Positions 1 to 64,000 of a stretch of DNA of 64,000 nucleotides are shown here, piece by piece (the stretch's first letter is position 1; each line of letters starts with the position of its first letter). The position numbers and the translations under genes are program-made. The stretch covers positions 1,539,914-1,603,913 of the forward strand of contig OX638327.1 of the NCBI GenBank assembly GCA_951812745.1, read 5' to 3'. Below the pieces are notes generated by a model, which was given only the letters and a program-made list of their open reading frames with translations, did no database searches and was not told the origin of the DNA. Origin of the DNA: an uncultured Nitrospirales bacterium (GTDB lineage: Bacteria; Nitrospirota; Nitrospiria; Nitrospirales; UBA8639).

Positions 1-44
1 GCGACGATCCTCGTTTTTTCGTATACCGGCTTGAACATTGTTCG

Positions 45-1829
45 TCAACGCTTGAGGTATCGATTGGTAATCGGCATTCGTCGATCTTTCCCAAGCGCCT
101 TTTGCGTAATTTTGATCCCGATCGGAGCCTGGCGGCGTTTATATTCACTGCGGTCCACCATGGCCATCACGCGCTTGACGGTTTTCAGGGAAAAGCCTTG
201 TCCGGCAATTTCCTGAAGGGAGCGCTCTCTTTCGACATACGCCTCCAGTATCGGGGCAAGAACTTCATAGGGCGGCAAGGCGTCCTGATCCGTTTGATCG
301 GGTTTGAGCTCGGCCGACGGCGCCCGCTCGATGATACGTTGGGGAATTACGACCGCGCCATGGGCATCAACGGCTTTGAGGTTCCGATGCCGGGCCAGGT
401 CATAGACCAGGATTTTGGAGACATCTTTAATCACAGCGAAGCCGCCCGCCATGTCTCCGTATAAGGTAGCATACCCGACGCTCATTTCGCTCTTGTTGCC
501 GGTCGTCAGGACCAAGTGGCCGAATTTGTTGGACAGAGCCATCACGATGGTTCCACGGATGCGAGCCTGGAGATTTTCTTCCGTCACATCGGGAGCGCGT
601 TCTCCGAAGGTCGAGGACAGTGTCCTGACGTATTGCTTCCAGAGGCGCGTAATCGGAATGCTCAACAAACGAACGTTCAGCCCCTTCATCAAGGCGTTGG
701 CGTCCACGCGGCTCTCCCGAGAGGTAAACGGTGAAGGCATGAACACCCCTGTCACGCGATCCGGGCCAAGGGCATCGGTGGCAATCACCGCCGTCAGGGC
801 GGAATCGATCCCCCCGCTGACGGCAATCAATACGCGTTGAAACCGGTTTTTCCTGACGTAGTCCCGCACGCCCGTCACCAGGGCCTGATAGATTTCTTCC
901 AGATCGTGAAGCACGGCCGGATTTTTCAATGGTACCGGCTTATTCTGTTTCCGTCGTACCAACGGAGACAGTTGCACTCGCTTGACGGGATACCGCTGCC
1001 CGGCCCGTTTCCTCTGACCCGCGGGGCGCGTCTCTCGAGGGCCATCGAACGACAGGTCGGCCATAAGCAGCTCTTCTTCAAACGCCCCGGCACGCGTGAT
1101 GACCGTTCCCGTTCGATCGACAATCATACTGTTTCCATCGAATACGACTTCGTCCTGCCCCCCGACCATGTTGGTATAACTCACGACCACGTCATTCTCC
1201 CTGGCGCGCTGCACCAACATACGTTCCCGCGTCCTTGCCTTCCCCACGTGATAGGGTGAGGCATTAATATTCAGAATCAGCCGGGCACCCCCGACGGATA
1301 CCTGATCACAAGTGGGCCCGCCGGTGTACCAGATGTCCTCACAGATGTTCACGCCAAACCGCAGGCCATGGACCTGGCAGACCAACGCTTTTTTGCCTGG
1401 CGAAAAATACCGGCTTTCGTCGAACACCCCGTAATTCGGCAGGAACGTTTTTTGGCAGGTGGCGACAACCTGACGGTCATGAATCACCGCCGCCGCATTG
1501 AACACATGCCGGATTCCCGAGGGAACGACCAAAGGAGTCGAATCCCGCAAACGAATGATTCCCCCCTCTTCCAGATATCCGACCACCACGGTGAGGTCTC
1601 GGCACTGTGTGCTCAACCATTGGAGTGCCTGATTCGTATCGTGGAGAAAACTTTGTCGTAAGACCAGGTCTTCCGGTGGATAGCCGGTGATCGCCAGTTC
1701 CGGGAAGACGACGATATCCGCTCCCGTCCGACGAGCATGTTTGACCCATTTGCCCATCGCACGCACGTTCCCATCCACGTCGCCCACGACGGGATTCATT
1801 TGAACCATGGCAATTCGGCAAGCGCGCAT
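45..1829 (-). CDS. nadE: Glutamine-dependent NAD+ synthetase
   Basis: Converts deamido-NAD+ to NAD+ using ATP, with ammonia taken from glutamine; last step of NAD synthesis, cytosolic. The 594-residue protein has an N-terminal nitrilase-type glutaminase domain with the expected Glu44, Lys127 and Cys163 (motifs FPELAITGY, QKTFLPNYG and NICEDIW), then a synthetase domain with the ATP P-loop SGGIDS at residues 338-343. The length fits the two-domain glutamine-using form, not the short ammonia-using one. I chose the ATG at 1829 because the protein then begins MRACRIAMVQMNP, as in the family; longer readings would translate through the terminator at 1833-1871. It is the last gene of the minus-strand block, 148 bp after the GAF-ANTAR gene, with its own promoter. 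Confidence 0.95.
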   Translation of the reverse strand: MRACRIAMVQMNPVVGDVDGNVRAMGKWVKHARRTGADIVVFPELAITGYPPEDLVLRQSFLHDTNQALQWLSTQCRDLTVVVGYLEEGGIIRLRDSTPLVVPSGIRHVFNAAAVIHDRQVVATCQKTFLPNYGVFDESRYFSPGKKALVCQVHGLRFGVNICEDIWYTGGPTCDQVSVGGARLILNINASPYHVGKARTRERMLVQRARENDVVVSYTNMVGGQDEVVFDGNSMIVDRTGTVITRAGAFEEELLMADLSFDGPRETRPAGQRKRAGQRYPVKRVQLSPLVRRKQNKPVPLKNPAVLHDLEEIYQALVTGVRDYVRKNRFQRVLIAVSGGIDSALTAVIATDALGPDRVTGVFMPSPFTSRESRVDANALMKGLNVRLLSIPITRLWKQYVRTLSSTFGERAPDVTEENLQARIRGTIVMALSNKFGHLVLTTGNKSEMSVGYATLYGDMAGGFAVIKDVSKILVYDLARHRNLKAVDAHGAVVIPQRIIERAPSAELKPDQTDQDALPPYEVLAPILEAYVERERSLQEIAGQGFSLKTVKRVMAMVDRSEYKRRQAPIGIKITQKALGKDRRMPITNRYLKR

Positions 1830-1832
1830 CGC

Positions 1833-1871
1833 AAAAAAAAACGCCCTCTTCCCTTCGGGGGAAGGAGGACG
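1833..1871 (-). terminator. Intrinsic terminator in the nadE leader
   Basis: On the minus strand a stem of about 12 bp with one bulged C and a 5-base loop (1842-1871) is followed by nine T residues (1833-1841). Only three bases separate the T tract from the nadE ATG. It can end transcripts arriving from aroC-aroB-GAF-ANTAR, but because the nadE promoter lies upstream of it, it would also attenuate nadE. An antiterminator would therefore be needed for full nadE expression. Confidence 0.75.
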
Positions 1872-1916
1872 CCTTTGTCCCAACGGCTAGCAAACGTACA
1901 CAAATCGTCTCTTGAG

Positions 1917-1946
1917 CTTGTACCAACGATTCGGACGACCTGTCAA
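1917..1946 (-). promoter_or_regulatory. Candidate sigma-70 promoter of nadE
   Basis: On the minus strand TTGACA (1941-1946) is followed after 18 bases by TACAAG (1917-1922). The -35 box is perfect and the -10 matches four of six positions. It lies between the GAF-ANTAR stop codon and nadE, so nadE can be transcribed alone. The predicted RNA would begin near 1910 and run through the terminator hairpin before reaching the nadE start. Confidence 0.55.
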
Positions 1947-1977
1947 GAGCGCAGGAGCGAACAAGGATCGTCGTTCC

Positions 1978-3261
1978 CTACTGATCCATGGACCCACCTT
2001 CCAATTCTCCGGCCAATATAATGGCCTCGGCGATCTCCCGCATGGACTTTCGCATATTCATGCTTTGACGCTGGATCAACCTGAACGCGTCGGCTTCGGA
2101 TAATCTCCGAGAATGCATGAGATAGCCCTTGGCTCGTTCGACGAGTTTTCTGACGGTCAGGGCTTCCTGCATTTCAAATGATTTTTCCGCGAGACGAGTA
2201 TGCTCAATGGCGACCGCTGCCTGGTTGGCAATGGCTTGCATGATTTTGATTTCCTTGTCGTCAAACGTATGCAACGTGGAAGTATAGGTATTGATCACGC
2301 CGATGACCTTTTCCTTGCTCATCATGGGCACCGACAATAACGAACACAACGACTCCCGTTTGGCTAAGTCCTGGTAGAAGAACTCTTTCTCCTTCTTCAC
2401 GTCGGACACGCAAATCGGCCGTTGTTCCTTGACCGCCCGCCCGCTGACGCTCTGGCCGATCTTGAGCGGCGGTTTCCGGCGATAGGCTTCGCTCAGGCTT
2501 TGGGTCGCGGCAATACGCAACCGCTGGCTCTCCTCCTCAACCAACATGAGCGAACAGATCGTGGAATCCATCATCTGCGCCGTCGTGGCCACGATCAATT
2601 GCAGCACTTCCTCAATCACACGATTGGAGGCCACGGTTTCCGACACTTGGGACAGGGTATCCAGTTGCAACGTTTGCCGCCTCATTTCGTTGTACAATCG
2701 CGCATTCTCAATGGCGCCCCCAACCTGGTTCGCGATCGTCGACAACAGCGCCAGTTCGGCATCTTGATACCGCCTCGCCCGTTTGTGTTGAACGTTAATG
2801 ACGCCGATAACGTTGCCTTTAGTCACGATAGGCAGCGACACGAAGGCCTGATACCGGTCTTCAGGCAGATTGTGAAAGAATTTAAACCGTGGATCATCAC
2901 TCGCGTGACGCGGAATGACCACCGGCACCCTTTCTTGGGCCACCCAGCCCGTAATCCCTTCTCCCAGCCCCACGGAGATCCGGCCGATGAGCTTGGGATG
3001 AGGATTCTTGGAGGACCGCAAGACCAGTTCGTCCCGATTCTCGGAGACGAGATACAATAAACAGGAATCGCCCTTCGTCACTTCAACCACCACTTCGACG
3101 ATGTGTTTGAGAACCGCTTCCAAATCGAGCGTACTGCTGATCGATGCACTAATACGGTACAGCACTTCCACTTCCCGCGTTCTTTCGCGAAGGATGGCTT
3201 TGACGTCCTGCTGGGGCCGCTTGGGAGCTTTCTTTGTCGAAGTTTTCTTTGTTGGAGTCAT
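1978..3261 (-). CDS. GAF-GAF-ANTAR sensor and antiterminator
   Basis: Probable signal-responsive RNA-binding regulator of 427 residues. A Lys-rich start is followed by a short coiled segment (RERTREVEVLYRISASI), a first GAF domain at about residues 45-190, a second at about 205-350 and a C-terminal ANTAR domain at about 365-420 (LVERAKGYLM to MREIAEAII). ANTAR domains bind paired hairpins in nascent RNA and block terminators; GAF domains sense small ligands or redox state. I see no kinase or receiver domain. The start at 3261 (MTPTKKTS) is preferred because a longer reading would pass through the palindromic repeat and overlap aroB. The next gene, nadE, has a terminator in its leader and is the most obvious local target. 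The ligand is unknown. Confidence 0.85.
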   Translation of the reverse strand: MTPTKKTSTKKAPKRPQQDVKAILRERTREVEVLYRISASISSTLDLEAVLKHIVEVVVEVTKGDSCLLYLVSENRDELVLRSSKNPHPKLIGRISVGLGEGITGWVAQERVPVVIPRHASDDPRFKFFHNLPEDRYQAFVSLPIVTKGNVIGVINVQHKRARRYQDAELALLSTIANQVGGAIENARLYNEMRRQTLQLDTLSQVSETVASNRVIEEVLQLIVATTAQMMDSTICSLMLVEEESQRLRIAATQSLSEAYRRKPPLKIGQSVSGRAVKEQRPICVSDVKKEKEFFYQDLAKRESLCSLLSVPMMSKEKVIGVINTYTSTLHTFDDKEIKIMQAIANQAAVAIEHTRLAEKSFEMQEALTVRKLVERAKGYLMHSRRLSEADAFRLIQRQSMNMRKSMREIAEAIILAGELEGGSMDQ

Positions 3262-3277
3262 CTCAATAATCCCCACG

Positions 3278-3345
3278 TCTCCCTCTCCCCTGGTGGGAGA
3301 GAGCCTGCCCCGGACTCGATCCGGGGGTTGGGGTGCGGGGGCCCT
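3278..3345. repeat. REP-like double hairpin between aroB and the GAF-ANTAR gene
   Basis: Two perfect 7-bp stems lie side by side: 3283-3301 (CTCTCCC/GGGAGAG, 5-base loop) and 3308-3326 (CCCCGGA/TCCGGGG, 5-base loop), followed by a G-rich run. The composition resembles palindromic REP-type units common in Gram-negative genomes. It fills the aroB to GAF-ANTAR gap and would form the 5' leader of the regulator mRNA. No second copy was seen in this window. Confidence 0.6.
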
Positions 3346-3347
3346 GA

Positions 3348-4475
3348 TCAACTGAATTGCGCATACCACCGTCTCACCGTGCGCGGGTCCAGCGGCATGA
3401 CCTGGACTTTTCCTATCGACCTGGGAAGTACGCAATGGACGGTTCCCTGCGCCACTTTCTTATCATGACGCATGGCCCCCCAGAACCTCGAAAAACTATG
3501 AGCCGGTATCCGCACGGGAAGGCCCGTTCGTTGTATCAAGGCACGCTGCCTGTCCACGACGTCTTTCGAGCACAACTCCAAATGGTTGGCAAGGAGGGAT
3601 TCATGTACCATGCCGATTCCCACGGCTTCACCATGGATATATTTTCGGTATCCGCCCAAAGCTTCCAAAGCATGCCCGATGGTATGTCCATAATTCAGGA
3701 TCCGACGCAGGCCCGATTCCCGTTCATCTTTGGCCACCACTCGCGCCTTGATCTCACAACAACGCGTGACGACCGTTTGGATGTCCTTCTCTTGCATGTC
3801 AAGAATGTGTTCCATCCGATCCTCTAAAAAGCCGAAAAAACTCTTGTCGGCAATGACCCCGTATTTAATCACCTCGGCCAACCCGGACAGCCATTCCCGC
3901 TTGGGCAGGGTCTGCAACGTATTCGTATCGGATACCACGAGGGCCGGCTGGTAAAACGCGCCGATCAAATTCTTCCCGGAGGGATGGTTGACCCCGGTTT
4001 TCCCACCCACGCTGGAATCCACTTGGGCCACAAGCGTCGTGGAAACTTGAACAAAGGGGATACCCCGAAGATACATGGACGCGGCAAAACCGGTGATGTC
4101 TCCAATCACTCCTCCTCCCAACGCCACGAGCGTGGACCGGCGTTCGAATCGATGCTTGACCAATTCATCGACGATGTACGAGACCCACCGAAGCGTTTTG
4201 GTTCGCTCGCCATCCGGAATGCTTATGAAGTAGCAGGTGAATCCGGCTTTACCGATCGCCTTCTTGAGCGATGCCCCGTAGAGACGTGCCAACGTCGGAT
4301 TGGTCACGACTCCGACTCTTCCGGAAAGTCCCAATGATTGCAAATACTCACCCATCCGGTGAAGGCTGCCGGGACCGATCACGATATCGTAGCTTCGCTT
4401 GCCGAGACCGACTTTGACGGTTTGATTAGACGGGGTCATGAGCGGCCCCGCACTCGGCTTTTCGGGTTGAGCCAT
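3348..4475 (-). CDS. aroB: 3-dehydroquinate synthase
   Basis: Second step of the shikimate pathway: DAHP to 3-dehydroquinate, NAD+- and metal-dependent, cytosolic. At up to 375 residues it carries the family signature DGERTKTL, the nucleotide-binding GGGVIGDITGFAASMYLRG region, QVDSSVGGKTGVNH, and the metal-binding RRILNYGHTIGHALE and HGEAVGIGM motifs. The start is uncertain: the family core begins near residue 19, and Met13 (4439) is an alternative since neither start has a strong ribosome binding site. It lies 36 bp after aroC, so the two shikimate genes are probably co-transcribed with the pil genes upstream. The usual partner aroK is not present here. Confidence 0.95.
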   Translation of the reverse strand: MAQPEKPSAGPLMTPSNQTVKVGLGKRSYDIVIGPGSLHRMGEYLQSLGLSGRVGVVTNPTLARLYGASLKKAIGKAGFTCYFISIPDGERTKTLRWVSYIVDELVKHRFERRSTLVALGGGVIGDITGFAASMYLRGIPFVQVSTTLVAQVDSSVGGKTGVNHPSGKNLIGAFYQPALVVSDTNTLQTLPKREWLSGLAEVIKYGVIADKSFFGFLEDRMEHILDMQEKDIQTVVTRCCEIKARVVAKDERESGLRRILNYGHTIGHALEALGGYRKYIHGEAVGIGMVHESLLANHLELCSKDVVDRQRALIQRTGLPVRIPAHSFSRFWGAMRHDKKVAQGTVHCVLPRSIGKVQVMPLDPRTVRRWYAQFS

Positions 4476-4511
4476 GCCATGGATTCACGTTGAGTCAGGA
4501 GGGGAAACCAC

Positions 4512-5672
4512 TCAAAAATTCTTCACGTATTCCTGGTACGCGTCGAAATTTCGTTTCATTTCATCCAAACTATCGCCGCCGAACTTTTCCAACATGGCAT
4601 TGGCCATTTCATAGGCAATGACGGCTTCTCCTACCACACCGGCTGCAGGAACCGTACAGATATCGGAACGTTCCACCGTGGCTTCAAATGGTTTTTTTGT
4701 TTGGATATCGACGCTGTTCTTCGGTTGATACAACGTGGCAATCGGTTTCATGGCAACCCGTACGACGACGGGTTGTCCGTTCGTAATGCCGCCTTCCAAC
4801 CCACCGGCATGGTTGGTCTTTCTGGCAAATCCAGGTCTGGTGTCACTCGGATAAATGTCGTCGTGCACTTCAGATCCGAAGCGACAAGCCGACTCGAACC
4901 CCATACCGATTTCCACGCCTTTCATGGCCTGGATACTCATGGCCGCCATAGCCAGCCGTGCGCTCAAACGCCGGTCCCACTGCGCGTAACTGCCCAACCC
5001 CACGGGAGGATTGGTTGCCACCACCTCGAAGACTCCACCCAAGGAGTCGCCGTTCCGTTTCGCCGATTGGATCTGCTCGATCATCTTTTCATTCGCTTCC
5101 GGATCAGGACACCGAACCTGAGACTGCTCAGCCCGTTCATACGCCGCCAAGGGATCATCCACCGGCGGGATCGTGACCGACCCGATTCGGGTCGTATAAC
5201 TCACCACCCGCATGTCAAATTGCGACAAGAGGATTTTGGCCACGGCGCCAAGGGCCACCCGAATAGCGGTTTCTCTCGCACTCGCCTTTTCGAGCACATT
5301 ACGAATGTCCCGATGTCCATATTTAATGGCCCCCACCAAGTCGGCATGCCCGGGTCGCGGGCGGGTCACGACTCGTTCCTCTGACGGGGGACCCGGTTCA
5401 GCTGCCATAATCTCCTGCCAATTTTCCCAATCCCGATTGCGAACCAATAATCCCAATGGATTTCCCAAGGTTTTCCCTTTCCGGACACCGCAGTAAAATT
5501 CAACCTGATCTTTTTCGATCCGCATCCGGCCCCCACGACCATACCCACCCTGCCTTCTCGCGAGATCCTGGTTGATCATTTCCGCGGTCAGAGGAAGTCC
5601 GGCCGGGACCCCTTCCAACACGGCCATCAACCCTTTTCCATGGGATTCACCGGCATTTAAATAACGCAACAT
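4512..5672 (-). CDS. aroC: Chorismate synthase
   Basis: Last step of the shikimate pathway: EPSP to chorismate, needing reduced FMN. The 386-residue length is normal. It starts [14 protein letters not shown], the first signature of the family, and contains [26 protein letters not shown]-like and [20 protein letters not shown]-like segments with the expected conserved His and Arg residues. It follows pilP by only 25 bp and occupies the place where pilQ usually lies in pilMNOPQ clusters. Confidence 0.96.
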   Translation of the reverse strand: [386 protein letters not shown]

Positions 5673-5697
5673 CTTGCACCTTCACCCATCAAAGTTT

Positions 5698-6177
5698 TCA
5701 GGAATTCCCGTCGAAACGCAGTTCTTCCAAAGCTCGTTCCTCGTCCAACCAATATGTTTTCTCAGCTTGAGGCTCTGTCTGTTCCTCTATCCCCGAAAGA
5801 GTCACCCCTTGCTCCGTGATGCGTTTCACGACGAGGGAATAAGCGGAAAGGAATTGTCCCGGCATGACAATGAGTCGCTCCCCATCCTCAAACTCCAACA
5901 TAGCCCAACGGCCTTCGGCAGATGACAAGGTGCCAAGGACCTTCACCGTTTGGCGGTTCACGTCTTGCCCCTGTAAGGATGCACTGGCAGCATTCGGGAC
6001 AACCGATTTCGGCACAAAAGGATCACGAAAGTGATCCGCACGGTACCGGAATAGATGAGACGGCTCTTGAGCGTCAGTCACCACCTGATCACCAGGCCCT
6101 GCATGACCGTGAGTCCCGATACACGACAGCACGCTCCCGCACACGAAGAACATGAGCACTGAACCGGCACGCGTCAT
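5698..6177 (-). CDS. pilP: PilP-like pilus assembly lipoprotein
   Basis: In type IV pili PilP is a periplasmic lipoprotein linking the inner-membrane PilN/PilO complex to the secretin PilQ. The 159-residue protein has an N-terminal signal with a lipobox-like VLSC (Cys19) and a short beta-rich domain containing the DPFVP segment typical of PilP linkers, followed by VKVLGTLSSAEGRWAMLE. The sequence match alone is modest; the assignment rests on position directly after pilO and on length. The C-terminal acidic tail is unusual. No pilQ follows. Confidence 0.75.
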   Translation of the reverse strand: MTRAGSVLMFFVCGSVLSCIGTHGHAGPGDQVVTDAQEPSHLFRYRADHFRDPFVPKSVVPNAASASLQGQDVNRQTVKVLGTLSSAEGRWAMLEFEDGERLIVMPGQFLSAYSLVVKRITEQGVTLSGIEEQTEPQAEKTYWLDEERALEELRFDGNS

Positions 6178-6189
6178 GGATTTGAGCCT

Positions 6190-6804
6190 TTAACCTGTAA
6201 CCTGCCCGTTAATGGTCCGTTCACTTTGTCCAACCGCAGTCGCCTGGAAACCTATCAATTCAAAGGAAGCTTGAATCGGCCGTTCCGGGCTTTTCCCATT
6301 CCGTTCCAGGGTGTGAAAGTCCAGCGACTTCAACGTCAACCTCTTCGGAAGCGTTTGAAGCTCTTCAAGAAAGTGCGCGAGTGCATGATACCGTCCCTCT
6401 GCATGGAGCCAAAGCGTGACTCGATGCAAATCCATATCAGGCAGCGGAACGGGATTCTCGGACTTCCAAGACGTGAGTGCCACGTCAACCGATCGTGCTT
6501 TGTCCAGGACGCCCGTGAGTACTTGATCCATGGGCACCGCCACGACGCTTTTTTGTGCTTCGAGTTGGCTGGTCAGATTCGTGATTTCATCCTTAAGAGT
6601 TTCCAATCGATGGTCCCGTTTCATCGTTCCAAGTTGATAGTCCAATGATCGAAGGGTTTGCTGAAACGCTTGGGCGCGTTCCTGTTGCGGTTCCACAACG
6701 AATTGAAACATGAGCATCGACGTGAACCCCGCAAAGAGAAGCAGGATGATGAGCTTCTGGGTCACGCGTGTGTCTTCCACCCAATCAAGAATTCTGTCGA
6801 CCAT
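6190..6804 (-). CDS. pilO: Type IV pilus inner-membrane protein PilO
   Basis: 204 residues with a short cytoplasmic start, one transmembrane helix at about residues 16-36 (KLIILLLFAGFTSMLMFQF), a coiled-coil stretch to about residue 85 and a ferredoxin-like periplasmic domain (RVTLWLHAEGRYHALAHFLE). PilO pairs with PilN and links the cytoplasmic PilM ring to PilP. It overlaps the end of pilN by 20 bp, which suggests translational coupling. Confidence 0.85.
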   Translation of the reverse strand: MVDRILDWVEDTRVTQKLIILLLFAGFTSMLMFQFVVEPQQERAQAFQQTLRSLDYQLGTMKRDHRLETLKDEITNLTSQLEAQKSVVAVPMDQVLTGVLDKARSVDVALTSWKSENPVPLPDMDLHRVTLWLHAEGRYHALAHFLEELQTLPKRLTLKSLDFHTLERNGKSPERPIQASFELIGFQATAVGQSERTINGQVTG

Positions 6805-7357
6805 GATCCGTCGAGTCCATAAAGAGGTTCATTGAAAATTGAAAGAGGTCGGGCTCCTGTACGTGGGGCTCGGCATCAACCACGTCGACTCGACCAAGCA
6901 TGTCGGTCTTTTCGAACTCTTTCGCAAGTTTCAACACGTCTTCGAGAGAACGGGCAATACCCGACAACGTGATCTTGACATCCTTTGCCTGAAGATGCAG
7001 CAACCACACGTCCAAAGGGGCAACCACTCGGCTGATCATTGACAGCAGGTGAATGGGCTTGGCCAAGTCACTCGTCAAGGCCTTGAGCCTGTTGCGTTCG
7101 GAGATCATGGCTTGTTGCTGTTTCTCCAGCGTCAAGACCGCCTGGTTGGTTTTCTGCAGCAAAGCGACACGTGCCTGTTTTGCTTGCATCTCCTGTTCAA
7201 GCCGTTGTGTCGTATGCCTGACGTCGACGGCAACCCATCCCCACAACGCCCAGACACCCGCCAGAACGCATAGCCCCGCGAACAACTCCAATTTGGAGCG
7301 CCGCCGCGCTCGACGATCATCGTGTCGTTGGCCTTTCAGTAAATTAATGCTAACCAT
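6785..7357 (-). CDS. pilN: Type IV pilus inner-membrane protein PilN
   Basis: 190 residues. It begins MVSINLLKG, the conserved PilN N-terminus whose INLL motif docks into PilM, followed by a basic segment, one transmembrane helix (about 26-46), a coiled coil, and a periplasmic fold with the segment VAPLDVWLLHLQ common in PilN proteins. The ATG at 7357 gives this canonical start and overlaps the pilM stop by 8 bp; a longer reading would run far into pilM. Confidence 0.9.
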   Translation of the reverse strand: MVSINLLKGQRHDDRRARRRSKLELFAGLCVLAGVWALWGWVAVDVRHTTQRLEQEMQAKQARVALLQKTNQAVLTLEKQQQAMISERNRLKALTSDLAKPIHLLSMISRVVAPLDVWLLHLQAKDVKITLSGIARSLEDVLKLAKEFEKTDMLGRVDVVDAEPHVQEPDLFQFSMNLFMDSTDHGRQNS

Positions 7358-8399
7358 GGTTGTCCTGATGAAGGGCCAAACCAACGGCCACTCCTCCGAG
7401 ATGGGCCGAAGCCGATAGAAGGTCACGATCTTGATGATCGGCCAGACCTTCGATTTCATCAAAAGGATTGAACGGCAGCGTGGGAATCCCCAAAGCGTTC
7501 TGCAACTCACTGTGCAGTCGTGGATTTCTTGATCGTCCTCCGCAGAGAAAGAACTTTTCCACGTCGAATCCCGGGTGGCGTTCCAGGACGGACTCACAAC
7601 AGTATGTGATTTCTCTTATGACTTCCGTCACAACCAATGGATTCTCCGGGTTATCGGTTCCACCTGGGCCGTGTCCAGCGGCGTCTTCGACAGTGACCGC
7701 GTCATCGATTGCACGGCCTGGCGAAATTCCATCGAAGCTGACGTCACGGACCATGAGGGGATGCTCATCAGCCACGAGCACGATATTCATTCCGCTTGCT
7801 CCCACGTTTACCATACCAAACGATTTTCCCCGGAAGGCTGAACTTTTCCGCATTATCGTCTTCAGCAGCGCGAGACCATCGACGTCACATATGATCGGAT
7901 GCACCCCGATTTCTTCCAATAACGTTTTGCGGCTGTCAACGACCTGTTGCTTGGCAGCCACGAGCAACAAGTCCGTCTCCGTAGAGGCGGGCTGCGGTCG
8001 AGGCAGGATCCAATAGTCGAAATAAATATCGCTCATGGCATACGGAATGTATTGATCGCCTTGCCACGTCAGGTATTCATCAAGGGCATCCTGCTCGACA
8101 CCGGACACGCGTATCCGCTTGACCATCACCGACGGTCCGGATACGGAGATGGCAACCGGGCTGCCGAGCAATTCAAATTCTTGAAGCAGATCGCCGAGTA
8201 CGGCTTTGAGCCGATGGGAATACTGGCCCGCGTCCTCTTCCGCGACATCCAGGCTGCGCACGCCGAATCGCTTGAGACGATACCCGGTGGCGCGTGGCTC
8301 AAGCTGGATCAGCTTGATCGCGGAAGAGCCGATGTCCAAACCGACACGGGGTTGCGGTCGTGAAAAGACATGAGCCCATCTCCTGAGCCGGTTCATCAT
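7350..8399 (-). CDS. pilM: Type IV pilus actin-like ATPase PilM
   Basis: 349-residue cytoplasmic actin-like protein that binds the N-terminus of PilN. Visible motifs are VGLDIGSSAIKLIQL near the start (phosphate 1), MVNVGASGMNIVLV in the middle (phosphate 2) and FFLCGGRSRNPRLHSEL near the end (adenosine). First gene of pilM-N-O-P, with a good promoter about 70 bp upstream and a 240-bp gap after rapZ. Confidence 0.92.
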   Translation of the reverse strand: MMNRLRRWAHVFSRPQPRVGLDIGSSAIKLIQLEPRATGYRLKRFGVRSLDVAEEDAGQYSHRLKAVLGDLLQEFELLGSPVAISVSGPSVMVKRIRVSGVEQDALDEYLTWQGDQYIPYAMSDIYFDYWILPRPQPASTETDLLLVAAKQQVVDSRKTLLEEIGVHPIICDVDGLALLKTIMRKSSAFRGKSFGMVNVGASGMNIVLVADEHPLMVRDVSFDGISPGRAIDDAVTVEDAAGHGPGGTDNPENPLVVTEVIREITYCCESVLERHPGFDVEKFFLCGGRSRNPRLHSELQNALGIPTLPFNPFDEIEGLADHQDRDLLSASAHLGGVAVGLALHQDNHG

Positions 8400-8467
8400 T
8401 GGCTGTTAGTTGCCAGGGCTGGTTGACCTCACAGGCAAAATCCTCATGTTTCGGCTTAGAGGATTTC

Positions 8468-8496
8468 ACTCTACACGGTTCTCAATTGACCGTCAA
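8468..8496 (-). promoter_or_regulatory. Sigma-70 type promoter of the pilMNOP-aroCB unit
   Basis: TTGACG (8491-8496) and TAGAGT (8468-8473) on the minus strand are exactly 17 bases apart in the 240-bp gap between rapZ and pilM. The predicted RNA start is near 8461, giving a leader of about 60 bases. I saw no clear sigma-54 GG-N10-GC element in the gap although rpoN is nearby. Confidence 0.6.
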
Positions 8497-8639
8497 ACAA
8501 AGGCGATTGGGCCCATGTGACCATGAGTTTTCTCATCAAGAGGAGCGTGACGGCGAATGTTCTCTTGTCGTGATCTGAGCATGACGGCAGCGCAGGGCGG
8601 AAAAGCGGGCCGTACAGAAAAACCCGGCTCCACGGCGCG

Positions 8640-9572
8640 TCAATATTCTGAACGATCCAGATCCCGGTGGCTCAGCGTGGCGCTGTAACCCAACAGCGCA
8701 AACAGATCCTTCACCTTGTTCGCGATCGCCACGGAACGGTGCCTGCCCCCCGTGCAGCCGATGGCGATAGTCAGGTAACTTCGCTGTTCTCGCTCAAACA
8801 GCGGGAGGAGAAACGTAAAAAGATTCTTCATATGCTCCAGAAACCCCTGTGCCTCTTTGTTCTCAAGAACATACTGCTGAATGTTTTTTTCATTTCCCGT
8901 TAACGGTTTCAATTCAGGAACGAAGTGAGGATTTTGCAAAAATCGGACGTCAAACACGAGGTCGGCTTCGTAGGGCACGCCAAACTTATAACCGAACGTC
9001 ATCACGGATACTTTCATTGCGTGCCGATGGTCACGGTCGCCGTAGTGCTGCACCATCCAGTCCCGTAGTTCATGGACGGTCAACTCCGACGTATCCAACA
9101 CCCGATCAGCACGAGCACGTAATCCACCGAGACGCTGCCGTTCGAGGCGGATCCCTTGAAGCACGGGCTCCTGGGGCAGGAGCGGATGAGGACGACGGGA
9201 TTCAGAAAATCGACGGGTCAGGACGACGTCAGTCGCTTCCAAATATAACAGTTCCACGACGGAGACACTCGCTTGAAGTCGCGCAAGGTTTTCGAAAAAA
9301 TCCGAAAAAAATTCGCGTTCGCGAATATCGACACACAAGGCAATTTTTCGAACAGTGTGACTTCGTTGGCCGCAAAATTCTGCAAATGAGAGAAACAGCG
9401 CAGGAGGAAGATTGTCCACACAGAAGAAACCGATATCCTCGAGACATTTCAGGGCTTGAGTTTTTCCGGATCCGGATAACCCACTGACAATGACGAGATG
9501 AAGCGAACGTTCAGTTCCATGATCCGTCACGGCGACCTGAAGGGAAGTTTTGCTCATCGGTAAGAGAGACAA
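8640..9572 (-). CDS. rapZ: RNase adapter protein RapZ / P-loop NTPase
   Basis: 310 residues with a Walker A motif GLSGSGKTQAL near residue 31 and the C-terminal RapZ block YLTIAIGCTGGRHRSVAIANKV. In enterobacteria RapZ binds the sRNA GlmZ and RNase E to control amino-sugar synthesis; elsewhere the family is a nucleotide-binding regulator of unclear target. It follows rpoN by 36 bp. In many bacteria hpf and ptsN stand between these two genes; here they do not. The start could also be Met6. Confidence 0.92.
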   Translation of the reverse strand: MSLLPMSKTSLQVAVTDHGTERSLHLVIVSGLSGSGKTQALKCLEDIGFFCVDNLPPALFLSFAEFCGQRSHTVRKIALCVDIREREFFSDFFENLARLQASVSVVELLYLEATDVVLTRRFSESRRPHPLLPQEPVLQGIRLERQRLGGLRARADRVLDTSELTVHELRDWMVQHYGDRDHRHAMKVSVMTFGYKFGVPYEADLVFDVRFLQNPHFVPELKPLTGNEKNIQQYVLENKEAQGFLEHMKNLFTFLLPLFEREQRSYLTIAIGCTGGRHRSVAIANKVKDLFALLGYSATLSHRDLDRSEY

Positions 9573-9608
9573 GCCCGGGGTGAAGACGCAATCCCGGTTG
9601 AGCGGGAT

Positions 9609-11135
9609 TCAACAGATACGTTTTCGCTGGCTGGCCGGGGCAATATTGAGTTCCGCCCGATATTTGGCAACCGTCCGTCTGGCAATGATAATCCCTCTGG
9701 CGCGCAACCTCGACACAATTTCTTGATCTTTCAACGGTTTCCCTGGGGATTCCTGCCCGACCATTTCACGGATCAGCTCACGAACGGTGATTGAGGATAA
9801 ATCTTCAGCACCAGGTTCCACCTGTTGAATGCCCGTGTTAAAGAAAAATTTCAGTTCCAACATGCCCTGTGGACAATACATGTATTTATTCGTCGTCACC
9901 CGACTGATGGTCGACTCATGCATGCCCACGTCTTCAGCCACTTGCTTCAGCACAAGTGGTTTCAGGTACTGGATGCCTTTTTCCAAAAAGGCTTCTTGAA
10001 ATTTTATTAAACTTCCCACGACTTTCAGAATCGTTTTGTTCCTCTGCTCAAGGCTGCGCATAATCCACTGAGCCCCTCGCAGTTTGTCTTCCAAGTAAGC
10101 CTTCGTGGCGTCCCCATCGCCACGCTTCGTTCCCAACATTTCCGTATAATACGGATTGATACGTACGCGAGGCATCCCATCGTCGTTCAGGACCACCCGC
10201 CATTCGCCTTCGTCTTTGAAGACGAAAACGTCGGGCACAATCACTTGGTTGTTGTCGGAACAATAGGGACGGCCCGGCTTGGGTTCCAACCCTTCAATGA
10301 CATGCACGGCCTCCACAATCTCTTCAACAGCCCTGCCGACGGCTTTGGCAATGGTGAGGTATCGTTTTTTTTGGAGATCGTGGAGATGTCTCGTGATAAT
10401 CAGTTCAAGAAGTGATTCCTGTCGAATACCCCCATGAACACATCCATTGCCAAGGGGATTGTGCAGGTGGCGAAGTTGAATCAATAAACACTCCTGAAGA
10501 TCACGGGCCGCCACGCCAATAGGATCGAACGTTTGAATCAAGGATAAAACGGAATCAACTTTTTTGACGGATGCCCGCGCTTCTTCGGCTATTTCCTCGA
10601 TCGACGTGCGAAGATACCCGTCCTCATCGAGGTTGCCGATGATCATATGGCCAATGGCTTTTTCTTCTTCATCCTCGGAAGAAAGTCGCAACTGCCAAAG
10701 CAAGTGATCTTCCAATGTGGCCGGTTTGGTCAGCGTTTGGTCATAAGACGGAAAATCTCCTTCTGGGAATGCCTCGTATTTTCCACCCCCCGGTCGCCAA
10801 TCACTTTCATAATAGTCTTCCCATCCGTCCGGCGAAAGCGGTTCTGACAATTCGTTGGCTTCCCCGGCTCCGGCCTCACCACCGGCGTCACCGTCGCCGG
10901 TATCAGTGCCATCAATGGCTTCTTCCTTTCCGACAGCTACGATCTCTTCAGGCGTTGGCCCGTCTCCCTCGTCCGCATCAGGACTCTCCTCTTCGAGGAG
11001 TGGATTTTCCAACAGGTGTTGAGAGAGCACCTGCTGCAATTCCAGTCTGGATAACTGCAATAGCTTGATGGCTTGTTGAAGTTGGGGCGTCATCACCAAC
11101 TTCTGACTGAGCCGAAGATCGAGTTTGAGTTCCAT
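9609..11135 (-). CDS. rpoN: RNA polymerase sigma-54 factor
   Basis: Directs RNA polymerase to -24/-12 promoters, with activation by AAA+ enhancer-binding proteins. About 508 residues. Region I is Gln/Leu rich (LSQKLVMTPQLQQAIKLLQL), followed by an acidic Region II (about 55-110), the core-binding region, a DNA-binding helix-turn-helix, and the RpoN box as ARRTVAKYRAELNI near the C-terminus. I start at Met4 of the longest reading (MELKLDLRLSQK). Position after lptB and before rapZ matches the widespread lpt-rpoN-rapZ order. Confidence 0.96.
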   Translation of the reverse strand: MELKLDLRLSQKLVMTPQLQQAIKLLQLSRLELQQVLSQHLLENPLLEEESPDADEGDGPTPEEIVAVGKEEAIDGTDTGDGDAGGEAGAGEANELSEPLSPDGWEDYYESDWRPGGGKYEAFPEGDFPSYDQTLTKPATLEDHLLWQLRLSSEDEEEKAIGHMIIGNLDEDGYLRTSIEEIAEEARASVKKVDSVLSLIQTFDPIGVAARDLQECLLIQLRHLHNPLGNGCVHGGIRQESLLELIITRHLHDLQKKRYLTIAKAVGRAVEEIVEAVHVIEGLEPKPGRPYCSDNNQVIVPDVFVFKDEGEWRVVLNDDGMPRVRINPYYTEMLGTKRGDGDATKAYLEDKLRGAQWIMRSLEQRNKTILKVVGSLIKFQEAFLEKGIQYLKPLVLKQVAEDVGMHESTISRVTTNKYMYCPQGMLELKFFFNTGIQQVEPGAEDLSSITVRELIREMVGQESPGKPLKDQEIVSRLRARGIIIARRTVAKYRAELNIAPASQRKRIC

Positions 11136-11163
11136 CGCCGTCATCCGGGCAGGCCCGGAACGT

Positions 11164-11892
11164 TCAGAGCCTGAAGCCTTCGCCTAAATAGATTTCTCTG
11201 ACCTTGGGGCTCCTGACAATAGCTTCTGAAGTTCCTGCCTCCAGAATGGTTCCTTCATGAATGATATACGCCCGATCGGTTATGGAAAGCGTTTCTTGCA
11301 CGTTATGATCCGTCGTCAGAATCCCGATTTTTTTTCTTTTCAAGGAGTGAATGATTTTTTGGAGGTCGGCGACCGCAATAGGATCAATTCCGGCAAACGG
11401 TTCATCCAACAACAAAAACCGAGGGGTCGTAGCCAGGGCCCTCGTGATTTCCAACCGACGACGCTCTCCGCCGGACAGGGTGCAGGCTTTGCTTTTTCGA
11501 ATATGGGCCAACCCGAGTTCGTTCAATAAACTCTCCAAGCGTTCGCGACGCTCATCCTGGGAAAGATCCAGGGTCTCCAAGACGGCACAGATATTATCTT
11601 GAACGGATAATCGACGAAAGACAGAAGCTTCTTGCGGGAGATACCCAATGCCGAGGCGGGCCCTCTGGTACATGGGCAAGTCAGTGAGCGGATCGTGATT
11701 GAGGAAAATCTGGCCATGGTCGGGCTGGCAAAGGCCAACCACCATGTCGAAAATCGTCGTTTTTCCTGCTCCATTCGGGCCCAATAACCCGACAATTTCT
11801 CCTGATTCAACTTCTAACGAGACGCCTCGCACGGCATCCCGTCCTTTGAAACTTTTGCGGAGTTCCTTGACGGAAAGCCTGGAATGCGCCAT
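11164..11892 (-). CDS. lptB: LPS export ABC transporter ATPase LptB
   Basis: Cytoplasmic ATPase that powers extraction of lipopolysaccharide from the inner membrane with LptF and LptG. The 242-residue protein carries Walker [10 protein letters not shown], the signature [15 protein letters not shown], Walker [14 protein letters not shown] and the switch His in [10 protein letters not shown] use the ATG at 11892 ([15 protein letters not shown]), which gives the usual length; the frame extends 30 bp further upstream. LptF and LptG are not in the window. Confidence 0.95.
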
Positions 11893-11935
11893 GACAGATG
11901 TAACGGCTCCACGATGGTCCACGGCCTTACGGCCC

Positions 11936-12460
11936 TTATTCTTCGAGGATCACCACACGGGATCCTCCTTCGACGATGCTCCGTTCTTCCTTTAAAAACA
12001 TGGTCATTTGGGATCCTTCAACCTTTGTGCCGCCCTGCCAGGCCACCGGCGATTCCGTCAAGACGAGTTTTTCTTCGTCTTTGTCATACAGTGCACGCCC
12101 GCACGTCGCCTTTCCATCCGATTTCTCAATAACCACCTTGCCGCTGGCCTCAATGCGGTCAATTTGGCTCGCGGTCCCCCCTTCCGTTTGCTGGCTTCCA
12201 GCTTGCACGCCTTTTTTAAATGTCACAACCATATGATCGGCTCGCATGACGAAGTCCCTTTTCGTGAGAACCACCATTCCTTCAAAGGTCGTTTGCCTCG
12301 ACTTTCCTTGGACGGTCATCGTCTGTGAAGTAATCGTCGTTTGCTCTTTTGTCTCGGCAAAGGCCGAGGGGCTTGCCTGCACCGAGAGGAGACCACAAAC
12401 CAGAATCGCAACAAGGATTGGATCGCCGAATTCAGGACGAAATCTGAACGTGGACATCAT
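11936..12460 (-). CDS. lptA: LPS transport periplasmic protein LptA
   Basis: Periplasmic bridge protein of the Lpt machine (OstA-like beta-jellyroll). 174 residues with a signal peptide ending near SPSAFA (about residue 34), then the repeated OstA pattern ([47 protein letters not shown]). The start overlaps the end of lptC by 29 bp; Met2 gives almost the same overlap. Confidence 0.88.
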
Positions 12461-12998
12461 CGAGAACTCCGAACGTTTCTGTTTTCAACTCCGCGACCAA
12501 ACCAATACCCGTAATGATCACACCGGGCCCGTGTATGGTTACCGGCCTGTCCGTGCTGATTGTCTGTTCCGCGTCCACCCAGTGCACGTGCGGGGTCAGG
12601 ATGGTATATCCATTGGCCAACTCAATCGCAATCAAATCTTCCTGATTGCGAAGCTCGAAATCGCCGGTGGCCGTATTAATCGTCCCTCTTTCAGCCTCCA
12701 ACTGCATCTCTTGCCCTTGACCCTCCTTGTCAAACAACCGAACCTGAACCTGCCTCAACAGCACGTGCCGTTCGGACTCATGGCTTTCGGCTTTTTGCGC
12801 TTCTACCTCCCACTGGACCTGCCCTTCATCGGTTTGACGGTAGACAAACCCTTCTAGGCCGGCAGTTTCAAAAACCGGTACCGTAATCACGGGAGCCGTA
12901 TGATTCAATTGCATCTGCTGTATCAGGACATACCCGAGAAATCCCACTAAACTGAGGGTGACCCCTCTTAAAATCCATTGAATCCATGAGCGAAGCAT
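12432..12998 (-). CDS. lptC: LPS export protein LptC
   Basis: 188 residues with one N-terminal transmembrane helix (about residues 10-28) and a periplasmic OstA-like fold (GFVYRQTDEGQVQWEVEAQKAE, LEAERGTINTATGDFELRN). LptC passes LPS from the LptBFG complex to LptA. It heads lptC-lptA-lptB-rpoN-rapZ, 181 bp downstream of rplQ. I found no good terminator after rplQ, so transcription may continue from the ribosomal genes; a weak promoter-like TTTACT-N17-TAGTCT lies just upstream. Confidence 0.88.
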   Translation of the reverse strand: MLRSWIQWILRGVTLSLVGFLGYVLIQQMQLNHTAPVITVPVFETAGLEGFVYRQTDEGQVQWEVEAQKAESHESERHVLLRQVQVRLFDKEGQGQEMQLEAERGTINTATGDFELRNQEDLIAIELANGYTILTPHVHWVDAEQTISTDRPVTIHGPGVIITGIGLVAELKTETFGVLDDVHVQISS

Positions 12999-13179
12999 AC
13001 GTAACCAGCTTGGCAGGAACTAAAACAGACTACCATACGCCCCTAACCAAGTAAACTAAACGGTCACTACGCTCTTCCAGAAACCAGGGTCGCCTACGAC
13101 GGAGCCAACGCAGGGCAAGCGGGACAGCCCTCGGGAGTTCCCACAACGGCTGGACACACGAGGACGAGAGAAAAGAAGC

Positions 13180-13590
13180 TTATGAGGCCTTGTCTTCAGC
13201 CACGGATTCGGGTACGTCAGGGGCAATTGCCGACCCGCGCTCGATCAACTCAACGGCCACAAGTTCTGCGGCATCCCCGGGTCGCCGTCTCGTCGGAATG
13301 ATCCTGATGTACCCTCCGGTCTGGCGGCGGAATCGTCCTGCCACGTCGCCGAACAATTTGGAGACAATGTCTTTTTTTCGGATAAAGTCCAAGGCGCGCC
13401 TGCGAGCATGCAGAGAGCCTTCTTTCCCCAAGGTAATCATCTTCTCCGTGATACCGCGGATCTCCTTGGCTTTGGCTGCCGTGGTCTCAATCCGCTCGTG
13501 TTCCAGTAACGACGTGACAAGGTTCCGAAACATCGCATGTCGATGTTTGGTATTTCGCCCTAATTGTCTGCCTTTTTTTCGATGACGCAC
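13180..13590 (-). CDS. rplQ: 50S ribosomal protein L17
   Basis: Component of the large subunit near the exit tunnel. 136 residues beginning MRHRKKGRQLGRNTKHRHAM, with the L17 core to about residue 116 (GGYIRIIPTRRRPGDAAELVAVELIE) and an acidic tail. It is the last gene of the alpha set and follows rpoA by 23 bp. Confidence 0.97.
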   Translation of the reverse strand: MRHRKKGRQLGRNTKHRHAMFRNLVTSLLEHERIETTAAKAKEIRGITEKMITLGKEGSLHARRRALDFIRKKDIVSKLFGDVAGRFRRQTGGYIRIIPTRRRPGDAAELVAVELIERGSAIAPDVPESVAEDKAS

Positions 13591-13613
13591 GACGCGGCTC
13601 TCTTGATAAAATG

Positions 13614-14609
13614 TTAATGCGACTGGTTGTTGGTTTGCACCAAATTTTCTCTTCTAAGCCCCAAGCTCAAGCCCATTTCGGCTAACACTTCCTTGATTTC
13701 ATTGAGCGATTTTTTCCCGAAATTTTTGGTTTTCAGCATCTCCATTTCCGTCTTCTGGACGAGGTCTTCAATGGTTTTGATGTTCGCGTTTTTCAGACAA
13801 TTCGCCGCACGTACGGAAAGTTCCAGTTCATTCACGCTTCGAGACAGATGCGCATTCAATTCGGCTTGCGTCTCTTCGTAAGCGGCATCATGCTCCACTT
13901 CTTTCATCTCTTCGCTGGGAATGCAAATGGACAAATGCTCTCGCAGAATAGAGGCCGATGAGGCCACCGCCTCTTGCGGGGTAATGCTTCCGTCGGTCCA
14001 CACCTCGAGGTTCAATTTGTCATAATCGGTCACACGGCCCACGCGGGCGTTTTCTACGTGAAAGTTCACCCGCTTAATCGGGGAAAAAATCGAATCAACC
14101 GGGATGACCCCAATCGGCAACCCTTCTTCTTTATTGCGTTCGGCCGGCACGTAACCGCGTCCCGGCTTGACGATTAACTCCATGTCCAGCGCACCATCTT
14201 TGTCCAACGTGGCAATATGCAGGTCAGGATTTAAAATGCTGATATCCGCGTCATGCTGTATATCGGCGGCACCAACTTTACCCGGCCCTTTCTTCTTTAA
14301 CTGCATCGCTTTCGACTTATCGGTATGCAGTTTGAGACGAAGATTTTTGATGTTCAAAATGACAATGGTCACGTCTTCGGTCACGCCGGGGAGGGTGGAA
14401 AATTCATGAAACGCACCTTCGATCTTGACAGAGGTCACGGCCGCACCCGTCAACGAGGACAACAACACGCGTCGCAGGGAGTTGCCAACCGTTGTCCCAA
14501 ACCCTCGTTCAAAGGGCTCCGCCGTAAACTTCCCATAGGTGGACGAGGCAGTTTCTTTTTCCAATTCCAGTCGCATTGGCAACTGAAAATCCTTGATCCC
14601 TTTGCTCAT
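13614..14609 (-). CDS. rpoA: RNA polymerase alpha subunit
   Basis: 331 residues. The N-terminal assembly domain contains [20 protein letters not shown], and the C-terminal domain ([17 protein letters not shown] and [18 protein letters not shown]) binds UP elements and activators. The ATG at 14609 ([11 protein letters not shown]) is preferred over a longer frame because it has an AAAGGGGG ribosome binding site just upstream and starts like other alpha subunits. It lies between rpsD and rplQ, as is usual. Confidence 0.97.
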
Positions 14610-14679
14610 TACGCCCCCTTTCGCCTCATCTGTCACAGCCGAACCATCAGCTCACGTACGGCTACCAGCTTCTGTCCTT

Positions 14680-15306
14680 CTAGCGAGAATAGAGTTCGAC
14701 AATAATCTGTTCATTGACCGGGGCCCCAATGTCATCCTTCGTCGGCAGTGCCCGAATCGTCCCTTTCAACGCATCACGGTCACAGTCGATCCAGCTGACC
14801 TCCGGCTGGCTGTCGGCAGCCTGGGCCGCTGCTTTTATCGCCAGCAACTCCACGCTCCGTGGTCTGACTTGTACCACGTCTCCCACGGCCGTCGTATAAG
14901 ATGGAATGTCGGTTTTTCGGCCATTCACTAAAATATGTCCATGATTCACCAACTGGCGGGCTTGCTTGCGCGAAAAAGCCAATCCGATCCGGTAGACGAC
15001 GTTATCCAACCGGCGCTCAAGCAACGCCAAAAGATTTTCACCCGTCACGCCTTCTTGACGTTCAGCGCGCTCGAAGATTCCGCGAAACTGACGCTCCTGA
15101 ACGGCATACATCCGGCGCAATTTCTGTTTTTCGCGAAGCTGCATACTATAATCCGTTACACGGGGGCGAGCTTGTCCATGCTGACCCGGCGGATAACTGC
15201 GACGTTCAATCGCACACTTGTCGGTCATGCAACGTGTTCCTTTAAGAAACAGCTTCACGCCTTCCCTTCGACAAATCCTGCATACTGGACCACGATAATT
15301 TGCCAC
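14680..15306 (-). CDS. rpsD: 30S ribosomal protein S4, zinc form
   Basis: 208 residues. Primary 16S rRNA-binding protein. The N-terminus has a zinc-finger pattern (CRICRREG near residue 9 and Cys26/Cys31 in [13 protein letters not shown]), the C+ form of S4. The S4 RNA-binding fold follows ([20 protein letters not shown] and [10 protein letters not shown]). Confidence 0.97.
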
Positions 15307-15376
15307 GTCTCTAGCCTCTCACTTGCAAGACTTCAGATTCCGCGTTGACGCGTCTGAAGGTTAAATCCATCACCGT

Positions 15377-15760
15377 CTACACTCGTCGCCGTTTCGGCGG
15401 TCGGCATCCATTATGAGGAATGGGCGTCACGTCGCGAATCAAATTCACCCGTAAGCCCACGGATTGCAGCGCGCGCACCGCCGACTCACGTCCCGATCCC
15501 GGGCCGTTGACGTACACGTCGATCTGGCGCATGCCCTGTTCCATGGCTTTTCGGCCAGCCGCTTCCCCAACACGCGTCGCCGCAAACGGCGTACTCTTTC
15601 TGGCCCCCTTGAAGCCCAAGCCCCCTGCGTTCGACCACGAGACCGTGTTGCCGCTCATGTCCGTAATGGTCACCAGCGTGTTATTAAAGGACGCCTGAAT
15701 ATGGGCAATCCCCATTTGCACGACTTTCTTCTCTTTTTTCCGACCTTTTTTTACGCTCAT
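15377..15760 (-). CDS. rpsK: 30S ribosomal protein S11
   Basis: 127 residues. Platform protein of the small subunit; contains [19 protein letters not shown] and the conserved end [18 protein letters not shown]. The basic start ([11 protein letters not shown]) is typical. It lies 20 bp after rpsM. Confidence 0.97.
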
Positions 15761-15780
15761 GCTGCCACCTGACTAGCGGT

Positions 15781-16149
15781 CTATTTTTTAGACCTGCCGA
15801 TTGAAGCCCGTTTCCCTTTCCTGGTTCGTGAATTCGTTTTGGTCCGTTGTCCACGAACGGGTAGACCTCTGCGATGACGAAGCCCCCGATACGACCCCGT
15901 ATCGATCAGGCGTTTAATACTGAGAGTGATTTCCTTTCGGAGATCTCCCTCCACGGTGTAGTCTTTATCAATCGTTTCACGAAGTTTGACAATGTCTTCC
16001 TCACGAAGATCCTTCACGCGCACCGCGCAATCAATACCGGTCTTTCGTAAAATCTGCCTCGCGCTCCACGGCCCGATCCCGTAAATATACGTCAAGCCAA
16101 TCTCAATGGGTTTCCCCACGGGCAAATCCACGCCTGCTATCCGAGCCAT
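15781..16149 (-). CDS. rpsM: 30S ribosomal protein S13
   Basis: 122 residues. Head protein that contacts the P-site tRNA and the subunit bridge. Starts [20 protein letters not shown] and has the conserved [20 protein letters not shown] block and a basic tail. Good ribosome binding site AAGGAGGG just upstream. Confidence 0.97.
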
Positions 16150-16184
16150 GTACCCTCCTTCTTCACGTGACGCGGCTGGTGCCG

Positions 16185-16298
16185 TTACCCTTGTCGCTGC
16201 TTGTGGCGAGGATTACTGCATCGAACCCGAACAATGCCTCGTCGCCTGAAAACAATACATTTTGAACACATCGGTTTGACGGACGATTTGACTTTCAT
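16185..16298 (-). CDS. rpmJ: 50S ribosomal protein L36
   Basis: A 37-residue protein that is easy to miss. It starts [19 protein letters not shown] and ends [10 protein letters not shown]. Cys11, Cys14, Cys27 and His32 form the zinc site of the C+ type L36. An AAGGAGAG ribosome binding site lies just before the ATG. It sits between infA and rpsM, its usual place. Confidence 0.95.
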
Positions 16299-16317
16299 GA
16301 GAGCGTTTCTCTCCTTG

Positions 16318-16536
16318 CTATTTGAAGCGATAGGTGATCCGTCCCCTCGTCAGATCATAGGGAGACAATTCCACGGTCACTTTATCACCCGGGAGAATTC
16401 GAATAAAATGCATCCGCATCTTTCCCGAAATATGCGCCAGAATTTTATGTCCACTCTCCAATTGAACTCGGAACATGGCATTGGGCAACGTTTCCATAAT
16501 CACCCCTTGCACTTCAATCATGTCTTCCTTTGCCAT
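16318..16536 (-). CDS. infA: Translation initiation factor IF-1
   Basis: 72 residues, an OB fold that blocks the ribosomal A site during initiation. Starts [20 protein letters not shown], with the core [22 protein letters not shown] and the end [12 protein letters not shown]. The ATG at 16536 gives the exact family length; a longer frame upstream overlaps map and is not real. The usual acidic/Lys variations are within family range. Confidence 0.97.
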
Positions 16537-16553
16537 CAGCCTGAACCGCGTCG

Positions 16554-17327
16554 CTATGAATTGACGCTCACCTGCTCCTTCACTGTCGTCAGAATCATGG
16601 GCGGACCTTCGGGTTGGATCGCGACGGTATGTTCGAAGTGCGCCGACAGACTCCCGTCTCTCGTGACGGCAGTCCATTGATCATCCAAGACTTTCACCTG
16701 AGGCCCACCCATGTTCACCATGGGTTCAATGGCCAACACCATCCCGAACTGGAGACGCGAGCCTTGCCCCGGACGTCCATAATTGGGAACCTGAGGATCC
16801 TCGTGCAGTTGCCGGCCGATCCCATGTCCTACAAAATCCCTCACAACGGAAAATCCCTGCGCTTCCACATAGCTTTGAATCGTGTGGCCAATATCGGACA
16901 ACCGGTTTCCTACTCGCGCCTGATCAATCCCTTTATGCATCGCCTCTTCCGTCACCTTGAGCAGGTTTTCAACGTCGTCAGAAACGGATCCGACAGACAC
17001 CGTCACGGCCCCGTCGCCATAAAATCCCTGAACAATCGCCCCCAAGTCAAGCCCGACGATGTCCCCTTCTTTCAGTTCGCGGCTAGAGGGAATACCATGG
17101 ACCACCTCATGATTCACCGACGCACACAGGGTATTGGGGAAATTACGGTACCCTTTAAAGGCTGGGATTCCCCCGTGGTCACGAATAAACGTTTCAGCGA
17201 GCTCATCCAAATGCAACGTGGTGACACCGGGCCTGACTTCTTGTTGGAGCACTTGATGTGCTTCGGCCACAATCTTTGAAGCCTGTGCCATCAGCGCAAT
17301 CTCTTCCGCGGTCTTGAGCATTATCAT
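16554..17327 (-). CDS. map: Methionine aminopeptidase, type I
   Basis: Removes the initiator methionine from new proteins. Up to 257 residues with the metal ligands in context: [19 protein letters not shown] (two Asp), [21 protein letters not shown] (His) and [10 protein letters not shown] plus the last Glu in [11 protein letters not shown]. Start at 17327 or at Met3. It lies between adk and infA, as in many spc operons. Confidence 0.96.
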
Positions 17328-17333
17328 GAAGAG

Positions 17334-17981
17334 CTACGACCCGGAGAACACAGCCAGCAACCGCTCCTGCACCTGTTCCACGGATCCCGTACCGTCTAAT
17401 TCGGCCAGCGTATTTTTCTCTTTATAATAGTCAATCAAGGGGGACGTTTGTTCTTCATACACCGCCAGCCTTGACTCGACCGTTTCCCGTTTGTCGTCAC
17501 TGCGTTGAACCAGGGCGGCCCCACACTCGTCACAGCGTCCTTCCTGCTTGGGCGGCACGTAATCTACATGATACACCGCCGAGCATGCCGAACAACTTCT
17601 TCGTCCGCTTAACCGCCTAACCACTTCCTCACGGGGGATCACAAAGTACATGACCCGGTCCAGCGCCACCTCCTGCTCCTGAAGAATTCCCGACAAGGCA
17701 TCCGCCTGTAGAATGGTTCGCGGGAAACCATCAAGAATAAATCCTTTTTCGCATTCCGGCGAGTTGACCTTTTCCGCGACGAGACCGATCACGACGTTGT
17801 CGGGCACAAGTTCCCCTCTCGTCATATACTGCTGCGCTTCAAGACCCAACGGCGTCTTTTGGGCCACGCCCGTTCGCAATAAGTCCCCCGTGGAAATTTT
17901 GGGTATTGCAAATTTAGCTGCCACCATTTCAGCCTGCGTGCCTTTACCCACCCCGGGCGCACCGAGAAACACCAATCGCAT
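17334..17981 (-). CDS. adk: Adenylate kinase, zinc-lid form
   Basis: Interconverts ATP + AMP and 2 ADP. 215 residues; P-loop GAPGVGKGTQAE at residues 7-18, AMP-binding STGDLLRTGV, and a long LID with two CxxC-type pairs (CSACSAVYHV near 131 and CDECGAAL near 151), the zinc-binding lid. It follows secY by only 6 bp. Confidence 0.97.
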   Translation of the reverse strand: MRLVFLGAPGVGKGTQAEMVAAKFAIPKISTGDLLRTGVAQKTPLGLEAQQYMTRGELVPDNVVIGLVAEKVNSPECEKGFILDGFPRTILQADALSGILQEQEVALDRVMYFVIPREEVVRRLSGRRSCSACSAVYHVDYVPPKQEGRCDECGAALVQRSDDKRETVESRLAVYEEQTSPLIDYYKEKNTLAELDGTGSVEQVQERLLAVFSGS

Positions 17982-17987
17982 GACTTG

Positions 17988-19301
17988 CTATCCGCTTCGG
18001 CCCTTCAACCGGCCCTTGGCCAGGAACCCCTCATAATTCCGCATCAGCATGTGAGATTCGATTTGCTGAGCGGTATCCAATCCGACGCCTACGACAATCA
18101 ACAACGACGTCCCTCCGAAATAAAAGGGAACGTTCAATTTATAAATTAACAATTCCGGAATCACACAGACGATCGCCAGATAAATGGAGCCGGCGAACGT
18201 GATGCGCGTGAGGACTTTGTAAATATAATCCGCCGTTCGCTGGCCCGGCCGAATGCCCGGAATAAATCCTCCATACTTTTTCATGTTGTCCGCCATATCG
18301 ACCGGATTCAACACGACCGCCGTATAGAAAAAACAAAAGAAAATAATCATGCTCACGTACATCAACGTATAGACGACCGACCCCGGAGCCAGATGCGCCC
18401 CCAACGCTTGTACCCACGGCACCTGAACAAAAGATGTAATGGTGGCCGGGAACGCAATGATCGAAGAGGCAAAGATCGGCGGGATGACGCCAGCCGTATT
18501 AATTTTCAACGGGATATGAGTACTTTGTCCCCCATACACCCTGCGGCCGACGACCCGTTTGGCATATTGAACCGGAACCTTTCGTCTTCCGCTTTCCAAA
18601 AACACAATGGCCGTGATCACGGCCAGCATGCTCACAACCAACAGGATCAGGAAGAGCAGGCTCAGTTCGCCGACACGGTACATCTCAAAGGTCTGGGCCA
18701 CGGCGCTTGGAAGCCTGGCGACAATCCCGGCGAAAATGATGAGCGAGATTCCGTTCCCCACCCCCCGCTCGGTAATTTGTTCACCCAACCACATGAGGAA
18801 GGCCGTTCCCGCAGTCAGGGTAATCACGGTCATGAACCGAAACGGCCACCCCGGATCCAACACGTATTGACCGCCATTCATACCTTCGAGTCCAATGGCA
18901 ATCCCGAACCCCTGAATCAGGGCAATTCCGATGGTGCCGTACCGGGTATATTGAATTATGGTCTTTCTTCCTCGTTCACCCTCCTTGGCCAGCTTCGATA
19001 AGTGCGGGATAACGACGGTCAATAATTGCAGGATAATCGAAGCACTGATGTAGGGCATAATGCCCAGCGCAAAAATCGTTAGCCGTGATAGCGAGCCTCC
19101 GGAAAAAATATCCAGGAACCCGAGAAGGGCTCCGCCTTGGTCCAATAAGAATGCCGCCAATTCATCATTATTAATCCCCGGAGTCGGAATATGAGCCCCG
19201 ATCCGGTAGACAGCCAACATTGCCAACGTAAACAGGACACGGCTACGTAACTCCGGTATTTTGAGGATGTTCTGGAAGCTCGTAATGAGCCGTTCAAGCA
19301 C
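17988..19301 (-). CDS. secY: Protein translocase subunit SecY
   Basis: Ten-helix core of the SecYEG channel. I place the start at the GTG at 19301 ([19 protein letters not shown]), giving 437 residues, the normal length; this start overlaps the rplO stop by 8 bp. A longer frame from 19376 would run through rplO and is unlikely. Visible signatures are [10 protein letters not shown], the plug and helix 2 region ([23 protein letters not shown]) and the cytoplasmic loop Arg in [19 protein letters not shown]. Confidence 0.96.
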
Positions 19302-19743
19302 TGCTGATGACCTTGGCTTGTCCGCCCGCTTGTTCAATTTTCCGAAGAGCCGACTGACTGAATTTATGCGCTTCAATCGTCATGGGCTTGTCCAGCTCTC
19401 CCACACCAAGAATCTTGATGGGCCTTGACTGCTTCTTGACGATCCGCTTCTCATATAAGACTTGGGGGGTCACGTTCGTGATCTCGCCAAGGGCAGAAAG
19501 AGTTTTGAGGTTGACCACGGCAAATTCGGTACGAAACGGATTATGAAACCCTCGTTTGGGCAATCTCCTGGCCAGCGGCATTTGCCCGCCTTCAAAGCCC
19601 GCGACGTTTGCCCTACCGGAGCGGGCGAGCATGCCTTTATGCCCCTTACCTGCCGTCTTTCCCAACCCCGAGCCCGGGCCTCGCCCAAGACGTTTTTTCG
19701 TTTTCCGTGAACCTGGTGCGGGCTGTAACTGATGGAGCTTCAT
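19294..19743 (-). CDS. rplO: 50S ribosomal protein L15
   Basis: 149 residues. Starts [20 protein letters not shown] with the Gly-rich [17 protein letters not shown] region and the [17 protein letters not shown] core. Its ATG overlaps the rpmD stop codon by 4 bp (ATGA) and its end overlaps secY, so the three genes are tightly coupled. Confidence 0.97.
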
Positions 19744-19946
19744 TGATCGTTTACCTCAACGAGGTGCAAGACCTTCCGAATCAACCCCAATACCTGAGGC
19801 GTCTTGGGGAGATGGACCGTTTGATGGAGCTTTCGTAAGCCGAGACCCTGCAAATACAGCCGCTGTTTATACGGTCGTCCGATAGGACTGTGCTTCAACG
19901 TAATGGAAAGCCGATCAGAAGATTGCGACACGGCACCGTTCCTCAC
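19740..19946 (-). CDS. rpmD: 50S ribosomal protein L30
   Basis: 68 residues with the L30 core [28 protein letters not shown] and the end VRKVLHLV-like segment. It lies 6 bp after rpsE and overlaps rplO by 4 bp. Small bacterial form of L30. Confidence 0.95.
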
Positions 19947-19952
19947 ACCATG

Positions 19953-20450
19953 TTAGAGTGACGACTCATTCAGGACCCGACGGAGTTGCTTCACGTCTTC
20001 CGGACCCTTGAGCTGAGCCAAGCCGGCCAAGGTGGCTTGTACTACGTTATAGGGGTTTCCGCGGCCCAAGGTTTTTGCAATAATATTGTGGGCCCCGAGC
20101 ACTTCCAAAATGGCCCTGACCGCTCCTCCCGCGATGATCCCCGTCCCTTCTTTCGCCGGTTTCATGTACACGTGTTCCCCACAAAAACGCCCGTGCACGT
20201 CATGGGGGATACTGCCGTTCCTCAAAGGAACCTGAAGCAATTGTTTCTTGGCCCGCCCCACGGCTTTGGAAATCGCCGGCGGCACCTCGGTGGCTTTCCC
20301 CTTGCCGATGCCGACCCATCCCTGTCCATCTCCGACCACAACCAGCGCACTGAAGGAAAATCGCTTTCCCCCTTTGACGACTTTCGCCACCCGGTTAATC
20401 GAGATCAACTTATCCTTGAGGTTCAATTCTTCAGGATTCACTTGCACCAA
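19953..20450 (-). CDS. rpsE: 30S ribosomal protein S5
   Basis: 165 residues with the double-stranded-RNA-binding fold ([45 protein letters not shown]) and the C-terminal [19 protein letters not shown]. Together with S4 it shapes mRNA entry and decoding accuracy. Confidence 0.97.
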
Positions 20451-20465
20451 ATGCCATCCTCTCGG

Positions 20466-20831
20466 TTAAAAGGCCAGCCCCCCTTCACGGGACGCGTCGG
20501 CTAGCGCTTTCACGCGCCCATGATACAGTCGCCCATTTCGATCAAACACGATGCTGGTCACGTTCGCGGCCCTTGCTCGTTCGGCCAACAATTTTCCGAC
20601 GGCCTGCGCCGCCGCCTTCGAAGAACCGGAATTCACGGTCTCGCGCAGGCTGGTGTCCTTGGATGACGCCGCAGCCACGGTAAGACCCGCGACATCATCG
20701 ACGACCTGGGCGTAAATGTGCGCGTTACTTCGAAAGACCGTCAGTCTCGGCCGTTCAGCCGTTCCCTGAACTTTCTTTCTGACTCGCGCTTTTCGCCGTT
20801 CCAAACGACGACCTTGCGTCTTTTGATTCAT
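20466..20831 (-). CDS. rplR: 50S ribosomal protein L18
   Basis: 121 residues; 5S rRNA-binding protein. Starts with a basic region ([23 protein letters not shown]) and has [14 protein letters not shown] and the end [10 protein letters not shown]. Three bases separate it from rplF. Confidence 0.97.
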
Positions 20832-20834
20832 ACG

Positions 20835-21374
20835 CTATTTCTTGCCGGCCTTCCCGGCTTTCTTAATCAAGACTTCACCGGCATATCTGATGCCCTTTTG
20901 CTTATACACGTCGGGTGGCCGCACCCGTCGAATATTGGCGGCGGTCTGAGTCACGAGCCGTTTATCAATGCCTTTAACGGAGACCACGGTTTGCTTCTCA
21001 ACCGATGCTTCCACGCCTTCAGGAATCGACAAGGTCACGGGATGCGAAAATCCGACGTTCAAGGTCAGCGATTGACCTTGCGCTTGTGCGCGATACCCTA
21101 CCCCCGTCAATTCCAGGGTTCGTTGGAACCCCTTGGTCACGCCCTCGACCAGATTCGACAGCTCAACACGGGTCAGCCCATGTAAGGCTTTGACGCGAGG
21201 AGAATTCCCCCGTCTTCCCACGTGCATGGCTCCTTCGTCGATAGTGACGTCAATCCCTTCGTTCAGTTCCCACCCTAATTGACCCAAGGGTCCCTTCACG
21301 GAGACTGAGCCATTTTCAACCTTCACCTCGACAGTGGAGGCCAGTGCGATTGGTTTGATCCCTATTCTAGACAT
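20835..21374 (-). CDS. rplF: 50S ribosomal protein L6
   Basis: 179 residues in two similar domains. Starts MSRIGIKPIALASTVEVKV and carries the conserved GVGYRAQAQGQSLTLNVGFSHPV and RRVRPPDVYKQKGIRYAGE blocks. Located near the factor-binding site of the large subunit. Confidence 0.97.
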   Translation of the reverse strand: MSRIGIKPIALASTVEVKVENGSVSVKGPLGQLGWELNEGIDVTIDEGAMHVGRRGNSPRVKALHGLTRVELSNLVEGVTKGFQRTLELTGVGYRAQAQGQSLTLNVGFSHPVTLSIPEGVEASVEKQTVVSVKGIDKRLVTQTAANIRRVRPPDVYKQKGIRYAGEVLIKKAGKAGKK

Positions 21375-21419
21375 CGTAGACGCGACTTCCGTATTGAGGT
21401 ACCCCCCCTGGTCCGGGCC

Positions 21420-21824
21420 CTACCACACGTGGCATAAGACTTCTCCCCCAATACTCTGCTGTCTGGCTTGCCGGTCGGTCATGATCCCTTTCGAGGTCGA
21501 AAGAACCGCAACCCCCAACCCACCTCGCACTCGAGGGATGGATGCAGCTCCGACGTACACCCGCTTGCCCGGCTTGCTGACCCGCTTGATTCGTTCAAGC
21601 ACGGGCTTCTTTTCCCGTCCGGGGATATACCGCAATTCCACCTGAAGGGCCGGGTGTCCATCGAGTGTCGTAGGCGAAAAATTCTGGATAAAGCCTTCGG
21701 CTTTAAAGACGGCCAGCACGTTGGCCTTCAGCTTGGAGGCAGGAACGTTCACCGTCGCATGTCCTCGTCGAAGGGCATTCATCATACGAACAAAAAGATC
21801 GGCAATTGGATCCGTCATACCCAT
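21420..21824 (-). CDS. rpsH: 30S ribosomal protein S8
   Basis: 134 residues. Starts MGMTDPIADLFVRMMNALRR and has RVYVGAASIPRVRGGLGVAVLSTSKGIM near the end. In enterobacteria S8 represses the spc operon by binding mRNA; no matching mRNA site could be recognised by eye here. Met1 is preferred over Met3 because of an AGAGGA ribosome binding site. Confidence 0.97.
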   Translation of the reverse strand: MGMTDPIADLFVRMMNALRRGHATVNVPASKLKANVLAVFKAEGFIQNFSPTTLDGHPALQVELRYIPGREKKPVLERIKRVSKPGKRVYVGAASIPRVRGGLGVAVLSTSKGIMTDRQARQQSIGGEVLCHVW

Positions 21825-21861
21825 AACGTCACATCCTCTTCATCCATAGCCTGAAACCAAG

Positions 21862-22047
21862 CTACCAACTTGACTTGGTGACCCCGGGAATATTCCCGCG
21901 CAGGCTATGCAGCCGAAAACAAATCCGACACATATGGAAGCGCCGTAAAAAAGACCTCACGCGACCGCAGAGAGGACAGCGATTGTATCGCCGAACGGGA
22001 AATTTCGGCTCCGCCGCCGCCTTATTCCGTAATGCTTTTCTTGCCAC
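21862..22047 (-). CDS. rpsN: 30S ribosomal protein S14, type Z
   Basis: 61 residues, the short zinc-binding form, with CPLC and CRIC pairs ([25 protein letters not shown] pattern) and the conserved end [14 protein letters not shown]. The first Ala-rich residues are basic and ordinary for the family. Confidence 0.97.
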
Positions 22048-22074
22048 AAAAGCCTCCGTCTCAATCGCGCAGAT

Positions 22075-22668
22075 TCAACGAAACGGCATTCCCATATGAC
22101 CCAACAAGGATTTTGCCTCATCATTTCGTTGAGCACTGGTCACAATCGTAATATCCATCCCGTGAATCGCCGCCACGTCATCATATTTAATTTCAGGAAA
22201 AGTCAATTGCTCTTTCAACCCGAATGTATAGTTGCCTCGACCATCGAACGCCTTGGGAGATACCCCACGAAAATCTCGAATCCGAGGCAAGCCGATATTC
22301 AGCAAGCGATCAAGAAACTCATACATCCGGCTTCCGCGAAGCGTGACCTTGGCCCCGATCGGCATGCCTTGTCGCACTTTAAAGCCTGCTATGGCTTTCT
22401 TCGCTCGGGTCACGACGGGTTTCTGGCCCGTGATCAACGCCAACTCGGCCACGGCACTGTCCAACAATTTCACGTTTTGAATCGCTTCTCCCATACCGAC
22501 GTTCAGAACGACCCGTTCCACGCGGGGCACTTGCATCGGGTTGGAATATGAGAATTCCTTCATCATCCGAGGAATGACCTCATTCCGATAGCGATCCTTC
22601 AACCGCGGAGGAGGCCCGCTCGGCGCCGCCTTTTGTTTGGCTGCAGGTTTCGTTTCTTTCTTAGCCAT
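22075..22668 (-). CDS. rplE: 50S ribosomal protein L5
   Basis: 197 residues; 5S rRNA-binding protein that also touches P-site tRNA. The family core starts near residue 22 ([18 protein letters not shown]), so there is a Lys/Pro/Ala-rich N-terminal extension of about 20 residues. Conserved segments [13 protein letters not shown] and [24 protein letters not shown] are present. The ATG at 22668 overlaps the rplX stop codon; a GTG three bases upstream is an alternative. Confidence 0.96.
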
Positions 22669-22997
22669 CACACCTTATCCAGTACGTCATCCGGACTTTT
22701 CTGTAAGACCCGGACTCGACGCCCGTCGTCCAATCGCTTGATTGTGACCCGTGAAGGCTTCCCCATAGTCTGGGAATACACCATGACGTTCGAAATCGCC
22801 ATGGGTGCCTCACGCTCTAAAATTCCGCCCTGCTTGATTTTTTGGGAAGGTTTCGTGTGGCGCTTGATCACGTTGAGTTTTTCCACCGTCACCCGGCTGG
22901 TCCGCGGATTCACGTGCAGGACCTTACCCATTTTCCCCTTCTCCCGTCCGGCAATCACGATCACCATGTCACCCTTGCGTATACGTGATTTGATCAC
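22668..22997 (-). CDS. rplX: 50S ribosomal protein L24
   Basis: 109 residues. KOW-type protein that starts assembly of the large subunit. I start at the GTG at 22997 ([20 protein letters not shown]) because an AGGAGG ribosome binding site stands 7-8 bases before it and the length is normal; an ATG 33 bp further upstream adds a Gly/Thr-rich run that is not family-like. Confidence 0.93.
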
Positions 22998-23035
22998 CGC
23001 CGGGCCTCCTGTCGCAGTTCCAGTCCCCATATGCG

Positions 23036-23404
23036 CTATAACACTTCCGGGGCAAGAGAAATGATTTTCATGAACTTCTTTTTCCTCAATTCCCGGGCGA
23101 CGGGACCGAAAATTCTCGTGCCTACAGGATCCCCTTGATTATTCACCAGGACGCATGCGTTGCGATCAAAGCGAATATACGAGCCATCCTCACGACGCCG
23201 GCTCTTTTTTGTTCGAACAATGACCGCTTTGACCACGTCGCCCTTTTTGACGGACGCCTTCGGAATCGCCTCCCGAACCGACACCACCACGATGTCGCCA
23301 ATGCCTCCATACCGGCGGCGCGTCCCCCCCAGCACATGAAAGCACCGCACGCTTTTGGCGCCGGAATTATCTGCCACGTCAAGATAACTGTAATTTTGAA
23401 TCAT
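23036..23404 (-). CDS. rplN: 50S ribosomal protein L14
   Basis: 122 residues, starts [19 protein letters not shown] and ends [12 protein letters not shown]. Contains [25 protein letters not shown]. Lies at the subunit interface beside L19 and L3. Confidence 0.97.
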
Positions 23405-23428
23405 CCACGCAATTCCTGTGTCGCCGAT

Positions 23429-23698
23429 TTACGACGACGGATTCTGCTCGCCCCGTTCTATAATGGCCGCGACCCGCCAATGCTTATCCTTACTGAGCGG
23501 TCGTGTTTCCACTATTTTCACACGGTCGCCAATCCGGGATTCATTCCGTTCATCGTGGGCTTTCAGCTTGGTGAGCCGTCTCACCACTTTTCCATACAAC
23601 GCGTGCGACACCAGTCTCGGGACCGCCACAACGACCGTTTTGTCCATTTTGTCGCTGACCACTCTTCCATACGATGCACGCTGTCGTCTTGCAGTCAT
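23429..23698 (-). CDS. rpsQ: 30S ribosomal protein S17
   Basis: 89 residues, an OB-fold primary rRNA-binding protein. Conserved [16 protein letters not shown] and [17 protein letters not shown] are visible. It follows rpmC by 6 bp. Confidence 0.97.
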
Positions 23699-23704
23699 GT
23701 TTGC

Positions 23705-23917
23705 TCAATCCTCGCTTTTCGAATGCCCCAATACCTGTTTCTCGCGAAGGACGGTCTTTGCCCTGGCCACGTCTCTACGCACCTGACGGATTTTCATCGG
23801 ATTTTCGATTCGTCCAAGGGCATGTTGACAGCGAAGGTGAAACAATTCCTGCTTCAGTTCATGCACTTTTCCAACCAACTCTTCCGTTTCCAGGCCTTGC
23901 AATTCTTTGACGTCCAT
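23705..23917 (-). CDS. rpmC: 50S ribosomal protein L29
   Basis: 70 residues, two long helices (LKQELFHLRCQHALGRIENPMKIRQVRRDVARAKTVL pattern). Sits at the tunnel exit and forms part of the docking site for SRP and trigger factor. Follows rplP by 9 bp. Confidence 0.95.
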   Translation of the reverse strand: MDVKELQGLETEELVGKVHELKQELFHLRCQHALGRIENPMKIRQVRRDVARAKTVLREKQVLGHSKSED

Positions 23918-23926
23918 GGGTATGCC

Positions 23927-24346
23927 TCAGACGGAATACTCGCCTCGAACGACAAATTTCGTCGCCAACGGGAGCTTATGTCCGGCCAAACGAAACGCCT
24001 CCATGGCGACATCTCTCGTCACGTCATCCATTTCATAGAGAATACGACCGGGCTTCACCACCGCAACCCAAAACTCCGGACTCCCTTTTCCTTTCCCCAT
24101 TCGAACTTCAGCCGGTTTCTTGGTAATCGGCTTGTCGGGAAAGATTCGAGTCCAGATCCGTCCGCCACGCTTGACGTGGCGCGTCATCGCGATTCTCGCC
24201 GCCTCGATTTGCCGAGCGGTAATCCGACCGGGTTCAAGCACTTTGAGCCCGAATTGTCCGAAAGACACGTCACCACCACGGTACGCCTTCCCCCGCATGT
24301 TGCCTTTCTGTACTTTTCGATATTTGACTTTTTTCGGAGCTAACAT
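23927..24346 (-). CDS. rplP: 50S ribosomal protein L16
   Basis: 139 residues, starts [20 protein letters not shown]; conserved [25 protein letters not shown] and [14 protein letters not shown]. Helps position tRNA at the peptidyl transferase site. Confidence 0.97.
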
Positions 24347-24419
24347 AATCTAAGCGCGCCAACAATCATGAGTGAATGTACCCGACGGTTTCAGGCATTC
24401 GACACACGTCGCCGTCCCC

Positions 24420-25085
24420 CTACAGCAAACCCAATGAAGCCTCATCTTTCGCCGCGTTCGGCAATTCGGCGTCGCCCTTGTAAATCCACGCCTTCACCCC
24501 AATAATCCCCATGGTCGTATGGGCTTCCGCAAAACCATAATCCACGTCGGCCCTGAGCGTGTGAAGCGGCACCCGGCCCTCCCGATACCATTCCGTCCTG
24601 GCAATTTCATTGCCGCCCAACCGCCCGGCACAGGACACTCGAACACCTTGAGCGCCCAACCGAAGCGCCGAGGCCACGCTTCTTTTCATGGCACGACGAA
24701 ACGACACGCGTTTCTCCAATTGCAGGGCGATGTTTTCAGAAACAAGCTGCGCATCCAATTCCGGCTTCTTGATTTCCTTGACCGTCACGTAAACTTCCCG
24801 GCCATATCGTTGCTCCAGCATCGCCTTCAACTTATCGACTTCCGCACCTTTTCTTCCGATGATGATGCCGGGACGGGCCGTGTAAATGATCACCTTCACC
24901 TGATTCCCGGAACGCTCGATTTCCACGCGTGAAATGCCTGCGTGAAACAACCGGGATTTGACCGTTTTCCGAATTTCCACGTCCTCATGAAGCAACTTCA
25001 CAAAGTCTTTTTTGGCATACCATCGGGAATTCCACGTCCTGGTGTATCCCAGCCGAAAACCATATGGATGTGTTTTTTGTCCCAT
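24420..25085 (-). CDS. rpsC: 30S ribosomal protein S3
   Basis: 221 residues, starts [20 protein letters not shown]. The KH domain carries [15 protein letters not shown] and the C-terminal domain [30 protein letters not shown]. Part of the mRNA entry site. Confidence 0.97.
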
Positions 25086-25136
25086 ACTCCCGGTTTACCT
25101 CACTCCGTTAACTGAAACGGTCGGCTTTCGCTTGCC

Positions 25137-25484
25137 TTAGGAATCCTCCTTCGTCGGAGAAACCGCAATCGTCACGTGGCTGGTTCGCTTATGGATGGGA
25201 TTTGCTCTCCCCATGGACCTTGCCCGAAATCGCTTTAACACCGGGCCACCATCCACGTAGGCTCTTGAGACTTTCAAAGATTCAGGATCCCCCAATTCTT
25301 GTTGTCCGGCGTTCGCGACGGCGGAATTCAACACCTTTTCTATGACCGGGGCAGCGGCCCTGGGCAAGTATTTGAGGACCGTCAACGCCTCAGGTACATC
25401 ACGCCCGCGAATCAAATTGATGACCATCCGCACTTTTCGCGGCGTCATTCTGACGTAACGCAAGACTGCCTTTGCTTCGGCCAT
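25137..25484 (-). CDS. rplV: 50S ribosomal protein L22
   Basis: 115 residues; its hairpin lines the exit tunnel. I use the ATG at 25484 (MAEAKAVLRYVRMTPRKVR) since AAGGGA lies a few bases upstream and the family starts here; a frame-compatible GTG 33 bp upstream is less likely. Contains RAYVDGGPVLKRFRARSMGR and ends with ISHVTIAVSPT-like residues. Confidence 0.95.
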   Translation of the reverse strand: MAEAKAVLRYVRMTPRKVRMVINLIRGRDVPEALTVLKYLPRAAAPVIEKVLNSAVANAGQQELGDPESLKVSRAYVDGGPVLKRFRARSMGRANPIHKRTSHVTIAVSPTKEDS

Positions 25485-25518
25485 GAGGTCCCTTCCCGAA
25501 TGCTCTATCCGTGCCACG

Positions 25519-25806
25519 CTATTTCAATGGAACGGCTTTTTCCGATTTGGCGGCTCCATGCCCCTTAAAAAACCGTGTGGGAGCAAATTCTCCGAGTTTA
25601 TGCCCAACCATATTTTCCGTCACGTAGACCGGAATAAACTTTTTCCCGTTGTGCACTGCAAACGTATGACCAATCATTTCTGGAATAATCGTCGAGCGAC
25701 GAGACCAGGTTTTAATTAATTTCAAATCACGGGACTTGTTCATTTTGTCCACCTTTTCCATGAGGTGGGAATCGACAAACGGCCCTTTACGAATTGAACG
25801 CGGCAT
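25519..25806 (-). CDS. rpsS: 30S ribosomal protein S19
   Basis: 95 residues, starts [20 protein letters not shown]; conserved [21 protein letters not shown] and [20 protein letters not shown]. Head protein of the small subunit, paired with S13. Confidence 0.97.
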
Positions 25807-25821
25807 CGACGCTGGGTCTCC

Positions 25822-26649
25822 TTATTTCGTCCGCCTGGAGATAATGAACTGCGACGAGGATTTCTTCTTCCGAGTCTTGAAGCCTTTGGTCGGGACACCC
25901 CAAGGGGAAACGGGATGGGGATTGCCCTGTCCGGACTTCCCTTCGCCGCCACCATGCGGATGATCCACCGGATTCATAACGACCCCCCGTACGTGCGGCC
26001 GCTTCCCTTTCCACCTTGAACGACCGGCCTTGCCCACCGTGACGTTCTCGTGATCGAGGTTCCCGATTTGCCCCACGGTCGCCATACACGTTCCCAGAAT
26101 CCGACGCATTTCGCCCGAGACCAAGCGGACCTGAACGTACTGCCCTTCCCGGCCCATCACCTGACAGGCCGCGCCGGCGCTCCGCGCCAGCTGGGCGCCT
26201 TTCCCCGGCTTGAGCTCAATGTTATGAATAGTGGTGCCCAGCGGCATCGACGACAAGGGAAGCGCATTGCCGGGCCGAATGTCCGAACCCGGGCCGGCTT
26301 GAACCGCATCTCCCACCGACAAACCGACGGGCGCCAGGATATACCGCTTATCCCCGTCCGCATACGCAATCAACGCAATACGAGCCGACCGATTGGGGTC
26401 GTATTCCACCCTGACGACTTTACCCGGCACACCGACTTTATTTCGCTTGAAATCAATGACGCGATACAGGCGCTTATGCCCGCCGCCACGAAACCTGGTC
26501 GTAATACGCCCGAAGTTGTTTCGTCCTCCGGAACTTGGCAGCGCCGTGGTCAAGCGTTTTTCAGGCGGCCCTTTCGACAGCGTCTTGTCCTTGAGAACCG
26601 TCATGCCGCGACGACCTGGCGACGTGGGACGATAGGGTTTACTCGGCAT
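25822..26649 (-). CDS. rplB: 50S ribosomal protein L2
   Basis: 275 residues; needed for subunit joining and peptidyl transfer. Starts [19 protein letters not shown]; conserved [20 protein letters not shown], and the C-terminal [12 protein letters not shown] containing the critical His. An unusually long gap (about 190 bp, holding a palindromic repeat) separates it from rplW. Confidence 0.97.
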
Positions 26650-26720
26650 CGCCTACGACCTCTTTCCTCTCTCTAGCTCAATCAACGTAACAGGCACCGG
26701 TCAATCCAACCCTTTGTAAG

Positions 26721-26843
26721 GCAGCACGTTCAAAAACGGCGTCCAGCAAGGCCGCAGGTCCGTTGGCGCGCGGAGCGTACGTGAAGGACGTGAGTACAAC
26801 AAGGGGCCGAGAACGCCGCTGGCGGCTTTTTTCAACGCGCTGC
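26721..26843. repeat. Dispersed palindromic repeat, copy 1 (rplW-rplB gap)
   Basis: A 123-bp imperfect palindrome with arms of about 25 bases (left arm from 26721, GCAGCACGTTCAAAAACGGC; right arm ending at 26843, read from the other strand as GCAGCGCGTTGAAAAAAGCC). It shares its order of landmarks with the element at 44887-45006 in the opposite direction: an A/T-tract beside GTCCAGC or GCCAGC, a GAGAAC/GTTCTC box, an ACGTAC centre and a GCCGCAG/TGCGGCC box. The right end touches the rplW stop codon, so it starts directly after that gene on the transcribed strand. T tracts on both sides could make it act as an attenuator in either direction. Confidence 0.75.
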
Positions 26844-27136
26844 TAAGCACTTTCGTACAACTCCACCTTTTCTCCCTCATGAAGCGTCACGATGGCCTTC
26901 TTCCAATCCGCCCGTTTCCCAAGATAGCGCCCTTGACGCTTCTTCTTGCCCATGACGTTCATGATGTTCACGGACTTCACTTTGACTTTGAGCACCGACT
27001 CCACCGCCTGACGGACCTCGATTCGATTCACGTCACTTTGCACGACAAAGGCGATCCGGTTGGCGGTCTCCTGAAGCCCCGTGATTTTTTCGGTCAACAA
27101 CGGCTTCACCAGGACATCGAATGGATCACGCTTCAT
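26843..27136 (-). CDS. rplW: 50S ribosomal protein L23
   Basis: 97 residues; tunnel-exit protein that docks trigger factor and SRP. Contains FDVLVKPLLTEKITGLQE and KKRQGRYLGKRADWKKAIVTL. The ATG at 27136 overlaps the rplD stop (ATGA) and has CAGGAG 8 bases upstream; the ATG at 27142 is too close to that site. The stop codon forms the junction with the palindromic repeat. Confidence 0.95.
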   Translation of the reverse strand: MKRDPFDVLVKPLLTEKITGLQETANRIAFVVQSDVNRIEVRQAVESVLKVKVKSVNIMNVMGKKKRQGRYLGKRADWKKAIVTLHEGEKVELYESA

Positions 27137-27756
27137 GCCCATAACTCCTGGACGCGCGGCAACTCGTCCTTTAACACTACGAGGGTCTGGTAGCGAAGCA
27201 CGTCATACACCGTGAGTTCATCAGACGTCACGGCCTTCACCTGAGCCAAATTCCTCGTTGCGCGAAAAACCGCATAATTCTCTTTTGCCACCACGAACAG
27301 GACGCTATCCGTCGCCCCCAACTGCCGCACCGTCGCTGCCATCAATTTGGTCTTGGGTTCAGGCAGCGAGAGATCGGAAAGAATCAGAAGCTCCCCGGCC
27401 TCCTTCTTGGACGAAAGGGCACTCTGCATGGCCTTTCGATACATTTTTTTCGACATGGCGGACTGATACTTTCGAGGCTGCGGCCCAAACACCGTCCCGC
27501 CGTGACGCCACACCGGCGAACGATTCGACCCCGCGCGAGCCCGTCCCGTGTGCTTTTGCCTCCATGGTTTTTTGCCCGTCCCACTGACCTCACTCCGTCC
27601 CTTCGTACTTGCGGTCCCCTGCCGAAGCGAAGCCAGCTGCATCACCACCGCGGAATGCACAAGCGGACCATGCGGCTGAGACCCGAACACGCTTTCGCTC
27701 ACCTCAACGGCACCGACGGCCTTATTGTGTTGGTCTACGACTTCTATCGAGGCCAT
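27133..27756 (-). CDS. rplD: 50S ribosomal protein L4
   Basis: 207 residues; tunnel constriction protein and, in enterobacteria, autoregulator of the S10 operon. Conserved loop RSEVSGTGKKPWRQKHTGRAR followed by SNRSPVWRHGGTVFGPQPRKY. Follows rplC by 9 bp. Confidence 0.97.
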   Translation of the reverse strand: MASIEVVDQHNKAVGAVEVSESVFGSQPHGPLVHSAVVMQLASLRQGTASTKGRSEVSGTGKKPWRQKHTGRARAGSNRSPVWRHGGTVFGPQPRKYQSAMSKKMYRKAMQSALSSKKEAGELLILSDLSLPEPKTKLMAATVRQLGATDSVLFVVAKENYAVFRATRNLAQVKAVTSDELTVYDVLRYQTLVVLKDELPRVQELWA

Positions 27757-27765
27757 GCCGACGTC

Positions 27766-28389
27766 TTACCCTCCTGCCTTCCGGATTAGGACGAGCCCTC
27801 CCACGGGACCGGGAACGGCCCCTGCGATGAGGACGAGATTCTCCTCCGGTCGAGTATCGATCACGGTCAGCCCTTTCACCGTGACCCGCTTATTCCCCAT
27901 TTGCCCGGGCAGCTTCTTATTCTTCAATACGCGCGAGGGATACGAACTGCACCCGATCGACCCCGGCGCACGATGGAACATGGAACCGTGACTGGCCGGC
28001 CCCCCACCGAAATTGTGACGCTTCATCACGCCTTGAAACCCTTTTCCCTTAGAGGTCCCCCGGACGTGAACGACTTCACCCTTTTCAAACAGTTGAACCG
28101 TCACGGCGTCTCCCACCTGACAATCCGGCACGCAACGAAACTCCCGCAAATGTCTGAGCAGTTTCTCTTGCCCCGAAGTACGCAGATGCCCGACCTGGGC
28201 CTTGGTCAGCTTCCGCTCCTGGACCTCCGAATACCCAAGCTGCACCGCATCGTAACCATGATGACCCTTGGTCTTCACGGCCGTGACGCGACAAGGACCC
28301 GCCTCAATCACCGTCACAGGATGGAGACGACGGTTTTCGTCGTAAATCTGCGTCATGCCCAACTTTTTTCCTATTAATCCGCTAACCAT
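27766..28389 (-). CDS. rplC: 50S ribosomal protein L3
   Basis: 207 residues. Starts [20 protein letters not shown]; conserved [21 protein letters not shown] and [22 protein letters not shown], the region that reaches the peptidyl transferase centre. The ATG at 28389 gives the normal start; an in-frame TTG 15 bp upstream is unlikely. Confidence 0.96.
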
Positions 28390-28421
28390 CCGCCACCCTG
28401 CCAATCCTTGAAGACGACACG

Positions 28422-28739
28422 CTACAGCTTGATCTCCACATCCACCCCTGCAGCCAGACTCAATTTCATGAGGGCATCCATTGTTTCCGGCGTGGGCTCA
28501 AGAATATCCAACAAACGTTTATGGGTTCGGATTTCAAATTGCTCGCGGGACTTCTTATCCGTATGAGTCGATCGCTGAATGGTAAACTTTTCAATCCGAG
28601 TGGGAAGCGGAATGGGGCCGGCAACGCGCGCGCCCGTTTGCTTGACGGTATCCACGATTTCCCTGGCCGATTGATCGAGGATCCGATAATCAAAGCCCTT
28701 CAATCGGATACGAATACGCTGATCTACGCTTACCACCAC
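28422..28739 (-). CDS. rpsJ: 30S ribosomal protein S10
   Basis: 105 residues. Contains [37 protein letters not shown] and the end [13 protein letters not shown]10 also serves as NusE in antitermination. Only 17 bp separate it from tuf copy 1, so the str and S10 groups are joined. Confidence 0.97.
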
Positions 28740-28756
28740 TGGATTCCTTTCTCAAC

Positions 28757-29962
28757 TCAGGCGAGGATGTCGGTGACGACGCCGGCTCCCACCGTGCGCC
28801 CCCCCTCCCGCACTGCAAACCGTAACCCCTGCTCCATCGCAATCGGCGCTATCAAGTCCCCCGTAAACGTCGTGTTGTCCCCCGGCATCACCATCTCCAC
28901 GCCTTCCGCCAACTGCACCACCCCCGTCACGTCCGTCGTCCGAAAATAAAACTGCGGCCGGTACCCGTTGAAGAACGGCGTATGCCGCCCCCCCTCCTCT
29001 TTCGTCAACACGTACACCTCTGCCTTGAACTTCGTATGCGGCGTGATACTCTTCGGCTTCGCCAATACCTGCCCGCGCTCCACTTCGTCCTTCTTCGTGC
29101 CTCGCAATAACGCCCCGATATTGTCCCCCGCCTGCCCTTCGTCCAACACCTTCCGAAACATCTCCACGCCCGTCACCACCGTGCTCCGCGTCTCCCCCAA
29201 CCCCACAATCTCGATCTCATCCCCGACCTTCACTTGCCCCCGCTCCACGCGCCCCGTCACCACCGTGCCGCGTCCGCTGATCGTAAACACGTCCTCGATC
29301 GGCATCAGAAACGGCTTGTCGATCGCCCGCTCCGGCGTCGGAATGTACCGGTCAATCTCGCCCAAAAGCTTCATGATCGCCGGCACCCCGACGTCACTCT
29401 CATCGCCCTCCAGCGCCTTCGTCGCCGACCCCACGATAATCGGAATGTCGTCCCCCGGAAATTGATACTTCGACAACAACTCCCGCACTTCCAATTCCAC
29501 CAGTTCCAACAATTCCGGGTCTTCGACCTTGTCCGCCTTGTTCAGGAACACCACGATGTACGGGACGCCCACCTGCCGCGCCAACAGGATATGTTCCCGC
29601 GTCTGCGGCATCGGCCCATCCGCCGCCGACACCACCAGTATCGCCCCGTCCATCTGCGCCGCCCCCGTAATCATGTTCTTCACGTAATCCGCATGCCCCG
29701 GACAGTCCACGTGCGCGTAATGCCGATTGTCCGTCTCATATTCCACGTGCGAAATCGCAATCGTCAGAATCTTCGTCGGGTCCCGCCGCCCCTGCGACTC
29801 ACTCGCCTTCGCCACCTGGTCGTAGCTCACAAACGTCGCCATCCCCTGCTTCTCCATGACCTTCGTCAGCGCCGAGGTCAGCGTCGTCTTCCCATGGTCC
29901 ACGTGCCCGATCGTCCCCACGTTCACGTGCGGCTTCTTCCGATTAAATTTCGCCTTCGCCAT
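28757..29962 (-). CDS. tuf: Elongation factor Tu, copy 1
   Basis: 401 residues. GTPase that delivers aminoacyl-tRNA to the ribosome. G1 [11 protein letters not shown]3 [13 protein letters not shown]4 NKADKVED are present, followed by the two beta-barrel domains and the end [11 protein letters not shown]. Codons end in G unusually often (GTG, ACG, GGG, GCG). The gene appears base-for-base the same as copy 2 from 28759 to 29973, though the stop codon differs (TGA here, TAG there). It lies in the order fusA-tuf-rpsJ. Confidence 0.98.
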
Positions 29963-30059
29963 CTGCCCCTCCCTCTTCGATTCCGAATCTTCTGAGGCTA
30001 CACGGGAAAGAAACGAGTACCATCACGTCGCTTTCCTGCCCTTTCAAGGACCCGTCCCG

Positions 30060-32141
30060 CTATTCTCCTCGTTGCTTGCTGACAATCTGATCTGCCAGTT
30101 GCTTCGGAACCGGTTCGTATTCCGCAAATTCCATTGAATAGGTGGCACGCCCCTGCGTCTTCGAGCGAAGACTCGTGGCATACCCGAACATTTCTCCAAG
30201 AGGAACCATAGCCTCCACGGCCTGAGAGCCGACTCTCGCCTTGATCCCTTGCACTTTCCCGCGTCGTGAATTCAAGTCGCCGATCACGTCGCCCATAAAA
30301 TCCTGGGGGACCAAAACTTCCACCTTCATGACCGGCTCAAGGAGGATCGGGTTGGCCTTGCGGCAGCCCCCCTCAAAAGCCATCGACGCCGCGATCTTAA
30401 AGCCCATTTCACTGGAATCGACCTCATGAAAGGAACCGTCAAACAACGTCACCCGAACGTCCCGCATGGCATACCCGGCCACCACACCGGACCCCATCCG
30501 CTCCCGCACCCCTTTTTCCACTGCCGGGATATATTCACGAGGAATAATTCCACCTACAATCTTGTTGACGAACTCAAGTCCCATCCCGGGCTCGGACGGT
30601 TCGACGCGCAACACCACGTGCCCATACTGCCCGCGCCCACCGGACTGCTTGATATACTTTCCTTCGGCTTCACCCACGCCGCGTATCGTTTCACGATAGG
30701 CCACTTCAGGCTTGCCAACGTTCGCCTGCACCTTAAATTCCCTGACCAGCCGATCGACAATAATTTCCAGATGCAACTCCCCCATTCCGGAAATGATCGT
30801 TTGGCCGGTCTCATCATCCGTTCTGACGTGAAAGGAAGGATCCTCCTGAGACAGTTTTTCCAAAGAGAACCCCAGCTTTTCGAGGTCTTGCTTGGTCTTC
30901 GGTTCCACCGCCATGGAAATCACGGGCTCAGGAAATTTAATCACCTCCAGCAGGACTTGACGCTTTTCGTGGGATAGGGTATCGCCCGTCCTCGCGCCCT
31001 TCATCCCCACCGCAGCAGCAATATCTCCGGCATACACCACATCAATATCTTCACGCTTGTTCGCATGCATCTTGAGCAAACGTCCGATCCTTTCCCGTTT
31101 GCCTTGGGTGACGTTGTACACGTACGAACCAGTTTCCAGGCGGCCGGAATACACGCGAAAATACGTGAGTTGCCCGGCGAAGGGATCGGCCATAATCTTG
31201 AACGCTAACGCCGAAAAGGGCTCTTCGTCACTGGCCGGGCAGTTCATTGTCTCGCCACTGGCAGGATCAACCCCTTCCACCTCCGGAACGTCCAAAGGCG
31301 AAGGCAGGAAATCCACCACGGCATCCAGTAACGGCTGCACCCCTTTATTCTTGAACGCCGACCCACAAAACACCGGCGTCATTCGCATTTGATTGGTTCC
31401 GGCGCGCACGGCACGCTTGATATCCTCTGTCTTCAGTGGATTGCCATTCAGGTATTGCTCAAGCAAGACTTCATCAAATTCGGCAACGGCCTCTATGAGC
31501 TTGTCCCGGTACTCCTGAGCCATCGGAACAAGATCCTCGGCAACGTCATCCACCACATAATTCGCGCCCAGCGTTTCATCGCTAAAAAGGTAGGACTTCA
31601 TCGAGATTAAATCGATCACTCCTCGAAAATCCGCCTCTTTTCCGATAGGCACCTGTACCGGGACAGGATTGGCTTCCAGGCGGTCAATAATACTTTGAAC
31701 GCTGCCTGCAAAGTCGGCACCCACCCGATCCATTTTGTTCAGAAAGGCAATACGAGGAACTCGATACTTATCGGCCTGACGCCAGACTGTTTCCGACTGC
31801 GGTTCGACTCCCTGCACCACATCAAACACGGCCACGGCTCCGTCCAGCACGCGAAGGGATCGCTCGACTTCAACCGTAAAGTCCACGTGCCCCGGCGTAT
31901 CGATAATGTTAATGCGATGGTCGTTCCAGAAACAGGTGGTCGCCGCAGACGTGATCGTAATACCCCGCTCCCGTTCCTGCTCCATCCAATCCATTTGAGC
32001 CGCACCTTCGTGCACTTCACCCATCCGGTGCGAAACGCCGGTATAATACAGGATGCGTTCGGTCGTCGTCGTTTTCCCGGCATCAATATGAGCCATGATG
32101 CCGATATTCCGAGTTCGCTCTAATGGATATTCCCTAGACAC
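30060..32141 (-). CDS. fusA: Elongation factor G
   Basis: 693 residues. Translocase GTPase with G1 [15 protein letters not shown]3 [12 protein letters not shown] and G4 [10 protein letters not shown], followed by domains II-V and a normal end. I place the start at the GTG at 32141 ([16 protein letters not shown]) since GGAGG stands four bases upstream; the frame extends further but into the intergenic region with Cys-rich, unconserved residues. Confidence 0.97.
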
Positions 32142-32258
32142 CGTTCCTCCGGACACAATCAGACTGCAACAACACTCCCAAACTCCCAATCCGAACACGG
32201 ATTGCTAAGAAGAAGACCTACGCGTGGAGGGTAATTCGACTACAGCAACAAGAAACCG

Positions 32259-32729
32259 CTACCAACGGTAATGGGCAAACGCACGATTCGCCTCGGCCAT
32301 TCTGTGCGTTTCATCGCGTTTCTTGACCGCAACCCCTGTATTGTTGGCAGCATCAAGCAACTCGGCGGCAAGCTTGTCTTGCATACTCTTTCCCGTTCGA
32401 GACTGGGCACTGCGCTTAATCCATCGAAAGGCCAGGGCAACTTGCCTGACTGGTCGGATTTCGACGGGGACCTGATACGATGCCCCGCCCACCCGTCTTG
32501 ATTTCACTTCCACCATTGGCTTGACGTTGCCAAGCGCAGAATGAAAAACTTTCAAAGGATCACTACCCGTCTTCTGTTGAATGACGTCGAACGCCCCATA
32601 ACACACACGCTGGGCTGTACTCTTTTTCCCTCTGGTCATAAGAATATTGATAAACTTCCCTACAAGGTGATCCCGATATTGGGCATCACCCACGGGCGTT
32701 CTTATGACGGCACTTCGACTACGAGACAT
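32259..32729 (-). CDS. rpsG: 30S ribosomal protein S7
   Basis: 156 residues; organizes the 3' domain of 16S rRNA. Conserved VGKFINILMTRGKKSTAQRV, RVGGASYQVPVEIRP and KRDETHRMAEANRAFAHYRW at the end. Confidence 0.97.
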   Translation of the reverse strand: MSRSRSAVIRTPVGDAQYRDHLVGKFINILMTRGKKSTAQRVCYGAFDVIQQKTGSDPLKVFHSALGNVKPMVEVKSRRVGGASYQVPVEIRPVRQVALAFRWIKRSAQSRTGKSMQDKLAAELLDAANNTGVAVKKRDETHRMAEANRAFAHYRW

Positions 32730-32766
32730 ATCGTGAACATACCTTCTTCATGGCAAAGACGCTTGA

Positions 32767-33138
32767 CTATTTCGGTCGTTTCGCTCCGTACTTGGAACGA
32801 CCTTGTTTCCGGTTGGCGACGCCTACCGCGTCGAGTGCGCCCCGGACCAAATGATAACGCACGCCGGGCAAGTCCTTCACCCGACCGCCACGCACGAGCA
32901 CAATGGAATGCTCCTGCAAGTTATGCCCCATGCCCGGGATGTAGGTCGTGACCTCGACCCCCGTGGTCAAACGCACGCGAGCCACTTTCCGTAACGCGGA
33001 ATTCGGCTTTTTCGGCGTCGTGGTGTAGACGCGCAGACAGACGCCCCGCCGTTGCGGGCATCGATTCAGGGCCGGGCTCTTACTCTTGGTTTTTGGGGCC
33101 TTGCGACCTTTTCGGACGAGCTGATTCACCGTTGGCAT
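32767..33138 (-). CDS. rpsL: 30S ribosomal protein S12
   Basis: 123 residues; decoding-centre protein. Conserved [19 protein letters not shown] with the streptomycin-relevant Lys, and [28 protein letters not shown]. Both key lysines are present, so the sequence predicts the sensitive type. First gene after the promoter at 33194. Confidence 0.97.
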
Positions 33139-33193
33139 ATCAGAATGTTTCCTTCAAAGAGTTATGCACCTAATGCTCTCGGACAACCTTTCG

Positions 33194-33222
33194 ATTGTAA
33201 TGAGACTTTTATGACGTGTCAA
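33194..33222 (-). promoter_or_regulatory. Strong sigma-70 promoter before rpsL
   Basis: On the minus strand TTGACA (33217-33222), a 17-base spacer, then TACAAT (33194-33199). Only one of 12 box positions deviates from consensus. It lies between rpoC and rpsL, giving a leader of about 50 bases before rpsL. It would feed rpsL-rpsG-fusA-tuf and probably the whole S10-spc-alpha run. Confidence 0.8.
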
Positions 33223-33239
33223 GGCAAACCCTCCGTCCA

Positions 33240-36200
33240 TTACGTGGCCTGCATCTGCAACTCTTCCCCTTCAGGAATCGCCAAGCCACCCTCATCCGCT
33301 GCGGACTCGATTGCCTCTTTCTCAGGGGCAGGCACGAAGGTTTCGCGGTAGCGCGAAAATCCCGTCCCCGCCGGGATCAGGCGCCCCACAATGACGTTTT
33401 CCTTGAGCCCCCGCAAATCATCGACCCGACCATTGATGGCGGCTTCAGTGAGCACCCGGGTCGTCTCCTGGAAGGATGCCCCGGAAATGAAGCTGTCCGT
33501 ATTCAGTGACGCCTTGGTAATGCCCAGTAACACGGGTTTTCCGATAGCCGGCCTTCCACTTTCGGCGAGAATCCGTTGATTTTCATCGGTGAACGCAAAT
33601 TTCCCGACTTGGGCCCCAGGCAAAAAGTTCGTATCTCCGGGATCCTCGATGCGGACCTTCTTCAACATCTGCCTCGCAATAATTTCAATGTGCTTGTCAT
33701 TAATCGAGACCCCCTGTAAGCGATACACTTCTTGAACCTGATTGACCAAGTATCGCTGCAGCTCTCGAGGACCCAACACATTCAGAATATCATGGGGATT
33801 CGCCGAGCCATCCATGAGCGGTTCACCGGCACGCACCCAATCCCCTTCATGCACATTGACGTGCTTCCCTCGAGGAATAAAGTATTCCTTCGTGTCGCCC
33901 ATCTTGTTGTCGACGACAATCTTTCGCATCCCCTTGACGAAACCGCCGAACGAGATCTCGCCGTCGATTTCACTGATCACCGCCTGCTCTTTGGGCTTTC
34001 TCGCCTCGAACAACTCGGCCACCCGTGGCAAGCCCCCCGTAATGTCTTTGGTCTTCGTGGTTTCTCGCGGGATTTTTGCCAGCACGTCACCGGGATGCAC
34101 AATTGAGCCTTTTTCTACAAAGATATGCGCACCCACGGGAAGGAGATAGCGGGCCGGCGCACCCGAACCTGGCAATTTCGCAGTCTTATTCCCGTCGTCT
34201 TTGATCGACACTCGAGGACGAAGGTTGGTGCCGGCTTGCTCAATGACCACTTTTCGGGACAGGCCGGTGATTTCGTCGACCTCCTCTTTCATGGTGACGC
34301 CTTCGGAGATATCGCCGTAGGCGATTTTCCCACCCACTTCCGTCAGAATGGTCAACGAATACGGGTCCCATTCCACCAGTTTCTGCCCCACCGTCACCCG
34401 ACCGCCGTCTTTCACCACAATTTTCGCACCATAGACCACCGGGTATTTTTCCCGTTCCCGCCCGGAGTCATCGTAGACCGCAATCTTCGCGTTTCGATTC
34501 ATGACGACCCATTCGCCCAGCTTATTCTGGACCGCCATGTGCCGATTGTGAAAATCGGCATTTTTCTTGGCATCGAAGCTGAGGTATTTCAAAACCCCAT
34601 CGTGTCGGGATTCGACCACGCTTTGCTCCACGACTTTACTCGCCGTTCCTCCGATATGGAAGGTACGCATGGTTAACTGCGTGCCGGGCTCGCCGATAGA
34701 CTGCGCGGCGATCACCCCCACGGGTTCACCCAATTCAACCAACCTTCCTCTGGCCAAGTCCCGACCGTAACACTTCACGCAGACGCCCCACCGAGCTTGA
34801 CAGGTCAACACCGACCGGATGCGGACGTGCCCGATACCCGCCTCGACCACGGCCTTCACGCGCGTTTCATCCAACTCTTCATTCCCCGGCACCACCACGT
34901 CACCGGTGAGCGGATCAAGAATATCTTCCGCCACGATACGGCCTAAAATCCGTTCTTCAATCGGTTGAATCACCTCCCCGCCTTCGACCAGGGCCGAGAC
35001 GTCGATCCCATCGGCCGTCCGGCAATCTTCCTCACTCACGATGACGTCCTGAGAAATATCCACCAGCCGCCTTGTCAGGTACCCGGAGTTTGCGGTTTTG
35101 AGCGCCGTATCCGCCAAGCCTTTTCTCGCCCCGTGCGTCGAGATAAAGTATTGAAGCACGGTCAGCCCTTCACGAAAGTTAGCGGTGATAGGGGTTTCAA
35201 TAATTTCGCCGGACGGCTTCGCCATCAAACCCCGCATGCCCCCCAACTGCCGAATTTGCTGCGAACTCCCGCGTGCGCCGGAATCGGCCATCATGAAGAT
35301 GGGGTTCAGGGTGTCTTCCGGGCCCTGCCCGCCACCGGCTTTAATTTCCTTCATCATCTCATTGGCGACCTGTTCACTCACGTGGGCCCAGATGTCAATG
35401 ACCTTGTTGTAGCGTTCACCGTTTGTGATCAGCCCCTCGCTATATTGCCGCTCGACCTCGGCAACATCCTTGTGCGCCTTCCCCAGCAACACTTCTTTTT
35501 TGGTCGGGATGTGCATGTTATCGATGCACAAGGAGACCCCGGCCTTGGTGGCATAGTAAAAGCCAAGGTCCTTCAGCTTGTCGAGCATCTTGACCGTTTC
35601 GTGGAGCCCGACTTCACGATAGACCGCATCGATCAGCTTCGTCATTTCTTTCTTCGTCATGACCTGATTGACGTGCGAAAACCCGATGGAGGAGGGAAGA
35701 ATTTCCCCAAACAGCACGCGCCCGACGGTCGTTTCCACCAAAGCGCCATCGATCCGCACCTTGACCTTGGCCTGTTCGTCCAGTTCCCCGGCATCATAGG
35801 CAATCCGCACTTCTTCGGTTGAATACAAGACCTTCCCTTCACCCATCGCGTCCGGTCGTTCCTGCGTCAACCAATAACACCCCAACACCATATCCTGAGA
35901 GGGAATGGCGAGCGGACGGCCATTGGCCGGCGACAGCACGTTATTGATGGACATGATTAGGACGCGAGCTTCGATCTGGGCCTCGACCGACAGCGGAACG
36001 TGTACCGCCATCTGGTCACCGTCGAAGTCCGCGTTAAACGCGGCACATACCAACGGATGTAGACGTATGGCCTTGCCTTCGACCAGGACGGGATCAAACG
36101 CTTGCATGCCTAGACGATGAAGCGTCGGCGCTCGATTCAAAATAACCGGATGTTCTCGAATCACTTCGTCCAACACGTCCCAGACTTCAGGGCGCTCTTT

Positions 36201-37409
36201 TTCCACGAGACGTTTTGCGCTCTTGATGGTGGTCGCGGCTCCGCGCTCTTCCAATTTGTGGAAGATAAACGGCTTAAAGAGTTCCAACGCCATTTTCTTG
36301 GGCAACCCGCATTGATTCAATTTCAGTTCGGGGCCCACCACGATCACCGAGCGACCCGAGTAGTCAACCCGTTTTCCCAGGAGATTCTGACGAAACCGGC
36401 CCTGCTTGCCCTTGAGCATGTCACTGAGGGACTTCAGCGGTCGTTTGTTGGCTCCGCGAATCGTCCGCCCACGTCGCCCGTTGTCAAACAGCGCATCCAC
36501 GGCTTCCTGCAACATTCTCATTTCGTTGCGAATAATCACGCCTGGGGCTTTCAACTCCACCAACCGTTTCAACCGGTTATTGCGATTGATCACCCGTCGA
36601 TAGAGGTCGTTCAAATCCGACGTGGCAAACCGCCCGCCGTCCAACGGCACCAGCGGCCTCAGTTCGGGCGGAAGCACCGGGATCACGTCCAGAATCATCC
36701 ACTCCGGTTTATTGCCCGACTTATGAAAAGCCTCGATGACTTTCAGGCGTTTCGTGATCTTCTTGTTCAAGGCCGCAGAAGTCGTGGCCTTCACCTTTTC
36801 ATGGCGTTCGGCCCACAGGGTTTCGATATCGACCTGCCTCAGCAATTCACGAATGGCTTCCGCCCCAATGCCGACGCGAAAGGCCTGGGGGCCGTACTGA
36901 TCCACATAGTCACGGTATTTCTCTTCCGTGAGCAACTCTTTTTCCTTCAGCGGGGTGTCTTGGGGATCAAGAACGACGTAGGCCTCAAAATAGAGAATTT
37001 TTTCCAATTGTTTGAGGCTCATGTCCAACAGGATCCCGATCCGACTCGGTACCCCTTTCAAAAACCAGATGTGGGCCACGGGCGCAGCCAACTCGATATG
37101 TCCCATCCGCTCGCGCCGCACCTTGGACTGAATGACTTCGACCCCGCATTTGTCACAGACGATCCCGCGATGCTTCATTCGTTTGTATTTTCCGCAATTA
37201 CACTCCCAATCTTTGGTCGGCCCAAAAATCTTCGCACAAAACAATCCATCCTTTTCCGGCTTAAACGACCGATAATTGATGGTTTCCGGTTTTTTGACTT
37301 CCCCATACGACCACGAACGAATTTTCTCGGGCGACGCGATCCGAATGCACATGGCGTCGAAGGACATGGCATCGCGCGGCCTTTCAAACAGAGCATAGAC
37401 GCTTTCCAA
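33240..37409 (-). CDS. rpoC: RNA polymerase beta' subunit
   Basis: 1389 residues. Contains the N-terminal zinc ribbon ([23 protein letters not shown]), the catalytic [16 protein letters not shown], the bridge-helix region ([15 protein letters not shown]), the second zinc site ([17 protein letters not shown]) and the trigger-loop region [16 protein letters not shown]. Length and order are normal for bacteria with the short insert form. It follows rpoB by 52 bp. Confidence 0.98.
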
Positions 37410-37461
37410 GGCCCTACCCTCCTTTTCAGAAACTGGGAACCCCTCGTGATAGACGGGGCAA

Positions 37462-40400
37462 TTACTCGGCGGCTTTCATCAACTCAACGTCCAAGCCCAG
37501 GCTTTGCAATTCTTTCACCAGCACGTTAAACGACTCCGGCAAGCCTGGCTCTAGGAAGTTTTCTCCCTTGACGATCGCTTCGTACATTCTCGACCGTCCC
37601 GGCACGTCATCGGACTTCACGGTTAAAAATTCCTGAAGCGTGGAGGCCGCTCCATAGGCCTGAAGAGCCCAGACTTCCATTTCGCCCAACCGCTGCCCCC
37701 CGAACTGAGCCTTTCCACCCAGGGGTTGTTGCGTCACCAACGAATACGGACCAATGGATCGGGCATGAATCTTATCATCCACCAAGTGGTGCAACTTCAT
37801 CATATAGACGTAGCCGACCGTCACGGGACTCTTGAACGGGTCGCCGGTACGACCGTCATACACCACGGACTGACCGTTTTCCGGCAAGCCCGCCCTCCTT
37901 AATAATTCTTTAATCTCCGCCTCCGTCGCTCCGTCAAACACGGGACTCGCGGCATAGATCCCCAAGGCCCTGGCAGACCATCCTAAATGCGTTTCCAAAA
38001 TCTGTCCGACGTTCATTCGTGACGGAACCCCAAGCGGATTCAGCACGATTTCAATCGGTGTACCGTCAGGCAAATACGGCATGTCTTCTTCGGGAAGAAT
38101 CCGGGAGACCACGCCCTTGTTTCCATGACGACCGGCCATCTTGTCCCCAACGGAAATTTTGCGTTTGATAGCGAGATAGACCTTCACCAACTTGATGACG
38201 CCTGGGGGCAATTCATCGCCACGCCGAAGCCGCCCGACCTTTTCGTCATAGAAGGTTTGCAGGCTCTCGATTTCATCCTTGGCCGCCCGTTCAACGTCTT
38301 CGAGCTTTCGTTGCTCTTCCGGGTCACCCAGAATCACGCGCCGCGCGTCGTCATCGGGAAGTCTCCGCAAGACGTCCGCGGTAATTTTCCCCTTTTTCTT
38401 TAGAATGACTTCACCGCTTTCGGGATCCATCAAGTCACGGCCGACCACCTGCCCAAGCAACAGTCTCCGAATTTTTTTGTTCCGCTCATCCTCGATGATG
38501 TGGAGTTCATCCTGATAGTTCCGTTCAATTTTTACGCGATCTTGGGATTCAATGTTCTTCGAACGCTCATCCTTATCAATGCCTTTTCTGGAAAAAATCT
38601 TCACGTCCACCACGATCCCCTCAATGCCCGGAGGAACTTGAAGGGACGTATCCTTCACGTCTCCTGCTTTTTCTCCAAAGATCGCTCGCAGCAACTTTTC
38701 TTCCGGAGTCAGTTGCGTTTCACCCTTGGGCGTCACTTTGCCGACCAGGATGTCTCCGGCCTTGACCTCGGCCCCGATGCGGACGATCCCGCTTTCATCG
38801 AGGTTTCTCAGGGCCTCTTCGCCCAGATTGGGAATGTCGCGCGTAATCTCCTCTTTCCCCAATTTCGTATCACGGGCTTCCACCTCGAACTCTTCGATGT
38901 GGATGGACGTAAAGGTATCTTCACGAACCAGGCGCTCGCTCAACAAAATGGCATCCTCGAAGTTGTACCCGCCCCAAGGCATGAACCCGACCAGGATATT
39001 TTTTCCCAACGCCAACTCGCCCCGATCCATGGCCGGTCCATCCGCCAATACCTGCCCTTGTTTCACCGACTGTCCGACTTGCACGATGGGGGTTTGGGTC
39101 ACGCACGTATTTTGGTTGGTTCGTTGAAACTTCACCAAGTCATACGTATCCCAGAAACGTCCGGTTTTCTTTTTTCCCTCGTCCGCCTTGCCACCTTCGG
39201 TTCGGACGACGATGCGCCGGGCATCCACGCTTTCCACGATCCCATCCCGTCTGGCTTGCTCAACGTACCCGGAGTCGCGGGCCACCACGGCTTCCATGCC
39301 GGTTCCGACCAGCGGCGCTTCACTCTGCACGAGCGGCACGGCCTGACGCTGCATGTTCGAGCCCATTAACGCCCGGTTGGCGTCGTCATGCTCGAGAAAG
39401 GGAATCAACGCGGTGGCGACGCTGACCACTTGCTTCGGGGACACGTCTACGTAATCGACGCGATCCGGCGTCGTGGCGATAAATTCTCCCTCGGATCGTG
39501 CCGTCACCGAATCCGATAACAACCGACCGGCTGCATCCACTTGGGAATTGGCTTGGGCAATGACGTAATGTTCGCCTTCCAACGGAGAAAGAAATTCGAC
39601 GTCCCGCAGGACGCGTCCCTTTTGAACTTTTCGAAACGGGGCTTCAATGAACCCGAATTCGTTAATGCGCGCGTAGGTGGCCAACGAGGTGATGAGCCCG
39701 ATGTTGGGCCCTTCAGGGGTTTCGATGGGACAAATCCGGCTATAGTGGGAGGGATGGACGTCGCGGACTTCAAACCCCGCGCGCTCACGAGTCAGCCCGC
39801 CCGGCCCTAACGCGGACAATCGTCGTTTATGGGTGATTTCGGCCAAGGGGTTCGTTTGGTCCATAAACTGCGACAACTGACTGCCGGCAAAAAACTCCTT
39901 GATGGCGGCCACAATGGGTTTGGCGTTAATCAAGTCGTGCGGCAGCACCGTTTCCATGTCGAGCAGATTCATCCGTTCTTTAATGCTGCGCTCCATCCGG
40001 GCCAACCCCAAACGGATTTGGTTCTCGAGCAATTCTCCGACGGTCCGAACCCGACGATTCCCTAAATGATCAATGTCATCCACGTCGCCTTTGCCCATTT
40101 TCAACTCTACGAGGCAACGGACCACTTCCACCACGTCCCGCGCGAAGAGCACCCGCTGGGAAAGGGGAAGGTCCAACGAAAAACGGTTATTCATCTTCAG
40201 CCGTCCGACCGGAGACAGATCGTATCGCTTCGGGTTGACAAACAGGTTCTCAAACAAGAGCTTGGCCGAATCCACGGACGGCATTTCTCCCGGTCGAAGT
40301 CGTTTATAGATTTCCACCCAGGCTTCCTTTTGAGAGGTCGTCCGTTCGGCGTCCAGGGTATCCAAAATGATCGGCGTCGCCGCCACGCTGTCCAAATAAA

Positions 40401-41433
40401 TCACTTTGAAACTCAAGGGCCTCAATTCAAGAAGCCGTTGAAGGGCGGGCAAGGTCAACCGTTGATTTTTTTCAACCAGCACCTCTCCTGTTTCCGAGTC
40501 TAGAATTTCCGTCAACACCGCGCGCCCGACCAATTCTTCCGGCTTCACCGGGATTTCCTTTACCCCGGCGGCACGAACTTTCGCCATTAACGATTTGGTG
40601 AGCCGCGTCCCTTCCCGAACGATCGGGTCCTTGCCACCTTTCTCGAACACCTCGACCGACGACCGCAAACCCGTATGCAGCTCGTGATCCAGTTTGCGCA
40701 TCAGCTTTCCATCGGAAACCCGAATTTCCTCAATGGGATAATACATCTTCAGCACGTCGTCCGTTGACAGACCAAACGCCTTCAACAGGATCGTCGCCGG
40801 CATTTTGCGGCGACGATCGATGCGGACGTACAAAATATCCCGCGCGTCAAACTCAAAATCCAACCAGGACCCCCGATACGGAATGATGCGCGCAGAAAAC
40901 AACACCTTGCCACTGGAATGGGTCCGGCCTTTATCGTGACTGAACGAGGCACCGGGAGAGCGATGCAACTGGCTCACCACAACCCGCTCCGTGCCGTTGA
41001 TAATAAAGGTGCCCCGATCGGTCATCAGGGGAAGCTCCCCCACGTAGACTTCCTGCTCTCGGACGTCGAGCACCTTGCTGTTCTTCACCCCCTTTTCTTG
41101 AGGATCAAACACCACCAGGCGGATGCGCAGTTTCAAAGGGGCGGCAAAGGTCATGCCCTGTTCCAGACATTCCCGCATATCGTACTTGGGAGTGCCCAGC
41201 GAATAACTGGAAAATTCAAGAATGGCCGAACTATTAAAGTCTGCAATGGGAAAGACGCTCATGAGCGCGGCTTGCAGCCCCTTTTCCGCACGACGCTCAG
41301 GGTCGGTCTCTTTTTGCAAAAACCCCTCGTATGAGCGTTTTTGAACTTCGACGAGGTCCGGAATGTCAATCGTCGACTGAATTTTCGAAAAATCAGTACG
41401 CTTGATAAGTCCCGGCAATGGAGGTTGAGGCAT
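37462..41433 (-). CDS. rpoB: RNA polymerase beta subunit
   Basis: 1323 residues. The rifampicin region reads [37 protein letters not shown] without common resistance changes; the GHFGRI-type and GKRTIVSGRR-like sites are replaced by family-typical neighbours, and the C-terminal [24 protein letters not shown] is intact. Located 74 bp after the rplJ-rplL frame. Confidence 0.98.
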
Positions 41434-41507
41434 AGTCGGCTCCTTCTGTATCTAGGCTTGTGAAGACCACCCAACCAGGAGAATGCTCCCGTATCAAACC
41501 GCGTCTC

Positions 41508-41906
41508 CTACTTGACTTCGACCGTCGCCCCCACGTCGGTGAGCTTCTTCTTAATCGTTTCCGCCTCGTCTTTGGCCGCACCCTCCTTGACCGGCTTAGG
41601 CGCCCCCTCCACCAAATCTTTGGCTTCTTTCAACCCGAGCCCGGTGATCTCACGAACCACTTTAATGACTTGAATTTTCTTGTCGGCCGGGGCACTGGCC
41701 AACACCACGTCAAAGGCGTCTTTCTCTTCAGCAGCCTGAGCCGTCGCGTCTCCGGCAGCCGGCGCAGCCGCAACCACCGGCGCCGCTGCCGTCACGCCGA
41801 ATTTTTCTTCAAATCCCTTGACCAGTTCGGACAACTCTAAAACCGTCATGCTTTCAACGGCCCCCAGAATGTCATCCTTTGAGAGCTTTGCCTCCGTTGC
41901 AGCCAT
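41508..41906 (-). CDS. rplL: 50S ribosomal protein L7/L12 (internal start)
   Basis: 132 residues starting [20 protein letters not shown]. Helical N-terminal dimerization domain (to about residue 37), an Ala/Pro-rich hinge (about 38-60), and the C-terminal factor-binding domain ([39 protein letters not shown]). The ATG at 41906 has AAGGAGAAGGAG just upstream, with the first GGAG eight bases away, so independent initiation is very likely. L12 is needed in 4-6 copies per ribosome, which only separate initiation can supply. It shares the frame of rplJ upstream. Confidence 0.9.
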
Positions 41907-42440
41907 TTCTCCTTCTCCTTTCTTTTTGTCTTGAATCGCAACCAGCACGGCTGCAAATCCTCGTAAAATCCCTTGAAGTACGCCCGCCATTCCCCGAAGA
42001 GGCCCCTGCATGGCAGACAACAGCATCGACAGCAACACTTCTTTGGAAGGTAAATCGGCCGTCGCGATCAGTTGGGCGGGCTCAAGGGCTTTTCCTTCGA
42101 TCACGCCGCCTCGCCAGATAATTTTCTCATCACATTTTTCGTGCTTGATAAAATTCCGAAGAATCTTGGCAGGCAAAACCGGGTCATCGTAACCGATGAC
42201 CACCGCGACTTGTCCCTTGAACAGCGACACGACGGGCAATAACGACGTGCCTTCAGCGGCTCGCACGGCCAGGGAATTCTTCACCACTTTCAATTCCGCC
42301 TGGGCTCCACGCAGTTGATGGCGCAACTGCGTCACCTGGTTCACCGGCATGCCCCCACATTCCGTCACCACGGCCAGCCTGGCCCTGGCAAACCTCTCGT
42401 GCAAATCGGAAACCACTCCAGCCTTCTGTTCCTTCTTCAT
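41508..42440 (-). CDS. rplJ: Fused ribosomal proteins L10 and L7/L12 (one reading frame)
   Basis: A single open frame of 310 codons holds L10 (residues 1-178, bases 41907-42440) and L7/L12 (residues 179-310, bases 41508-41906) with no stop between them. The L10 part is complete: N-terminal RNA-binding domain ([14 protein letters not shown]), then the long C-terminal helix that binds L12 dimers ([21 protein letters not shown]) ending in QDKKKGEGE, where L10 normally stops. The next codon is the L12 ATG. The L12 Shine-Dalgarno encodes the last L10 residues. The frame could give an L10-L12 fusion, with free L12 made by internal initiation. Neither alternative frame offers an early stop just after L10, so a single indel would not explain it. 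A base substitution error in the assembly remains possible. Confidence 0.85.
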
Positions 42441-42464
42441 GCCCGGCTCCTTTTCACACCGCGA

Positions 42465-43157
42465 CTATTCAACGTGTCGGCCCAAGGTCGTACATTCCAG
42501 GGGAATACCCGGTCCCATGGTGCTCGACATGGTCGCACCTTTAAGATACTTCCCCTTACTCGAGGAGGGCTTGGCTTTCACCACCGACGCAAATACCGCC
42601 TGTGCGTTTTCGGTAATTTGCGAGACGGCAAACGACACTTTACCGATCGGTACGTGGACGCTCCCGGCCTTATCCACTTTATACTCGACCCGGCCCTTTC
42701 GGATTTCGTGGATCGCCTTCCCGACCTCAAACGTCACGGTTCCCGTCTTGGGGTTGGGCATCAGGCCGCGCGGGCCCAACACTTTTCCCAATTTGCCGAC
42801 CGACGCCATCAGGTCCGGCGTAGCGATGGCGTGATCAAACTCCAACCATCCCCCTTTAATCTTTTCCAACAGATCATCGGCTCCCACGAAATCGGCGCCT
42901 GCCTGCCGCGCCTCCTGCTCTTTTTCCCCTTTGGCAAACACCAGAATTTTGACCTTTTTCCCGGTGCCATGCGGCAGCACCGTCGTCCCACGAACCATTT
43001 GGTCTGCACGTTTTGGATCAACACCCAACCGGATGGCCAATTCCACGGTCTCATCAAATTTGGCATAGGCCGCCTGCTTGACTAAATCACTGGCTTCCTG
43101 AAGCCCGTACAGTTTGGGCTCAACGTTTGCCACGGCGTTCCGTAATTGTTTTCCCAC
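42465..43157 (-). CDS. rplA: 50S ribosomal protein L1
   Basis: 230 residues; forms the mobile L1 stalk at the E site and in many bacteria represses its own operon. Conserved [34 protein letters not shown] and [15 protein letters not shown]-type end. It follows rplK by 37 bp and precedes rplJ by 24 bp. Confidence 0.97.
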
Positions 43158-43194
43158 GACTCACACTCCCCTCTGAAAACCAATCAGCGGTTCC

Positions 43195-43620
43195 TCAGTC
43201 GGTCACCGTAATTCCCATGCTCCTTGCGGTGCCTTCGATGATCTTCATCGCCCCTTCGATGTTCACCGCGTTCAAATCTTCCATTTTTTGCTTGGAGATT
43301 TCCTGTAATTGAGCACGGGAGACTGCGCCGACCTTATCCTTCTGCGGCACCCCTGACCCCTTAATAATCCCCACCGCTTTCTTCAAGAGATCGGTAGCCG
43401 GAGGGGTTTTCGTGATAAAGGTAAAACTCCGGTCTCGATAGACGGTAATGACAACGGGGATGATGCTCCCTTCCTGCTTTTGCGTCTTGGCATTAAATTG
43501 CTTGCAAAAATCCATGATGTTCAGACCATGTTGACCCAACGAGGGGCCAACCGGCGGGGCAGGATTGGCTTTGCCCGCGGGAATCTGCAATTTAATTTGC
43601 GTTATGACCTCTTTTGCCAT
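43195..43620 (-). CDS. rplK: 50S ribosomal protein L11
   Basis: 141 residues. Conserved [20 protein letters not shown] and [15 protein letters not shown] in the N-terminal domain, and the rRNA-binding C-terminal domain ending in [12 protein letters not shown]. Base of the GTPase-associated stalk; needed for the stringent response. Confidence 0.97.
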
Positions 43621-43692
43621 CTTGCTGTCCTTTTTCCTAGGTTATTCCACATCGACTTTCGCCGCCGCCCGCGCACTCATGTCAACGACATC

Positions 43693-44232
43693 CTACCCTC
43701 GCTCGATCTGCGCAAAGATCAATTCGACCGGCGTCGCACGACCCAAGATGCTCACCAATACCTTGGCTCGATTATGCTCGTCGTCCACTTCGTCGATTAA
43801 GCCATTAAAGCCCATGAACGGCCCATCAACGATCCGGACGTTATCGCCTTTGGAAAAAAACACCCGCTCCCGCGGAAGAGATACGCCGGATTCGATTTGC
43901 TTCAGAAGAGAATCCGCTTCCTCCTTTGGCAACGGCATGGGTTTGACGCCCTCTCCCCCGACAAACCCCGTGACCTTGGGGGTGTCTTTGATCATCATGA
44001 CCGTTTCGTCCTTGAGAGGGTCTTCCAGCTCGACCAGTACGTACCCGGGGAAAAACTTTCGCTTCGACGCGCGACGCTTTCCGTCTTTAATTTCAATCAC
44101 GTCTTCGGTGGGAACCAAAACCTGGCCGAACTCTTTCTCAAGACCCATCTGAGTCGCCTGTTCAACCAAAGAGGTGCGCACTCGACCCTCATAGCCCGCA
44201 TAGGTGTGAATCACGTACCAATTTTTGGCCAT
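43693..44232 (-). CDS. nusG: Transcription elongation factor NusG
   Basis: 179 residues with an NGN domain (NWYVIHTYAGYEGRVRTSL, FFPGYVLVELE) and a C-terminal KOW domain (KGDNVRIVDGPFMGFNGLIDEV). Couples transcription with translation or Rho. It follows secE by 19 bp, the usual pair. Confidence 0.97.
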   Translation of the reverse strand: MAKNWYVIHTYAGYEGRVRTSLVEQATQMGLEKEFGQVLVPTEDVIEIKDGKRRASKRKFFPGYVLVELEDPLKDETVMMIKDTPKVTGFVGGEGVKPMPLPKEEADSLLKQIESGVSLPRERVFFSKGDNVRIVDGPFMGFNGLIDEVDDEHNRAKVLVSILGRATPVELIFAQIERG

Positions 44233-44251
44233 AGCGCCTAACCTCGAACGT

Positions 44252-44443
44252 TCAAAGGATTTGACTGACCAGCCATACTAAAATGGAATCAGCCATCGAG
44301 AGGTACAAAGACATAATGAAGCAAAACACGACCACCACCGACGTGGAACCGATGGTTTCATCACGCGTCGGATACGAAACCTTCTTCAACTCCCCTTTCA
44401 CCTCGATGAGAAATTCCGTGATGTTCGACCAGAGTTTTTTCAT
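44252..44443 (-). CDS. secE: Protein translocase subunit SecE
   Basis: 63 residues, the short single-helix form: an amphipathic helix (ITEFLIEVKGELKKVSYPTRDE) followed by one transmembrane helix (TSVVVVFCFIMSLYLSMADS). Completes SecY, coded at 17988-19301. Confidence 0.95.
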   Translation of the reverse strand: MKKLWSNITEFLIEVKGELKKVSYPTRDETIGSTSVVVVFCFIMSLYLSMADSILVWLVSQIL

Positions 44444-44474
44444 GTCACGCCCATCCCGTCTTCCTCCCGTATCG

Positions 44475-44550
44475 TGGCAGGGGCACCAGGACTCGAACCC
44501 GGACCTTCGGTTTTGGAGACCGACATGCTAGCCATTGACACCATGCCCCT
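44475..44550 (-). tRNA. tRNA-Trp (anticodon CCA)
   Basis: On the minus strand the 7-bp acceptor stem AGGGGCA/TGCCCCT, an anticodon stem TCGGT/ACCGA with loop CTCCAAA, and a T-loop GGTTCGAGTCC are visible. The 3' CCA is encoded (44475-44477). It lies between rpmG and secE, a common place for tRNA-Trp. Confidence 0.97.
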
Positions 44551-44571
44551 TCATGACTTCCGGCAAACCGA

Positions 44572-44721
44572 TCATTTCACTTCCTTATGGGGGACATGTT
44601 TTCGGCAGAACCGGCAATACTTTTTCACTTCCAACCGATCAGGATCATTTTTTTTATTCTTCATCGTCGAATAATTCCGCCGTTTACATTCCCCACAGGC
44701 TAAAGAAATAATGACCCGCAT
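44572..44721 (-). CDS. rpmG: 50S ribosomal protein L33
   Basis: 49 residues, starting [20 protein letters not shown]. The two pairs CGEC and CRFC form the zinc site of the C+ type. A GGAGGCGTT ribosome binding site precedes the ATG. It lies between tuf copy 2 and tRNA-Trp, as is common in tuf-rpmG-secE-nusG clusters. Confidence 0.95.
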
Positions 44722-44736
44722 AACGCCTCCTCTCTT

Positions 44737-44860
44737 GATTTATTGCACTATCGGGCGCATGGCTGCGTTGTGTCCTCGCTCAACCCTCGACTATCGACTT
44801 GATATGTCTCGGGCTTCACTGCGGGACGCCTTGCCCTGCATCCCGCTAGCACAATAAATC
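44737..44860. repeat. Long imperfect palindrome next to rpmG
   Basis: A 124-bp element with terminal inverted arms GATTTATTGCACTATCGGG (from 44737) and, on the other strand from 44860, GATTTATTGTGCTAGCGGG: 16 of 19 positions agree. The inside continues with weaker pairing. It carries no gene and differs in sequence from the element at 44887. It would be transcribed between tuf copy 2 and rpmG. Confidence 0.65.
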
Positions 44861-44878
44861 AGAGTCAATCACAGGTTC

Positions 44879-45100
44879 CCTAGGCGAGGATGTTGAAAAA
44901 GCCCGCCAGCTTTGTTCTCGCGGCACTCGGAGGCTCAACGTACCGGAACGTACGCCTCACCACCCCGCTTGCTGCGGCCGCGCTGGACGACCTTTTTGAC
45001 CATCCTGCAGGCTATGCCCGATGCGCCTCGACTCCTCGACAATTTCGTGTGGCCGGATCAACACCATTATTTTTCAAGAGGTTTTCCTAGGCGAGGATGT
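44879..45100. repeat. 15-bp direct repeat flanking palindromic copy 2
   Basis: CCTAGGCGAGGATGT occurs at 44879-44893 and again at 45086-45100, 207 bp apart. The right copy is the end of tuf including its stop codon; the left copy runs into the left arm of the palindromic element. This looks like a target duplication or a local duplication of the tuf end when the element arrived. Confidence 0.6.
44887..45006. repeat. Dispersed palindromic repeat, copy 2 (rpmG-tuf gap)
   Basis: 120 bp with inverted arms AGGATGTTGAAAAAG.CCGCCAGC at the left and, read from the other strand at the right, AGGATGGTCAAAAAGG.CGTCCAGC. It has the same arrangement as the element at 26721-26843 in the opposite direction (GTTCTCG box, ACGTAC centre, TGCGGCC box). 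A T tract follows the stem on either strand, so the RNA could form a terminator-like hairpin. Bases 45007-45085, between it and tuf, show nothing further. Confidence 0.75.
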
Positions 45101-46292
45101 CGGTGACGACGCCGGCTCCCACCGTGCGCCCCCCCTCCCGCACTGCAAACCGTAACCCCTGCTCCATCGCAATCGGCGCTATCAAGTCCCCCGTAAACGT
45201 CGTGTTGTCCCCCGGCATCACCATCTCCACGCCTTCCGCCAACTGCACCACCCCCGTCACGTCCGTCGTCCGAAAATAAAACTGCGGCCGGTACCCGTTG
45301 AAGAACGGCGTATGCCGCCCCCCCTCCTCTTTCGTCAACACGTACACCTCTGCCTTGAACTTCGTATGCGGCGTGATACTCTTCGGCTTCGCCAATACCT
45401 GCCCGCGCTCCACTTCGTCCTTCTTCGTGCCTCGCAATAACGCCCCGATATTGTCCCCCGCCTGCCCTTCGTCCAACACCTTCCGAAACATCTCCACGCC
45501 CGTCACCACCGTGCTCCGCGTCTCCCCCAACCCCACAATCTCGATCTCATCCCCGACCTTCACTTGCCCCCGCTCCACGCGCCCCGTCACCACCGTGCCG
45601 CGTCCGCTGATCGTAAACACGTCCTCGATCGGCATCAGAAACGGCTTGTCGATCGCCCGCTCCGGCGTCGGAATGTACCGGTCAATCTCGCCCAAAAGCT
45701 TCATGATCGCCGGCACCCCGACGTCACTCTCATCGCCCTCCAGCGCCTTCGTCGCCGACCCCACGATAATCGGAATGTCGTCCCCCGGAAATTGATACTT
45801 CGACAACAACTCCCGCACTTCCAATTCCACCAGTTCCAACAATTCCGGGTCTTCGACCTTGTCCGCCTTGTTCAGGAACACCACGATGTACGGGACGCCC
45901 ACCTGCCGCGCCAACAGGATATGTTCCCGCGTCTGCGGCATCGGCCCATCCGCCGCCGACACCACCAGTATCGCCCCGTCCATCTGCGCCGCCCCCGTAA
46001 TCATGTTCTTCACGTAATCCGCATGCCCCGGACAGTCCACGTGCGCGTAATGCCGATTGTCCGTCTCATATTCCACGTGCGAAATCGCAATCGTCAGAAT
46101 CTTCGTCGGGTCCCGCCGCCCCTGCGACTCACTCGCCTTCGCCACCTGGTCGTAGCTCACAAACGTCGCCATCCCCTGCTTCTCCATGACCTTCGTCAGC
46201 GCCGAGGTCAGCGTCGTCTTCCCATGGTCCACGTGCCCGATCGTCCCCACGTTCACGTGCGGCTTCTTCCGATTAAATTTCGCCTTCGCCAT
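45087..46292 (-). CDS. tuf: Elongation factor Tu, copy 2
   Basis: 401 residues with the same protein sequence as copy 1 and apparently the same DNA from 45089 to 46303; the flanks diverge at once on both sides. Stop codon TAG. It follows tRNA-Thr and precedes rpmG-secE-nusG, the tufB arrangement known from many bacteria. The two copies are in the same orientation, 16,330 bp apart. Confidence 0.98.
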
Positions 46293-46394
46293 CTGCCCCT
46301 CCCCAAAAACGTCGTCCCCCGTGGGAACCGCGTCATGCCCACGGGAGACGAAAAATCCTAGAGAATAGACTTCATTGACACTTCATCGAGAACA

Positions 46395-46470
46395 TGGAGC
46401 CCACGACGCGGATCGAACGCGTGACCTCGTCCTTACCAAGGACGTGCTCTACCAACTGAGCTACGTGGGC
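46395..46470 (-). tRNA. tRNA-Thr (anticodon GGT)
   Basis: Acceptor stem GCCCACG/CGTGGGC, D-loop AGCTCAGTTGGTAGAGC, anticodon loop TTGGTAA within CGTCC/GGACG, T-loop GTTCGATCC, and an encoded 3' CCA (46395-46397). Lies about 100 bp before tuf copy 2. Confidence 0.97.
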
Positions 46471-46539
46471 CTTGTGAATGGGAGACGCGAACTCCTGCAT
46501 CGCTTGTCACGTTGACCGCTTCACGCTTCAAACATTCGC

Positions 46540-46614
46540 TGGAGCGGGCGACGGGATTTGAACCCGCGACAGCCAGCTTGGAAGGCTGGAACTCTACCAC
46601 TGAGCTACGCCCGC
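46540..46614 (-). tRNA. tRNA-Gly (anticodon TCC)
   Basis: Acceptor stem GCGGGCG/CGCCCGC, D-loop AGCTCAGTGGTAGAG, anticodon loop CTTCCAA within CCAGC/GCTGG, T-loop GGTTCAAATCC, encoded CCA (46540-46542). Confidence 0.97.
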
Positions 46615-46715
46615 CACCGTTTTCGAATTCTCCGTCGGCCTTGCTCACTCCTTTGACTCGAAAGGCCATTGATTTGAACAAACGTCCCGTTATATACCGT
46701 TACACACGTTACTTA

Positions 46716-46800
46716 TGGTGGGCAGGCAAGGATTCGAACCTTGGAAGCCGACGGCAGCAGATTTACAGTCTGCCCCCTTTGTCCACTCGGGTACCTGCCC
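46716..46800 (-). tRNA. tRNA-Tyr (anticodon GTA)
   Basis: 85 nt with the long variable arm of a class II tRNA. Acceptor stem GGGCAGG/CCTGCCC, anticodon loop CTGTAAA within GCAGA/TCTGC, T-loop GGTTCGAATCC, encoded CCA (46716-46718). First structural gene after the promoter at 46971. Confidence 0.97.
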
Positions 46801-46970
46801 GTTCAACAACTCAATCGTTTGGCAGTCCCCTCCTGCATCAATACCATTAAGGGAAAGAGTAAAAGCGGGGTACAAGACAAAGCCCAAATCTTCCTGCCGA
46901 AACAGGCAAAAAGGGCATTTCGAGTTTTTCCTTTTAAAAACCGTTAAGGGCAGACCCCACCGAACAGAAT

Positions 46971-46999
46971 ATTATATATACAGACCAAGGAGCAGTCAA
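46971..46999 (-). promoter_or_regulatory. Near-consensus sigma-70 promoter of the tRNA-tuf-rpoBC unit
   Basis: On the minus strand TTGACT (46994-46999), a 17-base spacer, and a perfect TATAAT (46971-46976). Predicted RNA start near 46964, followed by a GC-rich start region typical of growth-controlled promoters and a leader of about 160 bases to tRNA-Tyr. The rest of the 46801-47186 gap holds a small hairpin in this leader (TGCC/GGCA near 46893-46910) and the ribosome binding site of msrB at its right end. Confidence 0.85.
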
Positions 47000-47186
47000 G
47001 GATAATAGTCGGAAGGGCTGCTTCTGGTATATTTTTTCTTACCCGGAAGAATCGCTTTCCTCAAACAACAAATCCTTTGATCCTCTGGCAAAACGACTCG
47101 CGAAGGGAGTAGACTAAATCAGCAAGCGTATTCTGGCAAAAAACCCTGGGCAAGGTAGGGGGCTGCCACGTGAAGAAGGGAGGCCT

Positions 47187-47696
47187 ATGGAGATCGGAAG
47201 ACGAACCGTCTTGCAAATAGGGGCATTGGCGGGGTTGGGACTCATGGTGAAAGCCATGGGCTTCTCGCCCGTAATGGCCACGACAAAAAAAGAACCGGGT
47301 GACATCGTGAAAGTCGTGAAGACCGACGAAGAGTGGAAGGCCATCTTGACTCCTCAACAATATTACGTGCTTCGCGAGGAAGGGACGGAGCGGCCGTTCG
47401 CCAATCCCTATCATAATAGCAAGGAAAAAGGCATGTACTACTGTGCGGGCTGTGACCTGGTGCTGTTCTCCTCGGAGGTCAAATATGACAGCAAAACCGG
47501 CTGGCCGAGTTTTTGGCAGCCGCTCTCGGACCGGGTCGTCGGGACCAAAACCGATTGGAAATTAATCTTCCCCCGAACCGAGGTGCACTGCGCGCGCTGT
47601 GACGGCCACCTGGGTCATATTTTCAACGATGGCCCCCCACCGACGGGCTTGCGGTATTGCATCAATTCCGCCGCGCTCCAGTTTCGGGTCGCCTAA
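47187..47696 (+). CDS. msrB: Peptide methionine-(R)-S-oxide reductase with Tat signal
   Basis: Reduces methionine-R-sulfoxide in proteins. 169 residues. The start [20 protein letters not shown] has a twin-arginine motif and hydrophobic stretch ending near AMGFSPVMA, so export by Tat is likely. The MsrB domain covers about residues 45-168, with zinc pairs CAGC and CARC, the SKTGWPSFW motif and the catalytic Cys in RYCINS. A GGGAGG ribosome binding site precedes the ATG. Convergent with rpmB. Confidence 0.94.
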
Positions 47697-47703
47697 GGGA
47701 GGT

Positions 47704-47735
47704 GACAACTGTAGGGACCACCCCCTGTGGTTGTC
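47704..47735 (+). terminator. Hairpin between the convergent msrB and rpmB
   Basis: As RNA from the plus strand, bases 47704-47716 and 47723-47735 form a 13-bp stem (three G-U pairs) with a 6-base loop. No T tract follows, so it may stabilise the msrB 3' end rather than act as a full intrinsic terminator. Confidence 0.45.
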
Positions 47736-47751
47736 CGGTCGACGGGAGGTC

Positions 47752-47940
47752 CTACGCTTTTTGAATGAGCCCCGACCGCAGGCACCGGGTACAGACCTGA
47801 ATGCGTTTCGCCGTACCGTTGAGTAACGCACGAACGGTTTGAAGGTTGGGGCGAAAGACCCGTTTCGTCTTGTTATTAGCGTGACTGACGTTATGTCCGC
47901 TCATGCGTTTTTTTCCACAAACCACGCAGGCAAAAGCCAT
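47752..47940 (-). CDS. rpmB: 50S ribosomal protein L28
   Basis: 62 residues, starts [20 protein letters not shown]; the pairs CVVC and CTRC are the zinc site, and [30 protein letters not shown] is typical of L28. AAAGGAG ribosome binding site just upstream. It is alone, apart from the main ribosomal run and from rpmG. Confidence 0.96.
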
Positions 47941-48020
47941 CTTGGTGACTCCTTTCCTTCAAGCAAGAACCTCAAGAAGAACTCTCCTGATACCATACCG
48001 TCGATTCTTCTGACAACCCT

Positions 48021-48049
48021 TTGTCTGGGTCCATCACATATTGTACTAT
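48021..48049 (+). promoter_or_regulatory. Candidate recG promoter
   Basis: TTGTCT (48021-48026) and TACTAT (48044-48049) with a 17-base spacer, each matching four of six consensus positions. The predicted RNA start would be about 48056, leaving almost no leader before the recG ATG at 48060, and no ribosome binding site is seen there. Confidence 0.35.
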
Positions 48050-48059
48050 TCGCCCTGGG

Positions 48060-50690
48060 ATGGAGACGAACTCGGCGGCGGACACCCAGATCCCGCAGAA
48101 GTTGCAGGCTCTCTTGGACCGGTTGAATCGCCCGATTCAATCGGCCTATGAAAATCGGGGAAACCCGATCTCATCCACGACACAACTTGATACGTTCGTT
48201 TCAATGCACATCGTCGACGCCTTGCGGAACACGGTGTTTCCGCCTCGCGTCGAAGCGGAATTATTGGTCCTGCGATTCTTGTTTCAGGAGCAGGGAAATT
48301 CGGCACGGACCCCGAACCGATTAGAGACGGCCAAGCGGGTCCTGGATCGTTTATCCACCATGGCGCGTCAGCAGACTTCCGATTCCTCGCCGGGTTCGGA
48401 TTCCAACACGGATCGCAAGGTTTTGCCCGATCAAGGCGAGTCGCAGGCCTCGAAAAAGCCCCGTGGCGCATCGAACCGCGCGTTACACGAGACGGACGTC
48501 CGGTTTGCCAAAGGGGTCGGCCCCAAACGTGCGTTGTTACTGGAAAAATTGGGAATCCGCACGATTGAGGATGCCTTGTGGTTTTTACCGTGGCGGTATG
48601 AAGACCGCTCTCGCATCGTGTCCATCTCGCAATTGGTCCCCGGCGAGAAAGCCACGATTGCCGGAACCATCCATCACGCCAAGCTCCGCCGGACGCGACG
48701 ACGGAATATGACCCTGTTTACGATGTCGGTTCATGATGAAACCGGTGCCGTGGAAGTCGTGTTCTTCAACCAGCATTATCTCGAAGGCCTGCTCCAGAAC
48801 GGGTTGCGGGTGGTGCTCAGCGGTCCCGTGGTGGCGCACCCTCGGAAGGCCGGGCTCCAGATGAGGACTCCACAGTATGAGGTGGTGGATGAGGATGAGG
48901 ATCTGCTGCTCCACGTCGGACGCATCGTGCCGGTGTATCATGAAACGCGTGGCCTGAGTTCCCGGCATCTTCGCCGGATCCTGTGGGGCCTACTGGAAGA
49001 GTACGGCTCCGGCTTGCAAGACCCGCTGCCCTCGCGTCTCCTGCGGCAGCACCGGTGGCCCTCGCTGGATGCGGCCATCGCGTCTCTCCATTTTCCCGGC
49101 AACGGTGCGGAGCTGTCCTTACTCAACGACTGGAAAACGCCGGCGCATCACCGGTTGGCCTTTGAAGAAGGTTTCCTGTTGCAACTGGCGTTGGCATTGC
49201 GACAACGCATGAATCAATCAACGGTGCCCGGTATTGCCTTCCGGCTCACCGGGACGTTCACCGCACCCTTGCGGAAGCAATTGCCGTTTCGACTCACGGA
49301 AGCCCAGCAACGGGTCATGGTCGAGATCGAAGCCGATATGCGAGGCCCGCACCCCATGAACCGGCTGCTCCAAGGAGACGTGGGATCGGGAAAAACCATC
49401 GTGGCCCTGCATGCCATGTTGGCGGCCTGTGGGGACGGGTATCAGGCCGCCTTGATGGCTCCGACCGAGATCCTGGCGGAACAACACGTGTTGACCATCC
49501 GGCCCTACCTCGAATCACTTGATATATCCGTCGCCTTTTTGACCGGAGGGACGTCCCTAAAAGAGCGGGCCGCGGTCTTGGAACGTATCGCCGCGGGAGA
49601 CGTACAACTCGTCGTGGGGACGCACGCCCTGCTGGAACAGGACGTGCAATTCGCCAAGTTGGGTATCGTCGTTGTGGATGAACAACATAAGTTCGGCGTG
49701 CTGCAGCGGGGGAAACTTCGAGAAAAAGCCCTGCACCCAGATGTTCTGGTGATGACCGCCACCCCGATACCCCGCACCCTGGCCATGACCATCTATGGAG
49801 ACCTCGACGTATCCGTCATCGACGAGTTGCCAGCCGGGCGCAAACCCATCCAGACGCGAGTCTTTCGCCACAACGCGCGGCCCAGGGCCTACGAGTTGGT
49901 GCGGAAGGAAGTCAACGCGGGGCGGCAGGCTTACATCGTGTATCCGTTGGTGGAAGAATCCGAAAAGCTCGACCTCGAAGCGGTCATGCAGGCGGCGGAG
50001 CGCTTGCGGGAAACGGAGTTCCCCGGGATGAGCGTGGGCATTCTCCATGGACGCATGAAGTCAGCGGAGAGAGCCGGGATCATGAAGGCGTTTCGGGCGG
50101 GAGACGTGCAAATTCTGGTCGCCACGACCGTCATCGAAGTGGGCGTGGACGTGCCCAATGCCACGGTGATGGTGATCGAGCATGCCGACCGGTTTGGATT
50201 GGCCCAACTGCACCAACTTCGTGGGCGGGTCGGGCGCGGTGCGCAACGTTCCTTCTGTTTTCTGATCAGTTCGGCGGGCAGGCGTCAGAATCAAGGGCCT
50301 GACGTGCCCATCGGGCAGGGAGCGCAGGGTCCGGTTTTGCCGTTCTTCGAGGAGCCGGCCGCGGAGCGCACGCGCATGCAAACCGGGCCGACGCACACTG
50401 CCGAGCAGCGACTGAAAGCCATGGTGCAGTCCTCCGATGGGTTTGCGATCGCCGAACAGGATCTCTGCATCCGTGGCCCGGGTGAAATGTTGGGAACCCG
50501 GCAATCGGGAATCCCTGAATTTCGAGTCATGAACCTGGTTCGGGATGCCACGGTGTTGGAACAGGCCCGGCAAGAGGCGTTTGCCCTGATGAACCGGGAT
50601 CCGGAGTTGGCTCATCCGGACCATCAATTGCTCAAAGCCACCGTGTTGCGGAGATGGCAAACCAAATTGGATCTGGGATCGATCGGATAG
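48060..50690 (+). CDS. recG: ATP-dependent DNA helicase RecG
   Basis: Remodels stalled replication forks and Holliday junctions. About 876 residues. The first 145 or so form a poorly conserved extension; then come the wedge domain (FAKGVGPKRALLLEKLGI, FLPWRYEDRS), helicase motifs I (LLQGDVGSGKT), Ia (APTEILAEQH), II (VVVDEQHKFG), III (MTATPIPRTL) and VI (QLRGRVGRG), and the TRG region (GPGEMLGTRQSG). An insertion of roughly 35 residues lies between FCFLISSA and EQRLKAM. Start at 48060 (METNSAAD) is a best guess; a TTG at 48021 is in frame. Confidence 0.95.
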   Translation: METNSAADTQIPQKLQALLDRLNRPIQSAYENRGNPISSTTQLDTFVSMHIVDALRNTVFPPRVEAELLVLRFLFQEQGNSARTPNRLETAKRVLDRLSTMARQQTSDSSPGSDSNTDRKVLPDQGESQASKKPRGASNRALHETDVRFAKGVGPKRALLLEKLGIRTIEDALWFLPWRYEDRSRIVSISQLVPGEKATIAGTIHHAKLRRTRRRNMTLFTMSVHDETGAVEVVFFNQHYLEGLLQNGLRVVLSGPVVAHPRKAGLQMRTPQYEVVDEDEDLLLHVGRIVPVYHETRGLSSRHLRRILWGLLEEYGSGLQDPLPSRLLRQHRWPSLDAAIASLHFPGNGAELSLLNDWKTPAHHRLAFEEGFLLQLALALRQRMNQSTVPGIAFRLTGTFTAPLRKQLPFRLTEAQQRVMVEIEADMRGPHPMNRLLQGDVGSGKTIVALHAMLAACGDGYQAALMAPTEILAEQHVLTIRPYLESLDISVAFLTGGTSLKERAAVLERIAAGDVQLVVGTHALLEQDVQFAKLGIVVVDEQHKFGVLQRGKLREKALHPDVLVMTATPIPRTLAMTIYGDLDVSVIDELPAGRKPIQTRVFRHNARPRAYELVRKEVNAGRQAYIVYPLVEESEKLDLEAVMQAAERLRETEFPGMSVGILHGRMKSAERAGIMKAFRAGDVQILVATTVIEVGVDVPNATVMVIEHADRFGLAQLHQLRGRVGRGAQRSFCFLISSAGRRQNQGPDVPIGQGAQGPVLPFFEEPAAERTRMQTGPTHTAEQRLKAMVQSSDGFAIAEQDLCIRGPGEMLGTRQSGIPEFRVMNLVRDATVLEQARQEAFALMNRDPELAHPDHQLLKATVLRRWQTKLDLGSIG

Positions 50691-50696
50691 AAGCCG

Positions 50697-51629
50697 ATGC
50701 GAGTCGCGGGTATTGACATCGGCACCCTCACCTGCCGGTTATTGGTGGGGGAGGTTTCTCCCAAAGGCCCGCTTCACACGATCCGTTCGGAACGGAAAAT
50801 TCTGCGTTTGGGCGAAGGGGTGGACCGGACCGGACGGCTCAAACCCGAAGCCATGTCACGCGTGATCGAGACGATTCGGGAGTGGAAAACGATCATCGAG
50901 AGCCATGGCGTCGAGCGCTATACGGCCGTGGCCACGAGTGCCGTGCGGGAAGCCGGAAATCGTGAAAAATTTCTGGATCGGGTCAGACGGGAAACGGGCG
51001 TCGAGATGGAAGTCATCGATGGAGAGGAGGAAGCGCGACGAACCTTCCTGGGGATTCGATCCGGCCTGCCGGACGTTCGGGAGCTCCTGGGCTTGGATAT
51101 CGGGGGCGGGAGTACGGAATTCATCGCGAGCCGGCCCGGGGAGCCCCTCAAGATGACGTCGATTGACATGGGAGTGGTTCGATTGACGGAGCGGGTGTTA
51201 CAGAGTGATCCGCCTCGTATCGAGGAAATTCACAGAGCGGAAACCTTGATCCGGGACCTCACCCGCCGTGCTCGACGGGAGATCGGAGACGTCACGGGAC
51301 TGACCCTTGTGGGTACCGCCGGCACGATCACTTCGTTGGCGGCGATCGCTCAAGAGCTTCACACCTATGATCCCGCGCGAATTCAGAATTACGTATTGGA
51401 GCTTTCGGTGATTCGGTGTATCGAGCGCGACGTGTTCAGCAAAACGCAATCGGACCGGGTCGGGATGCCCGGCTTGGAAGCGGGCCGCGAAGGCATCATT
51501 GCCGCGGGCGTGCTTATCCTTCGTTGCGTGATGGAAGAGTTGAACGCCGTACGGTGCGTGGTGAGCGAGTACGGGTTGCGGGAGGGCGTCCTGGTGCACC
51601 TCGCTCGGTCTTCTCGGACGCCCCCATAG
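50697..51629 (+). CDS. Ppx/GppA family phosphatase
   Basis: 310 residues of the ASKHA fold. Motifs GIDIGTLTCRLLVGEV at the start and LGLDIGGGSTEFI near residue 137, plus LTLVGTAGTITSLAA. The family contains exopolyphosphatase and pppGpp phosphohydrolase; this short form has only the catalytic domain, so which substrate it uses cannot be told. It starts 6 bp after recG and is probably co-transcribed. Confidence 0.9.
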   Translation: MRVAGIDIGTLTCRLLVGEVSPKGPLHTIRSERKILRLGEGVDRTGRLKPEAMSRVIETIREWKTIIESHGVERYTAVATSAVREAGNREKFLDRVRRETGVEMEVIDGEEEARRTFLGIRSGLPDVRELLGLDIGGGSTEFIASRPGEPLKMTSIDMGVVRLTERVLQSDPPRIEEIHRAETLIRDLTRRARREIGDVTGLTLVGTAGTITSLAAIAQELHTYDPARIQNYVLELSVIRCIERDVFSKTQSDRVGMPGLEAGREGIIAAGVLILRCVMEELNAVRCVVSEYGLREGVLVHLARSSRTPP

Positions 51630-51658
51630 GGAAAGGGGTGGCGACACCCCCTTTCCCT
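51628..51658. terminator. Hairpin after the ppx-like gene
   Basis: AGGGAAAGGGGTG (51628-51640) pairs with CACCCC.CTTTCCCT (51645-51658) with one bulged C and a GCGA loop. The stem overlaps the stop codon. No T tract follows on either side, so termination strength is uncertain; placed between convergent transcripts. Confidence 0.5.
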
Positions 51659-51667
51659 TCTCCATCA

Positions 51668-51933
51668 TCAGCGAACCAGTTTGTCATAATCAGCATGACT
51701 GCCAATCCAGAACCAGAGTACGCCTTCAGGAACCTCTCCCCAAGAACGCGATAGTGCAGTCCCATACGAGCGGAACGAAATCTCCCAAGTTCTTTGAAAG
51801 CTAACGACGGATGGGCCGGATTCGTTTTGAGCAAAGAGAACTTCTGATCGGCTAATGCTTGAAGAGCCTGGGGTAGCGCATGGGAGCAAGCCCAAAATTC
51901 TGGAGAGGCGAAATGCTTCAAAGTGGGGAGCAA
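51668..51933 (-). pseudogene. RelE/ParE-like toxin, frameshifted
   Basis: The N-terminal part (start at 51933) reads LQALADQKFSLLKTNPAHPSL then RSARMGLHYRVLG, typical of small RelE-superfamily toxins. The expected end, EVPEGVLWFWIGSHADYDKL, is present but in another frame and ends at 51668. The shift lies at the GGGG run at 51738-51741; one extra G would restore a product with family spacing. As given, the N-terminal frame runs on to 51514 with unrelated residues. It may be a real inactivating deletion or a homopolymer error. It overlaps the antitoxin by 16 bp. Confidence 0.75.
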
Positions 51934-52118
51934 GTCCCGGAATGGAAGGATTGAACTCCTTGGTCCGCCAGCGCATCCAGTTTGCCAGCTTGGATAGTTT
52001 CTTCAATTTGCCGGTCCCATGCTTCCGCGTCAAATTCGATCAACCATTTGCGAAAAGCGTCGAGTTCAGGAGGCGAGAGAGCCGACACTTCCTGTTGAAT
52101 TTTTTCAACGTTTCTCAT
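51918..52118 (-). CDS. Antitoxin partner of the RelE-like toxin
   Basis: 66 residues, MRNVEKIQQEVSALSPPELD, followed by FRKWLIEFDAEAWDRQIEE and KLDALADQ. This pattern is common in small antitoxins coded just before RelE-like toxins with the WFWIGSHAEYD ending. The frame is intact, has a GGAGGAG ribosome binding site, and overlaps the toxin start. Probably binds the toxin and the shared promoter. Confidence 0.75.
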   Translation of the reverse strand: MRNVEKIQQEVSALSPPELDAFRKWLIEFDAEAWDRQIEETIQAGKLDALADQGVQSFHSGTCSPL

Positions 52119-52296
52119 GAGATTCGACTCCTCCTGTTCTCAACGAATACTACAAGCCAGCAGCATGTGCTCTCATCGTGACGGGAGAGACGGCTCACCG
52201 TTGACGATGTCTGGCCGGGGAGTCGCCCGAGGTCAGGCCAGCCTGAAGCGATACCGCATTCAATGAGCAACCCTCGCATACCCGGTGCTTTCCGCA

Positions 52297-52533
52297 TTAC
52301 GCGCGCACGCAATCACGGAGACGCCGTAGATCTTTTCCCCTCTGGAGTGCCAGGCGTTCGGCCGTCTGGGCTCCCCATTGGCGAAGGCGTCGCCAGTGAC
52401 GCGAGGCCACGTCCTGATTCAAGGCATCGCGAACGAGATCCGTTCGTGTACGGACCTCTTCCTTGGCGATCCGTTCGGTTTCACAGAGGGCCTTGGGTCT
52501 ACCGACGACCGTTCGTCTTATGACGGCCGGCAA
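52297..52533 (-). CDS. Degenerate ribbon-helix-helix antitoxin-like protein
   Basis: 78 residues. The middle (TERIAKEEVRTRTDLVRDAL) and HWRRLRQWGAQTAERL match the helix regions of RHH-type antitoxins such as those paired with PIN toxins. The first beta strand is poorly kept and the end (QRGKDLRRLRDCVRA) does not look like a family C-terminus; a frame shift near 52330 could explain this. No toxin is recognisable in 52119-52296, which otherwise holds nothing I can name. Confidence 0.4.
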   Translation of the reverse strand: MPAVIRRTVVGRPKALCETERIAKEEVRTRTDLVRDALNQDVASRHWRRLRQWGAQTAERLALQRGKDLRRLRDCVRA

Positions 52534-52548
52534 AACGGCTGATGTTCG

Positions 52549-52944
52549 TTACGCGGCCCCGCGAGCCTGATCCACACTCCACGTGCCCGATCCTTGTGCC
52601 GAGATGAACAGGAAGGCGAAGCAATACATGATGGCCAAGTCTCCCTGGTTCACAAGCGGAAAAAACGCCTGTGTCCCATGAGCCATCCAATACGCCGCGG
52701 CCATCAACCCGCTGCACAAGAAGGCCGCCCACCGCGTAAACAAGCCGACCACGACCAGCAGGCCGCCGATCAATTCAATGGGACCGGCGATCGGGACCAC
52801 AAATGGCGGCATTTGCTCTGCGATGGGAGCGGGGATGGGAATGGGAAAGGCAAAGAGTTTTTGTGCGCCATGAAACAGAAACGTCAGTCCCGTGAAGATT
52901 CTCAACAAGGCATACGTTTGGTTCGTGTACGCTTGCATGAACAT
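52549..52944 (-). CDS. DoxX family membrane protein
   Basis: 131 residues with four predicted transmembrane helices and the DoxX pattern LLRIFTGLTFLFHGAQKLF at the start and PIELIGGLLVVVGLFTRWAAF in the middle. DoxX-like proteins are linked to sulfur or redox homeostasis in membranes, but the role varies. AAGGAGGTG ribosome binding site upstream. It stands alone. Bases 52945-53232 upstream hold no gene I can support. Confidence 0.85.
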   Translation of the reverse strand: MFMQAYTNQTYALLRIFTGLTFLFHGAQKLFAFPIPIPAPIAEQMPPFVVPIAGPIELIGGLLVVVGLFTRWAAFLCSGLMAAAYWMAHGTQAFFPLVNQGDLAIMYCFAFLFISAQGSGTWSVDQARGAA

Positions 52945-53232
52945 TCTGACACCTCCTTTGAAGGCTCAACGACCGATTGGGGCGGAAAGACGTTCCGGCC
53001 TTGAGATAGGGTGGGTTTGTTGATCCGATGCATGGGTTCGTCAAGGCTTACTGCCGCACCGGCATTGGGGACAACGAGTGCGAAATCGAACTCCCGCGGA
53101 ATGCATCGACCGTGAACCACACGGCGACGCACATCCTGCATCATACCGCATCTTGCCGTTCAATGCATCCCTTTCTTGGCACCTGATCGGGAATTGAATC
53201 GGGGGAACGGTGCGCGACTCGTCCGGCATCGG

Positions 53233-53631
53233 TTACAAGGGAACCTTGGGCGGCTGGGACATCGAGCGAAACGACAGAATCCGGCGTTTACCTTCGGAGT
53301 CGAGTTGAATGATCAATTCGACGGCGGTCCCCTTTCTCAGGGCCCGCAAATCCACGATGGATTCCGAGGCGCGTGGATGCACCGCCAGCATGGCCTCACC
53401 GGGAACCGGGTGCCATCCCATTTCGAATGACGGATCGCCGGAGCGTTGATGCCAATTCAACCAGAGGACCGGTCCGTCAAAGTCAATATAGCGAATGGTG
53501 CCCCGGATACCCGTGGGCTTCGTAAAGTTCAGAACATCCGTCAGAAAGGTATCCAGGGGATGAGGCTCGGTTTGATGCTGCGCCCACGTCGGAGCAGGAG
53601 CCAAGCCAATCAGAAACACCAAGACCAGCAT
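53233..53631 (-). CDS. Secreted protein of unknown function
   Basis: About 132 residues from Met at 53631: a signal peptide (MLVLVFLIGLAPAPTWAQ) and a mature domain of about 115 residues with many beta-strand-like segments (GIRGTIRYIDFDGPVLWLNW, GTAVELIIQLDSEGKRRILSF). I do not recognise a family; the core looks like a small OB or barrel fold. An earlier ATG at 53688 would add 19 basic residues before the signal; neither start has a clear ribosome binding site. Confidence 0.6.
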   Translation of the reverse strand: MLVLVFLIGLAPAPTWAQHQTEPHPLDTFLTDVLNFTKPTGIRGTIRYIDFDGPVLWLNWHQRSGDPSFEMGWHPVPGEAMLAVHPRASESIVDLRALRKGTAVELIIQLDSEGKRRILSFRSMSQPPKVPL

Positions 53632-53719
53632 TCCTTTATGAAGGAGGGGGGGATCTATGTGTCCCCCCGGTCTTTTGTCTTGTCTCATGTCTTTCGGCCT
53701 GAATGCCCGCCGCATGTAC

Positions 53720-54598
53720 TTAGCATACACGTTTTTGAGTGACGGTTCCTGCGTTAAACCCTTCCCGGCTCACGCCCACCCGCTCATGGCTCCCAAACAC
53801 GCGACGGAACACGTCCACGATTTCATGAAATTTCTCTAACGTCGTCCATTCGTCATAGTCTGCCTCCCGTAACAACCTGGGAAGCGCCGTCCGGTTCGTC
53901 CGTTGCCCCTCTTTGCTCCCATCCCCGAGCAGGTAATGATCCAGGATGACCCGCGTGCAGGCCTGCTCCAATTCACCGGCAAATCGCCGGGGATCATCCA
54001 ACGGCAACAAGGGACTCACCGTCGCCACCGAGTCCAACCCTGCGGCTCGCAGGGTGTGCAGGGCCTGAATCCGGGAATGGGGCGAATAGGCTTGATTCGG
54101 AAACGGGGCCGGCAGTTTTGGTTTATCCGTTTCCACCGTAATATGAACGCGCACGTCGCACTGCTGCTGAAGTTGCTGCAAAAGAGAAAGATCCTCGACC
54201 ACCAACGGCGTATGCGACTGAATGGCCAGAAGATCAGGCGGTCGATCCACCATGGCTTCGAGCAGTTCCCGTGTGCGCCGCAGAGTCCGTTCCTGCGGCG
54301 GATACGGCTCGGTTACGCTGGACATGAAAATCCTGATGGGCTTGGGGTCGCCGGAGGTCTTCAGCCGGTCATACTGCGTACAATAGGCCTGCACGGCTCC
54401 TTCCTTGACGTCCAAGAACCGCCCCCACGTCCGTCCCCGCACGTGATAGGGGTTCCACTGAGCATAGCAGTACACCCCGCACAGCGTGTTGCCGAGCGCA
54501 CAGCCCCGATACAGATTGATGGTATGAGTATACCCTTGACCCAAAAATCCACCCGTGGGATTGAGAATCGTTTTGCACGGAATGGCGGTGGGTTCCAT
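53720..54598 (-). CDS. SplB-like radical SAM protein
   Basis: 292 residues related to COG1533 (spore photoproduct lyase-like). The iron-sulfur region reads LYRGCALGNTLCGVYCYAQW: Cys33, Cys40 and Cys44, a CX6CX3C pattern instead of the usual CX3CX2C. Later segments (FMSSVTEPYPPQE, HITVETDK, HSRIQALHTLRAAGL) are typical. The organism is not a spore former by this evidence, so true photoproduct repair is unlikely; the substrate is unknown. Confidence 0.8.
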   Translation of the reverse strand: MEPTAIPCKTILNPTGGFLGQGYTHTINLYRGCALGNTLCGVYCYAQWNPYHVRGRTWGRFLDVKEGAVQAYCTQYDRLKTSGDPKPIRIFMSSVTEPYPPQERTLRRTRELLEAMVDRPPDLLAIQSHTPLVVEDLSLLQQLQQQCDVRVHITVETDKPKLPAPFPNQAYSPHSRIQALHTLRAAGLDSVATVSPLLPLDDPRRFAGELEQACTRVILDHYLLGDGSKEGQRTNRTALPRLLREADYDEWTTLEKFHEIVDVFRRVFGSHERVGVSREGFNAGTVTQKRVC

Positions 54599-54673
54599 GG
54601 GGGGCGTTCACGAGGATTGCTCAAAACGTATTTCACGTATACTCTAGCAGAATGGAGGTTGGATGAACCACCA

Positions 54674-55132
54674 ATGAAACGATTGTCCGTGATCACGATG
54701 CTCCTGGGGGTCTTGGCTCTATCCTCGCCGGCGGTGCAGGCCGCGGACCACTGCCCGGTAAACCTGTCCCACCTCGGCGAAGAAATGGACGCGTTACTCA
54801 AAGGCGTGCACGTCAAGGAATTCAAACGCACGATGCGCTCCGTCTTGCAGGCGTCCATCCCCCAGGCCATTCAGCGGGCCGACGGGATCAAGGAGCAAAT
54901 TGTCTTTCTTCAGAAAGAAATTCAACACCAGGTCCGGGTGGAAAAAAGTGCCGACTTCATTGCCCGCGACGTTTCGAAAAATTTGGACGGGCCCCTGAAG
55001 CCTTGTAAGCGAAGGGAAAAAGGCGGGTATTGCAACACCGTGGAGCGGTACTATATGGCGAAGGCCGCCAACCTGGCGAATCGGGCGTTTCTCAAAGCAC
55101 TGGAATGTTACCAGCGTCAGGGCTATCACTAG
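54674..55132 (+). CDS. Small secreted protein with four cysteines, unknown
   Basis: 152 residues. Signal peptide MKRLSVITMLLGVLALSSPAVQA, then a mostly helical mature part. Cys residues lie at the mature N-terminus (DHCPVNL), in KPCKRR and GGYCNTV, and near the end (LECYQRQ), suited to two disulfides in the periplasm. I do not recognise the family. The open frame extends far upstream across the radical SAM gene, but only this start gives a signal peptide. Confidence 0.65.
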   Translation: MKRLSVITMLLGVLALSSPAVQAADHCPVNLSHLGEEMDALLKGVHVKEFKRTMRSVLQASIPQAIQRADGIKEQIVFLQKEIQHQVRVEKSADFIARDVSKNLDGPLKPCKRREKGGYCNTVERYYMAKAANLANRAFLKALECYQRQGYH

Positions 55133-55259
55133 CGACCCGCCGTCCTTCGGCACGCTTACTCTCCCATATAGGAAAAAATCTCTGGCAACACGACTCCCGA
55201 CAGGTTTCATCGTACATACCCATCCGGGAGATCCCAGGCTCTTGTGAGGGTTTTTCCCC

Positions 55260-56423
55260 TTACGACGAGGGAACTTGCTGCGGCCGGGCTGGCGCGGGAA
55301 ACGGAAACGTCTCGGGGTTTCCAAAGGGCAGCGCTTCGACGTAGAGCGAGGTCGAGGGGAATGCAAACGCGACGCCGTGGCCTTCGACAATGTCTTTGAC
55401 CTTGTAGGCCAGGCGCTCCTTACAGGCCAGCCATTCCCCCCAGTCCGTGGTCTTGGTAAAACAGTACACCATGATATTGATACTGGACGCGTCAAAGGCA
55501 TCCACGAAGACAAACGTCTTGGTTCGTGCGGGATCCGTTTCAAAGTCCTCGTGGGATTTCACGTATTCCAGAATGTCCTGCACGATCATCCGCAGTTGAT
55601 CCCGGGTCGTGCGATATTCGACTCCGATGATCCAATAAATTCGTCGATTCGTCATGCGGGAAAAATTCACCAGCGCTTCACCCGCCAACCGCGAGTTGGG
55701 AATGGTCACCAGGGCTTTGTCGAACTGTCGAATCTTGGTGGCGCGAAAGCCGATGTCCTCGACCAGCCCGTCCACGTCCGGGGTGCGAATCCAATTGCCC
55801 TTTTCGAACATGCGATCCAGGAAGATGGTCAGCCCCGCAAACAAATTCGCGATGAACTCGCGTGCGCCCAAGGCCACGGCCATGCCGATCAGTCCCAAAC
55901 TGCCCAGCAGTGCCGCCACGTTGAATCCCCATTCCTGAAACACGGCCGCGATCCCCAGGCAGATGACGACGAATTTGGCCAGCTTCACGAAGAAGCCCTT
56001 CATGGTGTCGCGCATGCTCGAACTGCCCAGGATGGCAATCCCGCGATCCATGAACGAGGACAAGGGATCGATTGATCGAAAGAGCAACCAGAACAACGTC
56101 AGTGAGATCAGGGATCGAATGAACGTGTCGAACGTGGCGCCGACGGTCTCGGACATGGGGAGGACCTGACCGGCCAGGTAGAACCCCACGGCCACAAACC
56201 CGAATTCCAAGGGCTTTTCCACGGCGTGGAGCACCATGTCATCCAGTTTCGATTCGGTCTTCTTGGTCAGGGTCCGGAGGGAGGACACCACAAACCGGAA
56301 AAATACCCGGCGCAGGCCCAGAAAGGCCAGGAACACGAGAATGGCCGTCACGACTTGACCCAGGCTGACCCCGAGTACGCCCGTTTGCCATACCTCAGCG
56401 ACGTGTGTGCCGAAATCCATCAT
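55260..56423 (-). CDS. MscS-type mechanosensitive channel
   Basis: 387 residues with about four N-terminal transmembrane segments and the pore helix GLIGMAVALGAREFIANLFAGL, followed by the beta domain (GNWIRTPDVDGLVEDIGFRATKIRQFDKALVTIPNS) and the alpha/beta C-terminal domain. Releases solutes on hypo-osmotic shock. It follows ydbL by 47 bp and may be the last gene of the ydbH-ynbE-ydbL transcript. Confidence 0.92.
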   Translation of the reverse strand: MMDFGTHVAEVWQTGVLGVSLGQVVTAILVFLAFLGLRRVFFRFVVSSLRTLTKKTESKLDDMVLHAVEKPLEFGFVAVGFYLAGQVLPMSETVGATFDTFIRSLISLTLFWLLFRSIDPLSSFMDRGIAILGSSSMRDTMKGFFVKLAKFVVICLGIAAVFQEWGFNVAALLGSLGLIGMAVALGAREFIANLFAGLTIFLDRMFEKGNWIRTPDVDGLVEDIGFRATKIRQFDKALVTIPNSRLAGEALVNFSRMTNRRIYWIIGVEYRTTRDQLRMIVQDILEYVKSHEDFETDPARTKTFVFVDAFDASSINIMVYCFTKTTDWGEWLACKERLAYKVKDIVEGHGVAFAFPSTSLYVEALPFGNPETFPFPAPARPQQVPSS

Positions 56424-56470
56424 GGTGGCCCGTTATGACGGAGAGGAAAGGGAGGGTTGCCGGCCGTGTG

Positions 56471-56824
56471 TTATTTTTTGGTCCATTTTCCGGATGGAAG
56501 CTGGATGAAATGCCCCGGTCGGGTTTTCTTGATAGCGGTTTTTCCCGCCAGGACCTCCACGGTTTGAAGACTGGTCGCGTTCCGTTTGGCAATGCCTCGA
56601 TATTTCTGCTTGCGTTTCTGGTTCACGTCCTTCATCAGAGCCTGGACTTCCCGTGACCCTTTTCCCGAGACGATACCCAGGTAGCCCGATGAGGTTTCTC
56701 CGACCAACCCCTTGGCCTTGGCTTCCCCCAAGGTTAACGCCCAAAGACTGGTCGGTGCTCCGAGCAGTACCACCAGCAGGATCATGAAAGCGAGACATCG
56801 CGTGGGTCGCATGTTCATCTGCAT
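56471..56824 (-). CDS. ydbL: YdbL-like periplasmic protein (DUF1318)
   Basis: About 117 residues from Met at 56824: signal peptide (MRPTRCLAFMILLVVLLGAP) and the family core LTLGEAKAKGLVGETSSGYLG and VNQKRKQKYRGIAKRNATSL. In E. coli YdbL is thought to act as a chaperone or regulator for the YdbH-YnbE bridge. A GAGGGAG ribosome binding site supports this start. Confidence 0.87.
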   Translation of the reverse strand: MQMNMRPTRCLAFMILLVVLLGAPTSLWALTLGEAKAKGLVGETSSGYLGIVSGKGSREVQALMKDVNQKRKQKYRGIAKRNATSLQTVEVLAGKTAIKKTRPGHFIQLPSGKWTKK

Positions 56825-56843
56825 CACCGGCACTCCCTCATGT

Positions 56844-57047
56844 TCAAAACAGCTCACTGTTTTCAGCAAAAACTTCATTCAGATCCTTCTCGACTTTGAC
56901 CTGTATTTCATGGTCGATCTTGACGTTTAAATTGATGGTAATGGGTTTATCCGGGGCTTCCACCTGAACGGTATGCGTCGTACAACTCGACACCAGACAC
57001 CCCAGCCCCAAGAGCAACCATGTTCCAAGAATCTGATAACGACTCAT
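56844..57047 (-). CDS. ynbE: YnbE-like lipoprotein
   Basis: 67 residues from Met at 57047: lipoprotein signal ending LGCLVSSC, then a short domain PDKPITINLNVKIDHEIQVKV, the hallmark of YnbE. In E. coli this outer-membrane lipoprotein extends the YdbH beta groove to the outer membrane. Twenty bases separate it from ydbL. Confidence 0.88.
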   Translation of the reverse strand: MSRYQILGTWLLLGLGCLVSSCTTHTVQVEAPDKPITINLNVKIDHEIQVKVEKDLNEVFAENSELF

Positions 57048-57134
57048 CCTCGTTTTATCTTTTTCTGTCACGGGCTTCCGTTCCGGTGCGTTGCAACGGC
57101 TCGTTTCGAGTGAGACGAACGCACCGGCTTGTTC

Positions 57135-60100
57135 TCAGAATGAGGGTTGCCCGAACGCCTTTTCCAACCGTTTTTCAATGTCCTTCACCACCTGCACGCT
57201 TTGAAGCAGAGCGGGGATATTTTCTTCCACGTTCAAATTGAAATGAACAGGCGGGAATTCTTTCATGTCCGGGTTTTTGCCTTCCAGCCGGGTCTCCAGC
57301 AACAGCGTTCCATCCTCCCGGTAGTTCACCACGGCCCGTAACACATCATAACGAAAATTCTCCAGGGCTCGCAAAACAAGCTTCATTTCCGGTTTCGCCG
57401 CAACCAGCATCCGCCTGGTGTCATCGAGCGGCGCAAAACGAATCACGCCTCCAGGAGGGCGGATCGCGACCCGGCCGTCTCGAATCGTGATCGTCTTCCC
57501 ATTCAACGTGATCGGGATACTGCCGTCAAGTACGCCGGTTCCATCCAACCCTTGCTGCTGTTCCAACTGCAACAGTCGATCAAGCTGCAGGCCGTCAATC
57601 TTCAACGTAAACCGGGCCGGCGGTCGAGCCGGATCAATAGAGATCCGCGGACTCGAGACGCGTCCACCCAACGCGTGCACCGAGACGTTCTGCAGATCCA
57701 CGATAGGTTGTCCCGCATCACGGCCGAATCCGAGACGCCCGAGTCCAAGAGTCAACGCAATCTTCTCGAGTTCGATCCCGGAATCGACGCGGCCTATGCG
57801 CACCTGTGCCGGACCAGCCATTGTCACGTCGTCCAGGCTCGTGCCGTTCAGGTGTATTGTCGTATTGACGTCTTCGACCACGATGTCCTGGTAGTATCCG
57901 TCCAGGTCCTTGGCCGTGATGACAACCTCGCCCCGTTTGACGGCAATGCCTCCTGGTTTTTGCCCATCGTCGATCCCCGATGACAAGCCCCGGGGAGAGG
58001 CTCCCCAAGTCACAACCGCGGACAGGCCAAGCTTCCCTGCGGTAACATCAAACGGATATTCCCAGGGCGTGATCAATCCACCCAAGGTCGTTCCTGACGG
58101 AGAAAAGGCCCGGGGCACCAGCATCGCTCGAAGCGCCCCTTGATTCGTCGTCACATCGTGCGTGATCCGGCCAGTCACCTTGACGGACTCATCCACGGTT
58201 TCAGCCACGAGGCCGGCTTTGACCAAGGCAGGCGTGGCATCGAATCCAATAGCGAGATTGGTCTTCGGAGGGACGAACTCGTCCAGTACCGAGGAAAGCC
58301 CCAACACTTTGGCCATGCCTTTGGTTTGCCAGTCGCTGCCTTCCCCTTTCGCTTCGTCAAAGCGCAATCCCACTTTCGCCATGGCAACGGTTCGGCCTTC
58401 CCAGCGAATCCGGGGGTACGTGATTTGCACTGAGCCTTTGGTTTGCCATGCGTTGCCTTTCCCGCTCGCTTCCTGAAGGCGCAACCCCACGCTCTCCATG
58501 GTGACGGTTCGGCCTCCCCAGTGAAGCCGGGGAAGCGTGATGTGTGCCGTGCCTTTGACTCGCCATTGGTTGCCTTCCCCGCTCGCTTCCTGAAGGCGCA
58601 ATCCCACGCTCTCCATGATGACGGTTCGGCCTTTCCAGTGAATCCGGGGAAGGGTTATCTGTGTTGTGGTTGGCCCCACATTCCACGTTCTGGAGGACCA
58701 TTCCAAAAACATCGGGAAGGTATGGCCGACGTGCAATTCCGCAAGATTCGCCGTACCTTGCTCAAAGTGCAGAGGGCCGGTCTTGACCCAAGAGCCTTTC
58801 CCCACCTCCACATGGATGGCTTGGTTTTGGAACGCCAGTTTACCTGTCACGTTCCAGCGGAGATCGTTTGCTTGTACCGGCTGTGACTCCAGAACGGGCA
58901 ACGTTCCCCAGAAACGACCCTGCAAGTCGGCTTTCGTGGATAACGGGTCCCGGACCGGACCGGAGGCGTTGGTCACGACGGCCTCGAACCCGATTGGTGA
59001 GCGCTCCACGCCGTATTGAACTCGAACGGGGCCATCGACATACCATTGTGGATCGTCATCCAGAGACAACCGACCTTTGACTTCATCCTGCAATTGCAGA
59101 TGAACCGGCTCTCTCTCTTTGAATCGGCTGAGGAAGGGAGTCCCTTTCAAGAGATACTCCGGGGGCTCCACCAGGCCTTTCACGGAAGAAGACGGTAGGA
59201 GCGTCACTGCGACGCCGGTCGAATCCGCGTCCACTTCACCGGAGAGCGTCATGGCTATCTCTTCGCCGGTCTCTCCCCAGGCCGGGAGTTCCACGGAGGC
59301 TTGAAACACGCCATGCAGGCGGGTCGAGGCGTCCCGCAGCATACGGTGGAACGAGCCGATCTGCTTCGTGGATCCTTCCCCTTGAAATTCCACGATCCCA
59401 TCGACTCGTTCGAGGTCAGCCCCGATCGGCAGCAGCAAGGCCAAAAAGGGCGTCGCTCGCTTCAGATTCGCATGCAAGGATCCATGCCAGTGCAGGGCCT
59501 TGGAGACCTGTACGGTAGACTCCATATCGAGCAGGGATGAGGCAGGACGCTTGCCGGAGTGCAGCAGAACCTTCATCTTCCCACGGGGATTCATCGTCAG
59601 TTGCAGGGCATACGGTTCTCCTTTCCTCCCCTGAAACGTGATCGCGCCGGTCAGTGTTTCGTCTTCGTGGCGGATCGCTCCGGAGACCTGTACCCGCCGG
59701 AACGGGCCGGCCGCTTGCTCTCGAAAGACGGTCGCGTTCTTCAACGCGAGTCGCCCAACCCGGGGATCGAGCAGGAATTCCGATACAGAGTCCAAGACCG
59801 CGGCAACAGCCGTGATTGAAGGTTCACTGGAGAGGGACCCCCGATGAAAAACGCCGGGGGCAGGCTCCGATTGGGCGTTCAAACCTCCTGTCAGGTCCAG
59901 GCGTAATGCTTCGATACGCACCTCACTGAGATATCCCTTCAACAACCGGGAAGGCCGATATTCGAGGGTCAACCCCCTGATCGTCAGGCGAGCCGTTTCC
60001 ATCCCCAGGTCTTTTTGAAAAGAAACCAGCGGGATGACGGTTCGTCGCAAACCGGGATATTCGACCACCACGTTGACATGCTTGCAGCCGAAGGCTTCAA

Positions 60101-60227
60101 ATTGACGTTCCATAAGCAGGGAGGCGACATGGGGAAGGAACATCAAGAGCGCGAGGATGAACGACGCCGCGACCCCTAACCCCCAGACCAGCTTGCCCCA
60201 GAGAGGCATTGAACGTTTGCCTGCCAT
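57135..60227 (-). CDS. ydbH: YdbH-like AsmA-family intermembrane transport protein
   Basis: 1030 residues. One transmembrane helix (about residues 11-31), then a long beta-rich region of the AsmA/TamB kind, and a C-terminal YdbH domain (GLQLDRLLQLEQQQGLDGTG, DGRVAIRPPGGVIRFAP, HFNLNVEENIPALLQSV). In E. coli YdbH, with TamB and YhdP, carries phospholipids to the outer membrane through a hydrophobic groove. Residues about 515-635 hold three 39-residue tandem repeats. The start codon overlaps the start of the oxygenase gene on the other strand; Met7 (60209) is an alternative. Confidence 0.88.
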   Translation of the reverse strand: MAGKRSMPLWGKLVWGLGVAASFILALLMFLPHVASLLMERQFEAFGCKHVNVVVEYPGLRRTVIPLVSFQKDLGMETARLTIRGLTLEYRPSRLLKGYLSEVRIEALRLDLTGGLNAQSEPAPGVFHRGSLSSEPSITAVAAVLDSVSEFLLDPRVGRLALKNATVFREQAAGPFRRVQVSGAIRHEDETLTGAITFQGRKGEPYALQLTMNPRGKMKVLLHSGKRPASSLLDMESTVQVSKALHWHGSLHANLKRATPFLALLLPIGADLERVDGIVEFQGEGSTKQIGSFHRMLRDASTRLHGVFQASVELPAWGETGEEIAMTLSGEVDADSTGVAVTLLPSSSVKGLVEPPEYLLKGTPFLSRFKEREPVHLQLQDEVKGRLSLDDDPQWYVDGPVRVQYGVERSPIGFEAVVTNASGPVRDPLSTKADLQGRFWGTLPVLESQPVQANDLRWNVTGKLAFQNQAIHVEVGKGSWVKTGPLHFEQGTANLAELHVGHTFPMFLEWSSRTWNVGPTTTQITLPRIHWKGRTVIMESVGLRLQEASGEGNQWRVKGTAHITLPRLHWGGRTVTMESVGLRLQEASGKGNAWQTKGSVQITYPRIRWEGRTVAMAKVGLRFDEAKGEGSDWQTKGMAKVLGLSSVLDEFVPPKTNLAIGFDATPALVKAGLVAETVDESVKVTGRITHDVTTNQGALRAMLVPRAFSPSGTTLGGLITPWEYPFDVTAGKLGLSAVVTWGASPRGLSSGIDDGQKPGGIAVKRGEVVITAKDLDGYYQDIVVEDVNTTIHLNGTSLDDVTMAGPAQVRIGRVDSGIELEKIALTLGLGRLGFGRDAGQPIVDLQNVSVHALGGRVSSPRISIDPARPPARFTLKIDGLQLDRLLQLEQQQGLDGTGVLDGSIPITLNGKTITIRDGRVAIRPPGGVIRFAPLDDTRRMLVAAKPEMKLVLRALENFRYDVLRAVVNYREDGTLLLETRLEGKNPDMKEFPPVHFNLNVEENIPALLQSVQVVKDIEKRLEKAFGQPSF
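58326..58676. repeat. Three 117-bp tandem repeats within ydbH
   Basis: The anchor ACGGTTCGGCC recurs at 58387, 58504 and 58621, exactly 117 bp apart. The unit codes for 39 residues (pattern PRIHWKGRTVIMESVGLRLQ, then EASGEGNQWRVKGTA). Two units are about 90% alike in DNA, the third more diverged, which suggests recent expansion in steps. Confidence 0.85.
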
Positions 60228-60957
60228 GATTCGAACGAAGCGAAAGCTCGCGTCAGGCTTCCCGGATCTTCACGCATTGGATTGGGTTGCCGTCGAACAC
60301 TCGATCCTCACGAATGGGTACGCCCAGGTACCGCATCTAGTGCAATCCTCCGCCTGTCGATCCCTGAGAACACTTTACGACGACGACCACTATTTTCGAT
60401 CCAGGATCGTCATGGCCCGCTACAATTTCGGACAAGGAGAGTACTCGTATTTTGCTTATCCGTTGCCCACGCTGGTTTCCCATTTACGGACCCACTTGTA
60501 TACGCATCTGGCGCCCATTGCCAACCAAATGATGGACAGGCTGAACCGCCCTCAGCGGTACCCCTCGACCCTGACGGCCTTTCAAAAAGAATGTCGCCGC
60601 CAAGGGCAGACCCAACCAACACCCTTGCTGCTTCGGTATCACAGTGGAGATTTCAATTGTTTGCATCGAGACGTCTATGGTCCGACGCTCTTTCCTCTGC
60701 AGGCCATGGTCATGCTGAGTCGGAAAGGACAGGAGTTTGAGGGCGGTGAATTCGTGCTCGTCGAAAACCGGCCGCGGCAGCAGGCCCGCGTGGTCGCGTT
60801 CAACCCCGATTTGGGAGACCTTCTCATTTTCCCCGTTCATGAACGGCCTGTCCAAGGAGCACGGGGATACGTTCGGGCCTCGATGCGGCACGGGGTCAGC
60901 CCGCTCAAGACCGGCCGGCGCTACGCACTGGGCGTTATTTTCCATGATGCAAAATAG
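60226..60957 (+). CDS. 2-oxoglutarate/Fe(II)-dependent oxygenase
   Basis: About 243 residues with the double-stranded beta-helix signs of the prolyl hydroxylase-like group: iron ligands in LHRDVYG (HxD) and SMRHGVSPL (distal His), then the oxoglutarate-binding Arg in TGRRYALGVIFHD. GEFVLVENRP and GDLLIFP fit the same fold. The substrate is unknown. The start is uncertain: the ATG at 60226 overlaps the ydbH start codon on the opposite strand and has no clear ribosome binding site. Confidence 0.82.
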   Translation: MIRTKRKLASGFPDLHALDWVAVEHSILTNGYAQVPHLVQSSACRSLRTLYDDDHYFRSRIVMARYNFGQGEYSYFAYPLPTLVSHLRTHLYTHLAPIANQMMDRLNRPQRYPSTLTAFQKECRRQGQTQPTPLLLRYHSGDFNCLHRDVYGPTLFPLQAMVMLSRKGQEFEGGEFVLVENRPRQQARVVAFNPDLGDLLIFPVHERPVQGARGYVRASMRHGVSPLKTGRRYALGVIFHDAK

Positions 60958-60981
60958 GGGCTTTCTGCTGAACGGGGAGTC

Positions 60982-61428
60982 ATGATTCATCTCTTCACCT
61001 ACGGGACGCTTGAAATCCCTGAAGTGATGGCAGCGGTAACCGGCAGAACACTGGCTTCTGCGGAAGCCCGGGCAAAAGGATTCGCCACATTTTTGCTCAG
61101 AGGCCGGATTTATCCGGGAATGACCGCCGTACAAGGAGCAAGCTGTTCGGGCAGAGTCTACTACGACATAGACGGTAGAACCCTCGAAATCCTGGACGCC
61201 TTTGAAGACGAGGTCTATACCCGTCAACGCATTGACGTAGAAGCTCCGGAAGGCCGATCCCTGCAAGCCTATGCCTACCTGATTCCTCCACAAGATCGAG
61301 ATTGCCTCACGTCCACACCCTGGAAACCGGAAGAATTCATAACCAAGCACCTTGTCCATTACCTCGAAGCCTGCAAAACCTTCCACCGTGAGGTTTCGGG
61401 AGGTCCCCCGCGCCGTCCCGGAGTTTGA
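60982..61428 (+). CDS. Gamma-glutamylcyclotransferase (AIG2-like) family protein
   Basis: 148 residues. Starts MIHLFTYGTLEIPEVM with the YGTL motif, has GRVYYDIDGRTLEILDAFE and the family Glu in FEDEVYTR. Family members act on gamma-glutamyl amines or peptides; the exact substrate is unknown. It follows the oxygenase gene by 24 bp and is probably in the same transcript. Confidence 0.88.
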   Translation: MIHLFTYGTLEIPEVMAAVTGRTLASAEARAKGFATFLLRGRIYPGMTAVQGASCSGRVYYDIDGRTLEILDAFEDEVYTRQRIDVEAPEGRSLQAYAYLIPPQDRDCLTSTPWKPEEFITKHLVHYLEACKTFHREVSGGPPRRPGV

Positions 61429-61533
61429 GGAAATCGCAAACATCGCTTTGACTAAAAACTTTGCTCAAAGGAAAATACCGGATCACCGAGACTCACGTCT
61501 TGCTGGGAAGAAAGCGTCGCAGCGGCTGCCTTG

Positions 61534-61539
61534 TATAAT
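61534..61539 (+). promoter_or_regulatory. Possible -10 box of the cytochrome peroxidase gene
   Basis: A perfect TATAAT lies 60 bases before the start codon at 61599. No good -35 box stands at the right distance, so activation by a regulator is possible. Confidence 0.4.
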
Positions 61540-61598
61540 GAAAAGAGAGAATACTCTATCTTTTTCTCAGTTATGATTTGTAAAACAGGAGGCACGAA

Positions 61599-62711
61599 AT
61601 GACCGGCAACAAAGAACAGAAGGGGGGGTTCAACGTCATCAAAAATCATCAACCTCGATGGGCTCTCATCGTGGGATGTCTGGTGCTCTTCGTCACCATT
61701 CAGATCGGCATCACCCCAACCGACCCTTCGTCAGCCGCGGGGCAGGCTGCCTTTCAACTGACCCTCCCGTTGGGATTGGAAAAAGACAGTCTCGTGATCC
61801 CCGAGGATAACCCCTTGACCAAAGAAAAAGTCGAACTTGGGAAGCTGTTGTTCTTCGACAAGCGATTGTCCGCGAATGAGACGATCGCCTGTGCAAGCTG
61901 TCACATGCCGTCCCTGGCCTTTACGGACGGGCAGCCGGTTTCCACGGGCATTCATGGGCAAAAAGGGGGGCGAAGTGCTCCGACGGCCATCAACCGGGCC
62001 TTCAGTTCGGCCCAGTTTTGGGACGGGCGGGCGGCCACGCTCGAGGAGCAGTCCGTTGGACCGTTCGCCAACCCCATAGAGCACGGATTCAAGGATCACG
62101 ACGAACTGGTGGCTAAGGTGAAGAGCATTGCCGGGTACTCCCCGTTATTTGAACGGGCCTTCGGCTCGCCGGCCATTACGACCGACTTGATCGGCAAAGC
62201 CATTGCCAGTTTTCAACGCACCCTGCTCTCCGGGAACAGCAACTACGACCGCTTCACCATGGGGAACGAGGAGCAGGCGCTATCGGCCACTGCCCAAAAC
62301 GGGCTTCGGGTGTTCCTGGGGAAAGGGCAATGTCTCCGCTGTCATTTCGGATTCAATTTTGCCGACGAACGGTATCACAATCTCGGCGCGGGGTGGGACC
62401 AGCAGTCGAACTCCTTTGCCGACGCCGGCCGTCATGAAGTGACGAACAAGCCCGAGGACATGGGCGCGTTCAAAACGCCGACCCTTCGTGAAGTCGCCAA
62501 GACGGCACCCTACATGCACGACGGCAGCCTGGCGACTTTACTCGAGGTGGTGGATTTCTACGATCAGGGCGGAATCCCGAATCCCCAGCTTGATCCCGTG
62601 ATCAAGCCCCTGAAGTTAACGAAACAGGAAAAGAACGACCTGGTCGAGTTTATGGAATCACTGAACGGGGAAGGCTGGAACGTCACGCCGCCAACCCAAT
62701 TCCCCCGGTAA
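61599..62711 (+). CDS. Diheme cytochrome c peroxidase, membrane anchored
   Basis: Reduces hydrogen peroxide in the periplasm with electrons from c-type cytochromes. 370 residues: an N-terminal transmembrane or uncleaved signal segment (about 22-38), then two heme sites, CASCH at 98-102 and CLRCH at 245-249. The family segments FFDKRLSANETIACASCH, SAPTAINRAFSSAQFWDGRA and FKTPTLREVAKTAPYMHDGS are clear. AGGAGG ribosome binding site at good distance. Some family members (MauG type) have other substrates. Confidence 0.93.
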   Translation: MTGNKEQKGGFNVIKNHQPRWALIVGCLVLFVTIQIGITPTDPSSAAGQAAFQLTLPLGLEKDSLVIPEDNPLTKEKVELGKLLFFDKRLSANETIACASCHMPSLAFTDGQPVSTGIHGQKGGRSAPTAINRAFSSAQFWDGRAATLEEQSVGPFANPIEHGFKDHDELVAKVKSIAGYSPLFERAFGSPAITTDLIGKAIASFQRTLLSGNSNYDRFTMGNEEQALSATAQNGLRVFLGKGQCLRCHFGFNFADERYHNLGAGWDQQSNSFADAGRHEVTNKPEDMGAFKTPTLREVAKTAPYMHDGSLATLLEVVDFYDQGGIPNPQLDPVIKPLKLTKQEKNDLVEFMESLNGEGWNVTPPTQFPR

Positions 62712-62732
62712 GCGACCAGTCTTGACGACGGC

Positions 62733-63602
62733 TTACCGTACGCCGGGCAACAAGGCTTTGCTGAACCGTCCCTGATACACTTCGGTGACGGGACCTTTCA
62801 GGGTCAGGCTGTACTGGGCATCCACCGTGATGTCCAGTCTGCCGCCGGGAGCCAGCACCCTGACCGGACTTTTCACCAACCCCAAACGAACCGCTGCACT
62901 GGCCACCGCGCAGGCTGAGGAACCGGACGCCTGCGTTTCTCCGGCACCACGCTCCCAGATTAAAATGGACACGGTGTGAGGGCCCGTGGGAACAGCCAGT
63001 TGAACGTTCGTGCGCTTGGGAAAGGTGGGATGGGTTTCCAATTCCGGCCCCATGCGAAGTAAATCCTCACGAGTCCACGGCCCACCCCGGTCCCTGAACA
63101 CCACACAATGCGGGTTGCCGACACTGACCCCCGTAAAGCGCAGGGACTGCCCGACGGCTTTGATCGGCTGCATGATCAACTCCGGGGCCTTAATGGTGCA
63201 GGGCAAGTCCCTCGGCCTGAACGAGGCCCGCCCCATATCCACGGTCGCGCCGTTCACCTGCCCGTTCCGGTCCAACGTCAATTCCACGTGAACCAGCCCG
63301 CCCTTGGTTTCAACTGAAAAAGACCGGCGCTTCGTCTTTTTCGTGGCATAGAGGAAACAGCCGAAAATGCGCAAGCCGTTTCCGGATTTTTCCGCTTCAC
63401 TCCCGTCCGGGTTGAAAATCCGCAACCCGAAGTCGGCTTTTTTCGAGGGCACGAGCGCCAGGATCCCGTCACTCCCCACGCCCCAATGTCGATCACAAAC
63501 CGCGCGAATGGTCTTGGCGGTCAGTTTAAACGTCAACTGCTTGGGGTCAAGGGCAATATAATCATTGCCCAACCCATGGCCTTTGAAAAAGGAATTGGTC
63601 AT
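62733..63602 (-). CDS. dapF: Diaminopimelate epimerase
   Basis: Converts LL- to meso-diaminopimelate for lysine and peptidoglycan. About 289 residues from Met at 63602 (MTNSFFKGHGLGNDYIALD). The catalytic cysteines are in the two halves: the second in GSSACAVASAA is clear; the first is expected in GSEAEKSGNGLRIFGCFLY, where the usual Cys before GNG (CGNG) is Ser (SGNG), a notable change. Convergent with the peroxidase gene, 21 bp apart. Confidence 0.9.
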   Translation of the reverse strand: MTNSFFKGHGLGNDYIALDPKQLTFKLTAKTIRAVCDRHWGVGSDGILALVPSKKADFGLRIFNPDGSEAEKSGNGLRIFGCFLYATKKTKRRSFSVETKGGLVHVELTLDRNGQVNGATVDMGRASFRPRDLPCTIKAPELIMQPIKAVGQSLRFTGVSVGNPHCVVFRDRGGPWTREDLLRMGPELETHPTFPKRTNVQLAVPTGPHTVSILIWERGAGETQASGSSACAVASAAVRLGLVKSPVRVLAPGGRLDITVDAQYSLTLKGPVTEVYQGRFSKALLPGVR

Positions 63603-63692
63603 CGTGCTTGACGGGAAGGTTATCGACAAAAATGTACACGGATTTCCGTCTCGCGGTCAAAGGAACCCGACCGCACTACTCAATGCATTGAA

Positions 63693-64000
63693 ATGAGTGT
63701 AGGGTTGATCCCTCGTTGGTTGCACCGGGAATTGCGAATGAGTTCTTCCTGTCCCCTTCCCGGCTGGTCGAGTCAATCACTCTCCAACTCATTCAAGCTC
63801 ATTACGAAGCGGTCTTATGTGAAAGCGCTACAGAGGCTGGAGAGTGGTGGAGTGAGCTACACGACGAATACACTCGAAGAAGTCAGCGGACCGAAGACTC
63901 AGGAAAGGCATAACTTATTGGGATCCATCTTAAAAGTAGAAATTGCCTTAACCTTGTCTCTCGCAATCACTATGCATGTCGTTGTTTTCGCCACATTAAC
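63693..64000 (+). CDS. Hypothetical protein, cut by the window end
   Basis: An open frame from the ATG at 63693 runs off the right edge with no stop, 102 codons so far. The first 75 residues look soluble (IPRWLHRELRMSSSCPLPG, YVKALQRLESGGVSYTTNTL); a hydrophobic helix follows (IALTLSLAITMHVVVFATL). No family is recognised. Base composition is more A/T-rich than its neighbours. A shorter overlapping frame at 63716-63913 is less convincing. Confidence 0.4.
   Translation, partial: MSVGLIPRWLHRELRMSSSCPLPGWSSQSLSNSFKLITKRSYVKALQRLESGGVSYTTNTLEEVSGPKTQERHNLLGSILKVEIALTLSLAITMHVVVFATL

Follow-up and report, generated by a model that had tools for sequence, protein, structure and literature searches.

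The leader of the NAD+ synthetase gene nadE in an uncultured, nitrite-oxidiser-like bacterium of the order Nitrospirales is probably a transcription attenuator that responds to the ANTAR-domain protein encoded next to it, and the same protein is likely to act on three other leaders of the genome, the whole forming a nitrogen-assimilation regulon. Five kinds of evidence read from the sequence bear on this proposal, namely the protein itself, the overlap of a hairpin with a terminator, the conservation of both, the co-occurrence of the element with the ANTAR gene, and the presence of further targets. The window that we analysed comprises 64,000 nucleotides of a 2.35 Mb genome, and on its minus strand a GAF-GAF-ANTAR gene (1978-3261) is followed, after a gap of 148 bases, by nadE (45-1829).

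The GAF-GAF-ANTAR protein (427 aa) matches Pfam GAF_2 in two stretches (3e-47) and, over residues 364-415 (2017-2172, minus strand), the ANTAR RNA-binding domain (PF03861; 7e-19), with a score of 67.9 bits against a family cut-off of 27.3. A search of the genome with PF03861 returned exactly one match, the gene adjoining nadE, whose product is the sole ANTAR protein of this bacterium. The domain can be aligned with those of EutV (6wsh), NasR (4akk) and Rv1626 (1s8n). At the 11 RNA-contact positions of EutV, which were listed from the literature and mapped in the present analysis with correction of a two-residue numbering offset, seven residues are identical (R142, K143, K149, E160, M172, N173, R175), two are conservatively changed (Y164F, K147R) and two are not kept (R168Q, R177S). 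The nadE product combines the Pfam domains CN_hydrolase and NAD_synthase and matches NCBIfam PRK13981 with 716 bits against a cut-off of 479; on the strength of family knowledge we take it to be a NAD+ synthetase of the glutamine-dependent type. Glutamine-dependent NadE uses up assimilated nitrogen.

The nadE leader, like both genes, is read from the minus strand. Its promoter (1946-1917) consists of a -35 hexamer TTGACA (1946-1941) and a -10 hexamer TACAAG (1922-1917) separated by 18 bases, and congeners have an identically arranged promoter ahead of their leaders. Downstream lies a candidate antiterminator hairpin, H2 (1881-1866; GGGAC-AAAGGC-GUCCU; covariance-model match of 42.9 bits), in which a five-pair stem closes a six-base loop, AAAGGC, with A at position 1 and G at position 4, as in ANTAR hexaloops, for which a stem of at least 3 bp is expected. 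It runs into an intrinsic terminator, predicted to fold as a 12-bp stem (1871-1842; 7 and 5 bp around one bulged C) and followed by a U9 tract (1841-1833), the bases GCG and the nadE ATG (1829-1827). Folding predicts the terminator form as the minimum-energy structure of the leader. Bases 1871-1866 are shared: in H2 they make up the end of the loop and the 3' arm, and in the terminator they fall within the 5' arm. The two structures would therefore be mutually exclusive, and the predicted overlap is the antiterminator geometry expected of ANTAR targets (PMC3369931, PMC8934654). The C-terminal ANTAR domain of the gene upstream of nadE, the TTGACA-N18-TACAAG promoter, and a 12-bp stem with nine T residues stopping three bases short of the nadE ATG had all been named in a preliminary description of this DNA, and all were recovered here.

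The 3' arm of the terminator contains GAGGG, the sole Shine-Dalgarno-like sequence ahead of nadE (1827-1848), and the terminator fold could also mask this ribosome site. It is conceivable that control is mainly translational, the protein acting to free the ribosome site, and the stretch from the stem to the ATG indeed offers no further purine-rich site. However, a 12-bp stem immediately followed by U9 is the standard form of an intrinsic terminator, all leaders retain a U tract, and the spacing of about 15 bases between GAGG and the ATG is long; we consider mainly translational control to be very unlikely, while both effects may combine.

Comparison with 60 related genomes, of which 51 encode exactly one PF03861 protein, a clear orthologue of the GAF-ANTAR protein, and nine encode none, places the leader in a wider context; among the carriers known by name are Nitrospira moscoviensis and Ca. 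N. defluvii, and orthologues are also found further out in the phylum. An element composed of H2 and a terminator stands ahead of nadE in 44 of the 51 ANTAR-bearing Nitrospirales genomes, two of these 44 (G053, G037), whose contigs are broken, resting on model matches beside nadE or the ANTAR gene. No such element was found within 260 bases 5' of nadE in the eight ANTAR-less genomes with a recognised nadE. It is also missing in G038, G058 and G059, in which nadE lies closely 3' of the ANTAR gene, and in the ANTAR-bearing G041 nadE itself was not found. The position of the terminator between the ANTAR gene and nadE might be taken to mean that it closes the upstream operon and that nadE transcription starts downstream of it. 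This reading appears highly improbable, given that the promoter precedes the terminator, that the U tract is separated from the ATG by merely 3 bases in the window and by none in several relatives, and that the leader also occurs in genomes whose nadE lies on a different contig from the ANTAR gene or is separated from it by other genes (G001, G006, G027, G009, G054). In one family, f2 (L135, L136, L139), two attenuators stand in tandem ahead of nadE, in the order UAGCAC-GANGAU-GUGCUA, a hairpin overlapping terminator 1 and a hairpin overlapping terminator 2, the first of these loops beginning with G, not A. In three class-level genomes (L250-L252) the GAF-ANTAR gene adjoins nadE and the attenuator is absent, and the adjacency may for this reason be older than the attenuator.

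With respect to the paired hairpins typical of dual-hairpin attenuators, the preliminary description had seen no clear pair of hexanucleotide loops and had suggested folding the leader for two six-base-loop hairpins and comparing it across relatives. Folding yields one hairpin with A1 and G4, namely H2, and no upstream partner (P1, here H1) in the window; by hexaloop scan and folding, a canonical H1 was found in none of the 11 nadE leaders of the window's genus. A probable relic of H1 (AGAGACGATTTG; 1912-1901, minus strand) has no stem left, and its position and 5' arm resemble the H1 of relatives such as GGAGAC-GACGAA-GTCTCC, so that the GAGACGA-like 5' arm in the genus may be a remnant. The comparison across relatives proved more rewarding. 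Outside the genus many relatives retain paired hexaloop hairpins with a covarying H1 (e.g., UGAGAC-AAUGAC-GUCUCA and GGGGAAC-AAGGGC-GUUUCCC), and of 31 non-congeneric nadE leaders, 14 have a canonical H1 of at least 5 bp, where shuffles predict 0.5. Among 29 H1 sequences of relatives, 83.6% of cells are paired, as opposed to 66.0% after shuffling and 45-47% when slid by one column, a percentage biased by the choice of these sequences as hairpins, which affects loop conservation and the shuffle control less; double changes number 44 against 17 in the shuffles. The terminator pairs are kept in 100% of cells across 29 related leaders, with compensatory changes.

The loss of H1 raises the question of whether the nadE leader still works in the window's genus. 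In EutV, lengthening the linker that joins the two hairpins abolished antitermination in vitro, for which reason both hairpins seem to be needed there, and the same study defines a single hexaloop as the minimal binding motif (PMC8934654). Given the loss of H1 and this need of EutV for two hairpins, the activity of the window's nadE leader is presumptive. One alternative holds that the ANTAR element ahead of nadE is decaying in the genus, H2 and the terminator amounting to a fixed partial terminator that finds no relief without H1, and that the other three leaders alone are controlled. The uniform absence of H1 from the congeneric leaders and the dual hexaloops required by EutV fit such decay, as do three congeners, G010 (L013), G008 (L014) and G002 (L015), that have lost the nadE attenuator altogether, yet keep the ANTAR protein and other elements, G010 retaining a terminator remnant ahead of nadE. 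Decay should, however, strike the loop first, whereas the H2 stem-loop (GGAC-AANGGC-GUCC) is near-invariant over the 11 congeneric leaders amid variable flanks and the terminator persists, its arms carrying substitutions; moreover, a lone hexaloop meets the minimal motif for binding. We therefore regard decay as unlikely. That a single ANTAR hexaloop without its partner suffices for nadE antitermination in this genus, while the same protein uses pairs of hairpins elsewhere in the genome, the second hairpin at FNT having a seven-base loop, is a proposal to which we give even chances.

To follow the element independently of the window, we used a covariance model, R1, trained on 29 leaders from outside the window's genus. 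R1 finds the element in all 51 ANTAR-bearing genomes and in one of the nine that lack ANTAR (G039, a weak match with E 0.004). Within the order, a sample of 296 genomes from the phylum places the element in 66 of 68 ANTAR-bearing genomes and in one of 20 listed genomes without the domain. Across genomes the element and the ANTAR gene thus go together, with Fisher p-values of 3.5e-9 and 4.6e-16, respectively, that are too small owing to shared descent; for the same reason the counts suggest more independent events than there were, the independent joint absences being two, in f4 and in part of g12. H2-like pattern matches in the ANTAR-less G039, G044, G050 and G052 look like chance: only that of G052 has a terminator-like tail, and no recognised nitrogen gene lies downstream of it. 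One element (L260; G209:C17) is in an assembly in which no ANTAR gene was found, which may reflect an assembly gap or a recent loss.

The nadE leader does not stand alone in its own genome. A strict pattern of H2 followed by T6 occurs at one place in the 2.35 Mb and its backwards control at none, which had suggested nadE as the sole target; when 3 mismatches are allowed, the loosened H2 pattern is near background (1498 matches against 1376 in the control). This suggestion was overturned by R1, which detects four elements: the nadE leader and those ahead of porin-amt-PII-amt (G000:C1:656480-656570), of a sigma-54 activator followed by a formate/nitrite transporter (FNT) gene (1244272-1244365), and of porin-urtA-urtB (538177-538082). 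Each of the latter three has both hairpins, the H1 loops being AUCGGU, AAAGUC and GAAGGG. Nitrospira proper has elements ahead of porin-amt-PII-glnD-glnA, FNT, nrt-like ABC transporter genes with a cyanase-like gene, and urt genes, all named from translations and only in part confirmed by Pfam. Since the wider regulon covers ammonium, urea and nitrite uptake as well as PII genes, nadE is best read as one member of a putative ANTAR nitrogen-assimilation regulon, and the signal would be nitrogen status rather than one specific to NAD. A place ahead of an NAD biosynthesis gene might also suit a riboswitch that senses a metabolite such as NAD, in which the hairpins would not be a protein target. 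Rfam scans of the window and the target loci matched no riboswitch or ANTAR family, and the same element stands ahead of amt, urt and FNT genes and co-occurs with an ANTAR gene, which leaves the riboswitch as the least probable of the alternatives.

Three further features of these leaders deserve mention. In L150, L152 and L153 of Nitrospira proper a nitrogen cluster lies beside gaf-antar/nadE, with attenuators ahead of porin-amt-PII-glnD-glnA and tandem ones ahead of FNT and transporter genes. FNT-type leaders of several genera have a second hairpin with a seven-base loop, mostly AAUGAAC, as against the six-base loops elsewhere (L224:1473-1566, L226:5871-5783, L231:5473-5386, L232:5897-5812, L235:1002-1092, L237:1035-1127 and L239:952-1049, confirmation of the downstream FNT gene being lacking for L226 and L239). 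Tandem dual-hairpin attenuators also precede an uncharacterised gene outside the nitrogen cluster (L188:5030-4851, in G059).

We propose that RNA would start at the TTGACA/TACAAG promoter and that by default the nascent leader would adopt the terminator fold, halting RNA polymerase just short of the nadE AUG. A nitrogen-status signal on the GAF domains would activate the GAF-GAF-ANTAR protein, whose ANTAR domain would then bind the AAAGGC hexaloop of H2 and keep the 3' arm of H2 off the terminator, allowing nadE to be transcribed; the same protein would work on the three other leaders, each with the usual two hairpins. In this scheme we infer the binding, the direction of control, the signal and the sufficiency of one hairpin in the nadE leader. 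Control of nadE by nitrogen status would be sensible because the glutamine-dependent enzyme consumes assimilated nitrogen and its activity is controlled by PII (PMC7196632). The preliminary description had likewise envisaged antitermination of nadE by the adjoining GAF-ANTAR protein, linked by position only. That link is now reinforced by the exclusive hexaloop and terminator, the related leaders with their covarying H1, and the near-perfect co-occurrence with the sole ANTAR gene, all of which support antitermination, albeit with the hairpin pair absent from the nadE leader of the window; as a refinement, the wider regulon points to nitrogen assimilation as the source of the signal.

Among known systems, EutV/EutW and the eut leaders of Enterococcus faecalis share the A1/G4 hexaloop, the second hairpin overlapping the terminator and most RNA-contact residues. 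They differ in pairing a REC-ANTAR response regulator with a kinase for control of ethanolamine genes, whereas here GAF-GAF-ANTAR has no identified partner, and in having dual hairpins, in contrast to the single one of the nadE leader in the window's genus. The NasR-nasF leader of Klebsiella oxytoca is alike in the fusion of a sensor domain to ANTAR, in a terminator 5' of the first gene and in nitrogen assimilation, but NasR senses nitrate through a NIT domain and serves a single locus, unlike the GAF sensors and the regulon including nadE described here. In ANTAR-encoding genomes, dual-hairpin elements have been predicted ahead of PII and of ammonium, urea and nitrite transport genes, as far as the main text goes (Ramesh et al., 2012; PMC3369931), the same type of element and the same gene classes as here; that text mentions neither nadE nor Nitrospira, and its supplement could list Nitrospira elements. 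The control of NadE by PII similarly ties NAD synthesis to nitrogen status, there through protein-protein control of enzyme activity, not attenuation (PMC7196632). The literature that we searched yielded nothing joining the ANTAR domain with Nitrospira, and a paper on regulatory RNAs that mentions both ANTAR and nadE makes no connection between them. ANTAR antitermination as a mechanism is known from NasR and EutV; that literature seems to contain no description of nadE as a target or of the regulon in Nitrospirales.

Nitrospira and its relatives are central nitrifiers, and to our knowledge little is known of how they control nitrogen assimilation. With its single hairpin, the nadE leader is a natural case in which to ask if ANTAR antitermination depends on two loops, and sufficiency of one hairpin, if true, would revise the two-hairpin requirement; cultivated carriers such as the two Nitrospira species named above make the regulon open to testing. 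Transcriptional control of nadE would complement the known control of NadE activity by PII and, if true, would bring NAD synthesis into the nitrogen antitermination regulon of nitrite-oxidising Nitrospirales. These sequence data point to the one GAF-ANTAR protein of each genome as a putative master antiterminator for the uptake of ammonium, urea, nitrite and, in some, cyanate and for glutamine synthetase, a circuit that NAD synthesis would join.
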